60,131 nt of DNA from Nitrospirota bacterium. GTDB lineage: Bacteria > Nitrospirota > UBA9217. Positions 1 through 60,131 of this stretch are shown piece by piece. The DNA lies in NCBI GenBank assembly GCA_035516965.1, contig DATIZR010000023.1, positions 1-60,131 of the forward strand, read 5' to 3'. The notes under the pieces are model-generated. The model did not search any database, was not told the DNA's origin, and saw nothing but the letters and a program-made list of their open reading frames with translations. How positions within the stretch are numbered: the first letter of the stretch is position 1; each line of letters opens with the position of its first letter. The position numbers and the translations under genes were made by a program.

Positions 1-6
1 TTTACG

Positions 7-1236
7 ATGATCAACATTCCCTCGACCTTCAAGATCTCAATCCGCGCGCTCCGCGTGAACAAGATGCGCTCGGCGCTCACCATGCTCGGCATCATCATCG
101 GCGTCGGCGCCGTGATCGCCATGGTCGCCGTCGGCACCGGGGCGAGCCAGAAGATCGCGGAGCAGATCTCGAGCATGGGCAGCAACCTGCTGATCATCCT
201 GCCCGGGGCCACGACCTCGGGAGGTGTACGGATGGGGGCGGGGACGCAGCCCACGCTGACCACGGGCGATACAGACGCCATCATGAAGGAATGCCCCGGC
301 GTTTCCGATGCGGCGCCGATTCACAACGGCGTGGCGCAGATCGTCACCGGCCACATGAACTGGTCCACGGGCGTGATAGGCACGACTCCCTCGCTCCTCG
401 TCGTCCGCGACTGGGAACTTGCCACGGGCAGGGCTTTCACGCAGCAGGACGTGAAGAGCGCGACCAAGGTCGCGCTTCTCGGCCAGACCGTGGTGGACAA
501 CCTGTTCGGCGACCAGAACCCGGTGGGCCAGACGATCAGGATCAAGAACCTGCCCTTCACCGTCGTCGGCGTCCTTGCCCGCAAGGGCCAGAACGCGCAG
601 GGCCAGGACCAGGACGACACGATCCTGATCCCCGTGACCACGGCTCAGAAAAAACTCTTCGGGGCCCAGTTCCCGGGCATGGTCAGGATCATCATCGTCA
701 AGGCGAAGAGCGCCGAGGACCTTCCGTCCGCCGAAAAACAGATCAACGAGCTCCTCCGGCAGCGGCACCACATCGGCCAGAAGCAGGACAACGACTTCAC
801 GGTCAGGAACCTCACGCAGATCATGCAGGCCCAGGAACAGTCCACGAAGGTCATGACCCTCCTGCTCGGCGCGATCGCGTCCGTCTCGCTCCTCGTGGGC
901 GGCATCGGCATCATGAACATCATGCTCGTGTCCGTGACCGAGCGCACCCGGGAGATCGGCATCCGCATGGCCATAGGAGCCAAGACCTGGGACATCCGGC
1001 TCCAGTTCATCATCGAGGCTCTCACGCTGTCGCTCATCGGAGGCGTCATCGGGATCGTCACGGGAGTGTCCACGTCGATGGTCCTGTCCTCCCTCTCCGG
1101 CTGGCCTACCATCGTATCGCCGCTCTCCATCGTGATGGCATTCGGATTCTCCGGCTTCATCGGCATCTTCTTCGGCTTCTATCCCGCCTACAAAGCCTCG
1201 CTCCTCAACCCCATCGACGCGCTAAGGTACGAATAA
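7..1236 (+). CDS. MacB/FtsX-type ABC transporter permease
   Basis: A 409-residue inner-membrane permease of the MacB/LolC/FtsX class. There is one N-terminal membrane helix at about residues 20-42, a large periplasmic MacB-PCD-like domain to about 275, then three C-terminal helices (about 283-308, 335-365, 372-395). The conserved cytoplasmic loop ERTREIGIRMAIGA sits between the first two C-terminal helices, as in FtsX domains. No ATP-binding domain is fused, so the ATPase should be a separate gene, probably just upstream of the window. The substrate cannot be told; this family moves lipoproteins, peptides or drugs by mechanotransmission. The ATG lies 6 bases from the window edge and the frame is open upstream, so the true start could lie outside. 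Confidence 0.9.
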   Translation: MINIPSTFKISIRALRVNKMRSALTMLGIIIGVGAVIAMVAVGTGASQKIAEQISSMGSNLLIILPGATTSGGVRMGAGTQPTLTTGDTDAIMKECPGVSDAAPIHNGVAQIVTGHMNWSTGVIGTTPSLLVVRDWELATGRAFTQQDVKSATKVALLGQTVVDNLFGDQNPVGQTIRIKNLPFTVVGVLARKGQNAQGQDQDDTILIPVTTAQKKLFGAQFPGMVRIIIVKAKSAEDLPSAEKQINELLRQRHHIGQKQDNDFTVRNLTQIMQAQEQSTKVMTLLLGAIASVSLLVGGIGIMNIMLVSVTERTREIGIRMAIGAKTWDIRLQFIIEALTLSLIGGVIGIVTGVSTSMVLSSLSGWPTIVSPLSIVMAFGFSGFIGIFFGFYPAYKASLLNPIDALRYE

Positions 1237-1341
1237 ATTCCTCTGGAAGTACACGAAATCCATCGAGTAAAAAATATATTGCCCAGTAAAGGGAAGCCAG
1301 AAGACCTTTTACCCCATCAATGTCCACACAGCAACCGCGTC

Positions 1342-1674
1342 CCAAATAACGCAGCCAACCTCGCAACGAACCTCAATTACAAGCCCTTCGGCGGCATGTC
1401 GTCGCTCACGTATGGAAATGGACTGAACGGGACCATTGGCTACGAGAACCAGTACCGGATAACGAACATCACGGTCAGCGCGGTCATGAACCTCAGCTAT
1501 CAAACGTATGATGCGAACGGCAATATCAAGACCATCAACGACGTTCTCGACGCAACAAAGAACAAGACATTTACGTATGATGCCCTTGACCGGCTCCAGA
1601 CCGCCGCGTCAGGCATCTGGGACAGCCTCGGCTGGACCTATGACGGGGTAGGGAACAGGCAGACCGAAAACTCG
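1342..1674 (+). pseudogene. RHS/YD-repeat protein fragment
   Basis: About 111 residues of typical RHS (YD-repeat) sequence are readable in one frame. Successive motifs are YENQYRITNI, YDANGNIKTI, YDALDRLQTA and YDGVGNRQTE, spaced 15-25 residues apart. RHS proteins are normally over 1,000 residues, secreted or toxin-delivering, and this piece has no signal peptide, no core domain and no toxin tip. It is followed directly by a tandem repeat and a transposase. It is best read as a remnant of an RHS gene cut by the mobile element. The frame continues past 1,674 but into non-RHS sequence. Confidence 0.75.
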
Positions 1675-1696
1675 AGAGCTATGCCTATGGACCGAA

Positions 1697-1754
1697 CAGA
1701 ACCAAATAGGAACCAAAATAGGGAACCAATAGAACCAATAGGAACCAATAGGGT
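1697..1754. repeat. Degenerate ~10-bp tandem repeat
   Basis: Five to six imperfect copies of a unit close to AACCAATAGG lie head to tail between the RHS fragment and the transposase. The last copy runs into the left inverted repeat of the transposase element. The units are contiguous, with no unique spacers. Confidence 0.7.
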
Positions 1755-2678
1755 CAGGTCTTTCTTCTTGCATTTCGCACTCTCCTCTGCTATTCTTGCC
1801 TCATGGCCCGTCCGCTTCGCATCGAATACCCAGGTGCAGTCTATCACGTCACCGCACGGGGCAATGAGAAGAAGCCCGTCTTCAAGGACGACGCTGACCG
1901 CCTGAACTTCCTGAACACCCTCCAGCACGTTAACAAACGCTACAATTGGCTCTGCCAGACCTACTGCCTCATGACCAACCATTACCATCTTCTCATCGAG
2001 ACCCCTGACGGCAACCTAGCCCTTGGTATGCGCCAATTGAACGGCGTTTACACCCAACTCTTCAACAAGCGCCACAATCGGACCGGACATTTGTTCCAGG
2101 GAAGATACAAAGCCATCCTCATCCAGAAAGACAGCCACCTCCTTGAAGTATGCCGGTATGTCGTTTTGAACCCCGTCCGTGCCGGGATGGCTGAGAAGCC
2201 TGACGACTATTCATGGTCCAGCTACCGGGCGACGGCCGGAAAGGAAAAGCCACATCCAAGCCTCACGACGGACTGGGTGCTAGGCCAGTTCAGCGGGAAG
2301 CGGGGCAAGGCCGAGCGGGAATACCGGCAGTTCGTGAAGTGGGGAATTGGAAAACAGACGATCTGGACCGAGGTGCGGGGCCAGGCTCTGTTGGGGAAGG
2401 ACGACTTCGTTGACAAACTGGCCGATCATCTCAGGAAGCATAAAGACATCACTGAGATTCCCCGGAGCCAACGGTATGCGACGCGGCCTGCGCTTCCGGT
2501 TCTTTTGCCGGAAGGGATCTTGAGCGATCATCGCAAACTGAAGAGAAGACTGTCGGACGCAGTGGAAAAACATGGTTACCGACAGAGCGAGATTGCACGG
2601 CAGATGGGCGTGCATTATTCAACGATCAGCCGTTGGCTGCGCGAGTATGAAAATGCACGGAGAAAGACCTGACCCTAT
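1748..2678 (+). mobile_element. REP-associated transposase element with 18-bp inverted repeats
   Basis: ATAGGGTCAGGTCTTTCT at 1748-1765 is the exact reverse complement of the sequence at 2661-2678. The repeats bracket the single transposase gene, and the right repeat overlaps its last codons. A related half-site (13 of 14 bases) recurs at 3024-3037 at the end of the truncated second copy. HUH transposases of this class act on palindromic ends, so the repeats are likely its recognition ends. That role is inferred, not seen. Confidence 0.65.
1803..2672 (+). CDS. REP-associated tyrosine transposase (Y1 HUH family)
   Basis: A 289-residue single-strand DNA transposase of the Y1/IS200-like RAYT class. 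The N-terminal half has the opening MARPLRIEYPGAVYHV, the HUH metal motif in NHYHLLIE at about residues 59-66, and the likely catalytic tyrosine in VCRYVVLNPVRAGM at about 117-130. The C-terminal part, from about residue 235, ends in a helix-turn-helix (EIARQMGVHYSTISRWL), typical of this RAYT subgroup. The gene appears intact and sits inside 18-bp inverted repeats. No clear Shine-Dalgarno precedes the ATG. It is likely acquired, as it lies beside an RHS remnant and a broken relative. Confidence 0.9.
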   Translation: MARPLRIEYPGAVYHVTARGNEKKPVFKDDADRLNFLNTLQHVNKRYNWLCQTYCLMTNHYHLLIETPDGNLALGMRQLNGVYTQLFNKRHNRTGHLFQGRYKAILIQKDSHLLEVCRYVVLNPVRAGMAEKPDDYSWSSYRATAGKEKPHPSLTTDWVLGQFSGKRGKAEREYRQFVKWGIGKQTIWTEVRGQALLGKDDFVDKLADHLRKHKDITEIPRSQRYATRPALPVLLPEGILSDHRKLKRRLSDAVEKHGYRQSEIARQMGVHYSTISRWLREYENARRKT

Positions 2679-2679
2679 A

Positions 2680-3056
2680 GACTTGGCAAACAATCTGTCT
2701 GGGTCGACGTGCGGGGGCAGACAATACTCGGTGAAGAGGATTTTGCAGACCGCTTTGTAGATCATCTCAGAAAGCACAAAGAGGTGCCCGAGATCACCCG
2801 GAGTCAAAAATACCTAAAGAGGCCGTCTCTGGAAAAGTTGTTTTCGGAGGACCTTGTGCGGAACAAGCGCAAGCGGGATCGTCGTATAGCGGATGCAGTG
2901 GAGAAGTATGGGTACCTTCAGAGAGAGATCGCGGATCATCTGGGGTTGAACTATGCGACCGTTAGCAGGTTAGTGGCTGCTCAAGAACAAATATCAAATA
3001 ACAAGACGACCCTATGGACTCTTAGACGTGACCCTATGGAATCCCCTCATCAGTGA
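2680..3056 (+). pseudogene. C-terminal remnant of a second RAYT transposase
   Basis: The frame from about 2680 encodes a divergent copy of the last ~115 residues of the transposase just upstream: GKQSVWVDVRGQTILG against GKQTIWTEVRGQALLG, DHLRKHKE against DHLRKHKD, and a matching helix-turn-helix. The HUH and tyrosine domains are absent and the upstream copy abuts it directly, so it cannot be functional. It ends near half-copies of the same GACCCTAT end motif (3008-3015 and 3030-3037). This suggests one element inserted into, or recombined with, an older one. Confidence 0.75.
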
Positions 3057-3427
3057 CCGTAGTGGCGTGTACTGCGGACGAGCGATTGCAGCAGCTCGTC
3101 CATCGACACGCCATCACGCAGAACCTTGCGGAGATTGTCAATGATAGCCGTTTCCTCCTGCGGGATCCGCCGGGCATCCGGCTCAACGTACTCCCTGCAC
3201 TCGACGACAATATTGTCAAACCGCTTCTTCACTTCGGCACGAGGGAGCCGGCCTGTCTCCAAACCGGCGAGCCAGCGCGTCAGTTTGTTTGTTGCCGCCC
3301 ACAGGAGCATTTCTTCTTCCGTGACATTGCAAAGATCAAAGGTAGTCGTCAAATCTACACTCCCGTCCAGGGCTTGCACGGTATGTGCGATAACCACGCG
3401 CTTCCTGGCAACATCTACCTGAAACAT
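3050..3427 (-). CDS. Unrecognised 125-residue protein under a c-di-GMP riboswitch
   Basis: I do not recognise this protein. It is soluble with no signal peptide or membrane segment. A beta-rich N-terminus (MFQVDVARKRVVIAH) is followed by an acidic helical segment (VTEEEMLLWAATNKLTRWLAG) and a charged C-terminus ending HYGH. There are two cysteines and no metal motif. The start at 3427 is chosen because a very strong Shine-Dalgarno (GGGAGGAGGTGAT) lies just upstream; an in-frame ATG at 3460 lacks one. A promoter, a c-di-GMP-I aptamer and an intrinsic terminator precede it on the same strand, so expression is probably set by c-di-GMP. It overlaps the tail of the transposase remnant by seven bases on the other strand. 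Confidence 0.7.
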   Translation of the reverse strand: MFQVDVARKRVVIAHTVQALDGSVDLTTTFDLCNVTEEEMLLWAATNKLTRWLAGLETGRLPRAEVKKRFDNIVVECREYVEPDARRIPQEETAIIDNLRKVLRDGVSMDELLQSLVRSTRHYGH

Positions 3428-3505
3428 ACCGATCACCTCCTCCCTCTCAAGTGCGGCCATCAGACACTACGATCAAAGCCCCCTTTTGATGAACGAAACG
3501 ATCAT

Positions 3506-3550
3506 AAAAAAGCCGAGCGTCCCAAAAGGTTCAACCTTCGGTAGCTCGGC
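3506..3550 (-). terminator. Intrinsic terminator overlapping the riboswitch
   Basis: On the minus strand GCCGAGC (3550-3544) can pair with GCTCGGC (3518-3512), followed by six T (3511-3506). The 5' arm is also the 3' side of the aptamer, so aptamer folding and terminator folding should exclude each other. That predicts terminator disruption, and gene activation, when ligand binds. This is an inference from arm overlap only. Confidence 0.7.
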
Positions 3551-3620
3551 CATCATGATCCGTAAAGACCCGCCGCTTTCCGTCCCTATCTCATGACAGG
3601 TTTGGCTTTATCGGGTTTTC
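3536..3620 (-). promoter_or_regulatory. c-di-GMP-I (GEMM) riboswitch aptamer
   Basis: Read on the minus strand, the conserved GEMM-I blocks appear in order: ATAAAGCCAAACC; a hairpin CCTGTC-ATGA-GATAGG; GGGACGGAAAGC; GGCGGGTCT; a variable loop; then ATGGCCGAGCTACCG. Relative to the usual consensus (GGCAAACC and GGGACGCAAAGC), the G-C pair joining these two blocks is exchanged for C-G on both sides, a compensatory change that supports a folded RNA. The position matching the ligand-contacting G20 still reads G, as in c-di-GMP rather than cGAMP-type GEMM. The P2 tetraloop is AUGA rather than GNRA. A promoter lies upstream and a terminator plus a gene with a strong ribosome site downstream. Confidence 0.8.
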
Positions 3621-3646
3621 GAATAATTCTATACATATCCTAATTA

Positions 3647-3675
3647 AACATATCTCTTAGCCGCTGCCATGTCAA
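3647..3675 (-). promoter_or_regulatory. Sigma70-type promoter for the riboswitch transcript
   Basis: On the minus strand TTGACA (3675-3670), a 17-base spacer and TATGTT (3652-3647). Predicted transcription starts near 3640, about 20-25 bases before the aptamer. Confidence 0.6.
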
Positions 3676-4031
3676 GTTCTACCGTCTATTTCCTTAGAAA
3701 CTGATCACTGAAAGTTTCATATGCCGGAAAAGTGGTCAGCGGTAAGAGAAAGGTTCTATCATTTATAATAGGTATCAAATCAGATGGCCACATTTTTCTG
3801 AAATATATTCATCTCACGGAGTGGTGCTGAGCCACTTCCAAAAATTGTGCATTTCTGACAGGCCTGTGACATACTACTTGAGGATTCTTCAAGGACTATT
3901 TTGGCCAACAGCCGTCTCCATCTGCTCATCGAAAAGGCCCTGCATTTTCCTGACCCTTCAATCCTGCCCATCATCCTGCTTTCCTCTCGACAATCCCTGA
4001 AAAATACTCTAATATTCTCGGGACATCTCTT
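3676..4031. other. Non-coding interval with a possible IS21-type end remnant
   Basis: No gene is supported here. Around 3700-3742 the sequence CTGATCAC...GTGGTCAG forms an imperfect inverted pair, in wording reminiscent of the subterminal repeats of IS21-family elements. No transposase accompanies it. The region is more AT-rich than its surroundings and ends at the recG start. Confidence 0.3.
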
Positions 4032-6485
4032 ATGGACGACCTCAAGACCATCCTCGACCGCATCAGGAAACCGCTCTTTTTCGCCTCCCGTGACAACTTT
4101 GCCCATGTGGGGAGCCTCTCGGCCCTTGAGCCTTTCATGCGCGTCCAGTTGGGGGAATTAAAGCTCCTCGGACAGGAGAAGCCAAAGATCCACGAGCTCG
4201 AAGCGGTGTTCGAGCAGTTCGACAGCCTCCCCATCTCCGAGAAGAAAGACCGGATCAGGATAGCCTCGGCATTGATCGATTCGTGGGACAGCGACAGCAA
4301 CCTTCACCCCGAAGGGGAGAAGGCGTACAAAGCTTCTCCTCGATCAACGGCGGAGGAGCAGCCGGAAGTCCACAAGGGCCTTATCGCACTCGATACGCCG
4401 GTCCAGTACATCAAGGGGATCGGCCCGAAGCGGGCAGAGCTGCTCAAGAAGCTCGGCATTGAGACCGTCGATGACGCGCTGTCCTACCTTCCCTGGCGCT
4501 ACGAGGACCGCGGGAATCTCAAGAAGATCGGCAGACTCTCCATCGGGTCCTATGAGACCGTGATGGGCGAGGTTGTCTCCGCCAAGGTTGCAGAGACGAG
4601 GCGGCGCTGGGTGAAGGTGTTCGAGCTGGTGATCACCGACCGGAGCGGGATGCTCGTGGGCTCCTGGTACAACCAGCCCTTCATGCAGAAGGCGTTCAGG
4701 GTCGGCCAGAAGGTGATCCTGTCTGGCGTCGTGAAATCGAACCCGTACAAGGGCGGCCTGCCCCAGATCGACAACCCCGACTATGAGATCATGGAGGAAG
4801 GGGATCAGGACGACCTCATCCATACCGGCACGATCGTTCCCATCTACCGCACCACGTCGGGCCTGTCTGTCCGCTATCTGCGCAGCATGATGAAAACGAT
4901 CCTCGATGCCTGTGCCGGATCGATGCAGGAGCCGCTGCCCCACGACCTCGTCGCTAAATACTCGCTGATGCCCGTATCCCAGGCCCTTCCGGAAGTCCAT
5001 TTCCCGTCCCTCGAAAAGAACATCGACGTTCTGAACCGCGGGGCAAGTCCCGCACACCGGCGGATGAGCTTCGAGGAGCTCTTCTCGCTGGAGCTCGGCC
5101 TTGCCCTGAAAAAACGGGGCGTCGTTGTTGAGAAGAAGGGCATTTCGTTCAGGGATATCGGAACGCTCGAGGCCTCGCTCCGGAAGCGGCTGCCCTATGC
5201 TTTGACCATTGCCCAGGAACGGGTCCTTGCCGAGATCAAGAAGGACATGATCGCCAGCAGGCCCATGAACCGTCTGGTCCAGGGCGATGTGGGGTGCGGC
5301 AAGACGATCGTCGCGCTCATCGCGGCGCTCATGGCCGTGGAGAACGGATACCAGGCGTGCATCATGGCCCCCACGGAGATCCTCGCGGACCAGCACTTCA
5401 AGAGCATGTCAGCTCTCGCAATTCCGCTCGGAATCCCCGTGCGCACCCTCACGGGACGCATGAGGAAGAAGGAAAAGGAGTCCCTGCTGGCCGACATCGC
5501 ATCGGGCTCGGCCGCGATCGCGGTCGGCACCCACGCCTTGATCGAGCAGGACGTGATGTTTCATCGCCTCGGCCTCGCGGTCATCGACGAGCAGCACCGC
5601 TTCGGCGTGATGCAGCGGTCCACGCTCACCTCCAAGGGATACGAGCCCGACGTGCTGGTCATGACCGCGACCCCCATCCCGCGCACGCTTGCGCTCACGG
5701 TCTACGGGGACCTGGATGTTTCCGTGATCGACGAGCTGCCGCCCGGACGGATTCCGGTGATCACCAAACTGTATTTCGAGCCGAAGCGGCAGGAGGCCTA
5801 CCGCTTCATCGAGGCCGAGCTCGCCAAGGGCCGCCAGGCATACGTGGTCTACCCCCTCGTGGAAGAGACCGAGAAGAGCGACCTCAAGGCAGCGACCGAG
5901 ATGGCGGCCCATCTGCAGCAGGACATCTTCCCAAAATGGAAGGTCGGTCTCCTGCACGGGAGGATGAAGGGGGACGAAAAGGAAGCGGTCATGGCGTCCT
6001 ACAAGTCGGGCGAGATCCACATGCTTGTCTCGACCACGGTGATCGAGGTCGGCGTGGACGTGCCGAACGCGACGATCATGGTGATCGAGCATCCCGAGCG
6101 GTTCGGCCTGGCGCAGCTCCACCAGCTCCGGGGCAGGGTCGGGAGGGGGGCCCACCAGTCGTACTGCATCCTGATGGGGCCGCGCATGTTCGCCCCCGAG
6201 GCGCGGGAGCGGCTGACCGCGTTCAGCCGCACGAACGACGGGTTCAGGATCGCCGAGGAAGACCTCCGGCTTCGCGGTCCGGGCGAGTTCTTCGGCACGC
6301 GCCAGTCCGGCCTGCCGGACCTGCGGGCTGCGAACATCATACGGGACGCGGACCTTCTGGAGAAGGCCAGGACCGAGGCCTTCGCGCTGATCCAGCAGGA
6401 TGCGGACCTTGCAGGCCATCCCCGGCTCCGGGAACTGCTGAAGAGAAGGTGGCAGGGAAAGCTGAGGCTGATCAGCGTCGGTTGA
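4032..6485 (+). CDS. recG: ATP-dependent DNA helicase RecG
   Basis: RecG remodels stalled replication forks and Holliday junctions. The 817-residue product has an N-terminal extension of about 115 residues, a helix-hairpin segment (YIKGIGPKRAELLKKLGI at about 122-139), the OB-fold wedge domain at about 170-260, then the two helicase lobes. The Walker A motif is GDVGCGKT near residue 418, the DEQH box DEQHRFG near 518, then TATPIPRTL, and the C-terminal motifs LRGRVGRG and DGFRIAEEDLRLRGPGEFFG are all present. The length is above the E. coli enzyme (693) because of the N-terminal extension, which other phyla also carry. The ATG has only a weak ribosome site. Confidence 0.97.
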   Translation: MDDLKTILDRIRKPLFFASRDNFAHVGSLSALEPFMRVQLGELKLLGQEKPKIHELEAVFEQFDSLPISEKKDRIRIASALIDSWDSDSNLHPEGEKAYKASPRSTAEEQPEVHKGLIALDTPVQYIKGIGPKRAELLKKLGIETVDDALSYLPWRYEDRGNLKKIGRLSIGSYETVMGEVVSAKVAETRRRWVKVFELVITDRSGMLVGSWYNQPFMQKAFRVGQKVILSGVVKSNPYKGGLPQIDNPDYEIMEEGDQDDLIHTGTIVPIYRTTSGLSVRYLRSMMKTILDACAGSMQEPLPHDLVAKYSLMPVSQALPEVHFPSLEKNIDVLNRGASPAHRRMSFEELFSLELGLALKKRGVVVEKKGISFRDIGTLEASLRKRLPYALTIAQERVLAEIKKDMIASRPMNRLVQGDVGCGKTIVALIAALMAVENGYQACIMAPTEILADQHFKSMSALAIPLGIPVRTLTGRMRKKEKESLLADIASGSAAIAVGTHALIEQDVMFHRLGLAVIDEQHRFGVMQRSTLTSKGYEPDVLVMTATPIPRTLALTVYGDLDVSVIDELPPGRIPVITKLYFEPKRQEAYRFIEAELAKGRQAYVVYPLVEETEKSDLKAATEMAAHLQQDIFPKWKVGLLHGRMKGDEKEAVMASYKSGEIHMLVSTTVIEVGVDVPNATIMVIEHPERFGLAQLHQLRGRVGRGAHQSYCILMGPRMFAPEARERLTAFSRTNDGFRIAEEDLRLRGPGEFFGTRQSGLPDLRAANIIRDADLLEKARTEAFALIQQDADLAGHPRLRELLKRRWQGKLRLISVG

Positions 6486-6614
6486 TATTTCCATGGTATT
6501 CTGTTACAGTAGAAATGCAATGCGCCAGCTTTGGTACCACGGGAGCTTCCTCCCGGCTCTCATCACAGTATGATTCGGGGCCGGAGCTCACACGGTTAAA
6601 ATAGTCTTTATCGG

Positions 6615-6660
6615 TGCGTGCGGCGAAGCCGCACCTGTGTTCATCCGTGGTTAGTGGTTG
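6615..6660. repeat. Hairpin plus TTCATCCGTGGTTAG-type intergenic element
   Basis: The 195-base gap after recG holds a perfect 7-bp hairpin GTGCGGC-GAA-GCCGCAC (6618-6634) followed by CCTGTGTTCATCCGTGGTTAGTG. The latter resembles the short CACGGATGAACACGG-type dispersed repeats seen between genes in many environmental genomes. A related degenerate copy occurs at 9129-9151. Confidence 0.4.
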
Positions 6661-6681
6661 GTATGTCACGAGGTTCTTTCG

Positions 6682-7050
6682 ATGACTATCTGGGAAAAAG
6701 TGATCATCAACATGGAGAAGGCGGCAAAGAAGATCACGGCGGGCGCTGCCGTGTTCTCGGAGCGCGTGCGGGCAGAGATCGCCATCGCGCGGCTCAAGAT
6801 CCGGCTCGACGAGGTGCGGTCCCTCATCAGGGAGCAGGAGCGGCTCATCGGGCGGAGGGTGCTGCAGCTCAGGAAAAAGGATGAACTGCCCCGGACCACG
6901 GACCTGCTGCTGAGGGACGAGGAGATCGTGATGGCCCTTGCCGAGATCACGTCGCGGGAAAAGGACCTCGAGGACATTTACAGCGAGATCGAGAACGAGC
7001 AGGCGTCATTCAGGGACGCAGAGAAGTCCCGGGAAGAGGGCGCTCAATGA
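6682..7050 (+). CDS. Coiled-coil hypothetical protein
   Basis: A 122-residue, highly charged, almost wholly helical protein (about residues 10-120 read as continuous coiled coil, for example IAIARLKIRLDEVRSLIREQERLIGRRVLQL). There are no membrane segments and no cysteines. No family is recognised. The start at 6682 is chosen for the GAGG eight bases upstream; an in-frame TTG at 6658 is less likely. Its stop overlaps the prepilin peptidase start by four bases (ATGA), so the two are translationally coupled. A role near pilus or secretion assembly is only suggested by that coupling. Confidence 0.65.
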   Translation: MTIWEKVIINMEKAAKKITAGAAVFSERVRAEIAIARLKIRLDEVRSLIREQERLIGRRVLQLRKKDELPRTTDLLLRDEEIVMALAEITSREKDLEDIYSEIENEQASFRDAEKSREEGAQ

Positions 7051-7874
7051 CCCTCGCGCTGGTGTTCATCTTCGGCCTGCTGATCGGCAGCTTCCTGAAT
7101 GTCTGCATCGTGCGCCTCCCGCGCGACCGCTCCATCGTAAAACCGCCGTCGCACTGTCCCGGGTGCAGGGAGCCCATCAGGTTCTACGACAACATCCCGG
7201 TCATCAGCTTCCTGCTCCTCCGCGGCAGATGCCGCGCCTGCGGCGAGCCCATTTCCTGGCGGTATCCGCTCGTCGAGTTCATGAATGCCGCGTTCTTCGT
7301 CCTGATCGCCCGGGAATTCGGCGTTTCCGGCGAAGCTTTTCTCCTGATGGCCTTCTGCTCGTCCCTGATCGTCATCACCTTCATCGATCTCGACCACCAG
7401 ATCATTCCCGATTTCATCACGCTGCCCGGCATCCTGATCGGTATTTCCATCGCACCCCTGGTCATGTCGGCGCTGGGCGAACCGCTCCCGTTCTATCTCG
7501 GCCGCCTGATGCCCCATGCGGGACACTATCTCGCCGGATTCGTCAACTCCGTTACCGGGATGCTGTGCGGCGCCGTGCCGCTCCTTGCTATCGGCTGGCT
7601 GTGGGAGAAGCTCAGGCACATCGAGGCCATGGGCGGCGGCGACGTGAAACTGATGGGCATGGTGGGCTCTTTTCTGGGCTGGAAGGGCGCGCTGCTCACG
7701 ATCATGCTCGGCGCGATCTCCGGGTCGATCATCGGCATCGCCCTGATCCTGCTCAAGCGACACCAGATGGAGAAGGTGATCCCCTTCGGCCCTTTTCTCG
7801 CCCTCGGCGCCGTGGTGACCGCGTTCTACGGGCCTGAACTCATAGACTGGTACGTTTCCCTGATCAGGACATGA
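7047..7874 (+). CDS. pilD: Prepilin peptidase / N-methyltransferase
   Basis: This membrane aspartyl protease cleaves type IV prepilin or type II pseudopilin leaders and methylates the new N-terminus. The 275-residue product has the N-terminal opening (GLLIGSFLNVCIVRLPR), the zinc-type cysteine pairs HCPGC (about 36) and CRAC (about 62) needed for the methylase half, and both catalytic aspartate motifs (IDLDHQIIPD at about 113-122 and GGGDVKLMG at about 197). About seven membrane helices are visible. It overlaps the genes on both sides by four bases. With the adjacent kinase and NtrC-type regulator it resembles a pilD-pilS-pilR arrangement. Confidence 0.95.
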   Translation: MTLALVFIFGLLIGSFLNVCIVRLPRDRSIVKPPSHCPGCREPIRFYDNIPVISFLLLRGRCRACGEPISWRYPLVEFMNAAFFVLIAREFGVSGEAFLLMAFCSSLIVITFIDLDHQIIPDFITLPGILIGISIAPLVMSALGEPLPFYLGRLMPHAGHYLAGFVNSVTGMLCGAVPLLAIGWLWEKLRHIEAMGGGDVKLMGMVGSFLGWKGALLTIMLGAISGSIIGIALILLKRHQMEKVIPFGPFLALGAVVTAFYGPELIDWYVSLIRT

Positions 7875-9124
7875 ACCTTCACTTCTACTCGATACTCCTC
7901 GGGTGTTTGATCCTTTTCGCGGGCGCAGGCATGGTCTGGAGCGCTGCGAGACGGTATCACCGCAGGTCCGTCGGCGGGAACGAGGAGCGGGGAAAGCCCG
8001 AGGAAACCGCCTTCATCATCAACGCTTTCCATGAGGTCACGAAGCAGCTGAAGGAGAAGGAAAGAGAGCTCGAGCGGCTCAAGTTGCTGGCGGAGCAGCG
8101 GGCCGAGAACGTCGAGAGCTACAACGAGAACATCCTCCAGTGCGTGACGAGCGGCGTCATGACCTTCGACCGGGACTGCCTCCTGACCACGGTCAACCGC
8201 TCTGCCGTGGACATGCTCCACATCAGTCTGAGCGATGCCAGGGGAAAGAGCTGCCGCGAACTATTCAATGACGATATCATCTGCAGGGCCGTCCGGGAGA
8301 CCGTTGAGCACCGGGTCCCTTCCCAACGGCTCGAATCGGCGCTGGACCGGCCGGGGGGAAAGGTCTGGCTGGGATTTAACACGGCCGTCCTGACGGACCG
8401 TCACGGCGAGGCCCTGGGAGTCATCCTTTCGTTCTCCGACCTCACGGAGGTGAAGCGCCTCCAGGAACAGATGGAGCTCCGGGAGCGGCTGACCGCCCTG
8501 GGAGAGATGTCCGCGGGCATCGCCCATGAGCTGCGCAATCCCATGGCGGTCATCGCCGGCTACCTCAACCTGCTCTCGAAGAAGACCGACGAACGCAGCC
8601 AGACGATCATCCGCGACATCACGGCGGAGATCAACGGCATGAACCGCATCATCGGCGATCTCCTCACCTTTGCGCGGCCGGCCTCATTGAACCGGGTCAG
8701 CGTGAGCGCCAGGGAACTGATCGAGGGATGCGTTGCAAACGTTCTGCAGGCGACGAATGCGGAGTCCCGGGTCAGGACCTTGATTGCCGTAGAGGACCGG
8801 ACGCTGTCGATCGATGAAGTGCTCATGCGGCAGGCATTCAGCAATCTCATCCAGAATGCGGTGGAGGCCATGCCTGACGGGGGAACGATATCCATCGATG
8901 CACGGGGAGAACGCAACTACTCGGTCGCCATAACCGACACGGGCTCCGGCATCGCCCCGGAAATGATCAGGAAAATATTTCTTCCTTTCTTCACGACGAA
9001 GGACAAGGGGGTCGGCCTCGGCCTCGCCCTGACGCACAAGATCGTCCTTTCCCACGGGGGGAGGATCGACGTGCAAAGCACGGAAGGGAAGGGAACGGCG
9101 TTCACGGTGATACTGCCAGGTTGA
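7871..9124 (+). CDS. NtrB/PilS-like sensor histidine kinase
   Basis: A 417-residue kinase. One N-terminal membrane helix (about residues 5-22) is followed by a short coiled coil, a PAS domain at about 80-195, a HisKA domain with the phospho-accepting His219 (GIAHELRNP), and a HATPase domain with N, G1 and G2 boxes (LIQNAVEAMPDGG, DTGSGIAPE, GVGLGLALTHKI). It overlaps pilD by four bases and is followed by an NtrC-type response regulator, its probable partner. PilS proteins normally have six membrane helices and this has one, so a PilS role is inferred from context only. Confidence 0.93.
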   Translation: MNLHFYSILLGCLILFAGAGMVWSAARRYHRRSVGGNEERGKPEETAFIINAFHEVTKQLKEKERELERLKLLAEQRAENVESYNENILQCVTSGVMTFDRDCLLTTVNRSAVDMLHISLSDARGKSCRELFNDDIICRAVRETVEHRVPSQRLESALDRPGGKVWLGFNTAVLTDRHGEALGVILSFSDLTEVKRLQEQMELRERLTALGEMSAGIAHELRNPMAVIAGYLNLLSKKTDERSQTIIRDITAEINGMNRIIGDLLTFARPASLNRVSVSARELIEGCVANVLQATNAESRVRTLIAVEDRTLSIDEVLMRQAFSNLIQNAVEAMPDGGTISIDARGERNYSVAITDTGSGIAPEMIRKIFLPFFTTKDKGVGLGLALTHKIVLSHGGRIDVQSTEGKGTAFTVILPG

Positions 9125-9128
9125 CACG

Positions 9129-9151
9129 CTGCCGCGAATGCACGCGAATGA
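9129..9151. repeat. Degenerate CGCGAATG direct repeat
   Basis: GCCGCGAATGCACGCGAATGAGCG in the 55-base gap between kinase and regulator contains two CGCGAATG units 11 bases apart. It resembles the ACGCGAATG/CACGGATGAACACGG dispersed intergenic repeats and is related to the element at 6634-6660. Confidence 0.35.
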
Positions 9152-9179
9152 GCGTGACCTTCGGGGCTAACGAATAGAT

Positions 9180-10562
9180 ATGGACACAATCCTCGTCATC
9201 GAAGACAAAGAAAGCATGCTTGACATGCTGAAGCAGACCCTCGAAGCGGAGGGCTACCAGGTGATCACCGCGCGCGACGGCGCCGAAGGCATCAAGAAGC
9301 TTTCCGACGAACGGATCGGTCTCGTGCTGACCGACCTGAAGCTGCCCCGGAAGGACGGCTTCGAGGTGCTCAAGACCGTGAACGAGGACAACCCTCTCCT
9401 GCCGGTCATCGTTATGACCGCCTACGGCACGATCGAGGTCGCGGTCAAGGCCGTCAAGCAGGGCGCCTATGATTTCCTGACAAAGCCCTTCGACATGGAC
9501 CATCTCCTGGTGCTCATCAAGCGCGCCCTCGACGCGAGCCGCATCGCGACCGAGAACATCCTGCTGAAGGAAGAGCTCGCCGAAAGGCTCGGCCTTCCGA
9601 AGATCATCGGGAAAAGCACCCAGCTCCAGGAGATCACGGCAAAGATACAGAAAGCTGCCCCCACCAACGCCACCGTCCTGGTACACGGCGAGAGCGGCAC
9701 GGGCAAGGAGCTCTTCGCGAGGGCCATCCACTACCTGAGCCTGCGCAAGGACGGCCCCTTTGTAGCGATCAATTCCGCCGCCATCCCGCGGGAACTGCTG
9801 GAAAGCGAGCTCTTCGGCTACGAACGGGGCGCCTTCACCGGCGCCGATGCGCGCAAGCTCGGAAAGCTCGAACTCGCCGACAAGGGAACGGTGTTCCTCG
9901 ACGAGATCGGGGACATGGACCTGGCGCTCCAGGCTAAATTGCTCCGCGTGCTCCAGGAACAGGTGATCGAGCGCGTGGGAGGCGGCAAGCCGATCAAGAT
10001 CGACGTCAGGGTCATCGCGGCCACGAACAAGGATATCGAAAAAGCGGTCTCGGCCAAGCTGTTCCGCGATGACCTGTTCTACCGCCTGAACGTGTTCCCG
10101 ATCACCATTCCGCCGCTGCGTGAACGGCGCGATGACATTCCGCCCCTGGCCCGGCACTTCCTGGTAAAATACACCGCCGAGGTGCGGAAGGGTCCGCTCG
10201 CGATCTCCGATGAGGCCATGGAGATCCTGATGAAGTCTCCCTGGCGGGGGAACGTGCGGGAGCTCGAAAACGTGATCGAACGCTCCGTGATCTATGCGGA
10301 CGGCGGCGTCATCAGGGCCCAGGACCTCGGGATCAGCGAGACGAACATCATCAACGCCCTGTCCGAACACGTTCCCATGGACGGCCCGCTCCATGCCATA
10401 GCCGAGGCAGCCACGCGCATCGCCGAGTCGCGCAGGATCCGTCAGGTGCTGAAGCAGACCGGCGGGAACAAGTCCCGCGCCGCCGAGGTCCTGCAGGTGA
10501 GCTACAAGACGCTGCTGACGAAGATCAAGGACTATCAGCTGGAAGAGAAGAGCGCCGAGTAG
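9180..10562 (+). CDS. Sigma54-dependent NtrC-family response regulator
   Basis: A 460-residue transcription activator. The receiver domain covers residues 1-120 with acceptor Asp52 (TDLKLP). The AAA+ domain covers about 140-380, with Walker A GESGTGKE, the sigma54-contacting GAFTGA loop, and the Walker B region TVFLDEIGDMD. A C-terminal Fis-type helix-turn-helix ends the protein (GNKSRAAEVLQVSYKTLLTKI). It lies 55 bases downstream of the histidine kinase and should be phosphorylated by it. In PilR systems such a regulator switches on sigma54 pilin promoters; here the targets are unknown. Confidence 0.95.
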   Translation: MDTILVIEDKESMLDMLKQTLEAEGYQVITARDGAEGIKKLSDERIGLVLTDLKLPRKDGFEVLKTVNEDNPLLPVIVMTAYGTIEVAVKAVKQGAYDFLTKPFDMDHLLVLIKRALDASRIATENILLKEELAERLGLPKIIGKSTQLQEITAKIQKAAPTNATVLVHGESGTGKELFARAIHYLSLRKDGPFVAINSAAIPRELLESELFGYERGAFTGADARKLGKLELADKGTVFLDEIGDMDLALQAKLLRVLQEQVIERVGGGKPIKIDVRVIAATNKDIEKAVSAKLFRDDLFYRLNVFPITIPPLRERRDDIPPLARHFLVKYTAEVRKGPLAISDEAMEILMKSPWRGNVRELENVIERSVIYADGGVIRAQDLGISETNIINALSEHVPMDGPLHAIAEAATRIAESRRIRQVLKQTGGNKSRAAEVLQVSYKTLLTKIKDYQLEEKSAE

Positions 10563-10572
10563 CCTGCATTAA

Positions 10573-12675
<2,103 letters not shown>

Positions 12676-12726
12676 CCGGACAATGCCGCATGCATCCATA
12701 GACCATCCGCGAACATCAGGGCTCCT

Positions 12727-13584
12727 ATGAATATGAAACTTGGTTTTCATGTTTCCATATCGGGCGGCTTCTCTCTCGCCGTCGACCGGGCCCACGAACT
12801 CGGCTGCTCCTGCATGCAGATATTCAGCAGGAACCCCCGGGGCTGGACCGTCAAGCCGCTTGATAGGAATGATATAGCGGAATTCAAGAGACTTCGGGAG
12901 CAGTGGGACATTGCTCCCGTGTTCGTCCATACGAACTACCTGATCAACCTTGCTTCCCCAAAATCCGATCTGTACGAAAAATCGATCGAACAGTTCGTGA
13001 TCGACCTTGAGCGGACAGATGCTCTTGGCGCCGAGTTTCTGGTGACCCACCTGGGGTCGGCAAAAGGCCAGAGTGCCGAGTGGATGATCGAACGGGTTTC
13101 CGACGCTGTAAACATGGCTATGAAGCTGCACGATCCGAAAGCAACGGTCCTGCTCGAAAACACCGCAGGGGAGGCCGGTGATGTGGGGTATACGCTCGAA
13201 CAGGTCCAGGAGGTCATTTCGCGCCTGCATGATCCCTCGCGCATCGGCATGTGCTACGACACCTGTCATGGATTCGCTGCCGGCTACGATATCAGGACGA
13301 AGAAGGATGTGGACTGCCTGGCGAAGAAGATCGATGCAACGGTCGGCCTGCAGCGTCTGAAGGGGATGCACCTGAACGACTGCCTGCGCGACTTCAACTC
13401 CCGCATCGACCGCCACTGGCATATCGGGGACGGCAGGATCGGCCTGGACGGCTTTCAGGAACTGCTCAATCATCCCGCCTTCAGCAGCGTCCCCAAGGTC
13501 ATGGAAACGCCGAAGGAAACCGAGGAGGACGACCCGAGGAATATGAAGGTCGTGAGATCCCTGTTGAAACGAGGAAAACAATGA
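12727..13584 (+). CDS. nfo: Deoxyribonuclease IV (AP endonuclease, Nfo family)
   Basis: Endonuclease IV cuts DNA at abasic sites using three metal ions in a TIM barrel. The 285-residue product shows the family motifs: GFHVSISGG near the start, FVHTNYLINLASP, LVTHLGSAKG, LLENTAGEAGDVGYT, the metal-binding YDTCHGFAAGYD and the C-terminal HLND and HWHIGDG. The length is normal. The ATG at 12727 is followed two codons later by a second ATG, which could be the true start. It follows ligA by 51 bases, a plausible repair pair, and overlaps the DUF2147 gene by four bases. Confidence 0.95.
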   Translation: MNMKLGFHVSISGGFSLAVDRAHELGCSCMQIFSRNPRGWTVKPLDRNDIAEFKRLREQWDIAPVFVHTNYLINLASPKSDLYEKSIEQFVIDLERTDALGAEFLVTHLGSAKGQSAEWMIERVSDAVNMAMKLHDPKATVLLENTAGEAGDVGYTLEQVQEVISRLHDPSRIGMCYDTCHGFAAGYDIRTKKDVDCLAKKIDATVGLQRLKGMHLNDCLRDFNSRIDRHWHIGDGRIGLDGFQELLNHPAFSSVPKVMETPKETEEDDPRNMKVVRSLLKRGKQ

Positions 13585-14039
13585 AAACCGTTCTTGCTGC
13601 GCTCTTTGCAGGCATGATGCTGTTGTCTGCCTTCCCCCTCTTCGCCTCGGATCGTGACAGCATTCTCGGCGTCTGGAACAACGAGGAGAAGGACGCGAGG
13701 ATCGAGCTGTTCAAATGCGGCGAAAAATACTGCGGCAGGATCGTGTCGCTCAAGGAACCGAACTACCCTGCGGGGTCAGAGGAGGGCAAACCGGGAACGC
13801 CGAAGCTCGACCATAACAATCCCGTTCCCGGGCTCAGGACCGTCCCGATCATCGGCCTCCAGATCGTGCGGGATTTCGTCTTTGCCGGAGACGGCCTGTG
13901 GAAGGACGGCAAGGTGTACGATCCGAAGAACGGGAAGACCTACAGCGGCAAGATGACGCTCGTATCTCCGGATCAATTGCACCTGAGGGGTTACATCGGC
14001 ATTTCGCTCATCGGCAGAACGACGACGTGGACGAGGTAG
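13581..14039 (+). CDS. Secreted DUF2147 protein
   Basis: A 152-residue exported protein: a signal peptide (MKTVLAALFAGMMLLSAFPLFA) followed by the DUF2147 fold, with characteristic segments ILGVWNNEEKDARIELF, KYCGRIVSLKEPNY, KDGKVYDPKNGKTYSG and LRGYIGISLIGRTTTWTR. DUF2147 is a small lipocalin-like beta barrel of unknown function found in the periplasm or outer membrane. Two cysteines flank GEKY and could form a disulphide. The start overlaps the nfo stop (ATGA), so it is co-translated with the DNA-repair gene, although nothing suggests a shared function. Confidence 0.85.
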   Translation: MKTVLAALFAGMMLLSAFPLFASDRDSILGVWNNEEKDARIELFKCGEKYCGRIVSLKEPNYPAGSEEGKPGTPKLDHNNPVPGLRTVPIIGLQIVRDFVFAGDGLWKDGKVYDPKNGKTYSGKMTLVSPDQLHLRGYIGISLIGRTTTWTR

Positions 14040-14088
14040 GGTCCGGACACGGCAACGGAAAGATTCTCAGGCAGGGAGAAACCGGCAC

Positions 14089-14466
14089 ATGCAGGAGATC
14101 GTGAAAACCAGGCTGGCGCAGGCACAGGAGGCCCTCGAAGAAGCGCGGGCGCTTCTGGCCGAAGGTGCGGTGCTGAACTTTGTGATCAACAGCCTGTACT
14201 ACGCGTTCCTGCATCCCGTTCTGGGTCTGCTCCGGGCGCGCAGTCTGGACGCGCCCATGCAGAGCTCGGCCATCGAGCGGTTCGAGCGCGAGTTCGCCCG
14301 GACCGCCGGTTTCGACAAGCGGTTCGTCGATGCTCTTAGCCGGGCCTTCGAACTCAAGCCGTCATGCGAGTGTAAAGGTCAAGTGGCCGTGACGCGCGGG
14401 GATATCGAGGAACTGCTGCCTGTTGCGCAGGACTTTCTTGCATGGGTCAGGGACGCGGCCGAGTAA
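14089..14466 (+). CDS. HEPN-domain (UPF0332-like) protein with altered catalytic motif
   Basis: A 125-residue all-helical protein matching the UPF0332/HEPN pattern: an N-terminal helix LAQAQEALEEARALLAEG, then NSLYYAFLH, and a C-terminal TRGDIEELLPVAQDFLAWV. HEPN proteins are often the RNase half of toxin-antitoxin pairs with a minimal nucleotidyltransferase. The canonical motif is NRAYYAMFH, with the Arg and His forming the active site; here the Arg position is Ser (N-S-L-YYAFL-H). The usual downstream acidic-Tyr patch is also changed to ECKG. No nucleotidyltransferase gene is adjacent. It is therefore more likely a non-catalytic HEPN than an active toxin. Confidence 0.75.
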   Translation: MQEIVKTRLAQAQEALEEARALLAEGAVLNFVINSLYYAFLHPVLGLLRARSLDAPMQSSAIERFEREFARTAGFDKRFVDALSRAFELKPSCECKGQVAVTRGDIEELLPVAQDFLAWVRDAAE

Positions 14467-14638
14467 GCACGCTGGAATAGAAGAATGGTATTGCCCCCTG
14501 CACGCTGAACAACAGCATAACAAAAGGTTTGATGATATCCCTTCTTCCGAATTCACTTCTGGATTTTTCCCTTTCCTTTTGGTATATTACACGGACAAAT
14601 TCACTGTCTCCCCGTCTTCGGGAAAATTACTGCTAACC

Positions 14639-15592
14639 ATGAAAACGTCAGCAATACCGGTCAAACAGGCGATACGCCGCTATAACGCCTTTGGACAGTA
14701 CATGAAGGACCTGTACGGTCAGCCGGTCTATAAGGTGAACGTGGATGCCGGATTCACGTGCCCGAACCGCGATGGCAGCATAGCCACGGGAGGCTGCATC
14801 TACTGCAACAATGACAGCTTCAGACCTACGGCCTGCGCCAGTTCGCTCTCTCTTCGGGACCAGATCACGAACGGCATCCCGTACCTGCGCTCCCGGTACA
14901 GGGCGGAGAAGTTCATCGTCTATTTCCAGCCCTTCACCAACACCTATGCCGCCGTTGACGTGCTGGAGCGCCTCTATCGGGAAGCGCTCGACCACCCCGG
15001 GGTCGTCGGCCTCGCCATCGGAACGAGGCCCGACTGCGTTGACCCAGAAAAAGTGGAACTGCTTGAGCGGCTCGCGAAGGATTGGTTCATCCTCGTTGAA
15101 TACGGCGTCCAGTCCGTCTACGACAAGACGCTCCGGTTCATCAACCGGGGCCATGATTACGAATGCTTCAGGAAGGCCGTGGCCCTGACCGCTGGCAGGG
15201 GCATCCATGTCGGGGCACACCTCATTCTCGGGTTCCCCACGGAGACCAGGGACGAGATGCTCGCCATGGCCGGCGAGCTGTCGCAGCAGCCCATCGCATT
15301 CCTGAAGATACACCAGCTCCAGGTCGTGAAGGAGACGGCGCTCGCGGATCATTACACCAAGAATCCCTTTCCGACGTTCCAATACGATGAATACCTCGAC
15401 ATCCTCGTCGATTTCCTGGAGCGGCTGTCCCCGGACATCGTCCTGCAGCGGCTGTTCGCGGCGGCGCCGGACGAGATCCTGATCGCTCCCGTTTGGAACA
15501 AGACGCGGAGCGAGCTGCTCCGCGACCTCGATAGGCGCATGGAGCAGCGGGGAAGCTGGCAGGGGAAGGCGCGCATCGAGCGGGATCTGTAA
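14639..15592 (+). CDS. TIGR01212 (YhcC) family radical SAM protein
   Basis: A 317-residue radical SAM enzyme. The iron-sulphur motif is the family-specific long-spaced form: CPNRDGSIATGGCIYC at about residues 39-54, giving CX12CX2C. It is followed by FIVYFQPFTNTYA, GLAIGTRPDCV, VEYGVQSVYDKTL, GAHLILGFPTETRDEML and LKIHQLQVVKETALA. These make it a YhcC homologue; the reaction is not established. The ATG at 14639 is chosen because homology starts there, although the frame is open farther upstream. A 172-base gap with no gene precedes it. Confidence 0.93.
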   Translation: MKTSAIPVKQAIRRYNAFGQYMKDLYGQPVYKVNVDAGFTCPNRDGSIATGGCIYCNNDSFRPTACASSLSLRDQITNGIPYLRSRYRAEKFIVYFQPFTNTYAAVDVLERLYREALDHPGVVGLAIGTRPDCVDPEKVELLERLAKDWFILVEYGVQSVYDKTLRFINRGHDYECFRKAVALTAGRGIHVGAHLILGFPTETRDEMLAMAGELSQQPIAFLKIHQLQVVKETALADHYTKNPFPTFQYDEYLDILVDFLERLSPDIVLQRLFAAAPDEILIAPVWNKTRSELLRDLDRRMEQRGSWQGKARIERDL

Positions 15593-15623
15593 ATTAAATG
15601 TCCATTTCGCCAAAGGTGGTACC

Positions 15624-16286
15624 ATGATCGACCTCCATACCCATTCTCTTTTCAGCGACGGCGTTCTCGTCCCGTCGGAGCTCGTCCGCCGCGCAATCAT
15701 GAAAGGCTACGAGGTGATCGCGATAACTGACCATGCCGACGCCTCGAACCTGGATTTCACCATTCCCCGGGTGGCCACGGCCTGCAGGGAGCTGTCGCGT
15801 CGCTGGAAGATCGTCGCGCTTCCCGGCATCGAACTCACGCACATCCCGCCCGAGACCTTTGCCGAGCTGACCGAGCGGGCAAGGGCCCTCGGGGCCGCTG
15901 TCGTGGTGGCGCACGGGGAGACCCTGGTCGAGCCCGTCCATCCCGGCACGAACCGGGCGGCGATCGAGGCAGGGGTGGACATCCTGGCCCACCCCGGACT
16001 CATCACGCCGGAGGAAGCCGAGCTGGCCTCAAAGAACGGCGTACACCTCGAGATCTCGTCCCGCAAGGGACACAGCCTGTCGAACGGTCACGTGGCCAGG
16101 ATTGCCGGTCTGACCGGCGCAAAGCTTGTGATCGACACGGACACCCACGAACCGGGCGACCTCATCACGGACGAATTCGCCCGGGAGGTCCTGCTGGGCG
16201 CAGGGCTGGACGCAGACCGCATCGGCGACGTTCTCGGGAATTCCAGGGCGCTCGCTGAAAAAGCGAAAAAGATGCTCAAGCAGTGA
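15624..16286 (+). CDS. PHP-domain phosphoesterase (HisK-like)
   Basis: A 220-residue metal-dependent hydrolase of the PHP superfamily. The metal motifs are MIDLHTHSLFSDG (HTH), ITDHAD, PGIELTHIP, DILAHPGL, LEISSRKGHS and IDTDTHEPGDL, the last being the final metal-binding site. This arrangement is typical of short PHP proteins annotated as histidinol-phosphatase-like or PHP phosphatase. No polymerase or histidine genes are nearby, so the substrate is open. It starts 31 bases after the radical SAM gene with an AAAGGTGG ribosome site. Confidence 0.88.
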   Translation: MIDLHTHSLFSDGVLVPSELVRRAIMKGYEVIAITDHADASNLDFTIPRVATACRELSRRWKIVALPGIELTHIPPETFAELTERARALGAAVVVAHGETLVEPVHPGTNRAAIEAGVDILAHPGLITPEEAELASKNGVHLEISSRKGHSLSNGHVARIAGLTGAKLVIDTDTHEPGDLITDEFAREVLLGAGLDADRIGDVLGNSRALAEKAKKMLKQ

Positions 16287-16353
16287 CAACGTCCACCGCC
16301 GAGTCCCTTTTTTTCATTTCCATTTCGCACTCATATCAGATGGAGGTTCATGA

Positions 16354-17097
16354 ATGGCCACGATCAAGAAAAGATCACAAGCAGCGAAGAAGCAGCCTGA
16401 GCAGCAGATCGTAACGTGGGCGCACATTGCCTCGGATTTCTATGCCCGGAACAGAAAGTTCGTCATGATAGCCGTATCGATCCTGGCGATCGCCCTCTTG
16501 CTGGGAGGAGGATTTGTTCTCAAGCGCTCCCTGGACGAGCAGAAGGCGGGGCCTCTGTTTGATTCGGCCTATGAACGCTACAGCCCGGCTTCCGGGTCAC
16601 GACCCGATTATGCCGCGGCACTTGGCCTCTTCAGGGATGTGCAGAAGAAATATTCTTCAACGCTGAGCGGCGCAATGGCCGGACTGTATGCCGGCAATTG
16701 TCTCATGAATATGGGGAGAGCCGACGAGGCCCTTCAGGAATACCAGTCGTTCATAACGGGGTACAAGAACGAAGAACTGCTGACTGGACTAGCCTACCAG
16801 CGCATGGGGTATCTCTATGCCGGTATGGGAAAGCAGGCGGACGCTATCAAGGCATTCAAGCAGGCCGAGGCATTGTCAGGCCCCGGTGCCGCTTCCATTG
16901 AACTCGCCAGGCTCTATGAGGCTTCCGGAAATGCAGCTGAATCGCAGAAGGAATATAAAATGATCGCCGACAGGCTTGCGGGCACCACCTGGGGTGTCGA
17001 AGCCATGGGCAAGGTCCAGAAGATCGAGTCTCAGCCCGCTTCCGTATCTCCGCAGGGAGATGCCTCGAAGCAGACAACATCAGGCAAGAGCAAGTAA
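16354..17097 (+). CDS. Membrane-anchored TPR protein (YfgM-like)
   Basis: A 247-residue protein with a basic N-terminal tail (about residues 1-37), a single membrane helix (about 38-58), and a periplasmic TPR region to about 220. Readable repeats are MNMGRADEALQEYQSF, RMGYLYAGMGKQADAIKAF and LARLYEASGNAAESQKEY. The tail is Ser/Gln/Lys-rich. This matches the TPR_21/YfgM architecture, which in E. coli associates with SecYEG and chaperones. The basic N-terminus with AKK repeats is typical of the Desulfobacterota/Nitrospirota versions. The function here is inferred from the architecture only. Confidence 0.8.
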   Translation: MATIKKRSQAAKKQPEQQIVTWAHIASDFYARNRKFVMIAVSILAIALLLGGGFVLKRSLDEQKAGPLFDSAYERYSPASGSRPDYAAALGLFRDVQKKYSSTLSGAMAGLYAGNCLMNMGRADEALQEYQSFITGYKNEELLTGLAYQRMGYLYAGMGKQADAIKAFKQAEALSGPGAASIELARLYEASGNAAESQKEYKMIADRLAGTTWGVEAMGKVQKIESQPASVSPQGDASKQTTSGKSK

Positions 17098-17320
17098 TCA
17101 GATCACGATTGCCGCATGATGATCCTCAATACCGATCTTGCTCAACAGGCAAACTGTATCGGAATGCATCATGGCGGGGTCCTGGTTCAATGATCGCCAT
17201 TCCGGACGCCGGCGACGTTCCGGGAATTGACAAAATGAGTTTCGAGGACGTCTACAAAATGAGAAGCGGGCCGCTCTGGCACACGTCCATGAATGCCGGC
17301 CCGTTGACGCCGGGAGAACG

Positions 17321-17349
17321 AAAAAGGGCGGGGATATGCTCCCCGCCCT
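17321..17349 (-). terminator. Intrinsic terminator after the lytic transglycosylase gene
   Basis: On the minus strand AGGGCGGGG (17349-17341) pairs with CCCCGCCCT (17333-17325), a perfect 9-bp stem with a 7-base loop, followed by TTTTT. It lies 33 bases past the stop of the 17382-18728 gene. The remaining gap, 17098-17320, shows no gene. Confidence 0.9.
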
Positions 17350-17381
17350 CGGCTTTCCTGAAGTTGCAATGCTTTGACCGC

Positions 17382-18728
17382 CTAGATCTGGTCCACATCC
17401 ACGACGAGCTTGATCTTCTGGCCCGCCCGCACCGTGCTGCCAATGCCCTTGTTCCACTCCCGGATATCCGCGACGGTCACATTGTGCTTCTTGGCGATCC
17501 GGGAGAGCGTTTCACCGCTTCGTACCCGGTACAGGATCTGCTGCTGCCTCATTGACTGCCCCGGTGTCAAAAAGCCCAACTCCTGCGACTTCGCGTTGAT
17601 ATCCCGGGGGATCAGGATGTGCTTGCCCGGCGTTATGCGTTTCTTCTTGAGCCCGTTGATATCGCAGATGGCCTCCGGTGAGGTGTTGTACTCTTTCGCC
17701 AGGGCTGCCAGCGTTTCGCCGCGCTTTACTTCATGGCGCTCCCACTTGATCTTCTGTTCCGGCGGTATTGCCGCATAATTTGCCAGGAAGATCTCTTTCC
17801 TGCCCGAGGGGAGCCGGAGCGTGTACCGGTCCGCCTGCGGAGGCGTGATCCACCGCCGAAGCTCCGGGTTCAGCTCCTTGATCTCTTCGTAGGTGCAATT
17901 CGCGCATTTTGCGATAAGCCTCAGGTCAGTGCTGTCCTCGATCACCGTCTCGTCGTACTTGAACGGATCGAAGGATGAGACCGTGAACCCGTAGGCTTCC
18001 GGGTTCTTGGCTATGATCGTGGCAGCCATATATTTGGGCACGTAGTTCTTCGTTTCTTTCCTGATATATCGGGATGCCTTCAGGTCCCAGAAATCCTCGG
18101 ACCTCGTCCTGAGAACGGCTCGCTGGACCTTGCCGGCTCCTGCATTGTAAGAGGCCAGGGCGAGTGGCCAGGAACCGAACAGGTTATGCAGGTCCTTGAG
18201 GTGCTCTGCAGCAGCCTGCGTGGACTTGATCGGATCTTTGCGTTCGTCTACCCACCAGTCGATCCTGAGGCCGTACAGCTTTCCCGTTGCCGGCATGAAC
18301 TGCCACGGTCCGACCGCCTTCGCCCAGGAGACCGCATAGGGGTTGAACCCGCTCTCAATCATGGCAACATACACAAGGTCTTCGGGAAGGTTCTTTTCCC
18401 GGAAGATGTCCTTCATGATCGGTATGTACCGTGCGGAACGGTCGAGCCACCGCTGGAACACCTCGTGGCCCCGGGTTTTGAAGTACTCAAGATGGTTCTC
18501 TACGCTGTCGTTCAGGACCATCGGTATGTGATAGGGCTTGATGTCGATGTTATCTTCTATGACCTCGTCGAGCTGTGCCACGTCTTCCGAAGGGGGCTTC
18601 AACTGTGACGGAATGGCCTGAGCGGGCAGGGGCGACGCGGATGCCTGCTGTTCAGCCCGAACAGCCTGGAACGTCGCCAAAATTGAAAAGGTAACTGCAA
18701 GAATAATAAAAGGAATTTTCCGAACCAT
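17382..18728 (-). CDS. MltD-like membrane-bound lytic transglycosylase with two LysM domains
   Basis: A 448-residue peptidoglycan-cleaving enzyme exported by an N-terminal signal peptide (residues 1-25). The SLT catalytic domain lies at about 110-270, with the catalytic glutamate in MIESGFNPYAVSWAKAVGPW and the motifs WQFMPATGKLYGL and ALASYNAGAGKV. Two LysM peptidoglycan-binding repeats follow at about 325-370 and 400-446 (RHEVKRGETLAALAKEY and YRVRSGETLSRIAKKH). MltD is often a lipoprotein; no clear lipobox cysteine is seen here, so it is probably soluble periplasmic. GGAGG lies upstream of the ATG, with a sigma70-like promoter upstream and a strong terminator downstream, so it is monocistronic. 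Confidence 0.93.
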   Translation of the reverse strand: MVRKIPFIILAVTFSILATFQAVRAEQQASASPLPAQAIPSQLKPPSEDVAQLDEVIEDNIDIKPYHIPMVLNDSVENHLEYFKTRGHEVFQRWLDRSARYIPIMKDIFREKNLPEDLVYVAMIESGFNPYAVSWAKAVGPWQFMPATGKLYGLRIDWWVDERKDPIKSTQAAAEHLKDLHNLFGSWPLALASYNAGAGKVQRAVLRTRSEDFWDLKASRYIRKETKNYVPKYMAATIIAKNPEAYGFTVSSFDPFKYDETVIEDSTDLRLIAKCANCTYEEIKELNPELRRWITPPQADRYTLRLPSGRKEIFLANYAAIPPEQKIKWERHEVKRGETLAALAKEYNTSPEAICDINGLKKKRITPGKHILIPRDINAKSQELGFLTPGQSMRQQQILYRVRSGETLSRIAKKHNVTVADIREWNKGIGSTVRAGQKIKLVVDVDQI

Positions 18729-18749
18729 TCGTCCTCCAACCTGATACCT

Positions 18750-18778
18750 AAGTTACCTGATTTATATTTTTTTGTCAA
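18750..18778 (-). promoter_or_regulatory. Sigma70-type promoter for the MltD-like gene
   Basis: On the minus strand TTGACA (18778-18773), a 17-base spacer and TAACTT (18755-18750). The -35 is perfect; the -10 keeps only the key first two and last bases. The predicted leader is about 15-20 bases to the ATG at 18728. Confidence 0.5.
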
Positions 18779-18897
18779 GACAAAGAAAATCGCAAGCTGC
18801 GTCTCTACTTACCCATATATCGGATTTATGGACCCCGTCTTTAACGTCTTCACGCGCCTCGGACGACTATTTTGCCCTGACAGGAAACGCTCAGTTC

Positions 18898-18926
18898 TTG
18901 TAATTCCCGATTCAGTCCGGTATTAT
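18898..18926 (+). promoter_or_regulatory. Candidate promoter abutting queE (possible leaderless start)
   Basis: TTGTAA (18898-18903), a 17-base spacer and TATTAT (18921-18926). The predicted start of transcription falls at about 18932-18934, on or beside the queE ATG, and no Shine-Dalgarno precedes that ATG. If real, the mRNA would be leaderless or would start translation at the GTG at 18947. Confidence 0.4.
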
Positions 18927-18931
18927 TGCCT

Positions 18932-19684
18932 ATGCTTACGGCACCGGTGATCGAAATATTCTCATCAATTCAGGGAGAAGGTCCCTGGGTCGGCCAACGC
19001 CAGATCTTCGTCCGTTTTGGAGGCTGCAACATCGCCTGTCAGTACTGCGACACGCCCGGTAGGGATGAATCTGCGATCCACGGCCAGACCTCCTTCTGCC
19101 GCGTGCAGCGGGACAGCGCCTCCCTCGACCACGAAGAATTGCCGGCAGATATGACCTGCCAGAAGCTCACCCAGTTATGCTCCCGGCTGATCCCGCCTGG
19201 TTTTGCCCGGCCCGTGATCAGCCTGACCGGCGGCGAGCCTCTTCTTCAGCAGGCATTTCTGGGTGTGTGGCTTCCCGGGATGAGACCGCGGTGTCTCGTT
19301 TATCTCGAAACGAACGGCATCTGCCACGAAGCCATGGCCGGCCTCCGGGACCTGGTCGACACGGTGAGCATGGACTTCAAACTGCCCTCCGCTACCGGCC
19401 TCCGGCCGTTCTGGGAGGAGCACAAAAAGTTCCTTGCCGCCTGCCGGGGAAAATCCCTGTTCGGCAAGGCGGTGGTTACGCGGGACACCGATGAGCAGGA
19501 TATTCTGACAGCGGCCCGCCTCCTCGCCGACCATGATCCATCCGGTACGCTGGTCATCCAGCCCGCGGACGGGGCATCGACGCCTCATGGCTGCCAGCTC
19601 CTCCATTTTCAGGTTGCGGCTCTGCGGGTCATCGGAGACGTACGGATCATCCCGCAGGTCCATAAGATGCTGAACATTCCATGA
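18932..19684 (+). CDS. queE: 7-carboxy-7-deazaguanine synthase (QueE family)
   Basis: QueE is a radical SAM enzyme that contracts 6-carboxytetrahydropterin to 7-carboxy-7-deazaguanine in queuosine synthesis. The 250-residue product opens with the family signature VIEIFSSIQGEGPWVGQRQIF, then the cluster motif CNIACQYC (CX3CX2C), SLTGGEPLLQ, YLETNGI, VSMDFKLPSATG and the C-terminal PQVHK. An insert of about 30 residues after the cluster motif (RDESAIHG to LPADM) is typical of the clade found outside the Enterobacteria. No other queuosine genes are in the window. It lies 34 bases ahead of the NFACT gene. Confidence 0.88.
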   Translation: MLTAPVIEIFSSIQGEGPWVGQRQIFVRFGGCNIACQYCDTPGRDESAIHGQTSFCRVQRDSASLDHEELPADMTCQKLTQLCSRLIPPGFARPVISLTGGEPLLQQAFLGVWLPGMRPRCLVYLETNGICHEAMAGLRDLVDTVSMDFKLPSATGLRPFWEEHKKFLAACRGKSLFGKAVVTRDTDEQDILTAARLLADHDPSGTLVIQPADGASTPHGCQLLHFQVAALRVIGDVRIIPQVHKMLNIP

Positions 19685-19718
19685 ACGCGGTGCGGGTCGG
19701 AAGCGGAGCAAATCGGGC

Positions 19719-21158
19719 GTGGACTTTCAACTGCTGTCGACAGTCATAGATGAACTCTCCGGTCTCCTGCCGGGAGCCCGTGTTCAGCGCGTATACGACA
19801 GCGAGGGAAAAGAGATCGTCCTTGTTCTTCGCGGAAACGCCAGGACGTTCCTGCTGATCCTTTCGCCGAACCGTTCCCAGCCGCGCCTTCACCTTGTGAC
19901 GAGGAAGCCGCCTGCCGCTCCCGTGCAGCATCCGTTCTCACAGTTCCTCAAAAGCCGGATCACAGCGGGCCGCGTCGTGAGCGCAGCCCTTCTGAACCGG
20001 GACCGCATTGCCGCCATCCGTTTCTCACGACAGGGCAGGGTCCATGTGCTTCTGTTCGAACTCATGGGGCCTTCATCGAATCTGATCGTGACCGATGAGA
20101 CCGGCGCCGTCCTGGCAACCTATTACCAGACCTCCCTCTCGAACCAATCAGTCCGGTTGCTCGTTCCCGGAGCCCGGTACGTATTCCCGGAGAAGAAGGT
20201 ATCGCAGCCGGGCAAAGGGGGATCTCCCGATCTGCCGGGGGATGCCGCACAGCCGGGAGAGGAAGGGCAGGCGAACCGCATGGCCGAGCTCCATTATGAT
20301 CATGTCCTCGGGCTGAAGCGGCTCGCAGACGCCCGATCGCTGCTTGTATCAGCGATAAAAAAACAGCAGCGGAAAACGGCACGGAGGCTCGAGGCTCTCC
20401 TGCAGGACGACGCGGCTGCCCGTAACGCTGAGGGGCATAAAGAAGCGGGGGACCTGATCCTGGCGAACCTGCACGCGCTCAAAACGGGGATGTACGAGGC
20501 GGAACTGGCCGGTCTTGACGGACAGTTGGTCCGGATAACACTGAATCCGGAGCGATCCCCGATCGCAAACGCGGAGCAGTACTTTAAGCGGTACAAGAAG
20601 GCAAAAGCTGCGCAGAAGATCATTGATTCCCGGCTCCGGGCCACCAGGGACGAGGCGGCATTGCTGCGTGAGCTTTGTGATGAAGCCGAGCAGGCCAAGA
20701 CGGAGCAGGACCTTGCCCCGGTACGGTCGCGGCTTGCGGAACAGGGGTTCGGCGGGACTCCCCGCGGAGGACAGCAGCGAAAACGTCCGGGGGCGCCGGC
20801 AGTGCCGTTTCGCCGGGTTGTCTTCGAAGGATGGGAGATCCTAATCGGGAAAAGCGCTGCCGGCAACGACCAGCTCACGACCAGACTGGCCATGCCGGAC
20901 GATATCTGGCTCCATGCAGAAGGGCTTCCCGGGTCTCACGTGGTGATCAGGAATCCCCGGAAGGACCCGTTGCCGCCGGATGTCCTCACGCGGGCGGCGT
21001 CCCTTGCTGCGTTCTACAGCAAGGGCAGGTCGTCAGGGAAGGTATCGGTGACCTACACCCTTGCCAGGCATGTAAAGAAGCCCCGGGGAGCAAAAAAAGG
21101 CCTTGTCACTCTTTCGGCGCGACGATCGATCATGGCGGTCCCGGCAAAGGAGAACTGA
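19719..21158 (+). CDS. NFACT/RqcH-like ribosome quality-control protein
   Basis: The NFACT family includes bacterial RqcH, which adds C-terminal alanine tails to chains stuck on 50S subunits. The 479-residue protein starts at a GTG. It has the NFACT-N domain (about 1-170) with the Asp95-Arg96 pair in NRDRI that matches the DR residues needed for tRNA recruitment in RqcH, a coiled-coil middle (about 190-360), and the NFACT-R/DUF814 domain at the end (FEGWEILIGKSAAGNDQLT, DDIWLHAEGLPGSHVVIRN). It is shorter than Bacillus RqcH, mainly in the middle. The hybrid kinase gene starts at the very next base. Confidence 0.88.
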   Translation: MDFQLLSTVIDELSGLLPGARVQRVYDSEGKEIVLVLRGNARTFLLILSPNRSQPRLHLVTRKPPAAPVQHPFSQFLKSRITAGRVVSAALLNRDRIAAIRFSRQGRVHVLLFELMGPSSNLIVTDETGAVLATYYQTSLSNQSVRLLVPGARYVFPEKKVSQPGKGGSPDLPGDAAQPGEEGQANRMAELHYDHVLGLKRLADARSLLVSAIKKQQRKTARRLEALLQDDAAARNAEGHKEAGDLILANLHALKTGMYEAELAGLDGQLVRITLNPERSPIANAEQYFKRYKKAKAAQKIIDSRLRATRDEAALLRELCDEAEQAKTEQDLAPVRSRLAEQGFGGTPRGGQQRKRPGAPAVPFRRVVFEGWEILIGKSAAGNDQLTTRLAMPDDIWLHAEGLPGSHVVIRNPRKDPLPPDVLTRAASLAAFYSKGRSSGKVSVTYTLARHVKKPRGAKKGLVTLSARRSIMAVPAKEN

Positions 21159-23552
21159 TTGCAAACCAGAGGGAACAGGCGGCTCAACCTGGGAACCAAG
21201 CTCATTGTGTTGACCAGCGCGCTCGTCCTGACAACAGCGTTCGTCATCGGCGTATATGCCATCCGGGATGAGCAGAAGAATGACTACGAGCTGTTGCTCG
21301 ACCATGGCCGCTCCCTTGCCCTCATGATCGCCCAGAACAGCGCGCAGGGCATTTCCACCGAGGACAAAGCTGCACTGCGCCAGATCATCAACCTGGTCAG
21401 CACCGATCCCTCCATTGCTTACATCTTCATCCTGAACGCAGATGAGCGGGTATTGCTCTATAAAACAGCCGAGGACTTTCCCATCCATATCCCTGCAATG
21501 CCCCGGGTAGAGGGCGGACGGGAAGCGCGGCTGATCCGTTATCAGCCCTTTTACAACAGGGAGGACGGCAAGCACTACGTGAACATAGTGGCGCCCGTCG
21601 TCACTCAGGACAGCAATGGTCCCGCCGTCACACGGGCCGCGCCAGATGCCGGGCCGGGCGTGATCGGCTCTATTCACCTCGGCGTATCGCAGGAAGCGCT
21701 TCGAAGCAGGCTCCGGCATATCATTGTATCGATCGCGATCTTCACGTCCCTGATCATCATTGCCGGCGTCATCGTGACGATCCTGGTCACCCGCCGGATC
21801 ATTGCACCGATCAATGACCTGAACCAGGCGACACGCGATATCGCGGAAGGAAAGCTGGACCGTCTGATCGACATTCGCAGCAATGACGAAGTCTCCGATC
21901 TGGCAGGCGCATTCAATCAAATGCTGGTCCAGTTGCAGGCGTCCCATGACAAGGTGGAGCGCCATACTGCCGAGCTGACCGTCGCGCTCGACCGTATGCA
22001 GCAGGAAATGGCGGTCCGGGAACGTACCGAGCAGGCCCTCAAGGAATCAGAACGAAAATACCGCGTCATTTTCGAGGAGTCCAAGGACGTCATCTTCATC
22101 TGCTCTCAGGACGGGAAATTCCTGGACATCAACCGCGCAGGCGCCGACCTGTTCGGGTACGCGTCGGCTGACGCCCTCCAGGCCCTGGATCCGGCCCGGG
22201 ATTTGTTTGACCAGCCTGAGCAGCATACGATCCTCCAGAGCATGCTGCTCAGGCAGGGCCTCGTCAAGGACCACGAGGTCACTCTGCGCAGGAGCGATGG
22301 CGAAAGGCTGACGGTACTGGTCACTGCCTCGATCGTCCGCGAGGCGCCGGGCCCAGGCTGGACCTACCGGGGCGCCTTTCATGACGTGACGGAAAAGCGG
22401 CGGCTGGAGCAGCAGCTGGTGCAGTCCCAGAAAATGGAGGCCATCGGCCAGCTTGCCGGCGGCATCGCCCATGACTTCAATAACATCCTGACGGCAATCA
22501 TGGGATATGCGAACCTGCTCGTGTTCGACCTGGCCGAAGACAGCCCGCTCGCCCACCACGCGGAGCATATCATCTCCTCGGCCGACCGCGCAGCGAATCT
22601 GACCCGCAGCCTGCTCGCATTCAGCCGGAAGCAAGTGATCAGCCCCAAGCCCGTCAACCTGAACGTCATCGTTGCCGGCATCGAGAAGCTGCTCGCGACG
22701 CTCATTGGTGAACACATCGAGCTGCGTACGAGTTTCGAAGCGAATGACGTCATAGTGCTGGCCGACAGCGGGAATATCGAACAGGTCCTGATCAATCTCT
22801 GCACCAATGCCCGCGATGCGATGCCGAACGGCGGCCGCGTTACCATCGGGATTTCGAAAACAGGGGTCTCCGAAACCCCGGCCGCGGCGGCAGGCGGAAA
22901 GCCGGGACCGTACGCGCTCATCGCCGTCTCGGACACGGGCATGGGAATCGATGAACGGATCAGGGAAAAGATCTTCGAACCGTTCTTTACGACCAAGGAA
23001 ACGGGAAAGGGGACCGGTCTGGGCCTGTCCATCGTGTATGGCATCATCCAGCAGCATGCCGGATTTGTGACCCTGCAGAGCGAGTCCGGTAAGGGAACCC
23101 GGTTCAGCCTTTATCTTCCGCTGATCGAAGGCTCCGGCTCCCTTGCCGAGAAGCAGCCTCTCCCGCTGCCGCGGGGCGGATCGGAGACCATTCTGGTCGC
23201 CGAAGACGACCCTGATGTTCGCACGCTGATCAGGCTCGTACTCCGGGGAAACGGCTACCAGGTCATTGAAACCGTCGACGGTCAGGACGCACTTGCCGTA
23301 ATCAGCCGTCATCAGTCAAAGATTCACCTGCTCCTCCTTGATGTGATCATGCCGAAAAAGAACGGGAAGGAAGTGTACGATACGGTCAAGAACGTCGACC
23401 CGGATATCAAGGCGGTGTTCATGAGCGGGTATACGGCCGACATCATCGACAAAAAAGGGATCCTCGCGGAGAACCTGCATTTTTTACCCAAGCCGATCGT
23501 GCCCCACGAGCTGCTCACAATCGTGCGTCAGGCGCTTGACCGGGAGCGGTGA
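21159..23552 (+). CDS. Hybrid sensor histidine kinase with C-terminal receiver
   Basis: A 797-residue sensor. The first membrane helix is at about 14-34, the periplasmic Cache-like sensor domain at about 35-190, the second helix at about 192-212, HAMP at about 213-265, PAS at about 300-410, HisKA with the histidine in LAGGIAHDFNNIL (about 437), HATPase (DTGMGIDERI, GTGLGLSIVYGI), and a receiver from about 680 with Asp near 727 (LLLLDVIMPKKNG). The TTG start, immediately after the NFACT stop, is supported by AAAGGAG eight bases before it. A hairpin of two GCCGGC arms (23573-23590) follows the gene. The signal is unknown. Confidence 0.92.
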   Translation: MQTRGNRRLNLGTKLIVLTSALVLTTAFVIGVYAIRDEQKNDYELLLDHGRSLALMIAQNSAQGISTEDKAALRQIINLVSTDPSIAYIFILNADERVLLYKTAEDFPIHIPAMPRVEGGREARLIRYQPFYNREDGKHYVNIVAPVVTQDSNGPAVTRAAPDAGPGVIGSIHLGVSQEALRSRLRHIIVSIAIFTSLIIIAGVIVTILVTRRIIAPINDLNQATRDIAEGKLDRLIDIRSNDEVSDLAGAFNQMLVQLQASHDKVERHTAELTVALDRMQQEMAVRERTEQALKESERKYRVIFEESKDVIFICSQDGKFLDINRAGADLFGYASADALQALDPARDLFDQPEQHTILQSMLLRQGLVKDHEVTLRRSDGERLTVLVTASIVREAPGPGWTYRGAFHDVTEKRRLEQQLVQSQKMEAIGQLAGGIAHDFNNILTAIMGYANLLVFDLAEDSPLAHHAEHIISSADRAANLTRSLLAFSRKQVISPKPVNLNVIVAGIEKLLATLIGEHIELRTSFEANDVIVLADSGNIEQVLINLCTNARDAMPNGGRVTIGISKTGVSETPAAAAGGKPGPYALIAVSDTGMGIDERIREKIFEPFFTTKETGKGTGLGLSIVYGIIQQHAGFVTLQSESGKGTRFSLYLPLIEGSGSLAEKQPLPLPRGGSETILVAEDDPDVRTLIRLVLRGNGYQVIETVDGQDALAVISRHQSKIHLLLLDVIMPKKNGKEVYDTVKNVDPDIKAVFMSGYTADIIDKKGILAENLHFLPKPIVPHELLTIVRQALDRER

Positions 23553-23608
23553 TGCATGGCTGCCGCGGTCTCGCCGGCAGGAAGGCCGGCAAAGTACCGC
23601 ACAATTTC

Positions 23609-23637
23609 TTGACAAGGAAAAGTTGCCGGCCTATACT
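23609..23637 (+). promoter_or_regulatory. Strong sigma70 promoter
   Basis: TTGACA (23609-23614), a 17-base spacer and TATACT (23632-23637), a near-consensus promoter. Transcription should start at about 23644, giving a leader of about 35 bases to the cyclic-nucleotide-domain gene. It separates the signalling genes downstream from the hybrid kinase upstream. Confidence 0.75.
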
Positions 23638-23678
23638 GGGCACTAGGCGTTCGATCGATCGGGGGACGCTCTCTCACT

Positions 23679-24128
23679 ATGGACAATCTTGAACTGCTTC
23701 AAAAAACGGTGCTGTTCAAAGGCAGCAGCAGGGAAGAAATTGATCTCGCGGCGGGGCTGTTCCAGGAACGCCAGATACGGCCGAATACGACCATCTTCGC
23801 TGAAAAAATGCCGTCCGAGTCCCTCTATGTGATCAAAAGCGGCAACGTCAGGATCTCGATCATGGCAGGTGAGGGCGAGGAAAAATCGCTGCTGCTGCTC
23901 GGTCCGGGCGAGTTCTTTGGTGAGCTCGCCCTGCTGCAGGAGGAGAGCCGGATGGTCTCCGCGCGTTCCGAGACGGTCGTCGAGCTCCTGGTGCTCTCCC
24001 GCGCGGATTTCCAGGCGCTCATGGACCTTGATCCCCGGACCGCGGCCCGGCTCGTGCACACGATCGCGAAACTGCTCGCGATGCGCGTAAAGGCCTACGG
24101 CAAGCTGTTCAGGGACATGCTCATCTGA
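23679..24128 (+). CDS. Stand-alone cyclic-nucleotide-binding (Crp-like sensor) domain protein
   Basis: A 149-residue single cyclic-nucleotide-binding domain: SLYVIKSGNVRI, LLLLGPGEFFGELALLQEESRMVSARSETVVELLVLSRADF, followed by a C-terminal helix (ARLVHTIAKLLAMRVKAYGKL). It lacks the helix-turn-helix of Crp/Fnr regulators, so it cannot bind DNA alone and probably signals by contact. The phosphate cassette reads FFGELALLQEESRMVSA, without the Arg-Ser/Thr pair of true cAMP binders, so nucleotide binding is uncertain. Its stop overlaps the Ppx/GppA start by one base (TGATG), giving tight coupling. A near-consensus promoter lies upstream. Confidence 0.85.
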   Translation: MDNLELLQKTVLFKGSSREEIDLAAGLFQERQIRPNTTIFAEKMPSESLYVIKSGNVRISIMAGEGEEKSLLLLGPGEFFGELALLQEESRMVSARSETVVELLVLSRADFQALMDLDPRTAARLVHTIAKLLAMRVKAYGKLFRDMLI

Positions 24129-25087
24129 TGATCCTTGCGGGGATCGACATCGGAACCAACACCCTCCGCCTTCTCATCGCAGAGGCCATCTCCGGCTCAA
24201 TCCGCGAAATCCATTCCGACAGAAGGATCACCAGGCTGGGTGAAAAACTCGACGGGACCGGCTTGCTGTCACCCGAGGCCCGCCAACGTTCCCTCGCGGC
24301 GCTTGCCGGCTTCCGGAAGCGTATCGACGAGTTCGGCGTTACGGCGGTCCGGGCCGTCGGCACGAGCGCGCTCAGGCAGGCCGAAAACGCAGGTCCCTTC
24401 ATCGCCGAAGTCCGGGAAAGGACCGGGATCGCGGTACAGGTGATAACCGGCGAAGAGGAAGCACGACTCACGGTACTCGGGGTCTTCGCCGCACTCAGGG
24501 GCGTGCCCGACGCCGGTCTCGACGAGGCCATGATAGTTGATATCGGCGGAGGGAGCACCGAGATCATAACCCGGGACCGCAACGGGAAGACGAACGAGGC
24601 CAGCCTGCCGCTGGGCGCGGTCTATCTCACGGAACGGTTCTTCAAGCATGATCCGGCGTTCCCGGAAGAGCTGGAGAGGCTCAGACAGTGGATCCAGAAG
24701 GGGCTGAATGCACTTCCCGCTCTTGACACAGTGGCTTCCGGGAGGCTTCTTGTGGGGACTGCAGGCACGGTCACGACGCTGGCTGCAATGGATCTGCGGC
24801 TCGACGCATATGATCCCGTCCGGATTCACCGTTGGGCGCTGACCCGGGAAGCGATCTCCGCTCTGGTCCTGCAGCTCGGCAGAAGCACGATCAGCGAGCG
24901 TCGGAGCATTCCCGGCCTGGAACGCGGCCGCGAGGACATCATCCTGGCCGGCGCTCTGGTGATGGAGGAGATCATGCGGCATTTCGGCTTCAAGAAGGCG
25001 CTGGTGAGCGACTGGGGGCTCCGGGAGGGAATACTTCTGGATCTCGCGGACGAGATGAGCGGCGGCAAGACCCGCTGCCGGGAGTAG
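24128..25087 (+). CDS. Ppx/GppA family exopolyphosphatase / pppGpp phosphatase
   Basis: An actin-fold phosphatase that hydrolyses polyphosphate or pppGpp. The 319-residue product has the two-domain short form: DIGTNTLRLLIAE at the N-terminus, VRAVGTSALRQAEN, ITGEEEARLTVLGV, VDIGGGSTEII, SLPLGAVYLTERF, VGTAGTVTTLAAMD and the closing VSDWGLREGILLD. The C-terminal HD-like domain of E. coli Ppx is missing, as in many bacteria. It is sandwiched between the cNMP-domain protein (one-base overlap) and an NtrC-type activator, suggesting a stringent-response or phosphate-stress signalling unit. That grouping is inference. Confidence 0.93.
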   Translation: MILAGIDIGTNTLRLLIAEAISGSIREIHSDRRITRLGEKLDGTGLLSPEARQRSLAALAGFRKRIDEFGVTAVRAVGTSALRQAENAGPFIAEVRERTGIAVQVITGEEEARLTVLGVFAALRGVPDAGLDEAMIVDIGGGSTEIITRDRNGKTNEASLPLGAVYLTERFFKHDPAFPEELERLRQWIQKGLNALPALDTVASGRLLVGTAGTVTTLAAMDLRLDAYDPVRIHRWALTREAISALVLQLGRSTISERRSIPGLERGREDIILAGALVMEEIMRHFGFKKALVSDWGLREGILLDLADEMSGGKTRCRE

Positions 25088-25091
25088 CGCA

Positions 25092-26462
25092 ATGCAGGAT
25101 GCACGCGTATTGATCATGGATGATGAAGCAGGCGAACGGGCGCGGATCCTCGATCATCTGTCCGCCGGCGGGTACGATGTTCTGGGTGTGGGGTCGCCTG
25201 ACGAAGCCCTGGATGCGATACGGCGCGAGCGGTTCGATGTTTTTCTCACGGACTGCAACATCCCGGGTGTGGATGCTCTTCAATCGTCCGATCAGGTCCG
25301 CAAGATCAATCCGGAGATGGCCGTGATCATCATGACATCGTACGGCACCATCGAGACCGCGGTCAAGGCCATCAAGGCGGGTGCCTACGACTATCTTCCC
25401 AAGCCCGTCGATCTGGACCAGCTCGTGGTTTTGATCGAGAGGATCTCGGAGCGGCAGAGCCTGATCCGGGAGAACACGGAGCTCAAGGAGCGGCTCATCG
25501 AGCGGTATAAATTCGATGAGATCGTGGGTACGAGCAGCGCCATGGAAGAGGCGCTGAACCTCGCGGGGAGGGTGGCCGGCAGCAATGCCACGGTCCTGCT
25601 CCGGGGGGAGAGCGGAACAGGCAAGGAACTCGTGGCGAAAGCGATCCACTACAACAGCCCCCGGGCGAACTTTCCGCTGGTGAAGGTGAACTGCGCGGCA
25701 CTGCCCGAAACGCTGCTCGAAAGCGAGTTGTTCGGCCATGAGAAGGGGTCCTTCACCGGTGCGACAGCACGGCGGATCGGGAGATTCGAAGCGGCCGACC
25801 GGGGGACATTGTTCCTGGATGAGATCGGGGAGTTGACGCCTGCCATGCAGGTCAAGCTCCTCCGGGTGCTCCAGGAGCACGCCTTCGAGCGGGTCGGCGG
25901 AAATGACACCATCAAGGTCGATGTTCGCATCATCGCTGCAACGAACCGGGATGTCGAGAAGGCGATCCGCGAAGAACGGTTCCGGGAAGACCTGTATTAC
26001 CGACTGAACGTCGTTTCCATCGTCATTCCGCCGCTCCGGGAGCGGAAGGAAGACATCCCCGGCCTCGTTGACCATTTCATCAAAAAATACGGCGAGGAGA
26101 ACGGGAAGCAGATCTCGGGGATCTCCGCCGAGGCCCGCGATCAGCTGATGCGCTACACCTATCCCGGCAATGTCCGTGAGCTCGAAAACATCATCGAGCG
26201 CGCCGTGGTCCTTTCCAAGCGCGGTGTCATTACCGCTTCCGACCTGCCGATCCCTGTCCGCAACGCAGCCGGAGAAGAGAGGCCGCCGAAACAGGAGCTA
26301 AAGGGCTCGCTGAACGACACCCTTGATACCATCGAGCGGGGCCTCATCATCGAAGCGCTGAAAGATTCGGGAGGCGTCCAGACCAGGGCGGCAGGGAGGC
26401 TCGGCATCAGCGAGCGGGTGCTGAGGTACAAGCTGAAGAAGTACCGGATCGGGGAGCAGTAG
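25092..26462 (+). CDS. Sigma54-dependent response regulator with GSFTGA loop
   Basis: A 456-residue NtrC-family activator. The receiver domain has Asp54 (FLTDCNIPG). AAA+ motifs are GESGTGKE and the Walker B region TLFLDEIGELTP, and the C-terminal Fis-type helix-turn-helix is VQTRAAGRLGISERVLRYKL. The loop that contacts sigma54 reads GSFTGA rather than the usual GAFTGA, a tolerated variant in some activators. It starts four bases after the Ppx stop with GGGAG upstream. No histidine kinase is adjacent; the hybrid kinase ending at 23552 is the nearest candidate partner. Confidence 0.94.
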   Translation: MQDARVLIMDDEAGERARILDHLSAGGYDVLGVGSPDEALDAIRRERFDVFLTDCNIPGVDALQSSDQVRKINPEMAVIIMTSYGTIETAVKAIKAGAYDYLPKPVDLDQLVVLIERISERQSLIRENTELKERLIERYKFDEIVGTSSAMEEALNLAGRVAGSNATVLLRGESGTGKELVAKAIHYNSPRANFPLVKVNCAALPETLLESELFGHEKGSFTGATARRIGRFEAADRGTLFLDEIGELTPAMQVKLLRVLQEHAFERVGGNDTIKVDVRIIAATNRDVEKAIREERFREDLYYRLNVVSIVIPPLRERKEDIPGLVDHFIKKYGEENGKQISGISAEARDQLMRYTYPGNVRELENIIERAVVLSKRGVITASDLPIPVRNAAGEERPPKQELKGSLNDTLDTIERGLIIEALKDSGGVQTRAAGRLGISERVLRYKLKKYRIGEQ

Positions 26463-26564
26463 CATACGCTGTCCCTCCGGGACGTCACCCGCGTTCTGCA
26501 GACCATGTTGCTCTCGGCTGCGGCAGCGCTTCCCAAAGTCGCTGTTCTCTTTCCACAGGTGAGC

Positions 26565-27014
26565 ATGAACATCACGAAATACATCAAATACTGGCTGCCC
26601 GTTGTTCTCATGATGATGTTCATATATTGGATGTCAACGGAAACGTTCTCCTCGCAGAATACCTCCTCGTTCCTTGACCCTCTCCTGCGTCTTCTTGCGC
26701 CTTCGCTCTCACCGGAAGACATCGACCTGATCCACACAGCCATACGCAAGCTGGCGCACGTGACGGAATATATGTTTCTGGGCGTGGTGTTGTTTCGCGC
26801 ATTCCGGTCGGGCTCCTGCGAACCGCGGCTCTGGCGCTGGACATCTTTTTCTCTTTTCATTGTCGTGGTGTATGCAGCCGGCGATGAGTATCACCAGTCC
26901 CTTCTACCGACCAGAACCGGTTCCCTTGTCGATGTCGGCATCGACACCGTGGGAGGTTTTTTCGGTCAATGCGTCAGTGTTCTCTGGTACCGTTGCGCGC
27001 TGTCCGGCAGATAG
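26565..27014 (+). CDS. VanZ-like membrane protein
   Basis: A 149-residue protein with four predicted membrane helices (about residues 8-24, 62-80, 92-108, 122-140) and the VanZ-type motifs RKLAHVTEYMFLG and DEYHQSLLPTRTGSLVDVGIDTVGGFFG. VanZ-family proteins in non-resistant bacteria have no settled role. The ATG at 26565 is preferred because it begins directly ahead of the first helix; an in-frame ATG at 26505 would add 20 residues without obvious homology. It follows the sigma54 activator by 102 bases. Confidence 0.85.
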   Translation: MNITKYIKYWLPVVLMMMFIYWMSTETFSSQNTSSFLDPLLRLLAPSLSPEDIDLIHTAIRKLAHVTEYMFLGVVLFRAFRSGSCEPRLWRWTSFSLFIVVVYAAGDEYHQSLLPTRTGSLVDVGIDTVGGFFGQCVSVLWYRCALSGR

Positions 27015-27134
27015 CGTGAGCACGGGATGCATGCCGTTCAGGCGTCGTCGAGACTGAAAGGTCCGCGTCCGGGACGCGCTGAACCGACAGCCTTCAGCAT
27101 CCGGCGGCGATCATTACCCGTTGAGAGAGGAACC

Positions 27135-27842
27135 ATGAAAACATATTTCTTTCTGCACGGCGCCATGCGGGGCGCCTGGCTCTGGGACAGAATCAGGCCG
27201 CTCATGGAAAAGAGCGGTGCGATCGTCATTGCCTATGATCTGCCCGGTCATGGAAAACGGTCCGGCGACCGCCGGGGGGTGACCATGAGCACCTATGTCG
27301 CCGACGTTCTCGCGTACATCAGGAAGAATGACCTTCGCGATCTGATCCTCGTCGGCCACAGCATGTCGGGCATCGTTATCAGCAAGGTTGCCGAGGAGTT
27401 GCCTGACCGGATCCGTCACCTTGTCTATCTTGCGGCAGTGGTCCCCCGGGATGGGGATGCATTGGTCGACCTGCTGACGACAGAGCGCCAGGAAACGATC
27501 CGGAAGCTGGAAGGGAAGGCGATGGAGGTTTTCGGGCCGATTGACGTTCTCCGGCCCAATTACTTCACGGACCAGACGGGTGAGGACCGGGAATTTTATC
27601 TCAAACAGCTTACCCCTCAGCCGCTTGCTGTGTTCTTTGAGAAGGTACCCCTCAAGCGTTTTCACGGTCTGACCATCCCCAGGACGTACATCATGGGATT
27701 GCGGGATAAGGCCCTGCCGCCGGAGCTTGCAGGAGGTTTTGCCGCACGGTTGGGCGTTGAGCCGGTCCCGATCGATGCAGGACACGATATGATGGTCGTA
27801 AGGCCAGAAGAGGTAGCGAAGGTCCTGCTGGAGATACCTTGA
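27135..27842 (+). CDS. Alpha/beta hydrolase (methylesterase/hydroxynitrile-lyase-like)
   Basis: A 235-residue cytoplasmic alpha/beta hydrolase. The nucleophile elbow is GHSMSG (Ser at about 82), the oxyanion segment FFLHGAMRGAW, the acid probably in GLRDKALPP and the histidine in DAGHDMMVVRPEEVAKVL. The short cap and the GHSMSG/GHDMM wording resemble plant-type methylesterases and small esterases. The substrate is unknown. The ATG at 27135 is chosen for the GAGAGAGG ribosome site and because homology starts there. A bidirectional terminator follows. Confidence 0.88.
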   Translation: MKTYFFLHGAMRGAWLWDRIRPLMEKSGAIVIAYDLPGHGKRSGDRRGVTMSTYVADVLAYIRKNDLRDLILVGHSMSGIVISKVAEELPDRIRHLVYLAAVVPRDGDALVDLLTTERQETIRKLEGKAMEVFGPIDVLRPNYFTDQTGEDREFYLKQLTPQPLAVFFEKVPLKRFHGLTIPRTYIMGLRDKALPPELAGGFAARLGVEPVPIDAGHDMMVVRPEEVAKVLLEIP

Positions 27843-27881
27843 TCCGGGAAAGGTCGGATAAGGTCGGATGATGAAATAAAA

Positions 27882-27906
27882 AAGGTCAGGCATAAGGCCT
27901 GACCTT
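27882..27906. terminator. Bidirectional intrinsic terminator
   Basis: AAGGTCAGGC (27882-27891) pairs perfectly with GCCTGACCTT (27897-27906) around a 5-base loop. T-rich tracts follow on both strands, strongest on the minus strand. It ends the hydrolase transcript and the convergent cytochrome operon. Confidence 0.9.
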
Positions 27907-27962
27907 CTCTTTTCCCTCGACGGGGTTCGCATTCGATCCGGGAAATCCCCGTCATCGAGCAG

Positions 27963-28286
27963 TTACTCCCTGTGACACCGCTTGCAGTTCCTCGGGGACT
28001 TGAGGTCAAACGCCTTTTTCCCGTCATGGCAGAGACCGCAGAAGTCACCCTTGGTGAGCATTTTCATGTCCATCTTGTAGGAGCCGCCCCCCGACATCGA
28101 GAAGGGCTTGTAGTGACAGTTGTTGCACTTCGCACCCTTCAGGTTCACATGGTACTCATGCTGGAACAACACATGTCCGGCGCCCTTCGGCTTGTACTCC
28201 ACATCACCACCACCGACTTTTCCCTGGACGAACAGGGGCAGCAGAACAAGAGCAACAACAAGACAGGCGGAAAACGCCCTTCTCAT
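27963..28286 (-). CDS. Triheme c7-type cytochrome (third of three)
   Basis: A 107-residue periplasmic cytochrome: signal peptide (residues 1-22), then three CXXCH sites (CNNCH, CGLCH, CKRCH) and extra histidines (FQHEYH) that can act as distal ligands. The spacing and the KVGGGDVEYKPKGAGHVLF opening match the c(7)-type triheme domain family. It is the last gene of the cytochrome operon, 13 bases after its neighbour and before the terminator. Likely role: low-potential electron transfer in the periplasm. Confidence 0.92.
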   Translation of the reverse strand: MRRAFSACLVVALVLLPLFVQGKVGGGDVEYKPKGAGHVLFQHEYHVNLKGAKCNNCHYKPFSMSGGGSYKMDMKMLTKGDFCGLCHDGKKAFDLKSPRNCKRCHRE

Positions 28287-28299
28287 CGGGGCCTCCTAT

Positions 28300-28620
28300 T
28301 TATTGTTTGTGACACCGGTTGCAGTTCTTTTCCGACCTGGCGTCGAACCCTTTCATTCCGTTGTGGCAATTCTCGCAAAAGTCCCGCTTCGTCAGCTTTT
28401 CGCGCTTCATCTGATAACTTTCCCCGGATGTGGCGAAGGTCTGGAAATGGCAGGCCGAGCATTTCACGCCCCTCGTCTTTATGTGGTAGTCATGGCTGAA
28501 GGTGACGGACGCGGCGTTCTTGAGCGTAAAGGTAATATCCCCCTTGACGATGGCCGCCTGGGAGAATGCAAGGGCGGGAACGACTGCAACGAAAAACAAC
28601 GTACTGAAGATTTTCTTCAT
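28300..28620 (-). CDS. Triheme c7-type cytochrome (second of three)
   Basis: A 106-residue protein with a signal peptide (MKKIFSTLFFVAVVPALAFSQA) and three heme sites (CSACH, CENCH, CNRCH), plus the FSHDYH histidines. The start is ambiguous: ATG at 28620 has GAGG at five bases and is preferred; ATG at 28623 is too close to the ribosome site, and a GTG at 28647 overlaps the upstream stop (GTGA). It is more divergent from the other two copies, with DITFTLKNAASVTF at the N-terminus. Same operon, probably a different redox partner or potential. Confidence 0.9.
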   Translation of the reverse strand: MKKIFSTLFFVAVVPALAFSQAAIVKGDITFTLKNAASVTFSHDYHIKTRGVKCSACHFQTFATSGESYQMKREKLTKRDFCENCHNGMKGFDARSEKNCNRCHKQ

Positions 28621-28643
28621 CATCGCCTCATGAGGAGATTCGC

Positions 28644-28964
28644 TCACTTATGGCACCGGTTGCAGTTCTTCTGGTCCTTGACATCGAATGATTTCTGTCC
28701 GTTGTGGCACTTGCCGCAGAAGTCCCCCTTGTTGAGCTTTGACATGTCCATCTTGTACGACCCCTGCTGCATCTGGAAAATTGCGTAGTGGCAACCGGTG
28801 CACTTAAGGCCTTTATCACTCACATGCTTCTCATGGCTGAAAACAACCGGGCTGGCATTCTTGGGTGTGAAGGTGATGTCTCCGCCGCCGACTTTTTCTG
28901 CGAATGCGGCCGCCGGCACCAACAAACAGAATAAACAGATAAGCAGAACCACAATGCGTGTCAT
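28644..28964 (-). CDS. Triheme c7-type cytochrome (first of three)
   Basis: A 106-residue periplasmic protein: signal peptide (MTRIVVLLICLFCLLVPAAAFA), the KVGGGDITFTPKNASPVVF opening, and three heme sites (CTGCH, CGKCH, CNRCH) with FSHEKH histidines. It is closest to the third copy, so the trio arose by duplication. The start at 28964 has GGAGGGG seven bases upstream. A near-consensus promoter (29004-29031) precedes it, indicating strong expression of the operon. Such trios occur in metal-reducing and syntrophic bacteria; use for extracellular electron transfer is inference. Confidence 0.93.
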   Translation of the reverse strand: MTRIVVLLICLFCLLVPAAAFAEKVGGGDITFTPKNASPVVFSHEKHVSDKGLKCTGCHYAIFQMQQGSYKMDMSKLNKGDFCGKCHNGQKSFDVKDQKNCNRCHK

Positions 28965-29003
28965 GTTTTTCCCCTCCCCCGAGAGTTTTTTAACGCTGGC
29001 GTC

Positions 29004-29031
29004 ATTATAACAATTCGACGGCAAGGGTCAA
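29004..29031 (-). promoter_or_regulatory. Strong promoter of the cytochrome operon
   Basis: On the minus strand TTGACC (29031-29026), a 16-base spacer and TATAAT (29009-29004), with an extended-10 TGT just before it. Confidence 0.75.
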
Positions 29032-29079
29032 GCATTTTCTTGCAGTTCCTTCGTTTTCAGCCGTATTTGCCTCAAAATC

Positions 29080-29088
29080 TGTTATAAT
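29080..29088 (+). promoter_or_regulatory. Extended -10 promoter, divergent from the cytochrome operon
   Basis: TGTTATAAT on the plus strand at 29080-29088 with no good -35. An AGGAG ribosome site and the ATG at 29114 follow. The cytochrome promoter lies about 50 bases away on the other strand, so the two could share a regulator. Confidence 0.55.
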
Positions 29089-29113
29089 GGTAGCCATAAA
29101 AGGAGAAGAGACC

Positions 29114-29890
29114 ATGATCGACATGAACCTGCTTGACCAGATGCAGATTGCTCTGTCCCGCCTGAAAAGCCCGGTCCGCTTGATCCTCTTCACAAAAGAT
29201 GCCGGATGCGAGACCTGCCCCGAGGCGCTGAACATGGTACGCGCCATCAAGGCGCGGGCACCGAAACTTGCGCTCGAGGTGTACGACCAGGTCATGGACC
29301 GGGACAAGGCCGAACAGTACGGGGTTAAACAGGTCCCGGCGACCGTCGTGCAGGCGGGCAACGGCCGCCGGGTAACGTTCTATGGTCTTGTTCAGGACGT
29401 GTTCCTCAGGATTCTTGTCGATGTAATCATAGGAGTCTCTGAAAGCAGGGTCTGGTTCCCCGAAAACATAGGCCGGGCGCTGGCCCATCTTGAGAAGGAC
29501 GTCCACATGCAGGTCTTCGTGGAAACCGATTGCGTTCAGTGCAGACCCGTGGCTGAAACAGCCATCGGCCTCGCACTCGAAAACGACCTCGTCACCACGG
29601 ACATCGTCATTGCCAGTGATTTTCCTGAGCTGATAAAAAAATTCTCGATCAAGACCCTTCCGAAGACGATTTTCGGCGTGAACCTGCACATGGATGGTCA
29701 TGTGACGGAGAGCGAGTTCCTTGAAATGATCTTCCAGGCCGAAGGGGTCCAGGCGGGACCGGAACGGCACTGTCTGGTCTGCGGAAGAAGCTCTCCTGAT
29801 ATCATCTGCTCCTCCTGCAAGACAAGGATCCAGGCCGAAGCTGTGGAGCACAAGCTGAAGGGAGAGAGGATGAGGCAGGATGCCCTGTAA
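29114..29890 (+). CDS. Double thioredoxin-fold disulphide oxidoreductase with C-terminal zinc ribbon
   Basis: A 258-residue cytoplasmic protein built of two thioredoxin-like domains, as in PDO-type protein disulphide oxidoreductases. The first has a CETC pair at about residues 32-35 (KDAGCETCPEA), the second CVQC at about 146-149 (ETDCVQCRPVAETAIGLA) with the cis-proline segment KTLPKTIF. An added C-terminal Cys4 motif (CLVCG...CSSC) at about 220-236 looks like a zinc ribbon, unusual for PDO. The ATG at 29114 has AGGAG eight bases upstream. The next gene is the radical SAM enzyme AmrS, so it may reduce or chaperone a partner, but that is speculative. Confidence 0.8.
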   Translation: MIDMNLLDQMQIALSRLKSPVRLILFTKDAGCETCPEALNMVRAIKARAPKLALEVYDQVMDRDKAEQYGVKQVPATVVQAGNGRRVTFYGLVQDVFLRILVDVIIGVSESRVWFPENIGRALAHLEKDVHMQVFVETDCVQCRPVAETAIGLALENDLVTTDIVIASDFPELIKKFSIKTLPKTIFGVNLHMDGHVTESEFLEMIFQAEGVQAGPERHCLVCGRSSPDIICSSCKTRIQAEAVEHKLKGERMRQDAL

Positions 29891-29994
29891 GATTCTCCGC
29901 AACACGTCAGGGTTCCTTCAGGAAGCGCGGGCAGTTCCCTTGCGGACAGGTCGTATTTCTGCTCTCTTTGCCGGCGCAGTTCAGGAGCCGATCA

Positions 29995-31005
29995 GTGAAA
30001 CAGGCCATGTTCCAGGAGAAAAAAGAGGGTGGCAAGGTTCTTTGCGGCCTGTGCAGTCACCGTTGTCTGATTCCCGACGGGAAGCGCGGCATCTGTGCGG
30101 TTCGTGAAAACCGCGACGGCATCCTCTACAGCCTCGTCTACGACAAGATCATCGCCCAGAACATCGACCCTATCGAAAAGAAACCCCTGTTCCATTTCCT
30201 TCCCGGGAGCCTTTCCTACTCAATAGCCGCGCCCGGATGCAACTTCCGCTGCCTCCACTGCCAGAATGCGGACATCTCCCAGCTGCCCCACGAACGGCAG
30301 GGAGATCTGCCGGGACAGCCCATTCTACCCCGCGCCATGATCGATTCTGCCCGGGCGTATCGATGCGCAAGCATCTCGTATACGTACACAGAGCCTACGA
30401 TCTATTTTGAGATCGCCTATGATACCTCGCTGCTGGCAGCGGAGAGCGGTCTCAAGAACGTCTTCGTTACCAACGGGTATATCACCCCGGAAGCGCTGAA
30501 GACCCTCGCTCCTGTTCTTCATGCGGCGAATATCGATCTGAAGGGTTTTACGGACAACTTCTATAAAAAAATATGCGGTGCCCGGCTGCAGCCCGTGCTG
30601 GACGCGATCACGCTGTACAAAAAGCTTGGCATCTGGATCGAGATCACGACCCTGGTTATCCCGGGACACAATGATTCAGAAGCAGAGCTTAGAGGGATCG
30701 CGGAATTCATCAAATCGGTGGGGGAGGATATCCCCTGGCACGTCTCGCGCTTTCACCCGACCTACAAGCTGCTCGATCAGCCGGTGACGCCCGTGGAAAC
30801 CCTGCACCGGGCGAGGCAGATCGGCATCGACGCGGGGCTGCGGTACGTCTATATGGGCAATGTGCCGGGTGACGGCGAGGACACCCGCTGCTGGCATTGC
30901 ACGAAAACGATCGTGAAGCGGACCGGATTCAACGTGCAGGAGAACAGGATTGTAGATGGGAAATGCTCATATTGCGGATCAGTGATCGATGGGGCGTGGG
31001 GCTGA
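29995..31005 (+). CDS. amrS: AmmeMemoRadiSam system radical SAM enzyme (AmrS)
   Basis: A 336-residue radical SAM enzyme of the AmrS/PflA-like family: CGLCSHRCLIPDGKRGICAVRENRDG at the N-terminus, the cluster motif APGCNFRCLHCQNADISQ (CX3CX2C), SYTYTEPTIYFEIAYD, NVFVTNGY, NIDLKGFTDNFYKKI, WIEITTLVIPGHND, WHVSRFHPTYKL and a C-terminal CWHC...CSYCG ribbon. The start is the GTG at 29995 with AGGAG at seven bases; an ATG at 30007 is the alternative. The Memo and AMMECR1 partners that name the system are not adjacent. The product is unknown. Confidence 0.92.
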   Translation: MKQAMFQEKKEGGKVLCGLCSHRCLIPDGKRGICAVRENRDGILYSLVYDKIIAQNIDPIEKKPLFHFLPGSLSYSIAAPGCNFRCLHCQNADISQLPHERQGDLPGQPILPRAMIDSARAYRCASISYTYTEPTIYFEIAYDTSLLAAESGLKNVFVTNGYITPEALKTLAPVLHAANIDLKGFTDNFYKKICGARLQPVLDAITLYKKLGIWIEITTLVIPGHNDSEAELRGIAEFIKSVGEDIPWHVSRFHPTYKLLDQPVTPVETLHRARQIGIDAGLRYVYMGNVPGDGEDTRCWHCTKTIVKRTGFNVQENRIVDGKCSYCGSVIDGAWG

Positions 31006-31063
31006 ACCGTGAATACGTATCTTGCGGCCAAAACGGGCTTCCTGCCCGTGACCTTTACTGTCT

Positions 31064-31483
31064 ATGACATTCTTACCCTATGAAACCTTCGAACACGAGG
31101 CGGACATCGGCATCCGCGGGTCCGGCCGCACTCTTGAGGAGGCTTTCGAAAACACCGCCCGAGCCCTGTATTCCGTGATGGTGAACGTCGGCAGGATCGT
31201 CCCTAAAGAACAAAGGATCATTACCGTATCTGCTCCTGACGTTGAACTGCTTCTGGTGGAATGGCTGAACGCGCTGCTTTCGCTTTCGGACATCGAGCGG
31301 ATGGTTTTTTCGACCTTCGAGGTAACGATACAGGACTTGACGCTGCGCGGCATCGCCTGGGGCGAGAATCTGGACAAGACCCGTCATGAACCCGGCGTCG
31401 AGGTCAAGGGAGCAACGTATCACCTGTTGAGCGTTGCAGCCGGAGACAATGGTTACACGGCGCAGTGTGTCGTGGATGTATGA
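31064..31483 (+). CDS. Archease
   Basis: Archease is the small cofactor that activates RtcB RNA ligase by promoting guanylylation and multiple turnover. The 139-residue product has the family opening YETFEHEADIGIRGSGRTLEEAFENTARAL, the metal-linked LLVEWLNALLSLSDIE segment, and the end EVKGATYHLLSV. The conserved acidic residues (EHEAD) are present. It lies 88 bases ahead of rtcB, the classic gene pair. Length is normal. No Shine-Dalgarno is obvious before the ATG. Confidence 0.95.
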   Translation: MTFLPYETFEHEADIGIRGSGRTLEEAFENTARALYSVMVNVGRIVPKEQRIITVSAPDVELLLVEWLNALLSLSDIERMVFSTFEVTIQDLTLRGIAWGENLDKTRHEPGVEVKGATYHLLSVAAGDNGYTAQCVVDV

Positions 31484-31571
31484 TAATCAGAGGACAGAGC
31501 ACGGCAGTCGGAGATAGGACCGGTTCCTTCTGGTTTCCCCGCTGCCTGATACCTGTCTTCTGGGGGCCATT

Positions 31572-33002
31572 ATGGATATCAAAACCCTGATCCAAATAAA
31601 CGACCATCTCTGGGAGATACCGATGCAGGGAGGCATGCATGTTCCCGGAAGGATTTTCGCGAGCGAGAAACTGGTCCGGGAGATGGTCGAAAAAGTCCGC
31701 GAGCAGGTGATGAACGTGGCAATGCTGCCCGGCATCCAGACCGCATCAATGGCCATGCCTGACGCCCACTGGGGATACGGGTTCCCGATCGGTGGTGTGG
31801 CTGCATTCGACCCGGAGGAGGGCGGCGTCATCTCGATGGGCGGCGTAGGCTTCGACATCTCCTGTGGCGTGCGTACCATGAAGACCGGGATGACCAGGAT
31901 GGACGTCATGCCAAGGCTCAAGACGCTGGTCGACCAGTTCTTCAACCGCGTGCCGGCCGGTGTCGGCTCAGAAGGACTGATCAAACTCTCGTCCGGCCAG
32001 ATCGATGAAATGCTCGTGGGCGGAGCAGAATGGGCCGTGAAAAAAGGATATGGCGTCAAGGACGATCTGCAGTACATTGAAGAGGGGGGAAGAATCGACG
32101 GCGCTGAGCCTGCCAACGTTTCCGAAACGGCGAAAACACGGCAGCACCGTGAGATGGGGACCCTCGGGTCGGGCAATCATTACCTCGAGGTGCAGGTTGT
32201 GGACGAGATCTATAACGCTAAGGCTGCGCAGGCCATGGGCTTGAACATCGATGACGTCGTGATCTCGGTCCATTGCGGTTCACGAGGTCTCGGCCACCAG
32301 ATCGGAACGGATGCGCTCAGGAACCTTGCCTACGCCATCCAGAAGTATAAGATCAATATCAGGGACCGCGAATTGGTGTCCGCGCCGATATCTTCACCGG
32401 AAGGGCAAACGTATTTCGGCGCCATGTCGGCAGGCATCAACTGCGCCCTTGCCAACCGCCAGATCATCACGCACCTCGTACGGGAGATATACACCGAGGT
32501 CTTTCCCGAAGGACGCATCACGATGCTCTACGACATCAGTCATAACACGTGCAAGGTGGAGACCCATATCGTGAACGGGAAAAAGAAGCGGCTGTACGTG
32601 CACCGCAAGGGAGCCACGCGAGCCTTCGGACCCGGCGAGATGGACCTGCCTCAGGAATACAAGGATGTAGGCCAGCCGGTTTTGATCGGAGGCACCATGG
32701 GCACGTCCTCTTATATCCTGGCCGGAACGAAGGAGGGGATGAATCTGGCATTCGGGTCCGCCTGCCACGGCGCGGGAAGGGCCATGTCCCGCACCCAGGC
32801 AAAGAAGCAGTGGCACGGCAGGGAGATCGTGAAAGAGCTGGAAGGGCGGGGCATCATGCTCAGGGGTCACTCCTATTCGGGCATTGCCGAGGAAGCTCCG
32901 GAATCCTACAAGGACGTGACCGAGGTCGTCGAGGCGGCCCATTCCGCCAACCTGGCGGTAAAAGTTGCGCGAGTCAGGCCTCTCGCGTGTGTAAAGGGGT
33001 AA
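31572..33002 (+). CDS. rtcB: RtcB RNA ligase
   Basis: RtcB joins 2',3'-cyclic phosphate or 3'-phosphate RNA ends to 5'-OH ends with GTP and manganese. The 476-residue product has GGVGFDISCG with metal ligands Asp95 and Cys98, TLGSGNHYLEVQ, the histidine segments ISVHCGSRGLGHQIG and YDISHNTCKVE, and the nucleophile His399 in SACHGAGRAMSR, which is guanylylated in the mechanism. It is next to archease. RtcB operons are often stress-induced through RtcR, but no RtcR gene is seen here. An RNA-repair role is known for the family; substrates here are unknown. Confidence 0.97.
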   Translation: MDIKTLIQINDHLWEIPMQGGMHVPGRIFASEKLVREMVEKVREQVMNVAMLPGIQTASMAMPDAHWGYGFPIGGVAAFDPEEGGVISMGGVGFDISCGVRTMKTGMTRMDVMPRLKTLVDQFFNRVPAGVGSEGLIKLSSGQIDEMLVGGAEWAVKKGYGVKDDLQYIEEGGRIDGAEPANVSETAKTRQHREMGTLGSGNHYLEVQVVDEIYNAKAAQAMGLNIDDVVISVHCGSRGLGHQIGTDALRNLAYAIQKYKINIRDRELVSAPISSPEGQTYFGAMSAGINCALANRQIITHLVREIYTEVFPEGRITMLYDISHNTCKVETHIVNGKKKRLYVHRKGATRAFGPGEMDLPQEYKDVGQPVLIGGTMGTSSYILAGTKEGMNLAFGSACHGAGRAMSRTQAKKQWHGREIVKELEGRGIMLRGHSYSGIAEEAPESYKDVTEVVEAAHSANLAVKVARVRPLACVKG

Positions 33003-33027
33003 AGAGCGCAACGATCCAGCAAAAATT

Positions 33028-33588
33028 CTATTCCCTGGGATGTTTCTTCCGGTAATCCAGCGGCCGTTCCTTTAACCCGTCCGATGCCCAGATGCCGAGC
33101 CTCTTCTCGCGCGCGACGCGCTGGGCTTTCCTGAACCGGTCCGCATATTTGCTGTTCGGCTGGATTGTAAACAGCACGGCATCCCCTTCAAGGATCATCC
33201 GCTCATTGATCATCATCCCGTCTTCGGTCCAGAGATAGACAAGCAGGCGCTCGTATTTATCGCGTTTTACGATGTCCGTCTCCACAAATACCCGCCATTG
33301 CCCGTCCTTCACTATTTTCCGGAGATGCTCTCGGGAGCGCTCTCCCCAGGGTTCCTGTCCCATCTCGGGAGCATCGATGCCGATAAGCCTGCACCGATGC
33401 TCCCTGCTATCCATATTGATCGTTACCGTATCTCCGTCGTTTACGGCGATAACGCGCGCTTCATGAATCCTCCGGCTCTCCGCCGCATGCCCCCGGGAAA
33501 TACCGGATGCGGCCGCAAGGATGAGGAAAGATAAAAAAAGGGAACCTAAGAATATGGTCTGAGGGTTTTTTTTGCTCATGTCAAGCAT
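33028..33588 (-). CDS. Membrane-anchored or secreted SNase-like nuclease
   Basis: A 186-residue staphylococcal-nuclease-like protein. An N-terminal hydrophobic helix (FLGSLFLSFLILAAASGI) is a signal peptide or anchor. The SNase fold follows: RVIAVNDGDTVTI, CRLIGIDAPEMGQEPWGERSREHL, DIVKRDKYERLLVYLW and AQRVAREKRLGIWA. The catalytic set (Asp in GDT, the Arg of CRLIG, Glu in APE, Arg in YERLL) is intact. Starts at 33588 and 33579 are both possible, with no clear ribosome site. It converges on rtcB with a 25-base gap. Confidence 0.85.
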   Translation of the reverse strand: MLDMSKKNPQTIFLGSLFLSFLILAAASGISRGHAAESRRIHEARVIAVNDGDTVTINMDSREHRCRLIGIDAPEMGQEPWGERSREHLRKIVKDGQWRVFVETDIVKRDKYERLLVYLWTEDGMMINERMILEGDAVLFTIQPNSKYADRFRKAQRVAREKRLGIWASDGLKERPLDYRKKHPRE

Positions 33589-33621
33589 ACGTCCGGCAAT
33601 AACTACGGAATCCCGAAAAAA

Positions 33622-33648
33622 CCCCCGTCTTTGATGCAAAGACGGGGG
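33622..33648 (-). terminator. Terminator of the formate dehydrogenase operon
   Basis: CCCCCGTCTTT (33622-33632) and AAAGACGGGGG (33638-33648) form a perfect 11-bp stem with a 5-base loop. On the minus strand it is followed by six T. It lies about 60 bases past the fdnI stop. Confidence 0.92.
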
Positions 33649-33708
33649 TTTTCCACTTACTGATCAACTTCTCGATTCACGTGTTCAGGGGAGGGAAGAG
33701 GGATTATT

Positions 33709-34317
33709 CTACTGTTTCCCGATCTCCTTCATCCATTTCGGATACCGTTTTTTTGCTACCTCGAGAGGAACCATGCCGTCGATCATGATCTTGATCAGCC
33801 CGGGATTCGCGAATGACCCCAGATAGGCATGTATCGGAACTGCTACCACGAACAGAACGAATGACAGGTTATGCACGAGATGCGAGATGAGGATCAGCAT
33901 CTTCATGCCGGGCATGAGCCAGATGGCGAGCCCTGATGCAATGATCCCCAATCCTCCGGCCAAAATCGCGAAGTAGTAGAGCTTCTGACCGGTGTTGATC
34001 TTTCCCATGGGCGGTACGTTCACGTGTCCCTTGGTCAGATACCCGCCGCCCACCTTGATCCAGTTCCAGTCGTCGATGCTCAGGTCCAGCGACTCGCCGA
34101 GGTAGTTGAACAGGGTTCCGAAGAGCGAGATCGTGAAGACAACGCCGGTCCAGTTGTGCACCACCTTCATGGTATAGTTGCTCCCGAACAGGGCATAGAC
34201 CGGCTTGAGTTGGAACAGAAACCCGTACCCGGTTATGATCAGGAGAAGGCAACTCGCCGCAAGGACCCAGTGGTTAATGATCTCTGCTACGCTCGCTTTT
34301 CTTATCATCTCAGTCAT
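33709..34317 (-). CDS. fdnI: Formate dehydrogenase cytochrome b556 (gamma) subunit
   Basis: A 202-residue membrane anchor that carries electrons from the iron-sulphur subunit to the quinone pool. It has four membrane helices (about residues 12-30, 50-72, 112-132, 145-165) with heme-ligand histidines in the first (EIINHWVLAAS), the second (VVHNWTGVVF) and the last (LVHNLSFVLFVVAVPIHAYLG), as in FdnI/FdoI. It overlaps fdnH by eight bases and is the last gene of the operon before the terminator. Quinone reduction by formate is the likely direction. Confidence 0.92.
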   Translation of the reverse strand: MTEMIRKASVAEIINHWVLAASCLLLIITGYGFLFQLKPVYALFGSNYTMKVVHNWTGVVFTISLFGTLFNYLGESLDLSIDDWNWIKVGGGYLTKGHVNVPPMGKINTGQKLYYFAILAGGLGIIASGLAIWLMPGMKMLILISHLVHNLSFVLFVVAVPIHAYLGSFANPGLIKIMIDGMVPLEVAKKRYPKWMKEIGKQ

Positions 34318-35086
34318 TTTTCTTCACCTCCTCATCCTTGTGAGGACCCACCGCGATATAGTGCAGGAGTGACGCGGCAACAGCTCCGCCCAGACCGATC
34401 ACCGCCAGGGGCTTCAGCACGTTGTGCCAGAAGATGACGCTTTCGGGGATCGCCGGGTTCTCGTTCATGCCGTAGATCCTAGGCGCGTCCTTGAATGCGT
34501 ACAGCGTACCGAGACCGGCAAGGTCCGCCTCTCCATAGACCTTGCTGTAACCCGCCTTTTTCGCACCTTCGATCAGGCTGGTCCGGTCTCCGTACTTGAT
34601 GGCTCCCGTGGGGCAGGTCTTGGCACAGGCAGGGGAAAGTCCTTCAGCGATCCGGTCTGCACAGAGGTTGCACTTGGACACCTTGCTGCTTCTGTCATAC
34701 CGGGGGACGTCAAAGGGACAGCCGGCCACGCAGAGCTTGCACCCGATGCACTTGTCCTTGTCAAAAGCCACGGCGCCTTCCTTGGTACGGTAGAGGGCGC
34801 CCGGTGCCGGGCATATCTTCATGCAGCCCGCATCGCCGCAGTGCATGCAGCGGCGGCTCACGAAAAGCCACCGGACTGGATTGGCTTCGGACGGTACTTC
34901 GCTATAGCGTATAATATTGTAGGCGACGGAGTCTATGTCCGGAGGGTTCTGATACGAGCCGGAGTTTTTCGTCCGCTCGCCCGGGAGCTGGTTCCAGTTT
35001 TTGCAGGCTGTCTGGCAGCCGCGGCACCCTATGCAGAGCTCCGGAGATATGAGCAGCGCTTTTCTGTTTTCGGTTGTATTTGGCAT
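34310..35086 (-). CDS. fdnH: Formate dehydrogenase iron-sulphur (beta) subunit
   Basis: A 258-residue electron-transfer subunit with four [4Fe-4S] ferredoxin-type motifs: CIGCRGCQTACKNWN, CMHCGDAGCMKICP, CIGCKLCVAGCPFDVP and CNLCADRI...CAKTCP. A C-terminal membrane helix (LKPLAVIGLGGAVAASLLHYIA) anchors it, as in FdnH. The ATG at 35086 is chosen because GGGGGAG lies six bases upstream; an ATG at 35092 is directly against that site. Its gene lies 12 bases after fdnG and overlaps fdnI. It joins the exported catalytic subunit to the cytochrome b subunit. Confidence 0.95.
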   Translation of the reverse strand: MPNTTENRKALLISPELCIGCRGCQTACKNWNQLPGERTKNSGSYQNPPDIDSVAYNIIRYSEVPSEANPVRWLFVSRRCMHCGDAGCMKICPAPGALYRTKEGAVAFDKDKCIGCKLCVAGCPFDVPRYDRSSKVSKCNLCADRIAEGLSPACAKTCPTGAIKYGDRTSLIEGAKKAGYSKVYGEADLAGLGTLYAFKDAPRIYGMNENPAIPESVIFWHNVLKPLAVIGLGGAVAASLLHYIAVGPHKDEEVKKND

Positions 35087-35098
35087 TATCATCTCCCC

Positions 35099-38000
35099 CT
35101 ATGCCTTCACGACATTGACCATAAAGGCCTTGGATTCGGGAATCATGGTGTTCGCGTCACCGACGAAGGGCGTCAACAGATTGGCGCTGTCGCCGCCGCT
35201 GCCGTCTTCAGGGAACTGCCAGCCGAAATGCCAGGGAATACCGACCTGGTGGACCGTGGACCCGCCCACCTTGAAGGGCTGAAACCGGTCGGTCACTAAC
35301 GCAATGGCCCAGAGTTCGCCGCGAGCGGACTTGACAGTAACCTTTTCACCGTTGCTGATGTTCTTTTCTTTTGCCAGCTCCTTGCTCATTTCCACGAACA
35401 TCTGGGGTTGCATTTCGAGCTGCCAGCCAGCATGACGCGTCATGACGCCGGTCTGCCAGTGTTCGGAGACGCGATAGGTCGTGGCGACGAAGGGATACCG
35501 CGTGTCGCAGGAGTAGTACTTCGCAAGATCGACGCCGAGCTCCTCCTGGATCTTGAGGCTGACAGCCGGATTGATGCGCTGCTTGTTCATGAGATTATCC
35601 TCGAGCGGGCACTCGAGAGATTCATAGTGCTCGGGGAAGGGTCCGTCGTTTAATCCCGGGCCGAATATGGCCCCCACGCCATCGGCTCGCATGATGAAGG
35701 GGAGCTTGCCTTTTTCCGTTGCCAGAGGCGGAGCAGGCCCGTCCGGTACGTCCCCAACCCATACTCCCGGTTTTTTCGTGTTCGGGTCAGGTTTGACCGG
35801 GTCCCACTTGATAACCACGCGTTTTGCGTCCCATGGCTTGCCCAGCGGGTCCACTGCTGCCCGGTTGTAGATGATCCTCCGGTTGACCGGCCAGGCCCAG
35901 GACCACTCAGGATACATGCCGAGCCCGGTCGGGTCGTTCTTGCCCCGCCGCGCCATCATGTTGATGATCTTGCCTTCCTTCTGGGTATAGCTCTGGGAGT
36001 AAATCCAGTTGCCCGAGGAGGTAGTGCCGTCGGCCTGGAGATGGACGAAGGTCGCGCAGAGATCTCCCTTCTTGCCCAGGAGCTTTGGAGGGCTCTGGCT
36101 CTTATCGTATACATCTTCAAGGTAATAGCCGTTGATCTCCTTTGCCACGTTGTGGACGTTGACCTCCTTGACCTTCCCGTTCGTGTCCTTTTCCCCGTAG
36201 TTCCAGGTCAGGTTCACAATCGGTTCCGGGAACTTTCCACCCTGTTTCTGGTACAGGGTCTTGACCCGGAAATAGAGTTCGTTCATGATGTCCGAGTCGG
36301 GCTTGGACTGGCCGATGGGGTCGATGGCCTTGTAGCGCCACTGGGTCCAGCGGCCCGAGTTCGCAAGGCTGCCTTCCTTCTCGACCGAGGAGCAGGCGGG
36401 GAGCAGGAAAACTTCGGTCTGGATGTCCTTGGGATTCATCCCTGGGCCCTTCCAGAAGGAAGCCGTCTCGTTGTCGAAGAGATTGACAGTCACCATCCAT
36501 TTCGTCTTGCCCAGAGCCTCACGCACATACTTCGCTGCAGGCGTTGAGCAGGCCGGGTTCTGGCCCCAGGCGAAGAAACCCTCGAACTTGCCCTGGTACA
36601 TCTTGTAGAACAGGTTGAGCCAGGAGGCGTTCATGCCTTCATCCGGCTTCGGGAGCCAGGCGTAGCCGAAGTCGTTGTCCTTCTGGGCCTTGGACCCGTA
36701 GATCGCCTTGAGATAGCTGGTGATGTACTTGCCGCGGTTGGACCACCAGTTGACGCTCTTCGGTTCCTTGGTCTTAGGTGTGTATTTCTCGATGTATGCC
36801 GGCAAGGTCGCCAGCGAGGCGGTCGGCATGGGCAGATAGCCGGGCAGGATATGGAACAGGAGGCCGTGGTCCGTGGAGCCCTGCACGTTCGACTCTCCGC
36901 GGAGAGCATTGATCCCGCCGCCCGCCATGCCCATGTTGCCCAGCAGGAGCTGTATGATGGTCATGGCCCGGATGTTCTGGGTGCCCACCGTGTGCTGGGT
37001 CCATCCCATGGCGTACAACTCGGTACCCACCCGGTTCGGCTTGCCGGTCGAAGCGTAGAGTTTGTAGACCTCGACCAGTTTTTCCTTTGGCGTCCCCGTA
37101 ATGTTCGAGACCTTATCCAGGTTGTAGCGGGAGTAATGCTTCTTTAAAAGCTGGTATACGCAATGCGGGTCCTTGAGGGCAAGGTCCTTCTTCGGAATCC
37201 CTGCCTCGTCCATCTGGAAGGACCACGTCTTCTTATCGTACTTCCTGGTCTTCGCATCATAGCCCGAGAACAGACCGTCCAAGTCTCCGGGCCCCTTGTA
37301 ATCCGCGTTGACCAGGAAGGAGGCATTGGTATACTTGAGCACGTATTCCTTGAAGTCGAGGTTGTTGTCCAAGATGTACTTGATCATGCCGCCCAGGAAG
37401 GCGATGTCAGAGCCCGAGCGCATAGGCGCGTACAGGTCAGCCTTTGCAGCGGTCTGCGTAAAACGGGGGTCGACGACGACCAGCTTTGCCCCCCGCTCCT
37501 TTGCCTTCATGACCCATTTCATGGAAATAGGGTGGTTTGAGGCGGGATTGCTCCCCATGACGAGAATTACATCAGCATTGCGAATATCGATCCAGTGATT
37601 GGTCATTGCACCGCGTCCGAACGACTCTCCCAGAGCCGCTACAGTGGCGGAGTGTCAAATGCGCGCCTGGTGTTCTATATATACCAGACCCCATGACCTC
37701 ATCAGTTTTTGGAGCATATAACATTCTTCGTTGTCCAAGGCAGCGCTTCCCACGTGAGCAATGGCGTCGGTCCTGTTCACTACGAAATCTTTTTCCGCCT
37801 CATTTTCAGTCCCGTCTGCGGCTTTTTCCTTGACCTTTGATTTCGAAGTGAGCTTGAAGGACTTGTCTCGTGTTGATTTGACACGCTTGGCGATCTCATC
37901 GAGCGCCCAATCCCACTCGACTTCCTTCCATTCAGCGGCGCCCGGCGCGCGGTATTTCGGCTTTGTCAGCCTGGTGGGATTGTTGATGATCTGGTAGAGC

Positions 38001-38260
38001 GATGCGCCTTTTGAACAGAGGGTGCCTTCGTTGATGGGATGGTCAGGATCTCCTTCGGTGTTGATCACCTTGCCGTCCTTCGTGTGGACGATGATGCCGC
38101 AGCCGACGGAACAGTAGGGACAGATGGTGTTCGTCTTGGTCGCGCCGTTGATCCTCAGGCCCTGGGCATATGCCTTCGCCGGATCGAGGTTGATGCCGAG
38201 GGACCCGAGCAGAACAGAACTGCCCGAGATCTTCATGAATTCCCGCCTTGATACCCCCAT
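35099..38260 (-). CDS. fdnG: Selenocysteine formate dehydrogenase catalytic (alpha) subunit
   Basis: A 1,053-residue molybdenum or tungsten bis-MGD formate oxidase, periplasmic through a twin-arginine signal (SRREFMK at residues 4-10). The N-terminal [4Fe-4S] motif is CPYCSVGC with a fourth Cys in GTLCSKG. The codon at 37657-37655 is UGA in frame. The sequence flanking it, EHQARI-U-HSATVAALG then FGRGAMTNHW, matches the selenocysteine site of FdnG exactly in context, so it is read as Sec202 and not a stop. A hairpin just after the UGA can act as SECIS. GGAGG lies eight bases upstream of the ATG. First gene of fdnGHI. Confidence 0.95.
37626..37653 (-). promoter_or_regulatory. Putative bacterial SECIS hairpin
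   Basis: Beginning two bases after the UGA on the minus strand, ACTCC (37653-37649) pairs with GGAGT (37630-37626), enclosing a small GCC/GGC stem and loop. Bacterial SECIS elements for SelB lie at this distance within the coding region. The exact SelB loop consensus was not verified. Confidence 0.55.
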
Positions 38261-38601
38261 TGAATTGCCTCCTTTTTTTGTAATTATGATCTATCCTGAT
38301 TGCTGACTGGCAAGAGTCCCGAAAAGCGGAATAAACCCGCCTGGACTGCATTCGCGTGAGTGGATTCATCCCGTATTCAGGAGATGATGAGATGTATGCA
38401 TAGAGATACGGCAAGGCCCATCCATAAGGAATGCTAATTCCTGCATAACTATAGCAAATAACATCACCATTGTCGAGGTGATTTTCAGCAATAAAGAAGT
38501 TAGGCCAACGGCTCAATAAGCGCAGAAAGCATTAATTCTGCGCATGCGATGTAGCAATTACCGATGCCCGCGCCAGTCTGAAGAGTGAATAAGCTATCAC
38601 C
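38261..38601. other. Intergenic leader region between fdnG and hsp20
   Basis: No gene is supported in the first 340 bases of this divergent gap. A strong ribosome site (AGGAGG) belongs to fdnG. An 8-bp inverted repeat GCGCAGAA (38520-38527) / TTCTGCGC (38536-38543) could be a protein-binding site or hairpin, with no T tract. No convincing -35/-10 or -24/-12 pair for fdnG was found. Confidence 0.4.
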
Positions 38602-38630
38602 TTGACATTGAAGCTCTTCTTTGTTATGGT
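38602..38630 (+). promoter_or_regulatory. Promoter of the hsp20 transcript
   Basis: TTGACA (38602-38607), a 17-base spacer and TATGGT (38625-38630) with an extended-10 TGT. Predicted start at about 38637, giving a structured leader of about 137 bases. A weaker TACAAT at 38677 is an alternative without a -35. Confidence 0.55.
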
Positions 38631-38683
38631 TCTATCGGTTTCAGTATTTCTTGATTCTTTTTATTTCAGAAAGCGCTACAATA

Positions 38684-38743
38684 AAACCAGCGGCATCCTC
38701 TTTCCTGTTACTGACCTGACAGCTCACGAATCACCGCTGGTTT
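38684..38743 (+). promoter_or_regulatory. Long-range 10-bp leader stem
   Basis: AAACCAGCGG (38684-38693) pairs perfectly with CCGCTGGTTT (38734-38743). The 40-base interior contains a second hairpin, CTGTTA/TGACAG. It ends four bases before the ribosome-site hairpin, the arrangement seen in multi-hairpin thermosensor leaders. Confidence 0.55.
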
Positions 38744-38747
38744 GACA

Positions 38748-38768
38748 ACGCCTTTTGAAAGGAGGCGT
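38748..38768 (+). promoter_or_regulatory. FourU-type RNA thermometer masking the hsp20 ribosome site
   Basis: In RNA, ACGCCUUUU (38748-38756) pairs with AGGAGGCGU (38760-38768) around a GAA loop. The four U pair with AGGA, part of the Shine-Dalgarno, through two U-A and two U-G pairs. This is the defining geometry of fourU thermometers, known from the small heat-shock gene agsA of Salmonella. The lower five pairs are A-U, C-G, G-C, C-G, C-G. The stem should hide the ribosome site at low temperature and open when warm. Confidence 0.75.
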
Positions 38769-38773
38769 CCTGA

Positions 38774-39175
38774 TTGCGATACAAGTACATAGCCTATAAG
38801 TATTCGAGGCGGAGCGGGTCTGAGACGGTTTTCCACGGAACCTGGGACTCCTTCGGCGCCTGGTCTCACCCGTCAAGAATAGTCTGGCGGCCGGCGACCG
38901 ATGTGTTTGAAACGCGGGACGAGTTGGTTGTCGTCATGGAGCTTGCCGGCGTTACCGAGGACGACATGTCGGTAACACTTTTCAGCGACCTCCTGGTCGT
39001 CGACGGTATACGGCATCAGCCCTCGGTTACCAAAGTGAATGCATACCACCAACTGGGTATCAAATACGGAGAGTTCCGGTCCGAAGTGCATGTCCCGTTT
39101 CCGGTCGATACGTCGAAGGTCAAAGCGGAGTATAACAATGGATTACTGAGGATTTCCCTTACCAAGCTCGACTGA
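38774..39175 (+). CDS. Small heat-shock protein (Hsp20/alpha-crystallin family)
   Basis: A 133-residue ATP-independent holdase chaperone. The alpha-crystallin domain runs from about residue 38 to the end: PATDVFETRDELVVVMELAGVTEDDMSVTLFSDLLVVDGIR, then EFRSEVHVPFPVDTSKVKAEYNNGLLRISLTKLD. The A-x-x-x-n-G-v-L motif reads AEYNNGLL. The usual C-terminal I-x-I extension is absent, so oligomerisation may differ. The start is TTG with GGAGG eight bases upstream, and that site is inside the fourU hairpin. It lies 70 bases ahead of lon, so chaperone and protease are probably co-transcribed. Confidence 0.9.
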   Translation: MRYKYIAYKYSRRSGSETVFHGTWDSFGAWSHPSRIVWRPATDVFETRDELVVVMELAGVTEDDMSVTLFSDLLVVDGIRHQPSVTKVNAYHQLGIKYGEFRSEVHVPFPVDTSKVKAEYNNGLLRISLTKLD

Positions 39176-39245
39176 GACGGGAACGAAGGTGCGTTTATTG
39201 GGATTTCTCAAGAAGTTGTTCAAAAAACAAGTCAGGAGCACAGTC

Positions 39246-41621
39246 ATGGAAATGACGGATGCAGAAACTGAAAAAATACCGGTGGTGCCCCCGGAACTTC
39301 CTCTCCTGCCGCTGAAAGATACGGTTGTTTACCCGCTCACGGTCTACCCGCTCGTTATCGGCAAGGAGAAATCCATCAAGCTGATCAACGATGTGACGGT
39401 CGGCGACAAGACCCTGGCGTTGACGGCACAGCGAAAAGCGGACACCGAGGTCTCCGGCATCACCGACATTTACACGATCGGCACCATGGCGCGCATTCTG
39501 CAGATGGTCAAGGCGCCTGACGGGACGCTGCGCGTGCTCGTGCAGGGGCTTGAGCGGATCAGCATCGACCAGTTCGTGCAGACCAATCCCTATATCAAGG
39601 CCGGCATCAAGGCAATTCCGGACCGCGCCGAGAAATCGGTGCAAATGGAAGGGCTGATGCGCGGCGTGGCGGAGCTCTTCCAGAAAATGGTGAGCCTTAT
39701 GCCCAACATGCCCGAAGAGCTCTCGGCAGCCGCCACGAACATCGAAGACCCCCGCCAGCTCGTGTACCTCATTGCCACGAACATCAGGATGGACCTGCCT
39801 CAGCGCCAGGAACTCCTCGAGAACGAGAACGTCTTCGACAAGCTGACGAAGCTCATGCAGCATCTGAACCGCGAGGTCGAAGTTCTTGAACTGGGCAGGA
39901 AGATCCAGGGCCAGGCGCGGGACCAAATGCAGAAAGCGGAGCGAGAGTACCTCCTCAGGCAGCAGCTCTCGGCAATCCGGAAGGAACTCGGCGAGGAGTC
40001 CGACGAGGGATCGGAGAGCAAGGCCCTGAGGGAGAAGATCGAATCGGCAAAGCTACCGCCGGAAGCGGAAAAAGAGGCGAAACGCGAGCTTTCCCGGATG
40101 GAGAAGCTGAACGCCGCTTCTCCCGAGTATTCGGTCATCCGCACCTATCTGGAATGGATCACCAGCCTTCCCTGGAACAAGACCTCGGCGTCTCCCATAG
40201 ACATCGGAAAGGCGAAGACCACGCTGGATACGGACCATTACGACCTTGAAAAGGTGAAGGACCGCGTCCTGGAATACCTTGCAGTCAAGAAGCTGGGGCA
40301 GGAGCGGGGGGCCCAGGACGGCGGCAAGATCCGGGAGCCGATACTCTGTTTTGTCGGGCCGCCGGGAGTCGGCAAGACCTCGCTCGGTCAGTCCATCGCG
40401 CGGGCCCTCGACCGGAAGTTCATGCGCATGTCTCTGGGAGGGCTCCATGACGAAGCGGAGATCCGCGGCCACCGCCGGACGTACATCGGCGCGATGCCCG
40501 GCCGGATCATCCAGGCGATCAAGCGCATCGAAACAAAGGATCCGGTGATAATGCTCGACGAAGTGGACAAGGTGGGCGCGGACTGGCGGGGCGACCCGTC
40601 CTCGGCGCTGCTCGAAGTGCTCGACCCCGAGCAGAACAAGGATTTTCGGGACAACTATCTCGATGTGCCCTTCGACCTTTCCCAGGTAATGTTCATTACC
40701 ACGGCAAACCAGCTTGACACGATACCGCCGCCGCTGCTGGACCGGATGGAAGTGCTGCACCTGCCCGGGTACACAGAGCATGAGAAGCTGAACATCGCCA
40801 AAAAGTACCTGATCCCGAAGGAGATCAGGGCGAACGCTCTCAAAGACGATGAGATTGTGATCGACGATGACACGGTCCGGGCCATCATCAAGGACTACAC
40901 GCGCGAGGCAGGCGTCAGGAACCTGGAGCGGGAGATCGCAAACGTGTGCCGCAAGGTTGCAAAGAGCGTGGCGGAGGACAAGCCGGCTCCGGTCACGGTC
41001 AAGGCCGAGGATCTCCATGATTACCTCGGGAATCCCCGGTTCTTCGCGGAAACCGCGATCCGCATCGATCGCCCGGGGGTCGTTACCGGCCTTGCCTGGA
41101 CGCCGACGGGAGGGGACATCCTGTTCATCGAAGCGACCATGATGCCGGGGAACAAGCAGCTGACGCTCACCGGCCAACTGGGCGATGTCATGAAAGAATC
41201 AGCACAGGCGGCCCTGTCCTACGTCCGCTCGCAGGCGGAAAAACTCGGCATCCACAAGGACTTTTACGAGAAAACAGACATCCATATCCACGTTCCAGCG
41301 GGCGCTATTCCCAAGGATGGCCCCTCGGCCGGCGTTACCATGACCACGGCCATCATTTCGATGCTGACCGGGAAGATTGCAAAGCATGACCTCGCTATGA
41401 CCGGCGAGATCACGCTCCGGGGAAAGGTCATGCCGATCGGGGGTGTGAAGGAGAAGGTGCTCGCGGCAAAGCGGGCGGGGATCAAGACCGTGATCCTGCC
41501 GGCACAGAACAAAAACGACATCCAGGACGTGCCGGAGGACCTCCGGAAGGAGATGAACTTCGTCTTCGTAGACACGATCGACCAGGTCATCGACGCCGCG
41601 CTGGACGGTACAAAGAGCTAA
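39246..41621 (+). CDS. lon: ATP-dependent protease Lon
   Basis: Lon degrades damaged and regulatory proteins. The 791-residue product has the LonN substrate domain ([13 protein letters not shown] at the start), a coiled-coil region, AAA+ motifs ([25 protein letters not shown]) and the protease domain with the catalytic serine in [11 protein letters not shown] and lysine in [14 protein letters not shown]. The ATG at 39246 is used because AGGAG lies eight bases before it and LonN homology follows; a GTG at 39189 would add 19 basic residues. It sits behind the heat-regulated hsp20 and four bases before lipA. Confidence 0.96.
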
Positions 41622-41624
41622 GCA

Positions 41625-42518
41625 GTGCCGTCCCGCGAAGAACAAGAACGGCTTCCGGCGTGGTTCCGCATACGTCTTTCCACCACACAAAAGTCGAACA
41701 GAATCCGAAACGCCGTCGACTCCCGTAATCTGCATACCGTCTGCAGAAGCGCCTCGTGCCCGAACCAGACCGAGTGCTGGAATGCGGGTACAGCGACATT
41801 CATGATCCTTGGGGACATCTGTTCCCGCTCCTGCGGATTCTGCAGTGTGCCGAAAGGCATTCCGGGAAACACAGACCACGACGAGCCCCGGCGCATTGCC
41901 GAGGCAATCGCGGACCTCGGCCTCACCTATGCCGTCATCACTTCGGTCACCAGGGACGATTTGCCGGACGGCGGGGCGGGCGTTTTTGCCGCAACGATCA
42001 GGGCAGTGCGGACAAGGGTTCCCGGCTGCGGGATCGAGGTGCTGGTTCCGGATTTTCAAGGCTCTCATACGGCTCTCCAGACAGTTCTTGCAGCGCTTCC
42101 CGACGTTCTGAACCACAATCTTGAAACAATCCCGTCCCTCTATTCGCGAGTCCGGCCGCAAGCGGACTATCGCCGGTCCCTTTCCCTTCTTCAACAAGCC
42201 GCTGCCTGTGGAGCCATAACAAAGAGCGGGCTGATGCTCGGGCTCGGGGAGGGGAGGGAGGAACTCGTCGCCACGCTGCATGATCTTCGAGCAGTTGGCT
42301 GCTCAATCCTCACCTTGGGACAATACCTCCGGCCGGGCAGACACCATCTACGGGTCGAACACTACTATCATGCCGATGAATTCGGGGAGCTTCGGCAGCT
42401 CGCTTTGAACATCGGATTCCGGCACGTTGCATCAGGACCTCGGGTCAGAAGTTCCTATCATGCGGGGACGGAATATCGGCGCATCGGGAAGCTGAGTGAC
42501 GATGAACCCATCAGTTGA
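41625..42518 (+). CDS. lipA: Lipoyl synthase
   Basis: LipA inserts two sulphur atoms into protein-bound octanoyl groups using two [4Fe-4S] clusters. The 297-residue product has the auxiliary-cluster motif CRSASCPNQTEC (CX4CX5C), the radical SAM motif CSRSCGFC (CX3CX2C), TSVTRDDLPDGGAGVFA, HNLETIPSLYSRVRP, KSGLMLGLGE and the C-terminal RSSYHAG whose serine binds the auxiliary cluster. The start is a GTG three bases past the lon stop. No LipB or lipoate-dependent complexes are in the window. Confidence 0.95.
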   Translation: MPSREEQERLPAWFRIRLSTTQKSNRIRNAVDSRNLHTVCRSASCPNQTECWNAGTATFMILGDICSRSCGFCSVPKGIPGNTDHDEPRRIAEAIADLGLTYAVITSVTRDDLPDGGAGVFAATIRAVRTRVPGCGIEVLVPDFQGSHTALQTVLAALPDVLNHNLETIPSLYSRVRPQADYRRSLSLLQQAAACGAITKSGLMLGLGEGREELVATLHDLRAVGCSILTLGQYLRPGRHHLRVEHYYHADEFGELRQLALNIGFRHVASGPRVRSSYHAGTEYRRIGKLSDDEPIS

Positions 42519-42609
42519 GTTCCCCGATAAAATCCATTGATCTCCGGAATCAGCCTGTACCTCTCTGCTAACCTTGCAAGCCATACACGCGCCTCGTAAT
42601 GCTTTTCTA

Positions 42610-42639
42610 TGGACAATTTGAAGACAACTAGTTTATAAT
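42610..42639 (+). promoter_or_regulatory. Sigma70-type promoter of the methyltransferase gene
   Basis: TGGACA (42610-42615), an 18-base spacer and a consensus TATAAT (42634-42639). AGGAG lies before the ATG at 42678. It separates the next two genes from the lon-lipA unit. Confidence 0.65.
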
Positions 42640-42677
42640 TCTGCACTTTCAGCGGAAAGGGAAGTGATCAGGAGATC

Positions 42678-43355
42678 ATGGAATTCACGGGGGAACGATT
42701 CGTACCTGGTCCTGAGGCCGGCCTGCTCGAGGCTGAGCACATCCAGCGCTACCGGTTCGCATCGGGATACGCAAAGGGGAAATCGGTCCTGGATATTGCC
42801 TGCGGTTCCGGCTACGGCAGCAAGATATTAGGCGACGCCGGCGCGTCATGTGTGACGGGCGTGGATGTTTCTTCCGAAGCCGTGGACTTCGCGAAAAACA
42901 AGTATGAGAGCGGATCAATCACGTTCCAGGTCGCTGACGCGGAGCACTTTCTCCACGGGAAATTCGACCTCATCGTCAGCTTTGAAACGCTGGAGCACCT
43001 CGACGACAGGCGCCTGTTTTTAAAGAATCTGAGCGCAATGCTGAACCGGCACGGCATTCTGATCATCTCCACGCCGAACAAGGCGATAACGTCTCCCATG
43101 AAAAGACCCGAAAAGATCCGGAATAAATATCATAAATATGAGTATGTTGAGCAGGAATTCATCGGGGAATTAAAGGATGCCGGCTTCGGGGATATTCAGC
43201 AGTTCGGACAGCACTCCTATCCCGCGATCTTTCGCGTACAGCTTCTATCCCGCCTCTTTCGTCGCCGGATACGAGACACGGTAGAAACCGCGGCAGTTCT
43301 CCCCATGACCCGGAGGCGGATCCCTCGCTATTTCGTGTTTGTCGCCAGGAAATAG
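42678..43355 (+). CDS. Class I SAM-dependent methyltransferase
   Basis: A 225-residue Rossmann-fold methyltransferase: the N-terminal MEFTGERFVPG, SAM-binding SVLDIACGSGYGS, GVDVSSEAVDFAK, the acidic VADAEHF, FDLIVSFETLEHLDD and the final HGILIISTPNK. The FTGERFVPG opening and the pairing with a GT2 glycosyltransferase 10 bases downstream are typical of methyltransferases acting on surface glycans. The acceptor is unknown. Its own promoter lies upstream. Confidence 0.88.
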   Translation: MEFTGERFVPGPEAGLLEAEHIQRYRFASGYAKGKSVLDIACGSGYGSKILGDAGASCVTGVDVSSEAVDFAKNKYESGSITFQVADAEHFLHGKFDLIVSFETLEHLDDRRLFLKNLSAMLNRHGILIISTPNKAITSPMKRPEKIRNKYHKYEYVEQEFIGELKDAGFGDIQQFGQHSYPAIFRVQLLSRLFRRRIRDTVETAAVLPMTRRRIPRYFVFVARK

Positions 43356-43365
43356 AACCAAGCAG

Positions 43366-44202
43366 ATGAAAAACATGAAGATTACCGTCATCGTACCGAC
43401 CTATAATCGGCCCCAGGCCCTCAAACTCAGCCTCCTGAGTCTGGCACAACAGAGCATGCTGCCTCAGGAAGTCATGGTCGCTGATGATGGCAGCGGACCG
43501 GAAACGCGAACCATGGTCCATGAGATGCAGCGGAAAATCCAGAATGCGTTTCCGATCAGCCACGTGTGGCATGAAGACAAGGGCTTTCGGAAACCGAAGA
43601 TTCTGAACGAGGCGGTCCGGCAGTCAACCGGCGATTACCTCATTTTTCTTGATGGTGACTGCATGGCGCACAGGCATTTTATCAGGTCCCATGTTGAAAA
43701 TGGCAGCCACGATGCCATTCTGAGCGGCAAGCGAGTCGAGATCGGCCGTCAATTGACGGAGCATCTGCTGGCAAGCGGGAAGGTCCTGAACTCATTGAGA
43801 CCGAGCCTGCTATGGGACGCTGCTCGCGGCAGGTCCCGGAAGGTGGAAGAGGCGATTCCGATCCGCAGTGCTTTCTTGAGACGGCTTGCTCACCGGGACA
43901 GGATAACGGACGATGGTGTCTGGGGATGCAATTTCAGCATCGCGAAGGACCTCTTTCTTGCGATCAACGGCTGTGACGAAGATTTTCTTGACGGCTCCAT
44001 CGAAGATAACGATCTCGGGATCAGGGTCTTGAACCAGGGTAAACAGGTCAAATCGGTCCGGGGTCTTGCCATCATTTTTCACTTGTGGCATCAGTCATCG
44101 TGGAGCTTTACGAATGAAAAATATCAGCACAATCTTGCTATATTAAAAAAACGGATAGCTGACAAGGAACCTTTCTGCAGGAACGGAATTAGGAAACGCT
44201 GA
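43366..44202 (+). CDS. Family 2 glycosyltransferase
   Basis: A 278-residue GT-A fold transferase: KITVIVPTYNRPQALKLSLLSL, VMVADDGSGPETRTM, the metal-binding DGDCMAHRHF (DXD-like), and a C-terminal galactosyltransferase-type segment GVWGCNFSIAKDLFLAINGCDEDFLDGSIEDNDLGIRVLNQG with the likely catalytic ED. Histidines in FHLWHQSS follow. No membrane helix is present. It lies 10 bases after the methyltransferase and is followed by a terminator, so the two form a small glycan operon. Donor and acceptor sugars cannot be told. Confidence 0.9.
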   Translation: MKNMKITVIVPTYNRPQALKLSLLSLAQQSMLPQEVMVADDGSGPETRTMVHEMQRKIQNAFPISHVWHEDKGFRKPKILNEAVRQSTGDYLIFLDGDCMAHRHFIRSHVENGSHDAILSGKRVEIGRQLTEHLLASGKVLNSLRPSLLWDAARGRSRKVEEAIPIRSAFLRRLAHRDRITDDGVWGCNFSIAKDLFLAINGCDEDFLDGSIEDNDLGIRVLNQGKQVKSVRGLAIIFHLWHQSSWSFTNEKYQHNLAILKKRIADKEPFCRNGIRKR

Positions 44203-44224
44203 AAACCGTGATAGCAGCGAATCA

Positions 44225-44280
44225 AGAAAGCGGGGATACAGCGGGGATTATGAATTACAGTATGCGTCCCGCTTTTTCTT
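44225..44280 (+). terminator. Putative intrinsic terminator after the GT2 gene
   Basis: AAAGCGGG (44227-44234) pairs with CCCGCTTT (44268-44275), extendable by two pairs, around a 33-base loop, followed by a T-rich tract. The loop is long for an intrinsic terminator, so confidence is moderate. Confidence 0.5.
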
Positions 44281-44686
44281 TCGCCTCTTTGATTTGACAT
44301 AATATACATTATCGGACATTTTATAATATCACGTTAAGGTTTAATGTTAATCCATAAGATACTATTAATTTTATTAAAATTACTATTTAGCTTGCCAGGC
44401 AAGCCCATTCTCGCTACTGTCTTAAGGCTTCTCTTCATCCCAGCGATTAGCATGCCAACGATCACAATTTCATATTGGACGCGCCGATATATCTGCTCTA
44501 ATCTCGGAAACATGAGTCCTGCGTTCATGACCCTGCAACGGTCGTGAAACCGGGCAGATCTCAGTTCAAGTTCTTACACTTAAAGTTCTTACACGGCATT
44601 CCAGGCGAAGCAGAAAGTGAGTGGCAGTATCAGCGGCAGGAGGAACCGGAAGCGGACCAGGATTTTTTTCTCATCAGTTTGACAGC
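44281..44686. other. AT-rich non-coding interval
   Basis: About 400 bases at lower GC than the flanks, especially 44290-44400. Short frames exist on both strands, but none has a ribosome site or recognisable homology. A 12-base direct repeat, AAGTTCTTACAC, occurs at 44568-44579 and 44583-44594. The region might be a decayed insertion, but no transposase signature is seen. Confidence 0.4.
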
Positions 44687-45286
44687 TTACTTTTGCCCGA
44701 TCTTCGGTTCGGTCCCGGACAGAAGGCGTTTCAGATTTTCACGATGACGGTAGTATATCATCCCAAAAATAAAGAGTGACAGCAGGCCCAAAGGCTGTGA
44801 CGAGTGGAAGAAAACAAAGGACAGGAGCGGATATGCGGCAAAGGAGATAATCGCGGCAAGCGAGGAATAACGCCCAAGGATCGCCACTGCGAGCCAGACG
44901 GCGAGGCAAAGAATACCGATCAGGGGGACGGTAGCAAGTATGACACCGAAACTTGTTGCTACCCCCTTTCCGCCCTTGAAGTCGAGATAAACGGGATAAT
45001 TATGGCCGAGCACGGCTGCCGCCGCGCATGAAACCGTGATCCAATCGTTTTGGAGCAGGAGCTTCGCGGCAAGGACCGGTATGTATCCTTTGAGGCAGTC
45101 GGCAAGGAGAGTCAGCGCCGCTGCCTTCTTCCCGGAGGCGCGCAGGACGTTTGTCGCGCCTATGTTGCCGCTGCCCACGGTCCGCACGTCGATATTCGAA
45201 AACAGCCTGCTGAATACGAGGCCGAAGGGTATAGCTCCGAACAGATAGGAAAACGCGATGGAGAAGAGTGGCGTGAGGGTAGTCAT
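44687..45286 (-). CDS. plsY: Glycerol-3-phosphate acyltransferase PlsY
   Basis: PlsY makes lysophosphatidate from acyl-phosphate and glycerol-3-phosphate, the first membrane-lipid step. The 199-residue integral protein has five or six helices and the three family motifs: SGNIGATNVLRASGKK (motif 1), GHNYPVYLDFKGGKGVATSFG (motif 2, phosphate-binding loop) and YRHRENLKRLLSGTEPKIG (motif 3). It is the last gene of the Kdo/CTP/lipid operon, 39 bases after pgsA. PlsX is not in the window. Confidence 0.96.
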   Translation of the reverse strand: MTTLTPLFSIAFSYLFGAIPFGLVFSRLFSNIDVRTVGSGNIGATNVLRASGKKAAALTLLADCLKGYIPVLAAKLLLQNDWITVSCAAAAVLGHNYPVYLDFKGGKGVATSFGVILATVPLIGILCLAVWLAVAILGRYSSLAAIISFAAYPLLSFVFFHSSQPLGLLSLFIFGMIYYRHRENLKRLLSGTEPKIGQK

Positions 45287-45325
45287 GGGTCAAGGTCCCT
45301 GTGATGCAGTTCCCAATGCCTTCGA

Positions 45326-45877
45326 TCAGCGGTTCAATTTGCTCCAGTAGGCCATGAAATAGCGGACCGCCGAGTACAAAGCCAGAATCATTGCAACCCA
45401 GAGAGCAACTCTCCCCAAGTCCGTCATCCATCCCTTATCCAGGTAATAATCCAGAAGGAGCAGCAGGACGGCTGCGATCTGGGCTCCTACCTTGTATTTT
45501 CCGACCGTTTCCGAGGGGATTATCATCCCCTCGCTCGCAGCCATGGCGCGAAGACCGGTTACGGCGAACTCCCTGCCAATGATCACGATCGCAATCCAGG
45601 CGCGAACGACATCGGAGCGGAGTTCCACGAGGATGACGAGAGCCGACATGATTAATATCTTGTCCGCGATCGGGTCGAGCAGTTTCCCGATCCTGGTCAC
45701 CTGCCCCCATTTCCGTGCCAGATACCCGTCCAGCCAGTCCGTCGCGGCAGCAAGGGAAAATACGATGCCCGCCACGAGGGCCCGTACCGGGCTCGGCTCC
45801 AACATGAGGATGATGAAGACCGGCACCGACAGAATCCTGCTCAGGGACAGTAGATTCGGTACGTTGAACAATTTCAA
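45326..45877 (-). CDS. pgsA: CDP-diacylglycerol-glycerol-3-phosphate 3-phosphatidyltransferase
   Basis: PgsA makes phosphatidylglycerol-phosphate. The 183-residue membrane protein has the CDP-alcohol phosphotransferase signature DWLDGYLARKWGQVTRIGKLLDPIADK, the family D-G-x2-A-R-x8-G-x3-D-x3-D motif, and four to six helices. The start is taken as TTG at 45877, since GGAGGAG lies six bases upstream; it overlaps the acyltransferase stop (TTGA). Longer in-frame starts run into that gene. It uses CDP-diacylglycerol, so CTP from pyrG in the same operon feeds it indirectly. Confidence 0.93.
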   Translation of the reverse strand: MKLFNVPNLLSLSRILSVPVFIILMLEPSPVRALVAGIVFSLAAATDWLDGYLARKWGQVTRIGKLLDPIADKILIMSALVILVELRSDVVRAWIAIVIIGREFAVTGLRAMAASEGMIIPSETVGKYKVGAQIAAVLLLLLDYYLDKGWMTDLGRVALWVAMILALYSAVRYFMAYWSKLNR

Positions 45878-46773
45878 GGCTGTCTCCTCCACCTGCGGTG
45901 CATCCACACCCACTGCTCCGGATTCTCTCTGATACAATCCTCGATCCTTTTCGTCAGCATGGCCGTATTACTCACAATGTCCTTCTCATCGTCACCGGTC
46001 CTTACCAGTTCGAGCGGACCATCGAATCGGATGGTGTGACGGCCGTCCCGCCCGCGATGTATATAACCGAACAGGACCGGAGCGCCGAATTTGATGGCCA
46101 TGGAGGCTGCTGCGGTCGGCGTCCGGGCCGGTTTGCCCATGAAATCCACGAAGGCGCTCTCTACATCCGTATCCTGGTCTATCAGGATGCCGAGAATGCG
46201 ATTCTCCTTGAATACTCGGATCAATTCTCTGGACGCCCCTGGTCTCCCGCGAAGGATCGTCTTGACCCCCATGTCGCCGCGCAGGCGGACGATCATGTTG
46301 TTGACCTCCGGCGGTTCCAGGGGCGCCGCCACCACACTAACCGGATACTGGTCAGCCACGGCATGTGCCAGCAGCTCCCAGTTGCCCATGTGGCCCGTAA
46401 CGACGACGACCCCTTTTCCTGCGCTGAGCGCGCTCCGCAGGCTTTCCCCTCCCTGAATGGTGACCATCCTGCGGAGGCGGCGAGGATTCACCAGCAGCAC
46501 TTCAAAGAGGGACCGGCCGAGGTGCACAAAGCAAGCCCGGGCGATGCGCCGCACCCTGGCCGGGTTATCATCCCCGTATACGAACGAGAGATGCAGGTAC
46601 GTCCGCGATCGTTCGCGGGGCAGAAGGTAATAGGCTGCAAGGCCGAGGCTGGCACCGCACCAAATCCCCATCCGGTAGGGCGTCGCGGCCGCCAGACAAC
46701 GGAGGAATCGCAACGACCATGTGAGGAAGATGCGGTCCAGTTTCTTCCTGAAGGCGACTGTCCTTGTGATCAT
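45874..46773 (-). CDS. Lipid A acyltransferase (LpxL/HtrB family)
   Basis: A 299-residue inner-membrane acyltransferase of the LpxL/LpxM superfamily that acylates Kdo-lipid A or a related precursor. It has an N-terminal helix, the catalytic HX4E motif in VVTGHMGNWELLAHAVA, FKENRILGILIDQDTD, and VDFMGKPARTPTAAASMAIKFGAPVLFGYIHR, and it ends WVWMHRRWRRQP. LpxL needs Kdo-modified substrate, so its place inside the kds operon is sensible. Whether it adds the first or second secondary chain cannot be told. It overlaps kdsC and pgsA by four bases or fewer. Confidence 0.92.
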   Translation of the reverse strand: MITRTVAFRKKLDRIFLTWSLRFLRCLAAATPYRMGIWCGASLGLAAYYLLPRERSRTYLHLSFVYGDDNPARVRRIARACFVHLGRSLFEVLLVNPRRLRRMVTIQGGESLRSALSAGKGVVVVTGHMGNWELLAHAVADQYPVSVVAAPLEPPEVNNMIVRLRGDMGVKTILRGRPGASRELIRVFKENRILGILIDQDTDVESAFVDFMGKPARTPTAAASMAIKFGAPVLFGYIHRGRDGRHTIRFDGPLELVRTGDDEKDIVSNTAMLTKRIEDCIRENPEQWVWMHRRWRRQP

Positions 46774-47288
46774 CGCCGCGGCACAACGCCCCGGCTTTTC
46801 AGAATGAAATTGATGACCTCGCGCACGGCCCCCCTGCCGCCATGAGCGCGCGTCACAAGCTGGACATGGGGCCGGACCGACGGGTCGGCATCGGCAACGG
46901 CAGCGGCGAGCCCAACCCGCTTGAAGATTGCTACATCAACCTCGTCGTCTCCAATATAGGCTACCTCCTCGTCGCTCAGTCCGTGCTTTGCTACCACGGC
47001 ATCGTAGGCCGTCAGTTTGTCCTTGATGCCCTGGTGGACGTCCATGATGCCCAGTTCCCGTGCCCTGATATTGACCACTTCCGATTTTCTGCCGGTGATG
47101 ATCCCGACGAGGACGCCCTCATTCTGCAGCAGTTTGATTCCGTGGCCGTCCCGCACATGGAACGCCTTGGTCTCGTTGCCCTGGTTGTCCAGAATGATCC
47201 TGCCGTCGGTCATTACACCGTCCACATCGAGGAGGAGCAGCTTTATTTTTTTCGCCTTTATTTTGAGGCGCTGGTCGGTTATCTGCAT
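46770..47288 (-). CDS. kdsC: 3-deoxy-D-manno-octulosonate 8-phosphate phosphatase
   Basis: KdsC removes phosphate from Kdo-8-P. The 172-residue HAD phosphatase has the nucleophile motif LLLDVDGVMTDG, the second motif GIITGRKSEVVNIRARELGI, and the closing EEVAYIGDDEVDVAIFKRVGLAAAVADA. It is a short, capless C0-type HAD, which acts as a tetramer. It is the fourth step gene of the operon; the start ATG at 47288 lacks a clear ribosome site. Its 3' end overlaps the acyltransferase start by four bases. Confidence 0.95.
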   Translation of the reverse strand: MQITDQRLKIKAKKIKLLLLDVDGVMTDGRIILDNQGNETKAFHVRDGHGIKLLQNEGVLVGIITGRKSEVVNIRARELGIMDVHQGIKDKLTAYDAVVAKHGLSDEEVAYIGDDEVDVAIFKRVGLAAAVADADPSVRPHVQLVTRAHGGRGAVREVINFILKSRGVVPRR

Positions 47289-47332
47289 AGGGTTAGAGGG
47301 AGAGGAAATTCAACCGTTCGCGGTGGCGTTCT

Positions 47333-48304
47333 TCACGCGATGCCGGCTTTAAGCAGGTCATGGAGATGTATCACGCCTTCTGGTTTTGCGCTCTTGTCGG
47401 ACACGATCAGGCAGGTGATGGAGTTCCTTTCCATCAGCGCAACGGCCTCTGCCGCGAGTGCGTCCTTGCTGGCGACCTTCGGGTTCCGCGTCATGATTTC
47501 CTTTGCCCGTTTGGACAGAAGATTATCCCCGCTCCGCTCCGTTTTTTCCATCCAGCGCCGGAGGTCGCCGTCGGTGATGACACCGACCAGGCTCCCGCCG
47601 GAGTCCACGACAGCGGTGACTCCCATTTTTTTCGATGAGATCTCGTAGATCGCGTCCTTGATCAGCGTTTCCTCGGACACGACCGGTATGTCGTCTCCCG
47701 TATGCATCAGGTCCCGGACGCGCAATAGCAGCTTTTTCCCGAGCGTTCCCCCCGGATGAAAGCAGGCAAAATCCTCTTCCTTGAAGCCCCGCTGTTCGAG
47801 CAGGGCTACGGCCAGAGCGTCTCCCATGGCAAGCGTGGCGGTCGTGCTCGCCGTTGGGGCGAGCCCCAGAGGACATGCTTCCTCTTTGACACCGACGTCG
47901 ATCACGACGTCGCTGTTCTTCGCCAGCGTTGATTCGCTGTTTCCGGTGAACGCGATGATCCTGATACCCAGCCGCTTTAGCGACGGCAGCATCCTGGTCA
48001 TTTCGTCGGTTTCGCCGCTGTTGGACAGGGCTATCACCGTGTCTCCCCGCATGACCATGCCGAGATCACCGTGAATACCTTCGGCCGGGTGCAGGAACAG
48101 TGCGGGAGTGCCGGTCGAGGCCAGGGTTGCCGCGATCTTTTTCCCGATCAGTCCGGACTTTCCCATTCCGGACACGACCACACGACCCTCACAGCTCAGG
48201 ATCAGATTGACCGCCTGTTCGAACCGTTCATCGATCCGGTCGATGAGCGCCCCGATCGCTTCCGCTTCGATCCTGAGGACCCTTTTTGCCTGTTCTTTCA
48301 TCAT
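47333..48304 (-). CDS. kdsD: D-arabinose 5-phosphate isomerase
   Basis: KdsD converts ribulose-5-P to arabinose-5-P for Kdo synthesis. The 323-residue product has the SIS domain (VVSGMGKSGLIGKKIAATLASTGTP, HPAEGIHGDLGM, ALSNSGETDEM) and two C-terminal CBS domains at about 205-320 (VSEETLIKDAIYEIS and SKDALAAEAVALMERNSITCLIV). Residues for the active site Lys and His (HPAE, HGD) are present. Its ATG overlaps the kdsA stop, so the two are coupled. It supplies the substrate of kdsA. Confidence 0.96.
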   Translation of the reverse strand: MMKEQAKRVLRIEAEAIGALIDRIDERFEQAVNLILSCEGRVVVSGMGKSGLIGKKIAATLASTGTPALFLHPAEGIHGDLGMVMRGDTVIALSNSGETDEMTRMLPSLKRLGIRIIAFTGNSESTLAKNSDVVIDVGVKEEACPLGLAPTASTTATLAMGDALAVALLEQRGFKEEDFACFHPGGTLGKKLLLRVRDLMHTGDDIPVVSEETLIKDAIYEISSKKMGVTAVVDSGGSLVGVITDGDLRRWMEKTERSGDNLLSKRAKEIMTRNPKVASKDALAAEAVALMERNSITCLIVSDKSAKPEGVIHLHDLLKAGIA

Positions 48305-49119
48305 TTCACGATCCTGTCGATCTGCTGAACCTGCAGCAGCAGCGCGGGGAGATCATCGAGGCCCAGCATGTTCGGCCCGTCGCAGAGGGCCTTGTCGGGG
48401 CAGGCGTGCACTTCCATGAACAGGGCATCGACGCCTACTGCAGCGGCAGCCCGTGCCAGATGGGGTACGAACTTGCGGTCGCCCGATGATGCCGACCCCC
48501 CTGCCCCCGGCAGCTGCACGGAATGGGTGGCATCGAAAACCACGGGATAGCCCATGTCCCGGATGATCGGAATGGATCTCATATCCGCAACCAGATTGTT
48601 ATAGCCGAAGGAGACTCCCCGCTCCGTGATGATGATCTTGTCGTTGCCGGTGGACGCCGCCTTCTCAGCTGCATTCCCGATGTCCCAGGGCGCCAGAAAC
48701 TGTCCCTTTTTGATGTTGATGACCCTGCCCGTCCGTGCCGCCTCCATCACGAAATCGGTCTGTCTGCAGAGAAAAGCGGGGATCTGAATCACATCCAGCA
48801 CATCGGCCGCCGGAGCGATCTCTTCGAACCGGTGGATATCGGACAGCACGGGAACATCAAGTTCCTTCGCCACCCGTCCGAGAATTGCCAGCCCCTCCTG
48901 CATCCCGGGGCCCCGGTAGGATTTGACCGAACTGCGGTTCGCCTTGTCGAAGGATGACTTGAAGATGAACGGAATGCCGAGTTCCCCGGTCATCCGTTTC
49001 AGCCGTATCGCCGCTTCCCGGGTGGACTCCTCCGACTCGATGACGCAGGGTCCGGCGATCAGCACAAAGGGCCCCTTGCCGCCAATAGATATGCGCCTGA
49101 CGGTCACGGTCCGGGTCAC
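48301..49119 (-). CDS. kdsA: 3-deoxy-8-phosphooctulonate synthase
   Basis: KdsA condenses arabinose-5-P and phosphoenolpyruvate into Kdo-8-P. The 272-residue TIM barrel has [81 protein letters not shown] and [15 protein letters not shown]. The Cys in GPCVIE and the later metal ligands suggest the metal-dependent form. The start is GTG at 49119, overlapping the pyrG stop. It sits between pyrG and kdsD. Confidence 0.96.
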
Positions 49120-50777
49120 GGCTGCCTCACCTGTTCCTTGTGCTTCAGCGATGCCTGGATGAACGCCGTGAAGAGCGGGTGCGGTTTGCGCGGCGTTGAT
49201 TTGAACTCGGGATGGAACTGACAGCCCAGGAACCAGGGGTGGCCGCGAAGTTCCACGATCTCCACCAGTTCACCGTCCGGCGACGTGCCGCTGATGATCA
49301 GCCCGGCCTTCTTCAGGACGTCTTTATACCGGTTGTTGAACTCATACCGGTGGCGGTGCCGTTCGCTGATCTCAACCGCATGGTACGCCTCGTAGGCAAA
49401 GGTCCCCTGCTCGATCCTGCAGGGATAGGCGCCGAGGCGCATGCTGCCGCCCTTGTCGCACGACATGTCGCGCTTCTGCACCGTCTGAGACCGGTAATCG
49501 AACCACTGTTCGATCAGATAAATGACCGGGTCCGGCGTCTGCTGGTCGAACTCGGAGCTGTTCGCACTTTTGATGCCTGCCAGGCTCCGGGCCGTTTCAA
49601 TGACGGCGCACTGCATGCCGAGGCAGATGCCAAAGTAAGGTATCTTCCGCTCCCGCGCATAGGCCACGGCAGCGATCTTTCCTTCGACCCCCCGGATCCC
49701 GAATCCGCCGGGTACCAGGATGCCGTCCATGCCCTTCAGCATCTCATGCGCTCCCCTGACCTCTATGTCCTCGGAGTCGACCCAGCAGATGTCGACCCTT
49801 GCATCGTTGGCGATGCCGCCATGGGTGAGCGCTTCGCAGAGGCTTTTGTACGCCTCCTTGAGATCGATGTACTTCCCGACCAGGGCAATGGTCACGTTCT
49901 TCGTGGGATGCTTGACGCGCCTGACGATCTCCTCCCACGGCTTCAAGTCGGTCTTCCCGGTCTTGAGTTCGAAGAACTCAACGATGCGGTCGTCAATCCC
50001 CTCCTCATGGAGGCGGAGAGGCACTTCATAGATGGTATCCACGTCCTGCGCCGTGATGACGGCGTTCTCCTCGACGTTGCAGAAGAGCGCGATCTTGCGC
50101 TTCATCTCCTTCGGGATGGGCCGGTCGCTCCGGCACACAAGGATGTTCGGCTGGATACCGATCGAAAGGAGCTCCTTGACGCTGTGCTGGGTGGGCTTGG
50201 TCTTGAGCTCGTCGGCTGCCTTGATGAACGGTACGAGCGTGAGATGGACATAGAGGACGTTCTGCCTCCCCAGACTGTACCGAAGCTGCCGGATGGCCTC
50301 AAGGAAGGGCAGGCTTTCGATGTCCCCGATCGTACCGCCGATCTCGACGATCACGACGTCCTCGTCATCAGCCAGGTCGGTGATGGCCCGCTTGATCTCG
50401 TCCGTGATGTGCGGCACGACCTGCACCGTACCGCCCAGATAATCGCCCCGCCGCTCCTTGCTGATGACGTTGAAGTAGATCCGGCCCGATGTGAAGTTAT
50501 TCTTCTGGGCGGTGGTGACGCTGCCGTACCGTTCGTAATGGCCGAGATCGAGGTCCGTTTCGGCGCCGTCATCGGTCACGTAGACTTCGCCGTGCTGGAA
50601 GGGGCTCATGGTTCCGGGATCGACATTGATATAGGGATCGAGCTTGAGGAACGTGACTTTCAGCCCCCTGCTTTCCAGGAGCGCGCCGATGGATGCGGCG
50701 GCGAGTCCCTTCCCCAGAGAAGAGACGACGCCGCCGGTCACGAAAATATACTTGGTCGGAGACTTTTTCTTGTCCAT
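49116..50777 (-). CDS. pyrG: CTP synthase
   Basis: PyrG aminates UTP to CTP with glutamine. The 553-residue product has the synthase domain ([63 protein letters not shown]) and a class I glutaminase with Cys in [11 protein letters not shown] and the C-terminal [16 protein letters not shown] is the co-substrate of KdsB, two bases upstream in the operon, so the grouping couples CTP supply to CMP-Kdo. This kdsB-pyrG-kdsA order is known in several Gram-negative lineages. Confidence 0.97.
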
Positions 50778-50779
50778 GC

Positions 50780-51556
50780 CTATCGTTTACCTTCTTCCAA
50801 ACATTTCAGTATTTTACTCAAATCCCCCGGGATGTCAACACCAAAGGACTCGTGTTCGGTCACAACGGTCTTGATCCGATGGCCCGATTCGAGGGCCCGG
50901 AGCTGTTCGAGCTTTTCCAGAAGTTCGAGCGGGGTCTGCCTCATTCCCGAATAACCAAGAAGAAAATCCCTGCGGTAGACGTACAGGCCGATGTGCTGGT
51001 ACATCGGCGCGGTGAGGGGAAGGTCCCGGAGGGATCCATTCCCCGCCCAGCCGTCCCGGTCCCAGGGGATCGGCGCCCGGGAGAAATAGAGGGCGAATCC
51101 GTTCCCGTCAAAAACGACCTTGACGACGTTGGGATCAAAAGCGGTGCTGCGGTCAAGGATCCTCCTGCAGACGGTCCCCATGGGGATTGCGGGGTCGTCG
51201 ACGAGCGGCCGCACTGCCTGGTCTATCATGTCGGGATGGATCAGTGGCTCGTCTCCCTGCACATTGACCACGATGTCGGCCTTTTCCGAGCGTGCAACCT
51301 CGGCAATCCGGTCCGTGCCCGTCTGGTGGCTGGCCGATGTCATGACGGCCTCGCCGCCAAAGGCCTCGACCGCCCGCAGGATCCGCTCATCATCCGTTGC
51401 CACAATGACCCTCGTCACGAGACGGGACAGCCTCGAGCGCTCGTAGACCCACTGGATCATGGGCTTATCCTTGATCGGGGCGAGCGCTTTTCCCGGAAAT
51501 CGCGTTGAGCCGTACCGGGCTGGTATGATGGCTACGACCGAGGAAGATTTTGACAT
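50780..51556 (-). CDS. kdsB: CMP-Kdo synthetase (3-deoxy-manno-octulosonate cytidylyltransferase)
   Basis: KdsB activates Kdo with CTP for LPS inner core assembly. The 258-residue product has the nucleotide-binding [65 protein letters not shown] and [12 protein letters not shown]. The ATG at 51556 is chosen over the TTG at 51562; no ribosome site is clear. First gene of the eight-gene minus-strand operon. A 244-base gap (51557-51800) with no visible gene separates it from the next cluster. Confidence 0.96.
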
Positions 51557-51800
51557 GTGCAATCAACCGGCAAAAGAAAGAACGACGGGAGATACTCCTG
51601 AAGCGAATGACACTGTTTCCCGATGGACGGTGAGAAAAGTCCTCGCAGAAACAAACTGGTGAAACTCTCGCAGAGTCGCAGCAATCAAGGAAGCTAGAGA
51701 CTGCCGACTGTCAGCAAGCGATCCTGCAAGATCGGGAGCCGTTCCACTCGTGCTCAGCCCGAAGCATCCGGTACTGCGTTCCGTCCCGGTCTCGATACCA

Positions 51801-52736
51801 TCAAGAACGGGACAGCTCTGCCTTGAAATGCTCGATTGTCCTCCCGAGCCCCTCGTCAACGGAGACCCCGGGGTTCCACCCCAATTTACTGCCGGCCAGC
51901 GTGATATCGGGCCTTCGCTGTGTTGGATCGTCGGCGGGGAGCGGTCTATGGATGATCTTCGAACGGGAACCGGTCATGGCGATGATCTTCTTCGCAAGGT
52001 CAAGGATGGTATACTCCTCGGGATTGCCCAGATTCACCGGGCCCGTGAAGTCCTCACTGCCCATCATCCGGATCATCCCGTCGATCAGATCGTCCACATA
52101 GCAGAAGGAGCGGGTCTGCGATCCTTCGCCGTAGACCGTTATATCCCTGCCCTGAAGCGCCTGGACGATGAAATTGCTCACGACCCTTCCGTCGTCGGCA
52201 AGCATGCGAGGGCCGTAGGTGTTGAAGATGCGCACGATCTTGACATCCACGCGGCTCTGGCGATGGTAGTCCATCATGAGCGTCTCGGCCGCGCGTTTGC
52301 CTTCGTCATAACAGCTGCGGATGCCGATGGGGTTCACATTGCCCCAGTACTCTTCCTTCTGGGGGTGGACGGCCGGGTCGCCATAGACCTCGGACGTGGA
52401 CGCCAGCAGTATCCTGGCCTTCGTCCGCTTGGCGATTCCGAGCATGTTCAGGGTGCCCAGGATATTCGTTTTGATGGTTTTGACAGGATTGTACTGGTAA
52501 TGGATCGGCGACGCAGGGCAGGCGAGATGATAGATCCGATCCACCTCAAGCAGGATCGGGAGCACGAGGTCATGCCGCACCAGTTCGAATGATGGGTTTT
52601 CGAGCATGTGGGTGATGTTCCTCTTCCTGCCCGTGAAGAAGTTGTCGAGGCAGAGCACCTCCTGCCCGTCCGCAAGCAACCGATCGCATAAATGCGAGCC
52701 CAGAAATCCGGCTCCGCCGGTAACCAGTATCCTCAT
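51801..52736 (-). CDS. UDP-glucuronate decarboxylase (UDP-xylose synthase)
   Basis: An extended SDR enzyme of 311 residues that converts UDP-glucuronate to UDP-xylose. It has the NAD motif [63 protein letters not shown], the catalytic segment [20 protein letters not shown] (YxxxK), and [10 protein letters not shown]. The YDEGKR wording and HLACPAS are diagnostic of UXS rather than an epimerase. The UDP-glucose dehydrogenase 147 bases upstream provides its substrate. Last gene of the sugar-nucleotide block. Confidence 0.93.
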
Positions 52737-52883
52737 GCACGTCTCCCCCTGATGAGATAATCTTCGATTGAAAAGGCCGCTGCTTCGATGCCCGCATTAA
52801 TTGCCGGTCAGTTGTCCATGATGAACCCGCATATTCGTCTGAGGCTCTCCGATATGGGCCTCGCCGCCTCAGCAGTTACTGGT

Positions 52884-54215
52884 TCATTTCCTCCCGATCC
52901 CGTAGTACGTGAACCCCATCTTGCGAAGTTCATCCTGGTTGTAAATGTTCCTGCCATCGAAGATCACCGGCTTTTTCATGAGCCTCTTCATCTTCTTGAA
53001 ATCCGGGGTCCGGAACTCGTTCCATTCTGTCACGACCGCCAGTGCGTCGGCGTCACGGAGCGCCTCGTAGCCGTCGCTCAGGATGACGATCCTCTTCTTG
53101 AATATTTTCCCCGCCTCATGCCCTGCAATGGGGTCGTGCGCCTTGACCACGGCTCCAGCTTTCAGCAGGCTGTTGATAACGACAACGGACGGGGCTTCCC
53201 GCATGTCGTCGGTTCGCGGCTTGAACGACAGTCCCCAGACCGCTATCGTAAGCCCGGCGAGCGGTTTCTTCGCGACCTTCCGTTTCGGAGCGCTCGATGC
53301 GAAGTGCCGCCGGATCAGTGACGAGAGAAGGCTTTTCTGGCTTTCGTTGACAGCCTCTACCGCCTTGAGCACCTTCGCGTCAACTCCGTATTCCTTCGCG
53401 GTCTGGACCAGCGCCTTCACGTCCTTCGGGAAACAGGAACCGCCGTAACCGACACCCGGGAAGAGGAATTCGAAGCCGATCCGGCGGTCATAGCCCATGC
53501 CTTTGCGCACACTGTCAATATCGGCGCCCAGCCCCGCGCAAATGACTGCCATCTCGTTGATGAAGGATATCTTGGTGGCGAGCATTGCATTGGAAACATA
53601 CTTGGTCATTTCGGCGCTCCTGATGTCCATCACCAGGATCGGTTTTCCCGTCCGCACAAAGGGTGCATACATCTCCTGCATCAGCGCGGCCGCCTTGGGG
53701 CTCTCGGAGCCGATGACCACCCGGTCTGGCTTCATGAAGTCCTCTATTGCAGCACCCTCCTTCAGGAACTCCGGGTTGGACACCACATCAAACTTGTGCC
53801 GGGTCCTGGATGCAACCGCCGACCTCACCTTGTCGCCGGTGCCCACGGGAACCGTGCTCTTGTTGATGACTACCTTGTAGCCGTTCATGTGCCTGCCGAC
53901 CTCGCTCGCCGCTCCCAGGACCCACTTCAGATCGGCAGAACCGTCTTCGCCGGGCGGCGTGCCGACGGCGATAAAAATAAAATCCGAACTGCGCACAGCA
54001 TGGGCCATGTCCGTTGTGAAACTGAGCCGGCCGTGGCTCACGTTCCTCCTGATCAGTTCATCGAGCCCAGGCTCATAGATCGGCACCCGTCCGGCATTCA
54101 GCATATCGATCTTTTTCCCGTCGATATCCATGCAGATCACATCATTGCCGCTTTCGGCAAGGCAGGTGCCCGTCACGAGACCAACATAACCCGTGCCGAT
54201 GACAGATATCCTCAT
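52884..54215 (-). CDS. ugd: UDP-glucose 6-dehydrogenase
   Basis: This enzyme oxidises UDP-glucose to UDP-glucuronate with two NAD. The 443-residue product has the N-terminal NAD fold (ISVIGTGYVGLVTGTCLAESG), the binding VAVGTPPGEDGSAD, KSTVPVGTGD, NPEFLKEGAAIEDFMKPDRVVIG, the catalytic Cys in FLFPGVGYGGSCFPKDVKAL, and the C-terminal WGLSFKPRTDDMREAPS. It feeds the UXS enzyme downstream. It lies 19 bases after rfbB in the same direction. Confidence 0.95.
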   Translation of the reverse strand: MRISVIGTGYVGLVTGTCLAESGNDVICMDIDGKKIDMLNAGRVPIYEPGLDELIRRNVSHGRLSFTTDMAHAVRSSDFIFIAVGTPPGEDGSADLKWVLGAASEVGRHMNGYKVVINKSTVPVGTGDKVRSAVASRTRHKFDVVSNPEFLKEGAAIEDFMKPDRVVIGSESPKAAALMQEMYAPFVRTGKPILVMDIRSAEMTKYVSNAMLATKISFINEMAVICAGLGADIDSVRKGMGYDRRIGFEFLFPGVGYGGSCFPKDVKALVQTAKEYGVDAKVLKAVEAVNESQKSLLSSLIRRHFASSAPKRKVAKKPLAGLTIAVWGLSFKPRTDDMREAPSVVVINSLLKAGAVVKAHDPIAGHEAGKIFKKRIVILSDGYEALRDADALAVVTEWNEFRTPDFKKMKRLMKKPVIFDGRNIYNQDELRKMGFTYYGIGRK

Positions 54216-54234
54216 AACGCTCCTTTTCCGTGAA

Positions 54235-55380
54235 TCATCTGGTTGAGTAGTTTTTTTCTATCCAAGTCTGGTATGCACCGCTCCTGACACTGTCCACCCA
54301 GGCAGTGTTCTCCAGGAACCAGGCAACGGTGCTCTGCAGGCCGTGATCAAAATCGTGGTTCTGTTTCCAGCCGAGTCCGGACTTTATCTTATCGCAATTA
54401 ATGGCATACCGGCGGTCATGGCCGGGGCGGTCGTTCACAAAGGTGATCAAATCGCGATACGCAGTAACAGGGTGTTTCCGGTTCCTGATCAAATCATTGT
54501 CCCTGGCCGGCCTGAGCGTCTCCAGGATGTCGCATATTTTCCGGACGACTTCGATATTTTCTTTTTCGCACTCGCCGCCGATGTTATAGGTCTCGCCCGG
54601 CATCCCCTTCTCCAAGACCGTCCATATCCCGCTGCAGTGGTCTTCAACATAGAGCCAGTCACGGACATTCTTCCCGTCACCGTACACCGGAAGCGGTTTT
54701 CCCTCGACCGCGTTCAGTATCGTGAGCGGAATCAGTTTCTCCGGGAAGTGATAGGGTCCGTAATTGTTCGAGCAGTTCGATATGGTCGCCGGCAGGCCGT
54801 AGGTATGATAGTAGGCCTTGACCAGGTGGTCCGATGCCGCCTTGGAAGCCGAGTAGGGACTGCGCGGGTCATAGGGCGTTGTCTCGAAAAAAGATCCCCT
54901 ATCACCGAGAGAACCGTAGACTTCGTCGGTGCTGATGTGGTGGAAACGGACATCCCCCCTCCCCGCCCAGAGCTCCCGGACGGCTTCGAGCAGCGTGAAC
55001 GTGCCGTTGATATTCGTTTCCACGAAGTCCTTCGGCCCGAAGATGGACCGGTCAACATGGCTTTCAGCGGCAAAGTGGACGATCACGCTGATCCCGTATC
55101 GCGTGATGACCTCTTTCACCCTCCCGAAGTCGCAGATGTCACCGCGCTCGAAGAAATAGCTTCTGCCCCCGAATTCACGCTCAATCTCCGCAAGGCTCAT
55201 CAGGTTCCCGGCATAGGTCAGCTTGTCATAATTGACGATCCTGCCGCTGAACGCGCTGTTCCCGAGGACAAAGCGAATGAAGTTCGAGCCGATGAATCCC
55301 GCTCCGCCGGTGACGAGAATGCTGGACGCGGACGGTATAAGCCCGGCAGGGCCGGGAACGCTTTTCCTGTTCATGCTCAT
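54235..55380 (-). CDS. rfbB: dTDP-glucose 4,6-dehydratase
   Basis: RfbB makes dTDP-4-keto-6-deoxyglucose in dTDP-rhamnose synthesis. The 381-residue SDR protein has TGGAGFIGSNFIRFVL, DKLTYAGNLMSL, HFAAESHVDRSI, FHHISTDEVYGSLGD, the YxxxK segment SPYSASKAASDHLVKAY and NCSNNYGPYHFPEKLIPL. It carries an N-terminal extension of about 20 residues before the Rossmann fold, so the true start may be later (for example the ATG at 55374). It lies five bases after rfbD. Confidence 0.95.
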   Translation of the reverse strand: MSMNRKSVPGPAGLIPSASSILVTGGAGFIGSNFIRFVLGNSAFSGRIVNYDKLTYAGNLMSLAEIEREFGGRSYFFERGDICDFGRVKEVITRYGISVIVHFAAESHVDRSIFGPKDFVETNINGTFTLLEAVRELWAGRGDVRFHHISTDEVYGSLGDRGSFFETTPYDPRSPYSASKAASDHLVKAYYHTYGLPATISNCSNNYGPYHFPEKLIPLTILNAVEGKPLPVYGDGKNVRDWLYVEDHCSGIWTVLEKGMPGETYNIGGECEKENIEVVRKICDILETLRPARDNDLIRNRKHPVTAYRDLITFVNDRPGHDRRYAINCDKIKSGLGWKQNHDFDHGLQSTVAWFLENTAWVDSVRSGAYQTWIEKNYSTR

Positions 55381-55385
55381 AGGAC

Positions 55386-56231
55386 TTATGCCTGATCCTT
55401 CAGGAAGGACCGGACCGATTCCTCCCACGATGGAATGCCGATACCCAGGGTCCTGGCGATGGCGTCATTCGTCATTGCCGAGAATTTTGGCCGTGCCGCC
55501 GGCAAATTGAACGAATCCATCGACACGGGCCGTATGAATTTGCTGCTGTTGAGGGTAGCGAGGATAAGCTTCGCCCACTCATACCGGGAACAAAACCCGG
55601 AGTTGGTCAGATGATACCGGCCGGTCAAACCCTGGGCGATTGCCTTCAGCGTGCAGTCCACAACGGTCCTGGTATGGGTCGGCACCGAGAACTCATCACA
55701 AGCGATCTTCAGATATTCGCTGCTCTCCGCCCAGGTCCGGAGCTTGTAGATGAAATTCTGTTTGCCGGCACCGAACACCCAGCTGAGGCGCAGGATCAGG
55801 TGCCGGGGACAGGCCTGCTCGACCCGTTCTTCTCCCGAAAGCTTGCTCTGACCGTATACGTTCAGCGGGTTGACCGGGTCTTCTTCCGCATAGAGCCCCC
55901 GTTCTTTCAATCCGTCAAAAACATAATCAGAACCGAAATGCACGATCACAGCCTGATGGTCCGCGGCCGCACGGGCGAGATGTTCAGGGCCCGCGGAATT
56001 GACGGCGAAGGCCTTCTCCCCCTCCTGCTCCGCCTTGTCCACGAGGTTATAGGCGGCACAGTTGAGGATGACACCGGGTTTCCAGGAGGCGACAGCTTCG
56101 GCGACACAATGAGAGTCCGTGATGTCGAGCTGCGCCTCGTCAGGGGCGGCATAGGCTATCCCCTGTTTCTCAAAACGCCCGATGAATTCCTGGGCCAGCT
56201 GACCGTTTTTCCCCGTGATGAGATATTTCAT
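55386..56231 (-). CDS. rfbD: dTDP-4-dehydrorhamnose reductase
   Basis: RfbD performs the last step to dTDP-L-rhamnose. The 281-residue SDR protein has LITGKNGQLAQEFIGRF, LDITDSHCVAEAVASWKPGVILNCAAYNLVDKAE, HFGSDYVFDGLKE, the YGQSKLSGEE active-site segment (YxxxK) and RLSWVFGAGKQNFIYKL. The sequence is standard in length. It sits between rfbC (six bases upstream) and rfbB. Confidence 0.94.
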   Translation of the reverse strand: MKYLITGKNGQLAQEFIGRFEKQGIAYAAPDEAQLDITDSHCVAEAVASWKPGVILNCAAYNLVDKAEQEGEKAFAVNSAGPEHLARAAADHQAVIVHFGSDYVFDGLKERGLYAEEDPVNPLNVYGQSKLSGEERVEQACPRHLILRLSWVFGAGKQNFIYKLRTWAESSEYLKIACDEFSVPTHTRTVVDCTLKAIAQGLTGRYHLTNSGFCSRYEWAKLILATLNSSKFIRPVSMDSFNLPAARPKFSAMTNDAIARTLGIGIPSWEESVRSFLKDQA

Positions 56232-56237
56232 AGCACA

Positions 56238-56795
56238 TCATCTGATGGTGAAATTGTTGTCGCAGTCCCTGAGCCGGGGATGGATCTTATCCTTGCCGGA
56301 GAGCGTCGGGTTCTCAAGCGGCCAGGCGATCTTCATGTCAGGATCGTTCCAGATGATGCCGCGGTCGTCCGACGGTGAATACTCATCGGTGCACTTGTAC
56401 AGCACTTCAGCCGACTCGCTCAGCACTTGAAAACCGTGTGCAAACCCCGGGGGCACATAGAGGAGATGCCGGTTCTCTGCGGAGAGTTCCACGGCAGTCC
56501 ATTGTCCGAAGCTCGCGGAACCGACACGGATATCCACGGCAACATCGAAGATTGCTCCCCTCGTGCAAGCGACCAGTTTGCCCTGGGCTTTCGGTTTCTT
56601 TTGATAATGCATTCCGCGGAGCACTCCCCGTGCTGACCGCGAAAAGTTATCCTGCACGAAATGCTCCCCGATCCCAGCCCCGATGAAGTCCGCATGCTTG
56701 TAAAGCTCCAGGAAAAAACCCCTTTCGTCGCCGAATACCTGCGGTTTTACCAGAACAAGACCGGGCAGGGCGAGTGGCGCGAATTCAAAGGGCAT
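56238..56795 (-). CDS. rfbC: dTDP-4-dehydrorhamnose 3,5-epimerase
   Basis: RfbC epimerises dTDP-4-keto-6-deoxyglucose. The 185-residue cupin-fold protein has [48 protein letters not shown], the catalytic His in [15 protein letters not shown] and [28 protein letters not shown]. The ATG at 56795 overlaps the end of rfbA by 11 bases; a GTG at 56804 is the other candidate. Between rfbA and rfbD in the order A-C-D-B. Confidence 0.95.
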
Positions 56796-57678
56796 GGGGC
56801 ACACCCTGTTCCGCCACCATTCGCAGATACTCCCCGTAAGAGTTCTTGCTGTGGCTCTCAGCGGCCTTGAGCAGTTTCACCCGGTCGATGTAACCAAGCG
56901 AGAAGGCGATCTCCTCAATGCAGGCCATCTTCAGCCCCTGGCGCCGCTCGATCGTGGCGATGAAGTCCCCGGCCTCCAGCAGGCTTTCATGGGTCCCCGT
57001 ATCGAGCCAGGCATACCCTCGGCCCATGAGCTCGACCCTGAGTTTTCTCTTCGCAAGGTAGGCGTTGTTCACATCGGTGATTTCGAGCTCCCCGCGCCGG
57101 GAGGGCTTGATGTTTTTTGCAATGGTTAAGACATCGTTGTCATAGAAGTACAGGCCCGTCACGGCATACCGCGACTTCGGCTGCTTCGGCTTCTCTTCGA
57201 CGGACAGCACGTTTCCGTCCCGGTCGAATTCTACGATGCCGTACCGTTCGGGATCCTTCACGTAGTAGCCGAATACCGTCGCGCCTCCCAGGGAACCTAC
57301 CTCATTGACGGCTTTTCGCAGAATATCCGTCAGGCCATGACCAAAAAAGATATTGTCTCCGAGCACGAGGCAGACGCTTTCGCTGCCGATGAAATCCTCC
57401 CCGATCAGGAAGGCTTCGGCCAGGCCGTTCGGCCTGGCCTGTTCCCGGTACGAGAAGCGCAGCCCCAGGTCCTCTCCGCTGCCGAAAATATCGCGGAACC
57501 GGGGCAGGTCAACGGGCGTGGAGATGATCAGGATGTCCCGGATGCCCGACAGCATAAGCACCGAAAGCGGATAGTAAATCATCGGCTTGTCGTAGATGGG
57601 CAGCAGCTGTTTGCAGACGCCTCGCGTGATGGGGTACAGCCGAGTCCCGCTGCCGCCCGCCAGGATGATGCCTTTCAT
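56785..57678 (-). CDS. rfbA: Glucose-1-phosphate thymidylyltransferase
   Basis: RfbA makes dTDP-glucose from dTTP and glucose-1-P. The 297-residue product has the nucleotide motif [37 protein letters not shown], the catalytic and metal residues in [50 protein letters not shown], and [14 protein letters not shown]. The ATG at 57678 is chosen for the GGGAGA ribosome site and because the motif begins at once; the frame is open farther upstream. Confidence 0.96.
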
Positions 57679-57740
57679 GGTTTCTCCCGCGTGATCGTGA
57701 GGATATCCCGAAAGCTTCTCATGGTCCCGCGCTCCCTCCG

Positions 57741-58742
57741 TCAATTCACGTCTTTCCTGATCTTCTGCTTAAGCTCATCGGGCTTCACGGTAGCCGTCCC
57801 GACGATTCCAACGACAATGCCTGCTGCATAGTTTGACATCCTGGCGGCATCGACCATGCCGGATCCTGCAGCCATGGCCAGGGTCAGCGTACTGATGACC
57901 GTATCGCCGGCACCAGTGACATCGTACACTTCCTGGGCCATGGTGGGAATGTGGGTTATCCGGCCGCTCCGCTCAAACAGGCTCATCCCCTGTTCCCCGC
58001 GCGTGACCAGCACGGCTTCGCATTTGAGCTGCCTCAGGAGCGTCGCTCCGGCTTTTATGAGACTTGCTTCATCCTCGATCTCGATCTTCGCCCCGATCGA
58101 AGCCTCTTTCGTGTTTGGCGTCAGGATCGTAACGCCGCTGTACATACCGAAATGGTTCACCTTCGGGTCCACGGATACGATGATGCCGCTCTTCCGGGCC
58201 AGCTTCACGATGTCCCGCACGAGGTCTTTCGTGATCACACCTTTGCTGTAATCCGACAGCACCAGGGCATCGAGTCCTTCCTTCACCTGCTGCCTGACGA
58301 AGTCGAAGATCCGGCGATGGGTATCCGTTTCGATCCCGTTCTTGGTTTCCCGGTCAAAGCGGACGACCTGCTGGCTGTGGGCAATGACCCGGGTCTTTAT
58401 CGTGGTCGGTCTTCCCTCTTCCACGATCAGCCCGTCGGTATTGATGCCCTGGGCGCGGAGCATATGGACGAGCTGTCGCCCGGCGTCATCCCTGCCGATC
58501 ACGCCGCACAGGCCGACCCTGCCGCCGAGCGCATGGATATTGTTGACGACATTCGTGGCCGCTCCGAGAAGAAAATTCTCCCTCGTCACCGTCACGACGG
58601 GGACGGGAGCCTCCGGCGAGATGCGTGACACACTGCCCCAGACATAATGGTCGAGCATGACATCGCCGACAACAAGGATCCGCGTCCTGGGAAACCGGTC
58701 AATGATTCCGTTGAGGCGTTTTGCTTCTGATTGCCGGATCAT
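57741..58742 (-). CDS. rfaE1: D-glycero-beta-D-manno-heptose-7-phosphate kinase
   Basis: A 333-residue PfkB-family sugar kinase acting in ADP-heptose synthesis for the LPS inner core. It has [87 protein letters not shown], and the catalytic [19 protein letters not shown]. Only the kinase domain is present; the fused adenylyltransferase half of E. coli HldE is absent and must be a separate gene. The ATG at 58742 (GGAG nine bases upstream) lies inside the end of the DUF3108 gene, a 44-base overlap. Confidence 0.94.
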
Positions 58743-59532
58743 GCTGTGACTCTCCACCTTTCAGCTCCACGAGCGTGGAGACGATGGTGCCGATGGTGAT
58801 CGTACTTTTCATGAGCACGGGTATTTTCCGCGCATCGTCGGTGAACCAGATATAAATCTCTCCCCTGTTCTGGAAGACGCCGTCATACCGGGGATAGGTC
58901 TTTATCTTGATGGTATCGAATTCTCCTGCCGGCGTCCTGATCCTTTCCCTTCCCAACGTCTGCACCTCAACCCCCCAGGTCTTGTCGTCCTCATGCACGT
59001 TGACCGTGATCGGCTTCCCGGCGATGAAATCCCGTCGCGTGCGCACGAAATAGAGGGAAGAAAGAGCGTCCTGGACATTTTCCGGGACGGAATAGGTCTG
59101 CGAAATCCCGTCGGACAACACAACGACCGTACCCTTTCCATGGTCGAACCTCATGTCTCTCGTTTTGTGTCGCTTGCCGTGTGTTTGATCGAGGTGATAA
59201 GATAGGCTGTACAGGTGTTCGCCGTCGATGTAACTTTCTATGGTGTCCGATACCTTGTAGAACCTGTCAAGAACACCCGTTGAGGTGGCACGGGATATGA
59301 GATGGAACACCATCCTTCCGTCTGAGTTCTGTTCCTCACGCACTTCCATGACCGCCGTACCCGCATGGATAATGTTCGACCAGCTGATATCATAGGTAAG
59401 TTTTTCTCCAGCCTGAAATGGCAAGGCAACGGGCGCAGGCGTTGTGTGATTTTTGCCTGGTTCCGCGAATGCTGACGGTACGAAAATCAGAAAAGCCGTG
59501 AACAGCCAGGCAGGTAACGATTGCATCAGCAT
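58699..59532 (-). CDS. Secreted DUF3108 protein
   Basis: A 277-residue exported protein: signal peptide (MLMQSLPAWLFTAFLIFVPSAFA), then the DUF3108 beta-rich fold: FQAGEKLTYDISWSNIIHAGTAVMEV, VFHLISRATSTGVLDRFYKVSDTIESYID, YSLSYHLDQTHGKRHKTRDMRFD, and FDTIKIKTYPRYDGVFQNRGEIYIWFTDDARKIPVLMKSTITIGTIVSTLVEL. DUF3108 proteins are periplasmic or outer-membrane associated and of unknown function. Its gene overlaps rfaE1 by 44 bases and heads the heptose/rhamnose/xylose operon. An LPS-linked role is inferred from that position. Confidence 0.85.
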   Translation of the reverse strand: MLMQSLPAWLFTAFLIFVPSAFAEPGKNHTTPAPVALPFQAGEKLTYDISWSNIIHAGTAVMEVREEQNSDGRMVFHLISRATSTGVLDRFYKVSDTIESYIDGEHLYSLSYHLDQTHGKRHKTRDMRFDHGKGTVVVLSDGISQTYSVPENVQDALSSLYFVRTRRDFIAGKPITVNVHEDDKTWGVEVQTLGRERIRTPAGEFDTIKIKTYPRYDGVFQNRGEIYIWFTDDARKIPVLMKSTITIGTIVSTLVELKGGESQHDPAIRSKTPQRNH

Positions 59533-59588
59533 GAAGATGCTCTGATTATTGCATAAAATAGGATCACAGCGTCAAATTCTCAGCGCCT

Positions 59589-59617
59589 ATAATAGGGGAA
59601 ACCCTTTCTTTTGTAAA
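59589..59617 (-). promoter_or_regulatory. Sigma70-type promoter of the sugar-nucleotide operon
   Basis: On the minus strand TTTACA (59617-59612), a 17-base spacer and TATTAT (59594-59589). The predicted leader to the DUF3108 ATG is about 50 bases. Confidence 0.65.
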
Positions 59618-59647
59618 GACATTTCTTCTGAAAGCCCCCCTTTCATC

Positions 59648-59676
59648 TTGCGATCAGTTGCCGATTATATTATGAT
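59648..59676 (+). promoter_or_regulatory. Candidate promoter abutting the GT9 gene (possible leaderless start)
   Basis: TTGCGA (59648-59653), a 17-base spacer and TATGAT (59671-59676). The expected transcription start falls at about 59683, on the ATG itself, and no Shine-Dalgarno is present. Confidence 0.4.
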
Positions 59677-59682
59677 GAGATA

Positions 59683-60131
59683 ATGAAGTTCCGTTCCCGA
59701 GAGTTCAGCAATATTCTGATCATCAAGCCCGGCGCCATCGGCGATCTGGTTCAGCTCACGCCGGTCGTTCGTGCTCTCAAGGAGAAATACCCGTCCGCCC
59801 GGATATCCCTGATGGTCGGCTCTGAGGCTACTGCCGGTCTCTTCCGGAATAACCCTCATGTCGCAGAAACGATCGTTTTCGAGAGAAAAGGGAGGCACCG
59901 TTCTTTCCGTTCACTGATCGGGCTCTGGCGGTCTGTTCGCGCCAAACATTACGACCTGGTTGTTAATTTTCAAAGGAGCAACCTGAAGACATGGTTCCTG
60001 GCAAGCGCCGCTCTTCCCTGCCGGGTGTTAGTATACCATAAGGCGAGTTCCGAAACCGTTCATGCCGTTGTCAATTACCTTGACACCCTCGCGCCGCTTG
60101 GCATCGAAGCCTCCGACCTGGATCTCGAGCT
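59683..60131 (+). CDS. Heptosyltransferase-like family 9 glycosyltransferase (partial)
   Basis: An open frame of 149 codons running off the window edge, with no stop. It starts MKFRSREFSNILIIKPGAIGDLVQLTPVVRAL, the hallmark of GT9 enzymes such as WaaC/WaaF/RfaQ, followed by KEKYPSARISLMVGSEATAGLFRNNPHV and HYDLVVNFQRSNLKTWFLASAALPCRVLVYH. These enzymes add heptose to the LPS inner core from ADP-heptose, agreeing with the heptose kinase nearby. About 200 residues are missing. It is transcribed away from the DUF3108/rfaE1 operon. Confidence 0.88.
   Translation, partial: MKFRSREFSNILIIKPGAIGDLVQLTPVVRALKEKYPSARISLMVGSEATAGLFRNNPHVAETIVFERKGRHRSFRSLIGLWRSVRAKHYDLVVNFQRSNLKTWFLASAALPCRVLVYHKASSETVHAVVNYLDTLAPLGIEASDLDLE

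Follow-up and report, generated by a model that had tools for sequence, protein, structure and literature searches.

FourU RNA thermometers are defined by at least four consecutive U residues paired with the Shine-Dalgarno (SD) sequence, at least two G-U pairs, and a position as the terminal hairpin of a leader that holds one to four hairpins (PMC11182007). The class has been called poorly conserved (PMC4166951). The initial annotation of the locus described here, which proposed a fourU thermometer on an hsp20 gene ahead of lon, regarded such elements as rarely reported outside Gammaproteobacteria, a view that is softened by reports from Bacillus and its prophage and from gut bacteria such as Mediterraneibacter (PMC11182007, PMC10586365). 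For the Synechocystis hsp17 thermometer, the reported pairing is UCCU with AGGA (PMC4477652). No RNA thermometer of Nitrospirota was found in the open literature searched.

The locus lies in a stretch of 60,131 nucleotides, analysed whole and called the window below, which is one contig of a 3.8-Mb Nitrospirota genome. The hairpin ahead of hsp20 consists of the following features:

38748..38768, + strand: SD-occluding hairpin of 9 bp with a GAA loop, ACGCCTTTT-GAA-AGGAGGCGT (whole element ACGCCTTTTGAAAGGAGGCGT)
38753..38756, + strand: UUUU anti-SD, pairing with AGGA at 38760-38763 (two U-G and two U-A pairs)
38760..38765, + strand: Shine-Dalgarno sequence AGGAGG, 8 nt ahead of the TTG at 38774

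The pairs on the clamp side are 38748-38768 (A-U) and, by their last two digits, 49-67 (C-G), 50-66 (G-C), 51-65 (C-G) and 52-64 (C-G); those on the loop side are 53-63 (U-A), 54-62 (U-G), 55-61 (U-G) and 56-60 (U-A). The segment 38740-38780 has a folding energy of -10.1 kcal/mol at 37 C. The observation of a hairpin over the SD is thus confirmed: sequence and fold bear out the annotated 9-bp, GAA-triloop structure burying the ribosome site of a TTG-started hsp20, and the four consecutive U residues do pair with AGGA. The stem, described as perfect, is uninterrupted over its 9 bp when two G-U wobbles are counted as pairs.

Set against the definition of a fourU, UUUU 38753-38756 lies on the SD at AGGA 38760-38763, the wobbles U54-G62 and U55-G61 supply two G-U pairs, and the hairpin is terminal in most predicted folds from the putative transcript start, one choice of ends folding otherwise. 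The Rfam FourU model (RF01795) has no match in the window or the whole genome; this is weak evidence, as none of 14 control genomes exceeds the cut-off of that model either. Rfam searches at gathering and permissive thresholds gave no more than chance-level matches at the hairpin site, and Rfam ROSE had no match. Elsewhere in the window, a c-di-GMP-I-GGC riboswitch occurs at 3536-3615 on the minus strand (64.6 bits, above the Rfam gathering score).

The hairpin precedes two closely spaced genes:

38774..39175, + strand: hsp20, 133 amino acids, TTG start (Pfam HSP20, E 2.4e-12; orthologues 57-76% identical)
39189..41621, + strand: lon, 810 amino acids from GTG 39189 (alternative ATG 39246), with Pfam Lon domains

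Comparison within the genus used one genome, Nitrospirae bacterium GWC2_57_9, and twelve further genomes came from the same family. Among these 13 genomes, 11 have a full hsp20 orthologue, one has an orthologue truncated at a contig end, and one has none at that level; a scan of named genomes gave no leader beyond those already in the family set. The TTG start of hsp20 is right, because the orthologues of 11 family members align from residue 1; all but one start with GTG or TTG. The initial annotation placed lon 70 bases downstream. That distance is probably wrong, since a conserved N-terminal sequence of the K...KLFKK...R type precedes the usual lon ATG in 10 of 11 relatives. In the same 10, the lon start codon falls 7-29 nt past the hsp20 stop (the motif search gave no clear start for L007, the eleventh), and the sequence comparison indicates that lon in the window probably starts at GTG 39189, 13 rather than 70 bases after hsp20. 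The extension itself (VRLLGFLKKLFKKQVRST..., 39189-39245) is conserved, basic and amphipathic-looking, with similar sequences ahead of lon in family relatives. No terminator-like site was found in the hsp20-lon gap. A lon start at 13 nt makes joint control of the two genes more plausible, and translational coupling between them is possible from their arrangement.

Upstream of hsp20, the predicted organisation is as follows:

38602..38630, + strand: sigma-70-like promoter TTGACA-17-TATGGT with TG before the -10; predicted transcript start at about 38637-38639
38638..38773, + strand: predicted hsp20 5' leader of about 135 nt, counted from the putative transcript start
38684..38743, + strand: upstream hairpin, with arms 38684-38693 AAACCAGCGG and 38734-38743 CCGCTGGTTT, 10 bp without mismatch

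The promoter and the leader length are kept within the genus, as judged from two species: the congener has TTGACT-17-TATCGT in a matching position (-143) and form. The upstream hairpin, which contains an inner 6-bp stem at 38705-38722, is not conserved in GWC2_57_9. The two congeneric leaders have in common the promoter site, a 15-base block (AAAGCGCTACAATAA, 38670-38684) and TTTTGAAAGGAGGCGT, and little else. The block is identical in the congener, similar in L003 and L006 (AAAGCGTTAAAATAA), and has no second copy in the genome when up to one mismatch is allowed; it may be a further -10 element or a site for a regulator. Its identity in the congener, its likeness in two other leaders and its uniqueness in the genome would also suit a different kind of leader switch, in which a small RNA, a protein or an alternative fold with the block acts on the ribosome site and heat is not the signal, and one fold does pair the stretch just before and into 38670-38684 with the anti-SD arm. 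However, the block could equally well act at the DNA level, for example as a second -10, and no such alternative pairing is predicted for the congener; a switch of this kind is very improbable.

The stem by itself is unremarkable because the window holds 134 stems of 9 bp on both strands (GU allowed, loop 3-8), where a first-order Markov control gives about 54 per strand. An SD-like motif followed by a start triplet is covered by only three of these stems, namely the hsp20 hairpin and two others, at 2846 and 9060, next to putative starts. The pairing probability of the SD was dropped as a measure, as shuffled leaders also pair AGGAGG well; the free-energy cost of opening the SD was therefore used instead, computed locally on the SD with 30 nt of upstream and 8 nt of downstream sequence. 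The background was a genome sample of 391 leaders with automatic start calls (270 from the window genome and 121 from the congener). The local opening cost for hsp20 in the window is 9.1 kcal/mol, a value reached by 0.7% of the 270 SD-bearing leaders of the same genome; the two leaders that reach it score higher and have apparently poorly supported gene starts. When all 130 nt of leader are included, the cost is 6.2 kcal/mol and hsp20 ranks only within the top 16%, since sequence further upstream then competes for the anti-SD arm. For some choices of ends, the minimum-energy fold of the full leader becomes a long-range alternative, the SD staying mostly paired. In GWC2_57_9, the hsp20 SD costs 9.8 kcal/mol locally and 9.9 kcal/mol in the long leader, and none of the 121 leaders from that genome reach these values.

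Occlusion of this depth is not general to the heat-shock genes of the source genome, where dnaK (1.0), dnaJ (1.4), groES (1.8), grpE (4.1) and a second hsp20 (2.7 kcal/mol) have SDs that are open or ordinary. The gene clpB (G000 C17, leader L139) was considered as a second occluded heat-shock gene and rejected: it costs about 9 kcal/mol here, like hsp20, but its congeneric orthologue is open (2.3), so single-genome values easily mislead. The clpB case is among the points that favour reading the hsp20 hairpin as chance structure without function, AGGAGG pairing easily in any leader that contains pyrimidines. Also in its favour are a stem count near chance in the window, the higher scores of two starts of this genome that have weak support, a pairing that is unconserved in the congener, and the 10% of upstream shuffles that reach the window hsp20 value taken alone. 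Against it, the congener is independently among the deepest of its own genome, the joint value of the congeneric pair was reached in only 2 of 300 sets of upstream shuffles, and the outer clamp shows covariation, as detailed below; pure chance is on balance rather unlikely. The joint value of all 12 family leaders was reached in 11 of 300 sets, and in a small control none of nine background orthologue pairs was deep (7 or more) in both species.

In GWC2_57_9, three of the nine hairpin pairs of the window are broken, and the AGGA of the SD is predicted to form a longer stem instead, pairing with a UCCU that lies upstream. A UUUU adjoining AGGA is present only in the window and the congener, whose predicted fold uses the UCCU; the UUUU-AGGA pairing is absent from the other 10 family leaders. 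AAAGG(A/G)G at the SD is largely conserved among family leaders. Several of these are fairly deep (L005 8.5, L004 7.2 and L008 6.4 kcal/mol) and L007 and L011 are intermediate (5.1), while SD occlusion is ordinary in L003, L006 and L009 and, computed locally, low in L010 and L012. In L010, a 9-bp hairpin (CAGCTGCC...GGCAGCTG) ends just 5' of the SD and a further stem lies over the GTG start codon, so that this leader is arranged differently again. Within the genus, the predicted folds thus retain the occlusion while exchanging the anti-SD partner; across the family, occlusion is retained only in part and with changing partners. Orthologous leaders lacking a conserved pairing to the ribosome site had been named beforehand as evidence against a thermometer, and on this point the outcome is mixed: the SD of the congener is occluded, but through a predicted UCCU pairing, and several other leaders are ordinary. 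The published definition of a fourU does not itself ask for conservation among orthologues.

Covariation of the stem was assessed in an alignment that was anchored on the SD and free of gaps. Of 168 possible four-pair registers, that of the outer four pairs proved best, being complete in 4 of 11 sequences, with letters differing each time, against a mean of 0.3 per register; the focus on these pairs was chosen after the table was seen and is partly post hoc, in a small sample. The fully paired set comprises L001, L003 (its near copy L006 counted once), L005 and L009, and in L012 this register gives six pairs, displaced outward by one step. Permuting the 3' arms gave 0.004 (0.014 without the window). 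A pair counter found 62.5% of cells paired (1 of 500 shuffles), and the covariation score exceeds all 500 shuffles, with a slide of +3 giving an equal number of double changes. The sequences used for pair counting and covariation differed by one base at their ends, and MAFFT put the SD columns in register. Neither the two wobble pairs nor the last U-A pair shows a double change in the family alignment, and RNAalifold found no consensus structure for the 12 leaders. The proposed check on orthologous leaders therefore came out in part: the outer four pairs covary partially, which is suggestive, but the inner pairs lack double changes and no consensus fold emerges.

The initial annotation also suggested folding the leader at rising temperatures to look for loss of the stem. 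The energy model predicts no sharp melting, either at 37-50 C or over 20-60 C; the opening cost of the window leader (short window) falls smoothly from 10.9 to 6.0 kcal/mol over 20-60 C. For ibpB of E. coli, a known RNA thermometer, the identical calculation gives 9.5 to 3.8 kcal/mol, likewise without a sharp switch. The ROSE-like element of E. coli ibpA depends on non-canonical pairs and is not captured at all by the calculation. As ibpB is equally smooth and ibpA is missed, the energy model neither supports nor excludes a thermometer; that the opening cost is of the same order as that of the validated ibpB was counted for the thermometer reading. Nor is a stable stem disqualifying, since the fourU of blyA has a measured overall melting point of 69.4 C and yet responds at 37-42 C (PMC10586365).

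These predictions bear on a further explanation, constitutive damping, by which the hairpin and the weak TTG start would simply keep Hsp20 low, temperature would have no useful effect within the physiological range, and any heat induction would be transcriptional. It would fit with the lack of predicted sharp melting, with a very stable GC clamp, with the GTG or TTG starts of nearly all relatives, which are consistent with low initiation, and with rpoH-related sigma factors in the genome, which fall below the curated rpoH cut-off. However, ibpB of E. coli also lacks sharp melting in the model, so long a leader is unexpected for a gene that is just weak, the promoter looks sigma-70-like, and small heat-shock genes are classic targets of RNA thermometers (PMC4166951). 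Damping of this kind is a serious candidate, though less likely than not.

The alternative weighed most heavily here is a thermometer. The hairpin, an unusually deep local SD occlusion in both congeneric species, and the tight hsp20-lon arrangement are directly supported. In the proposed mechanism, an hsp20-lon transcript would start at the sigma-70-like promoter with a leader of about 135 nt, and its last hairpin would pair the SD with UUUU inside a GC clamp, so that ribosomes load poorly at low temperature. Heat would loosen the hairpin from the U-G/U-A end beside the loop, allowing more Hsp20 synthesis, and lon, 13 nt past the hsp20 stop, may rise with hsp20 by translational coupling. Of these steps, we infer where the transcript starts, that heat is the signal, how far the hairpin opens and that lon is coupled. 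The chances are about even that heat-relieved occlusion of the SD holds down translation of hsp20, and perhaps of lon. The broader proposition, that this Nitrospirota lineage keeps an SD-occluding thermometer on hsp20-lon, swaps its anti-SD between fourU and UCCU, and gates both genes by translational coupling, is doubtful and offered tentatively.

If functional, the hairpin would extend RNA thermometers to Nitrospirota and would place Lon protease under an RNA control common to a small heat-shock protein. The two congeners would form a natural pair of close species that hide one ribosome site by two known anti-SD types, a pair that would help to explain why thermometers look unconserved.

Among known systems, the ROSE and ROSE-like elements (hspA, ibpA, ibpB) resemble this locus in that a leader of several hairpins, the last one containing the SD, precedes a small heat-shock gene; unlike them, the window has CCUUUU rather than U(U/C)GCU opposite the SD, and no bulged G. 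The likeness to fourUs of the Salmonella agsA type, found also in blyA of Bacillus phage SPbeta, is closer and includes four U residues on AGGA, two G-U pairs, a terminal hairpin after an upstream hairpin, and, for agsA, a small heat-shock gene. The window differs from these in its uninterrupted 9-bp stem, GC clamp and triloop, in having no covariance-model match, and in a pairing that is unconserved within the genus. The fourU label given initially therefore holds in form, for a motif of the defined kind on a small heat-shock gene, but does not extend to a conserved fourU pairing: it is right for the pairing, unproven for function, and wrong if a conserved element is implied, the congener being predicted to use UCCU and ten other leaders lacking UUUU-AGGA. 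Compared with the Synechocystis hsp17 thermometer, the window uses UUUU in place of UCCU, its leader is longer and its start codon lies outside the stem; hsp17 is alike in placing an SD-occluding hairpin on a small heat-shock gene, and its UCCU-AGGA pairing is the one predicted in GWC2_57_9.
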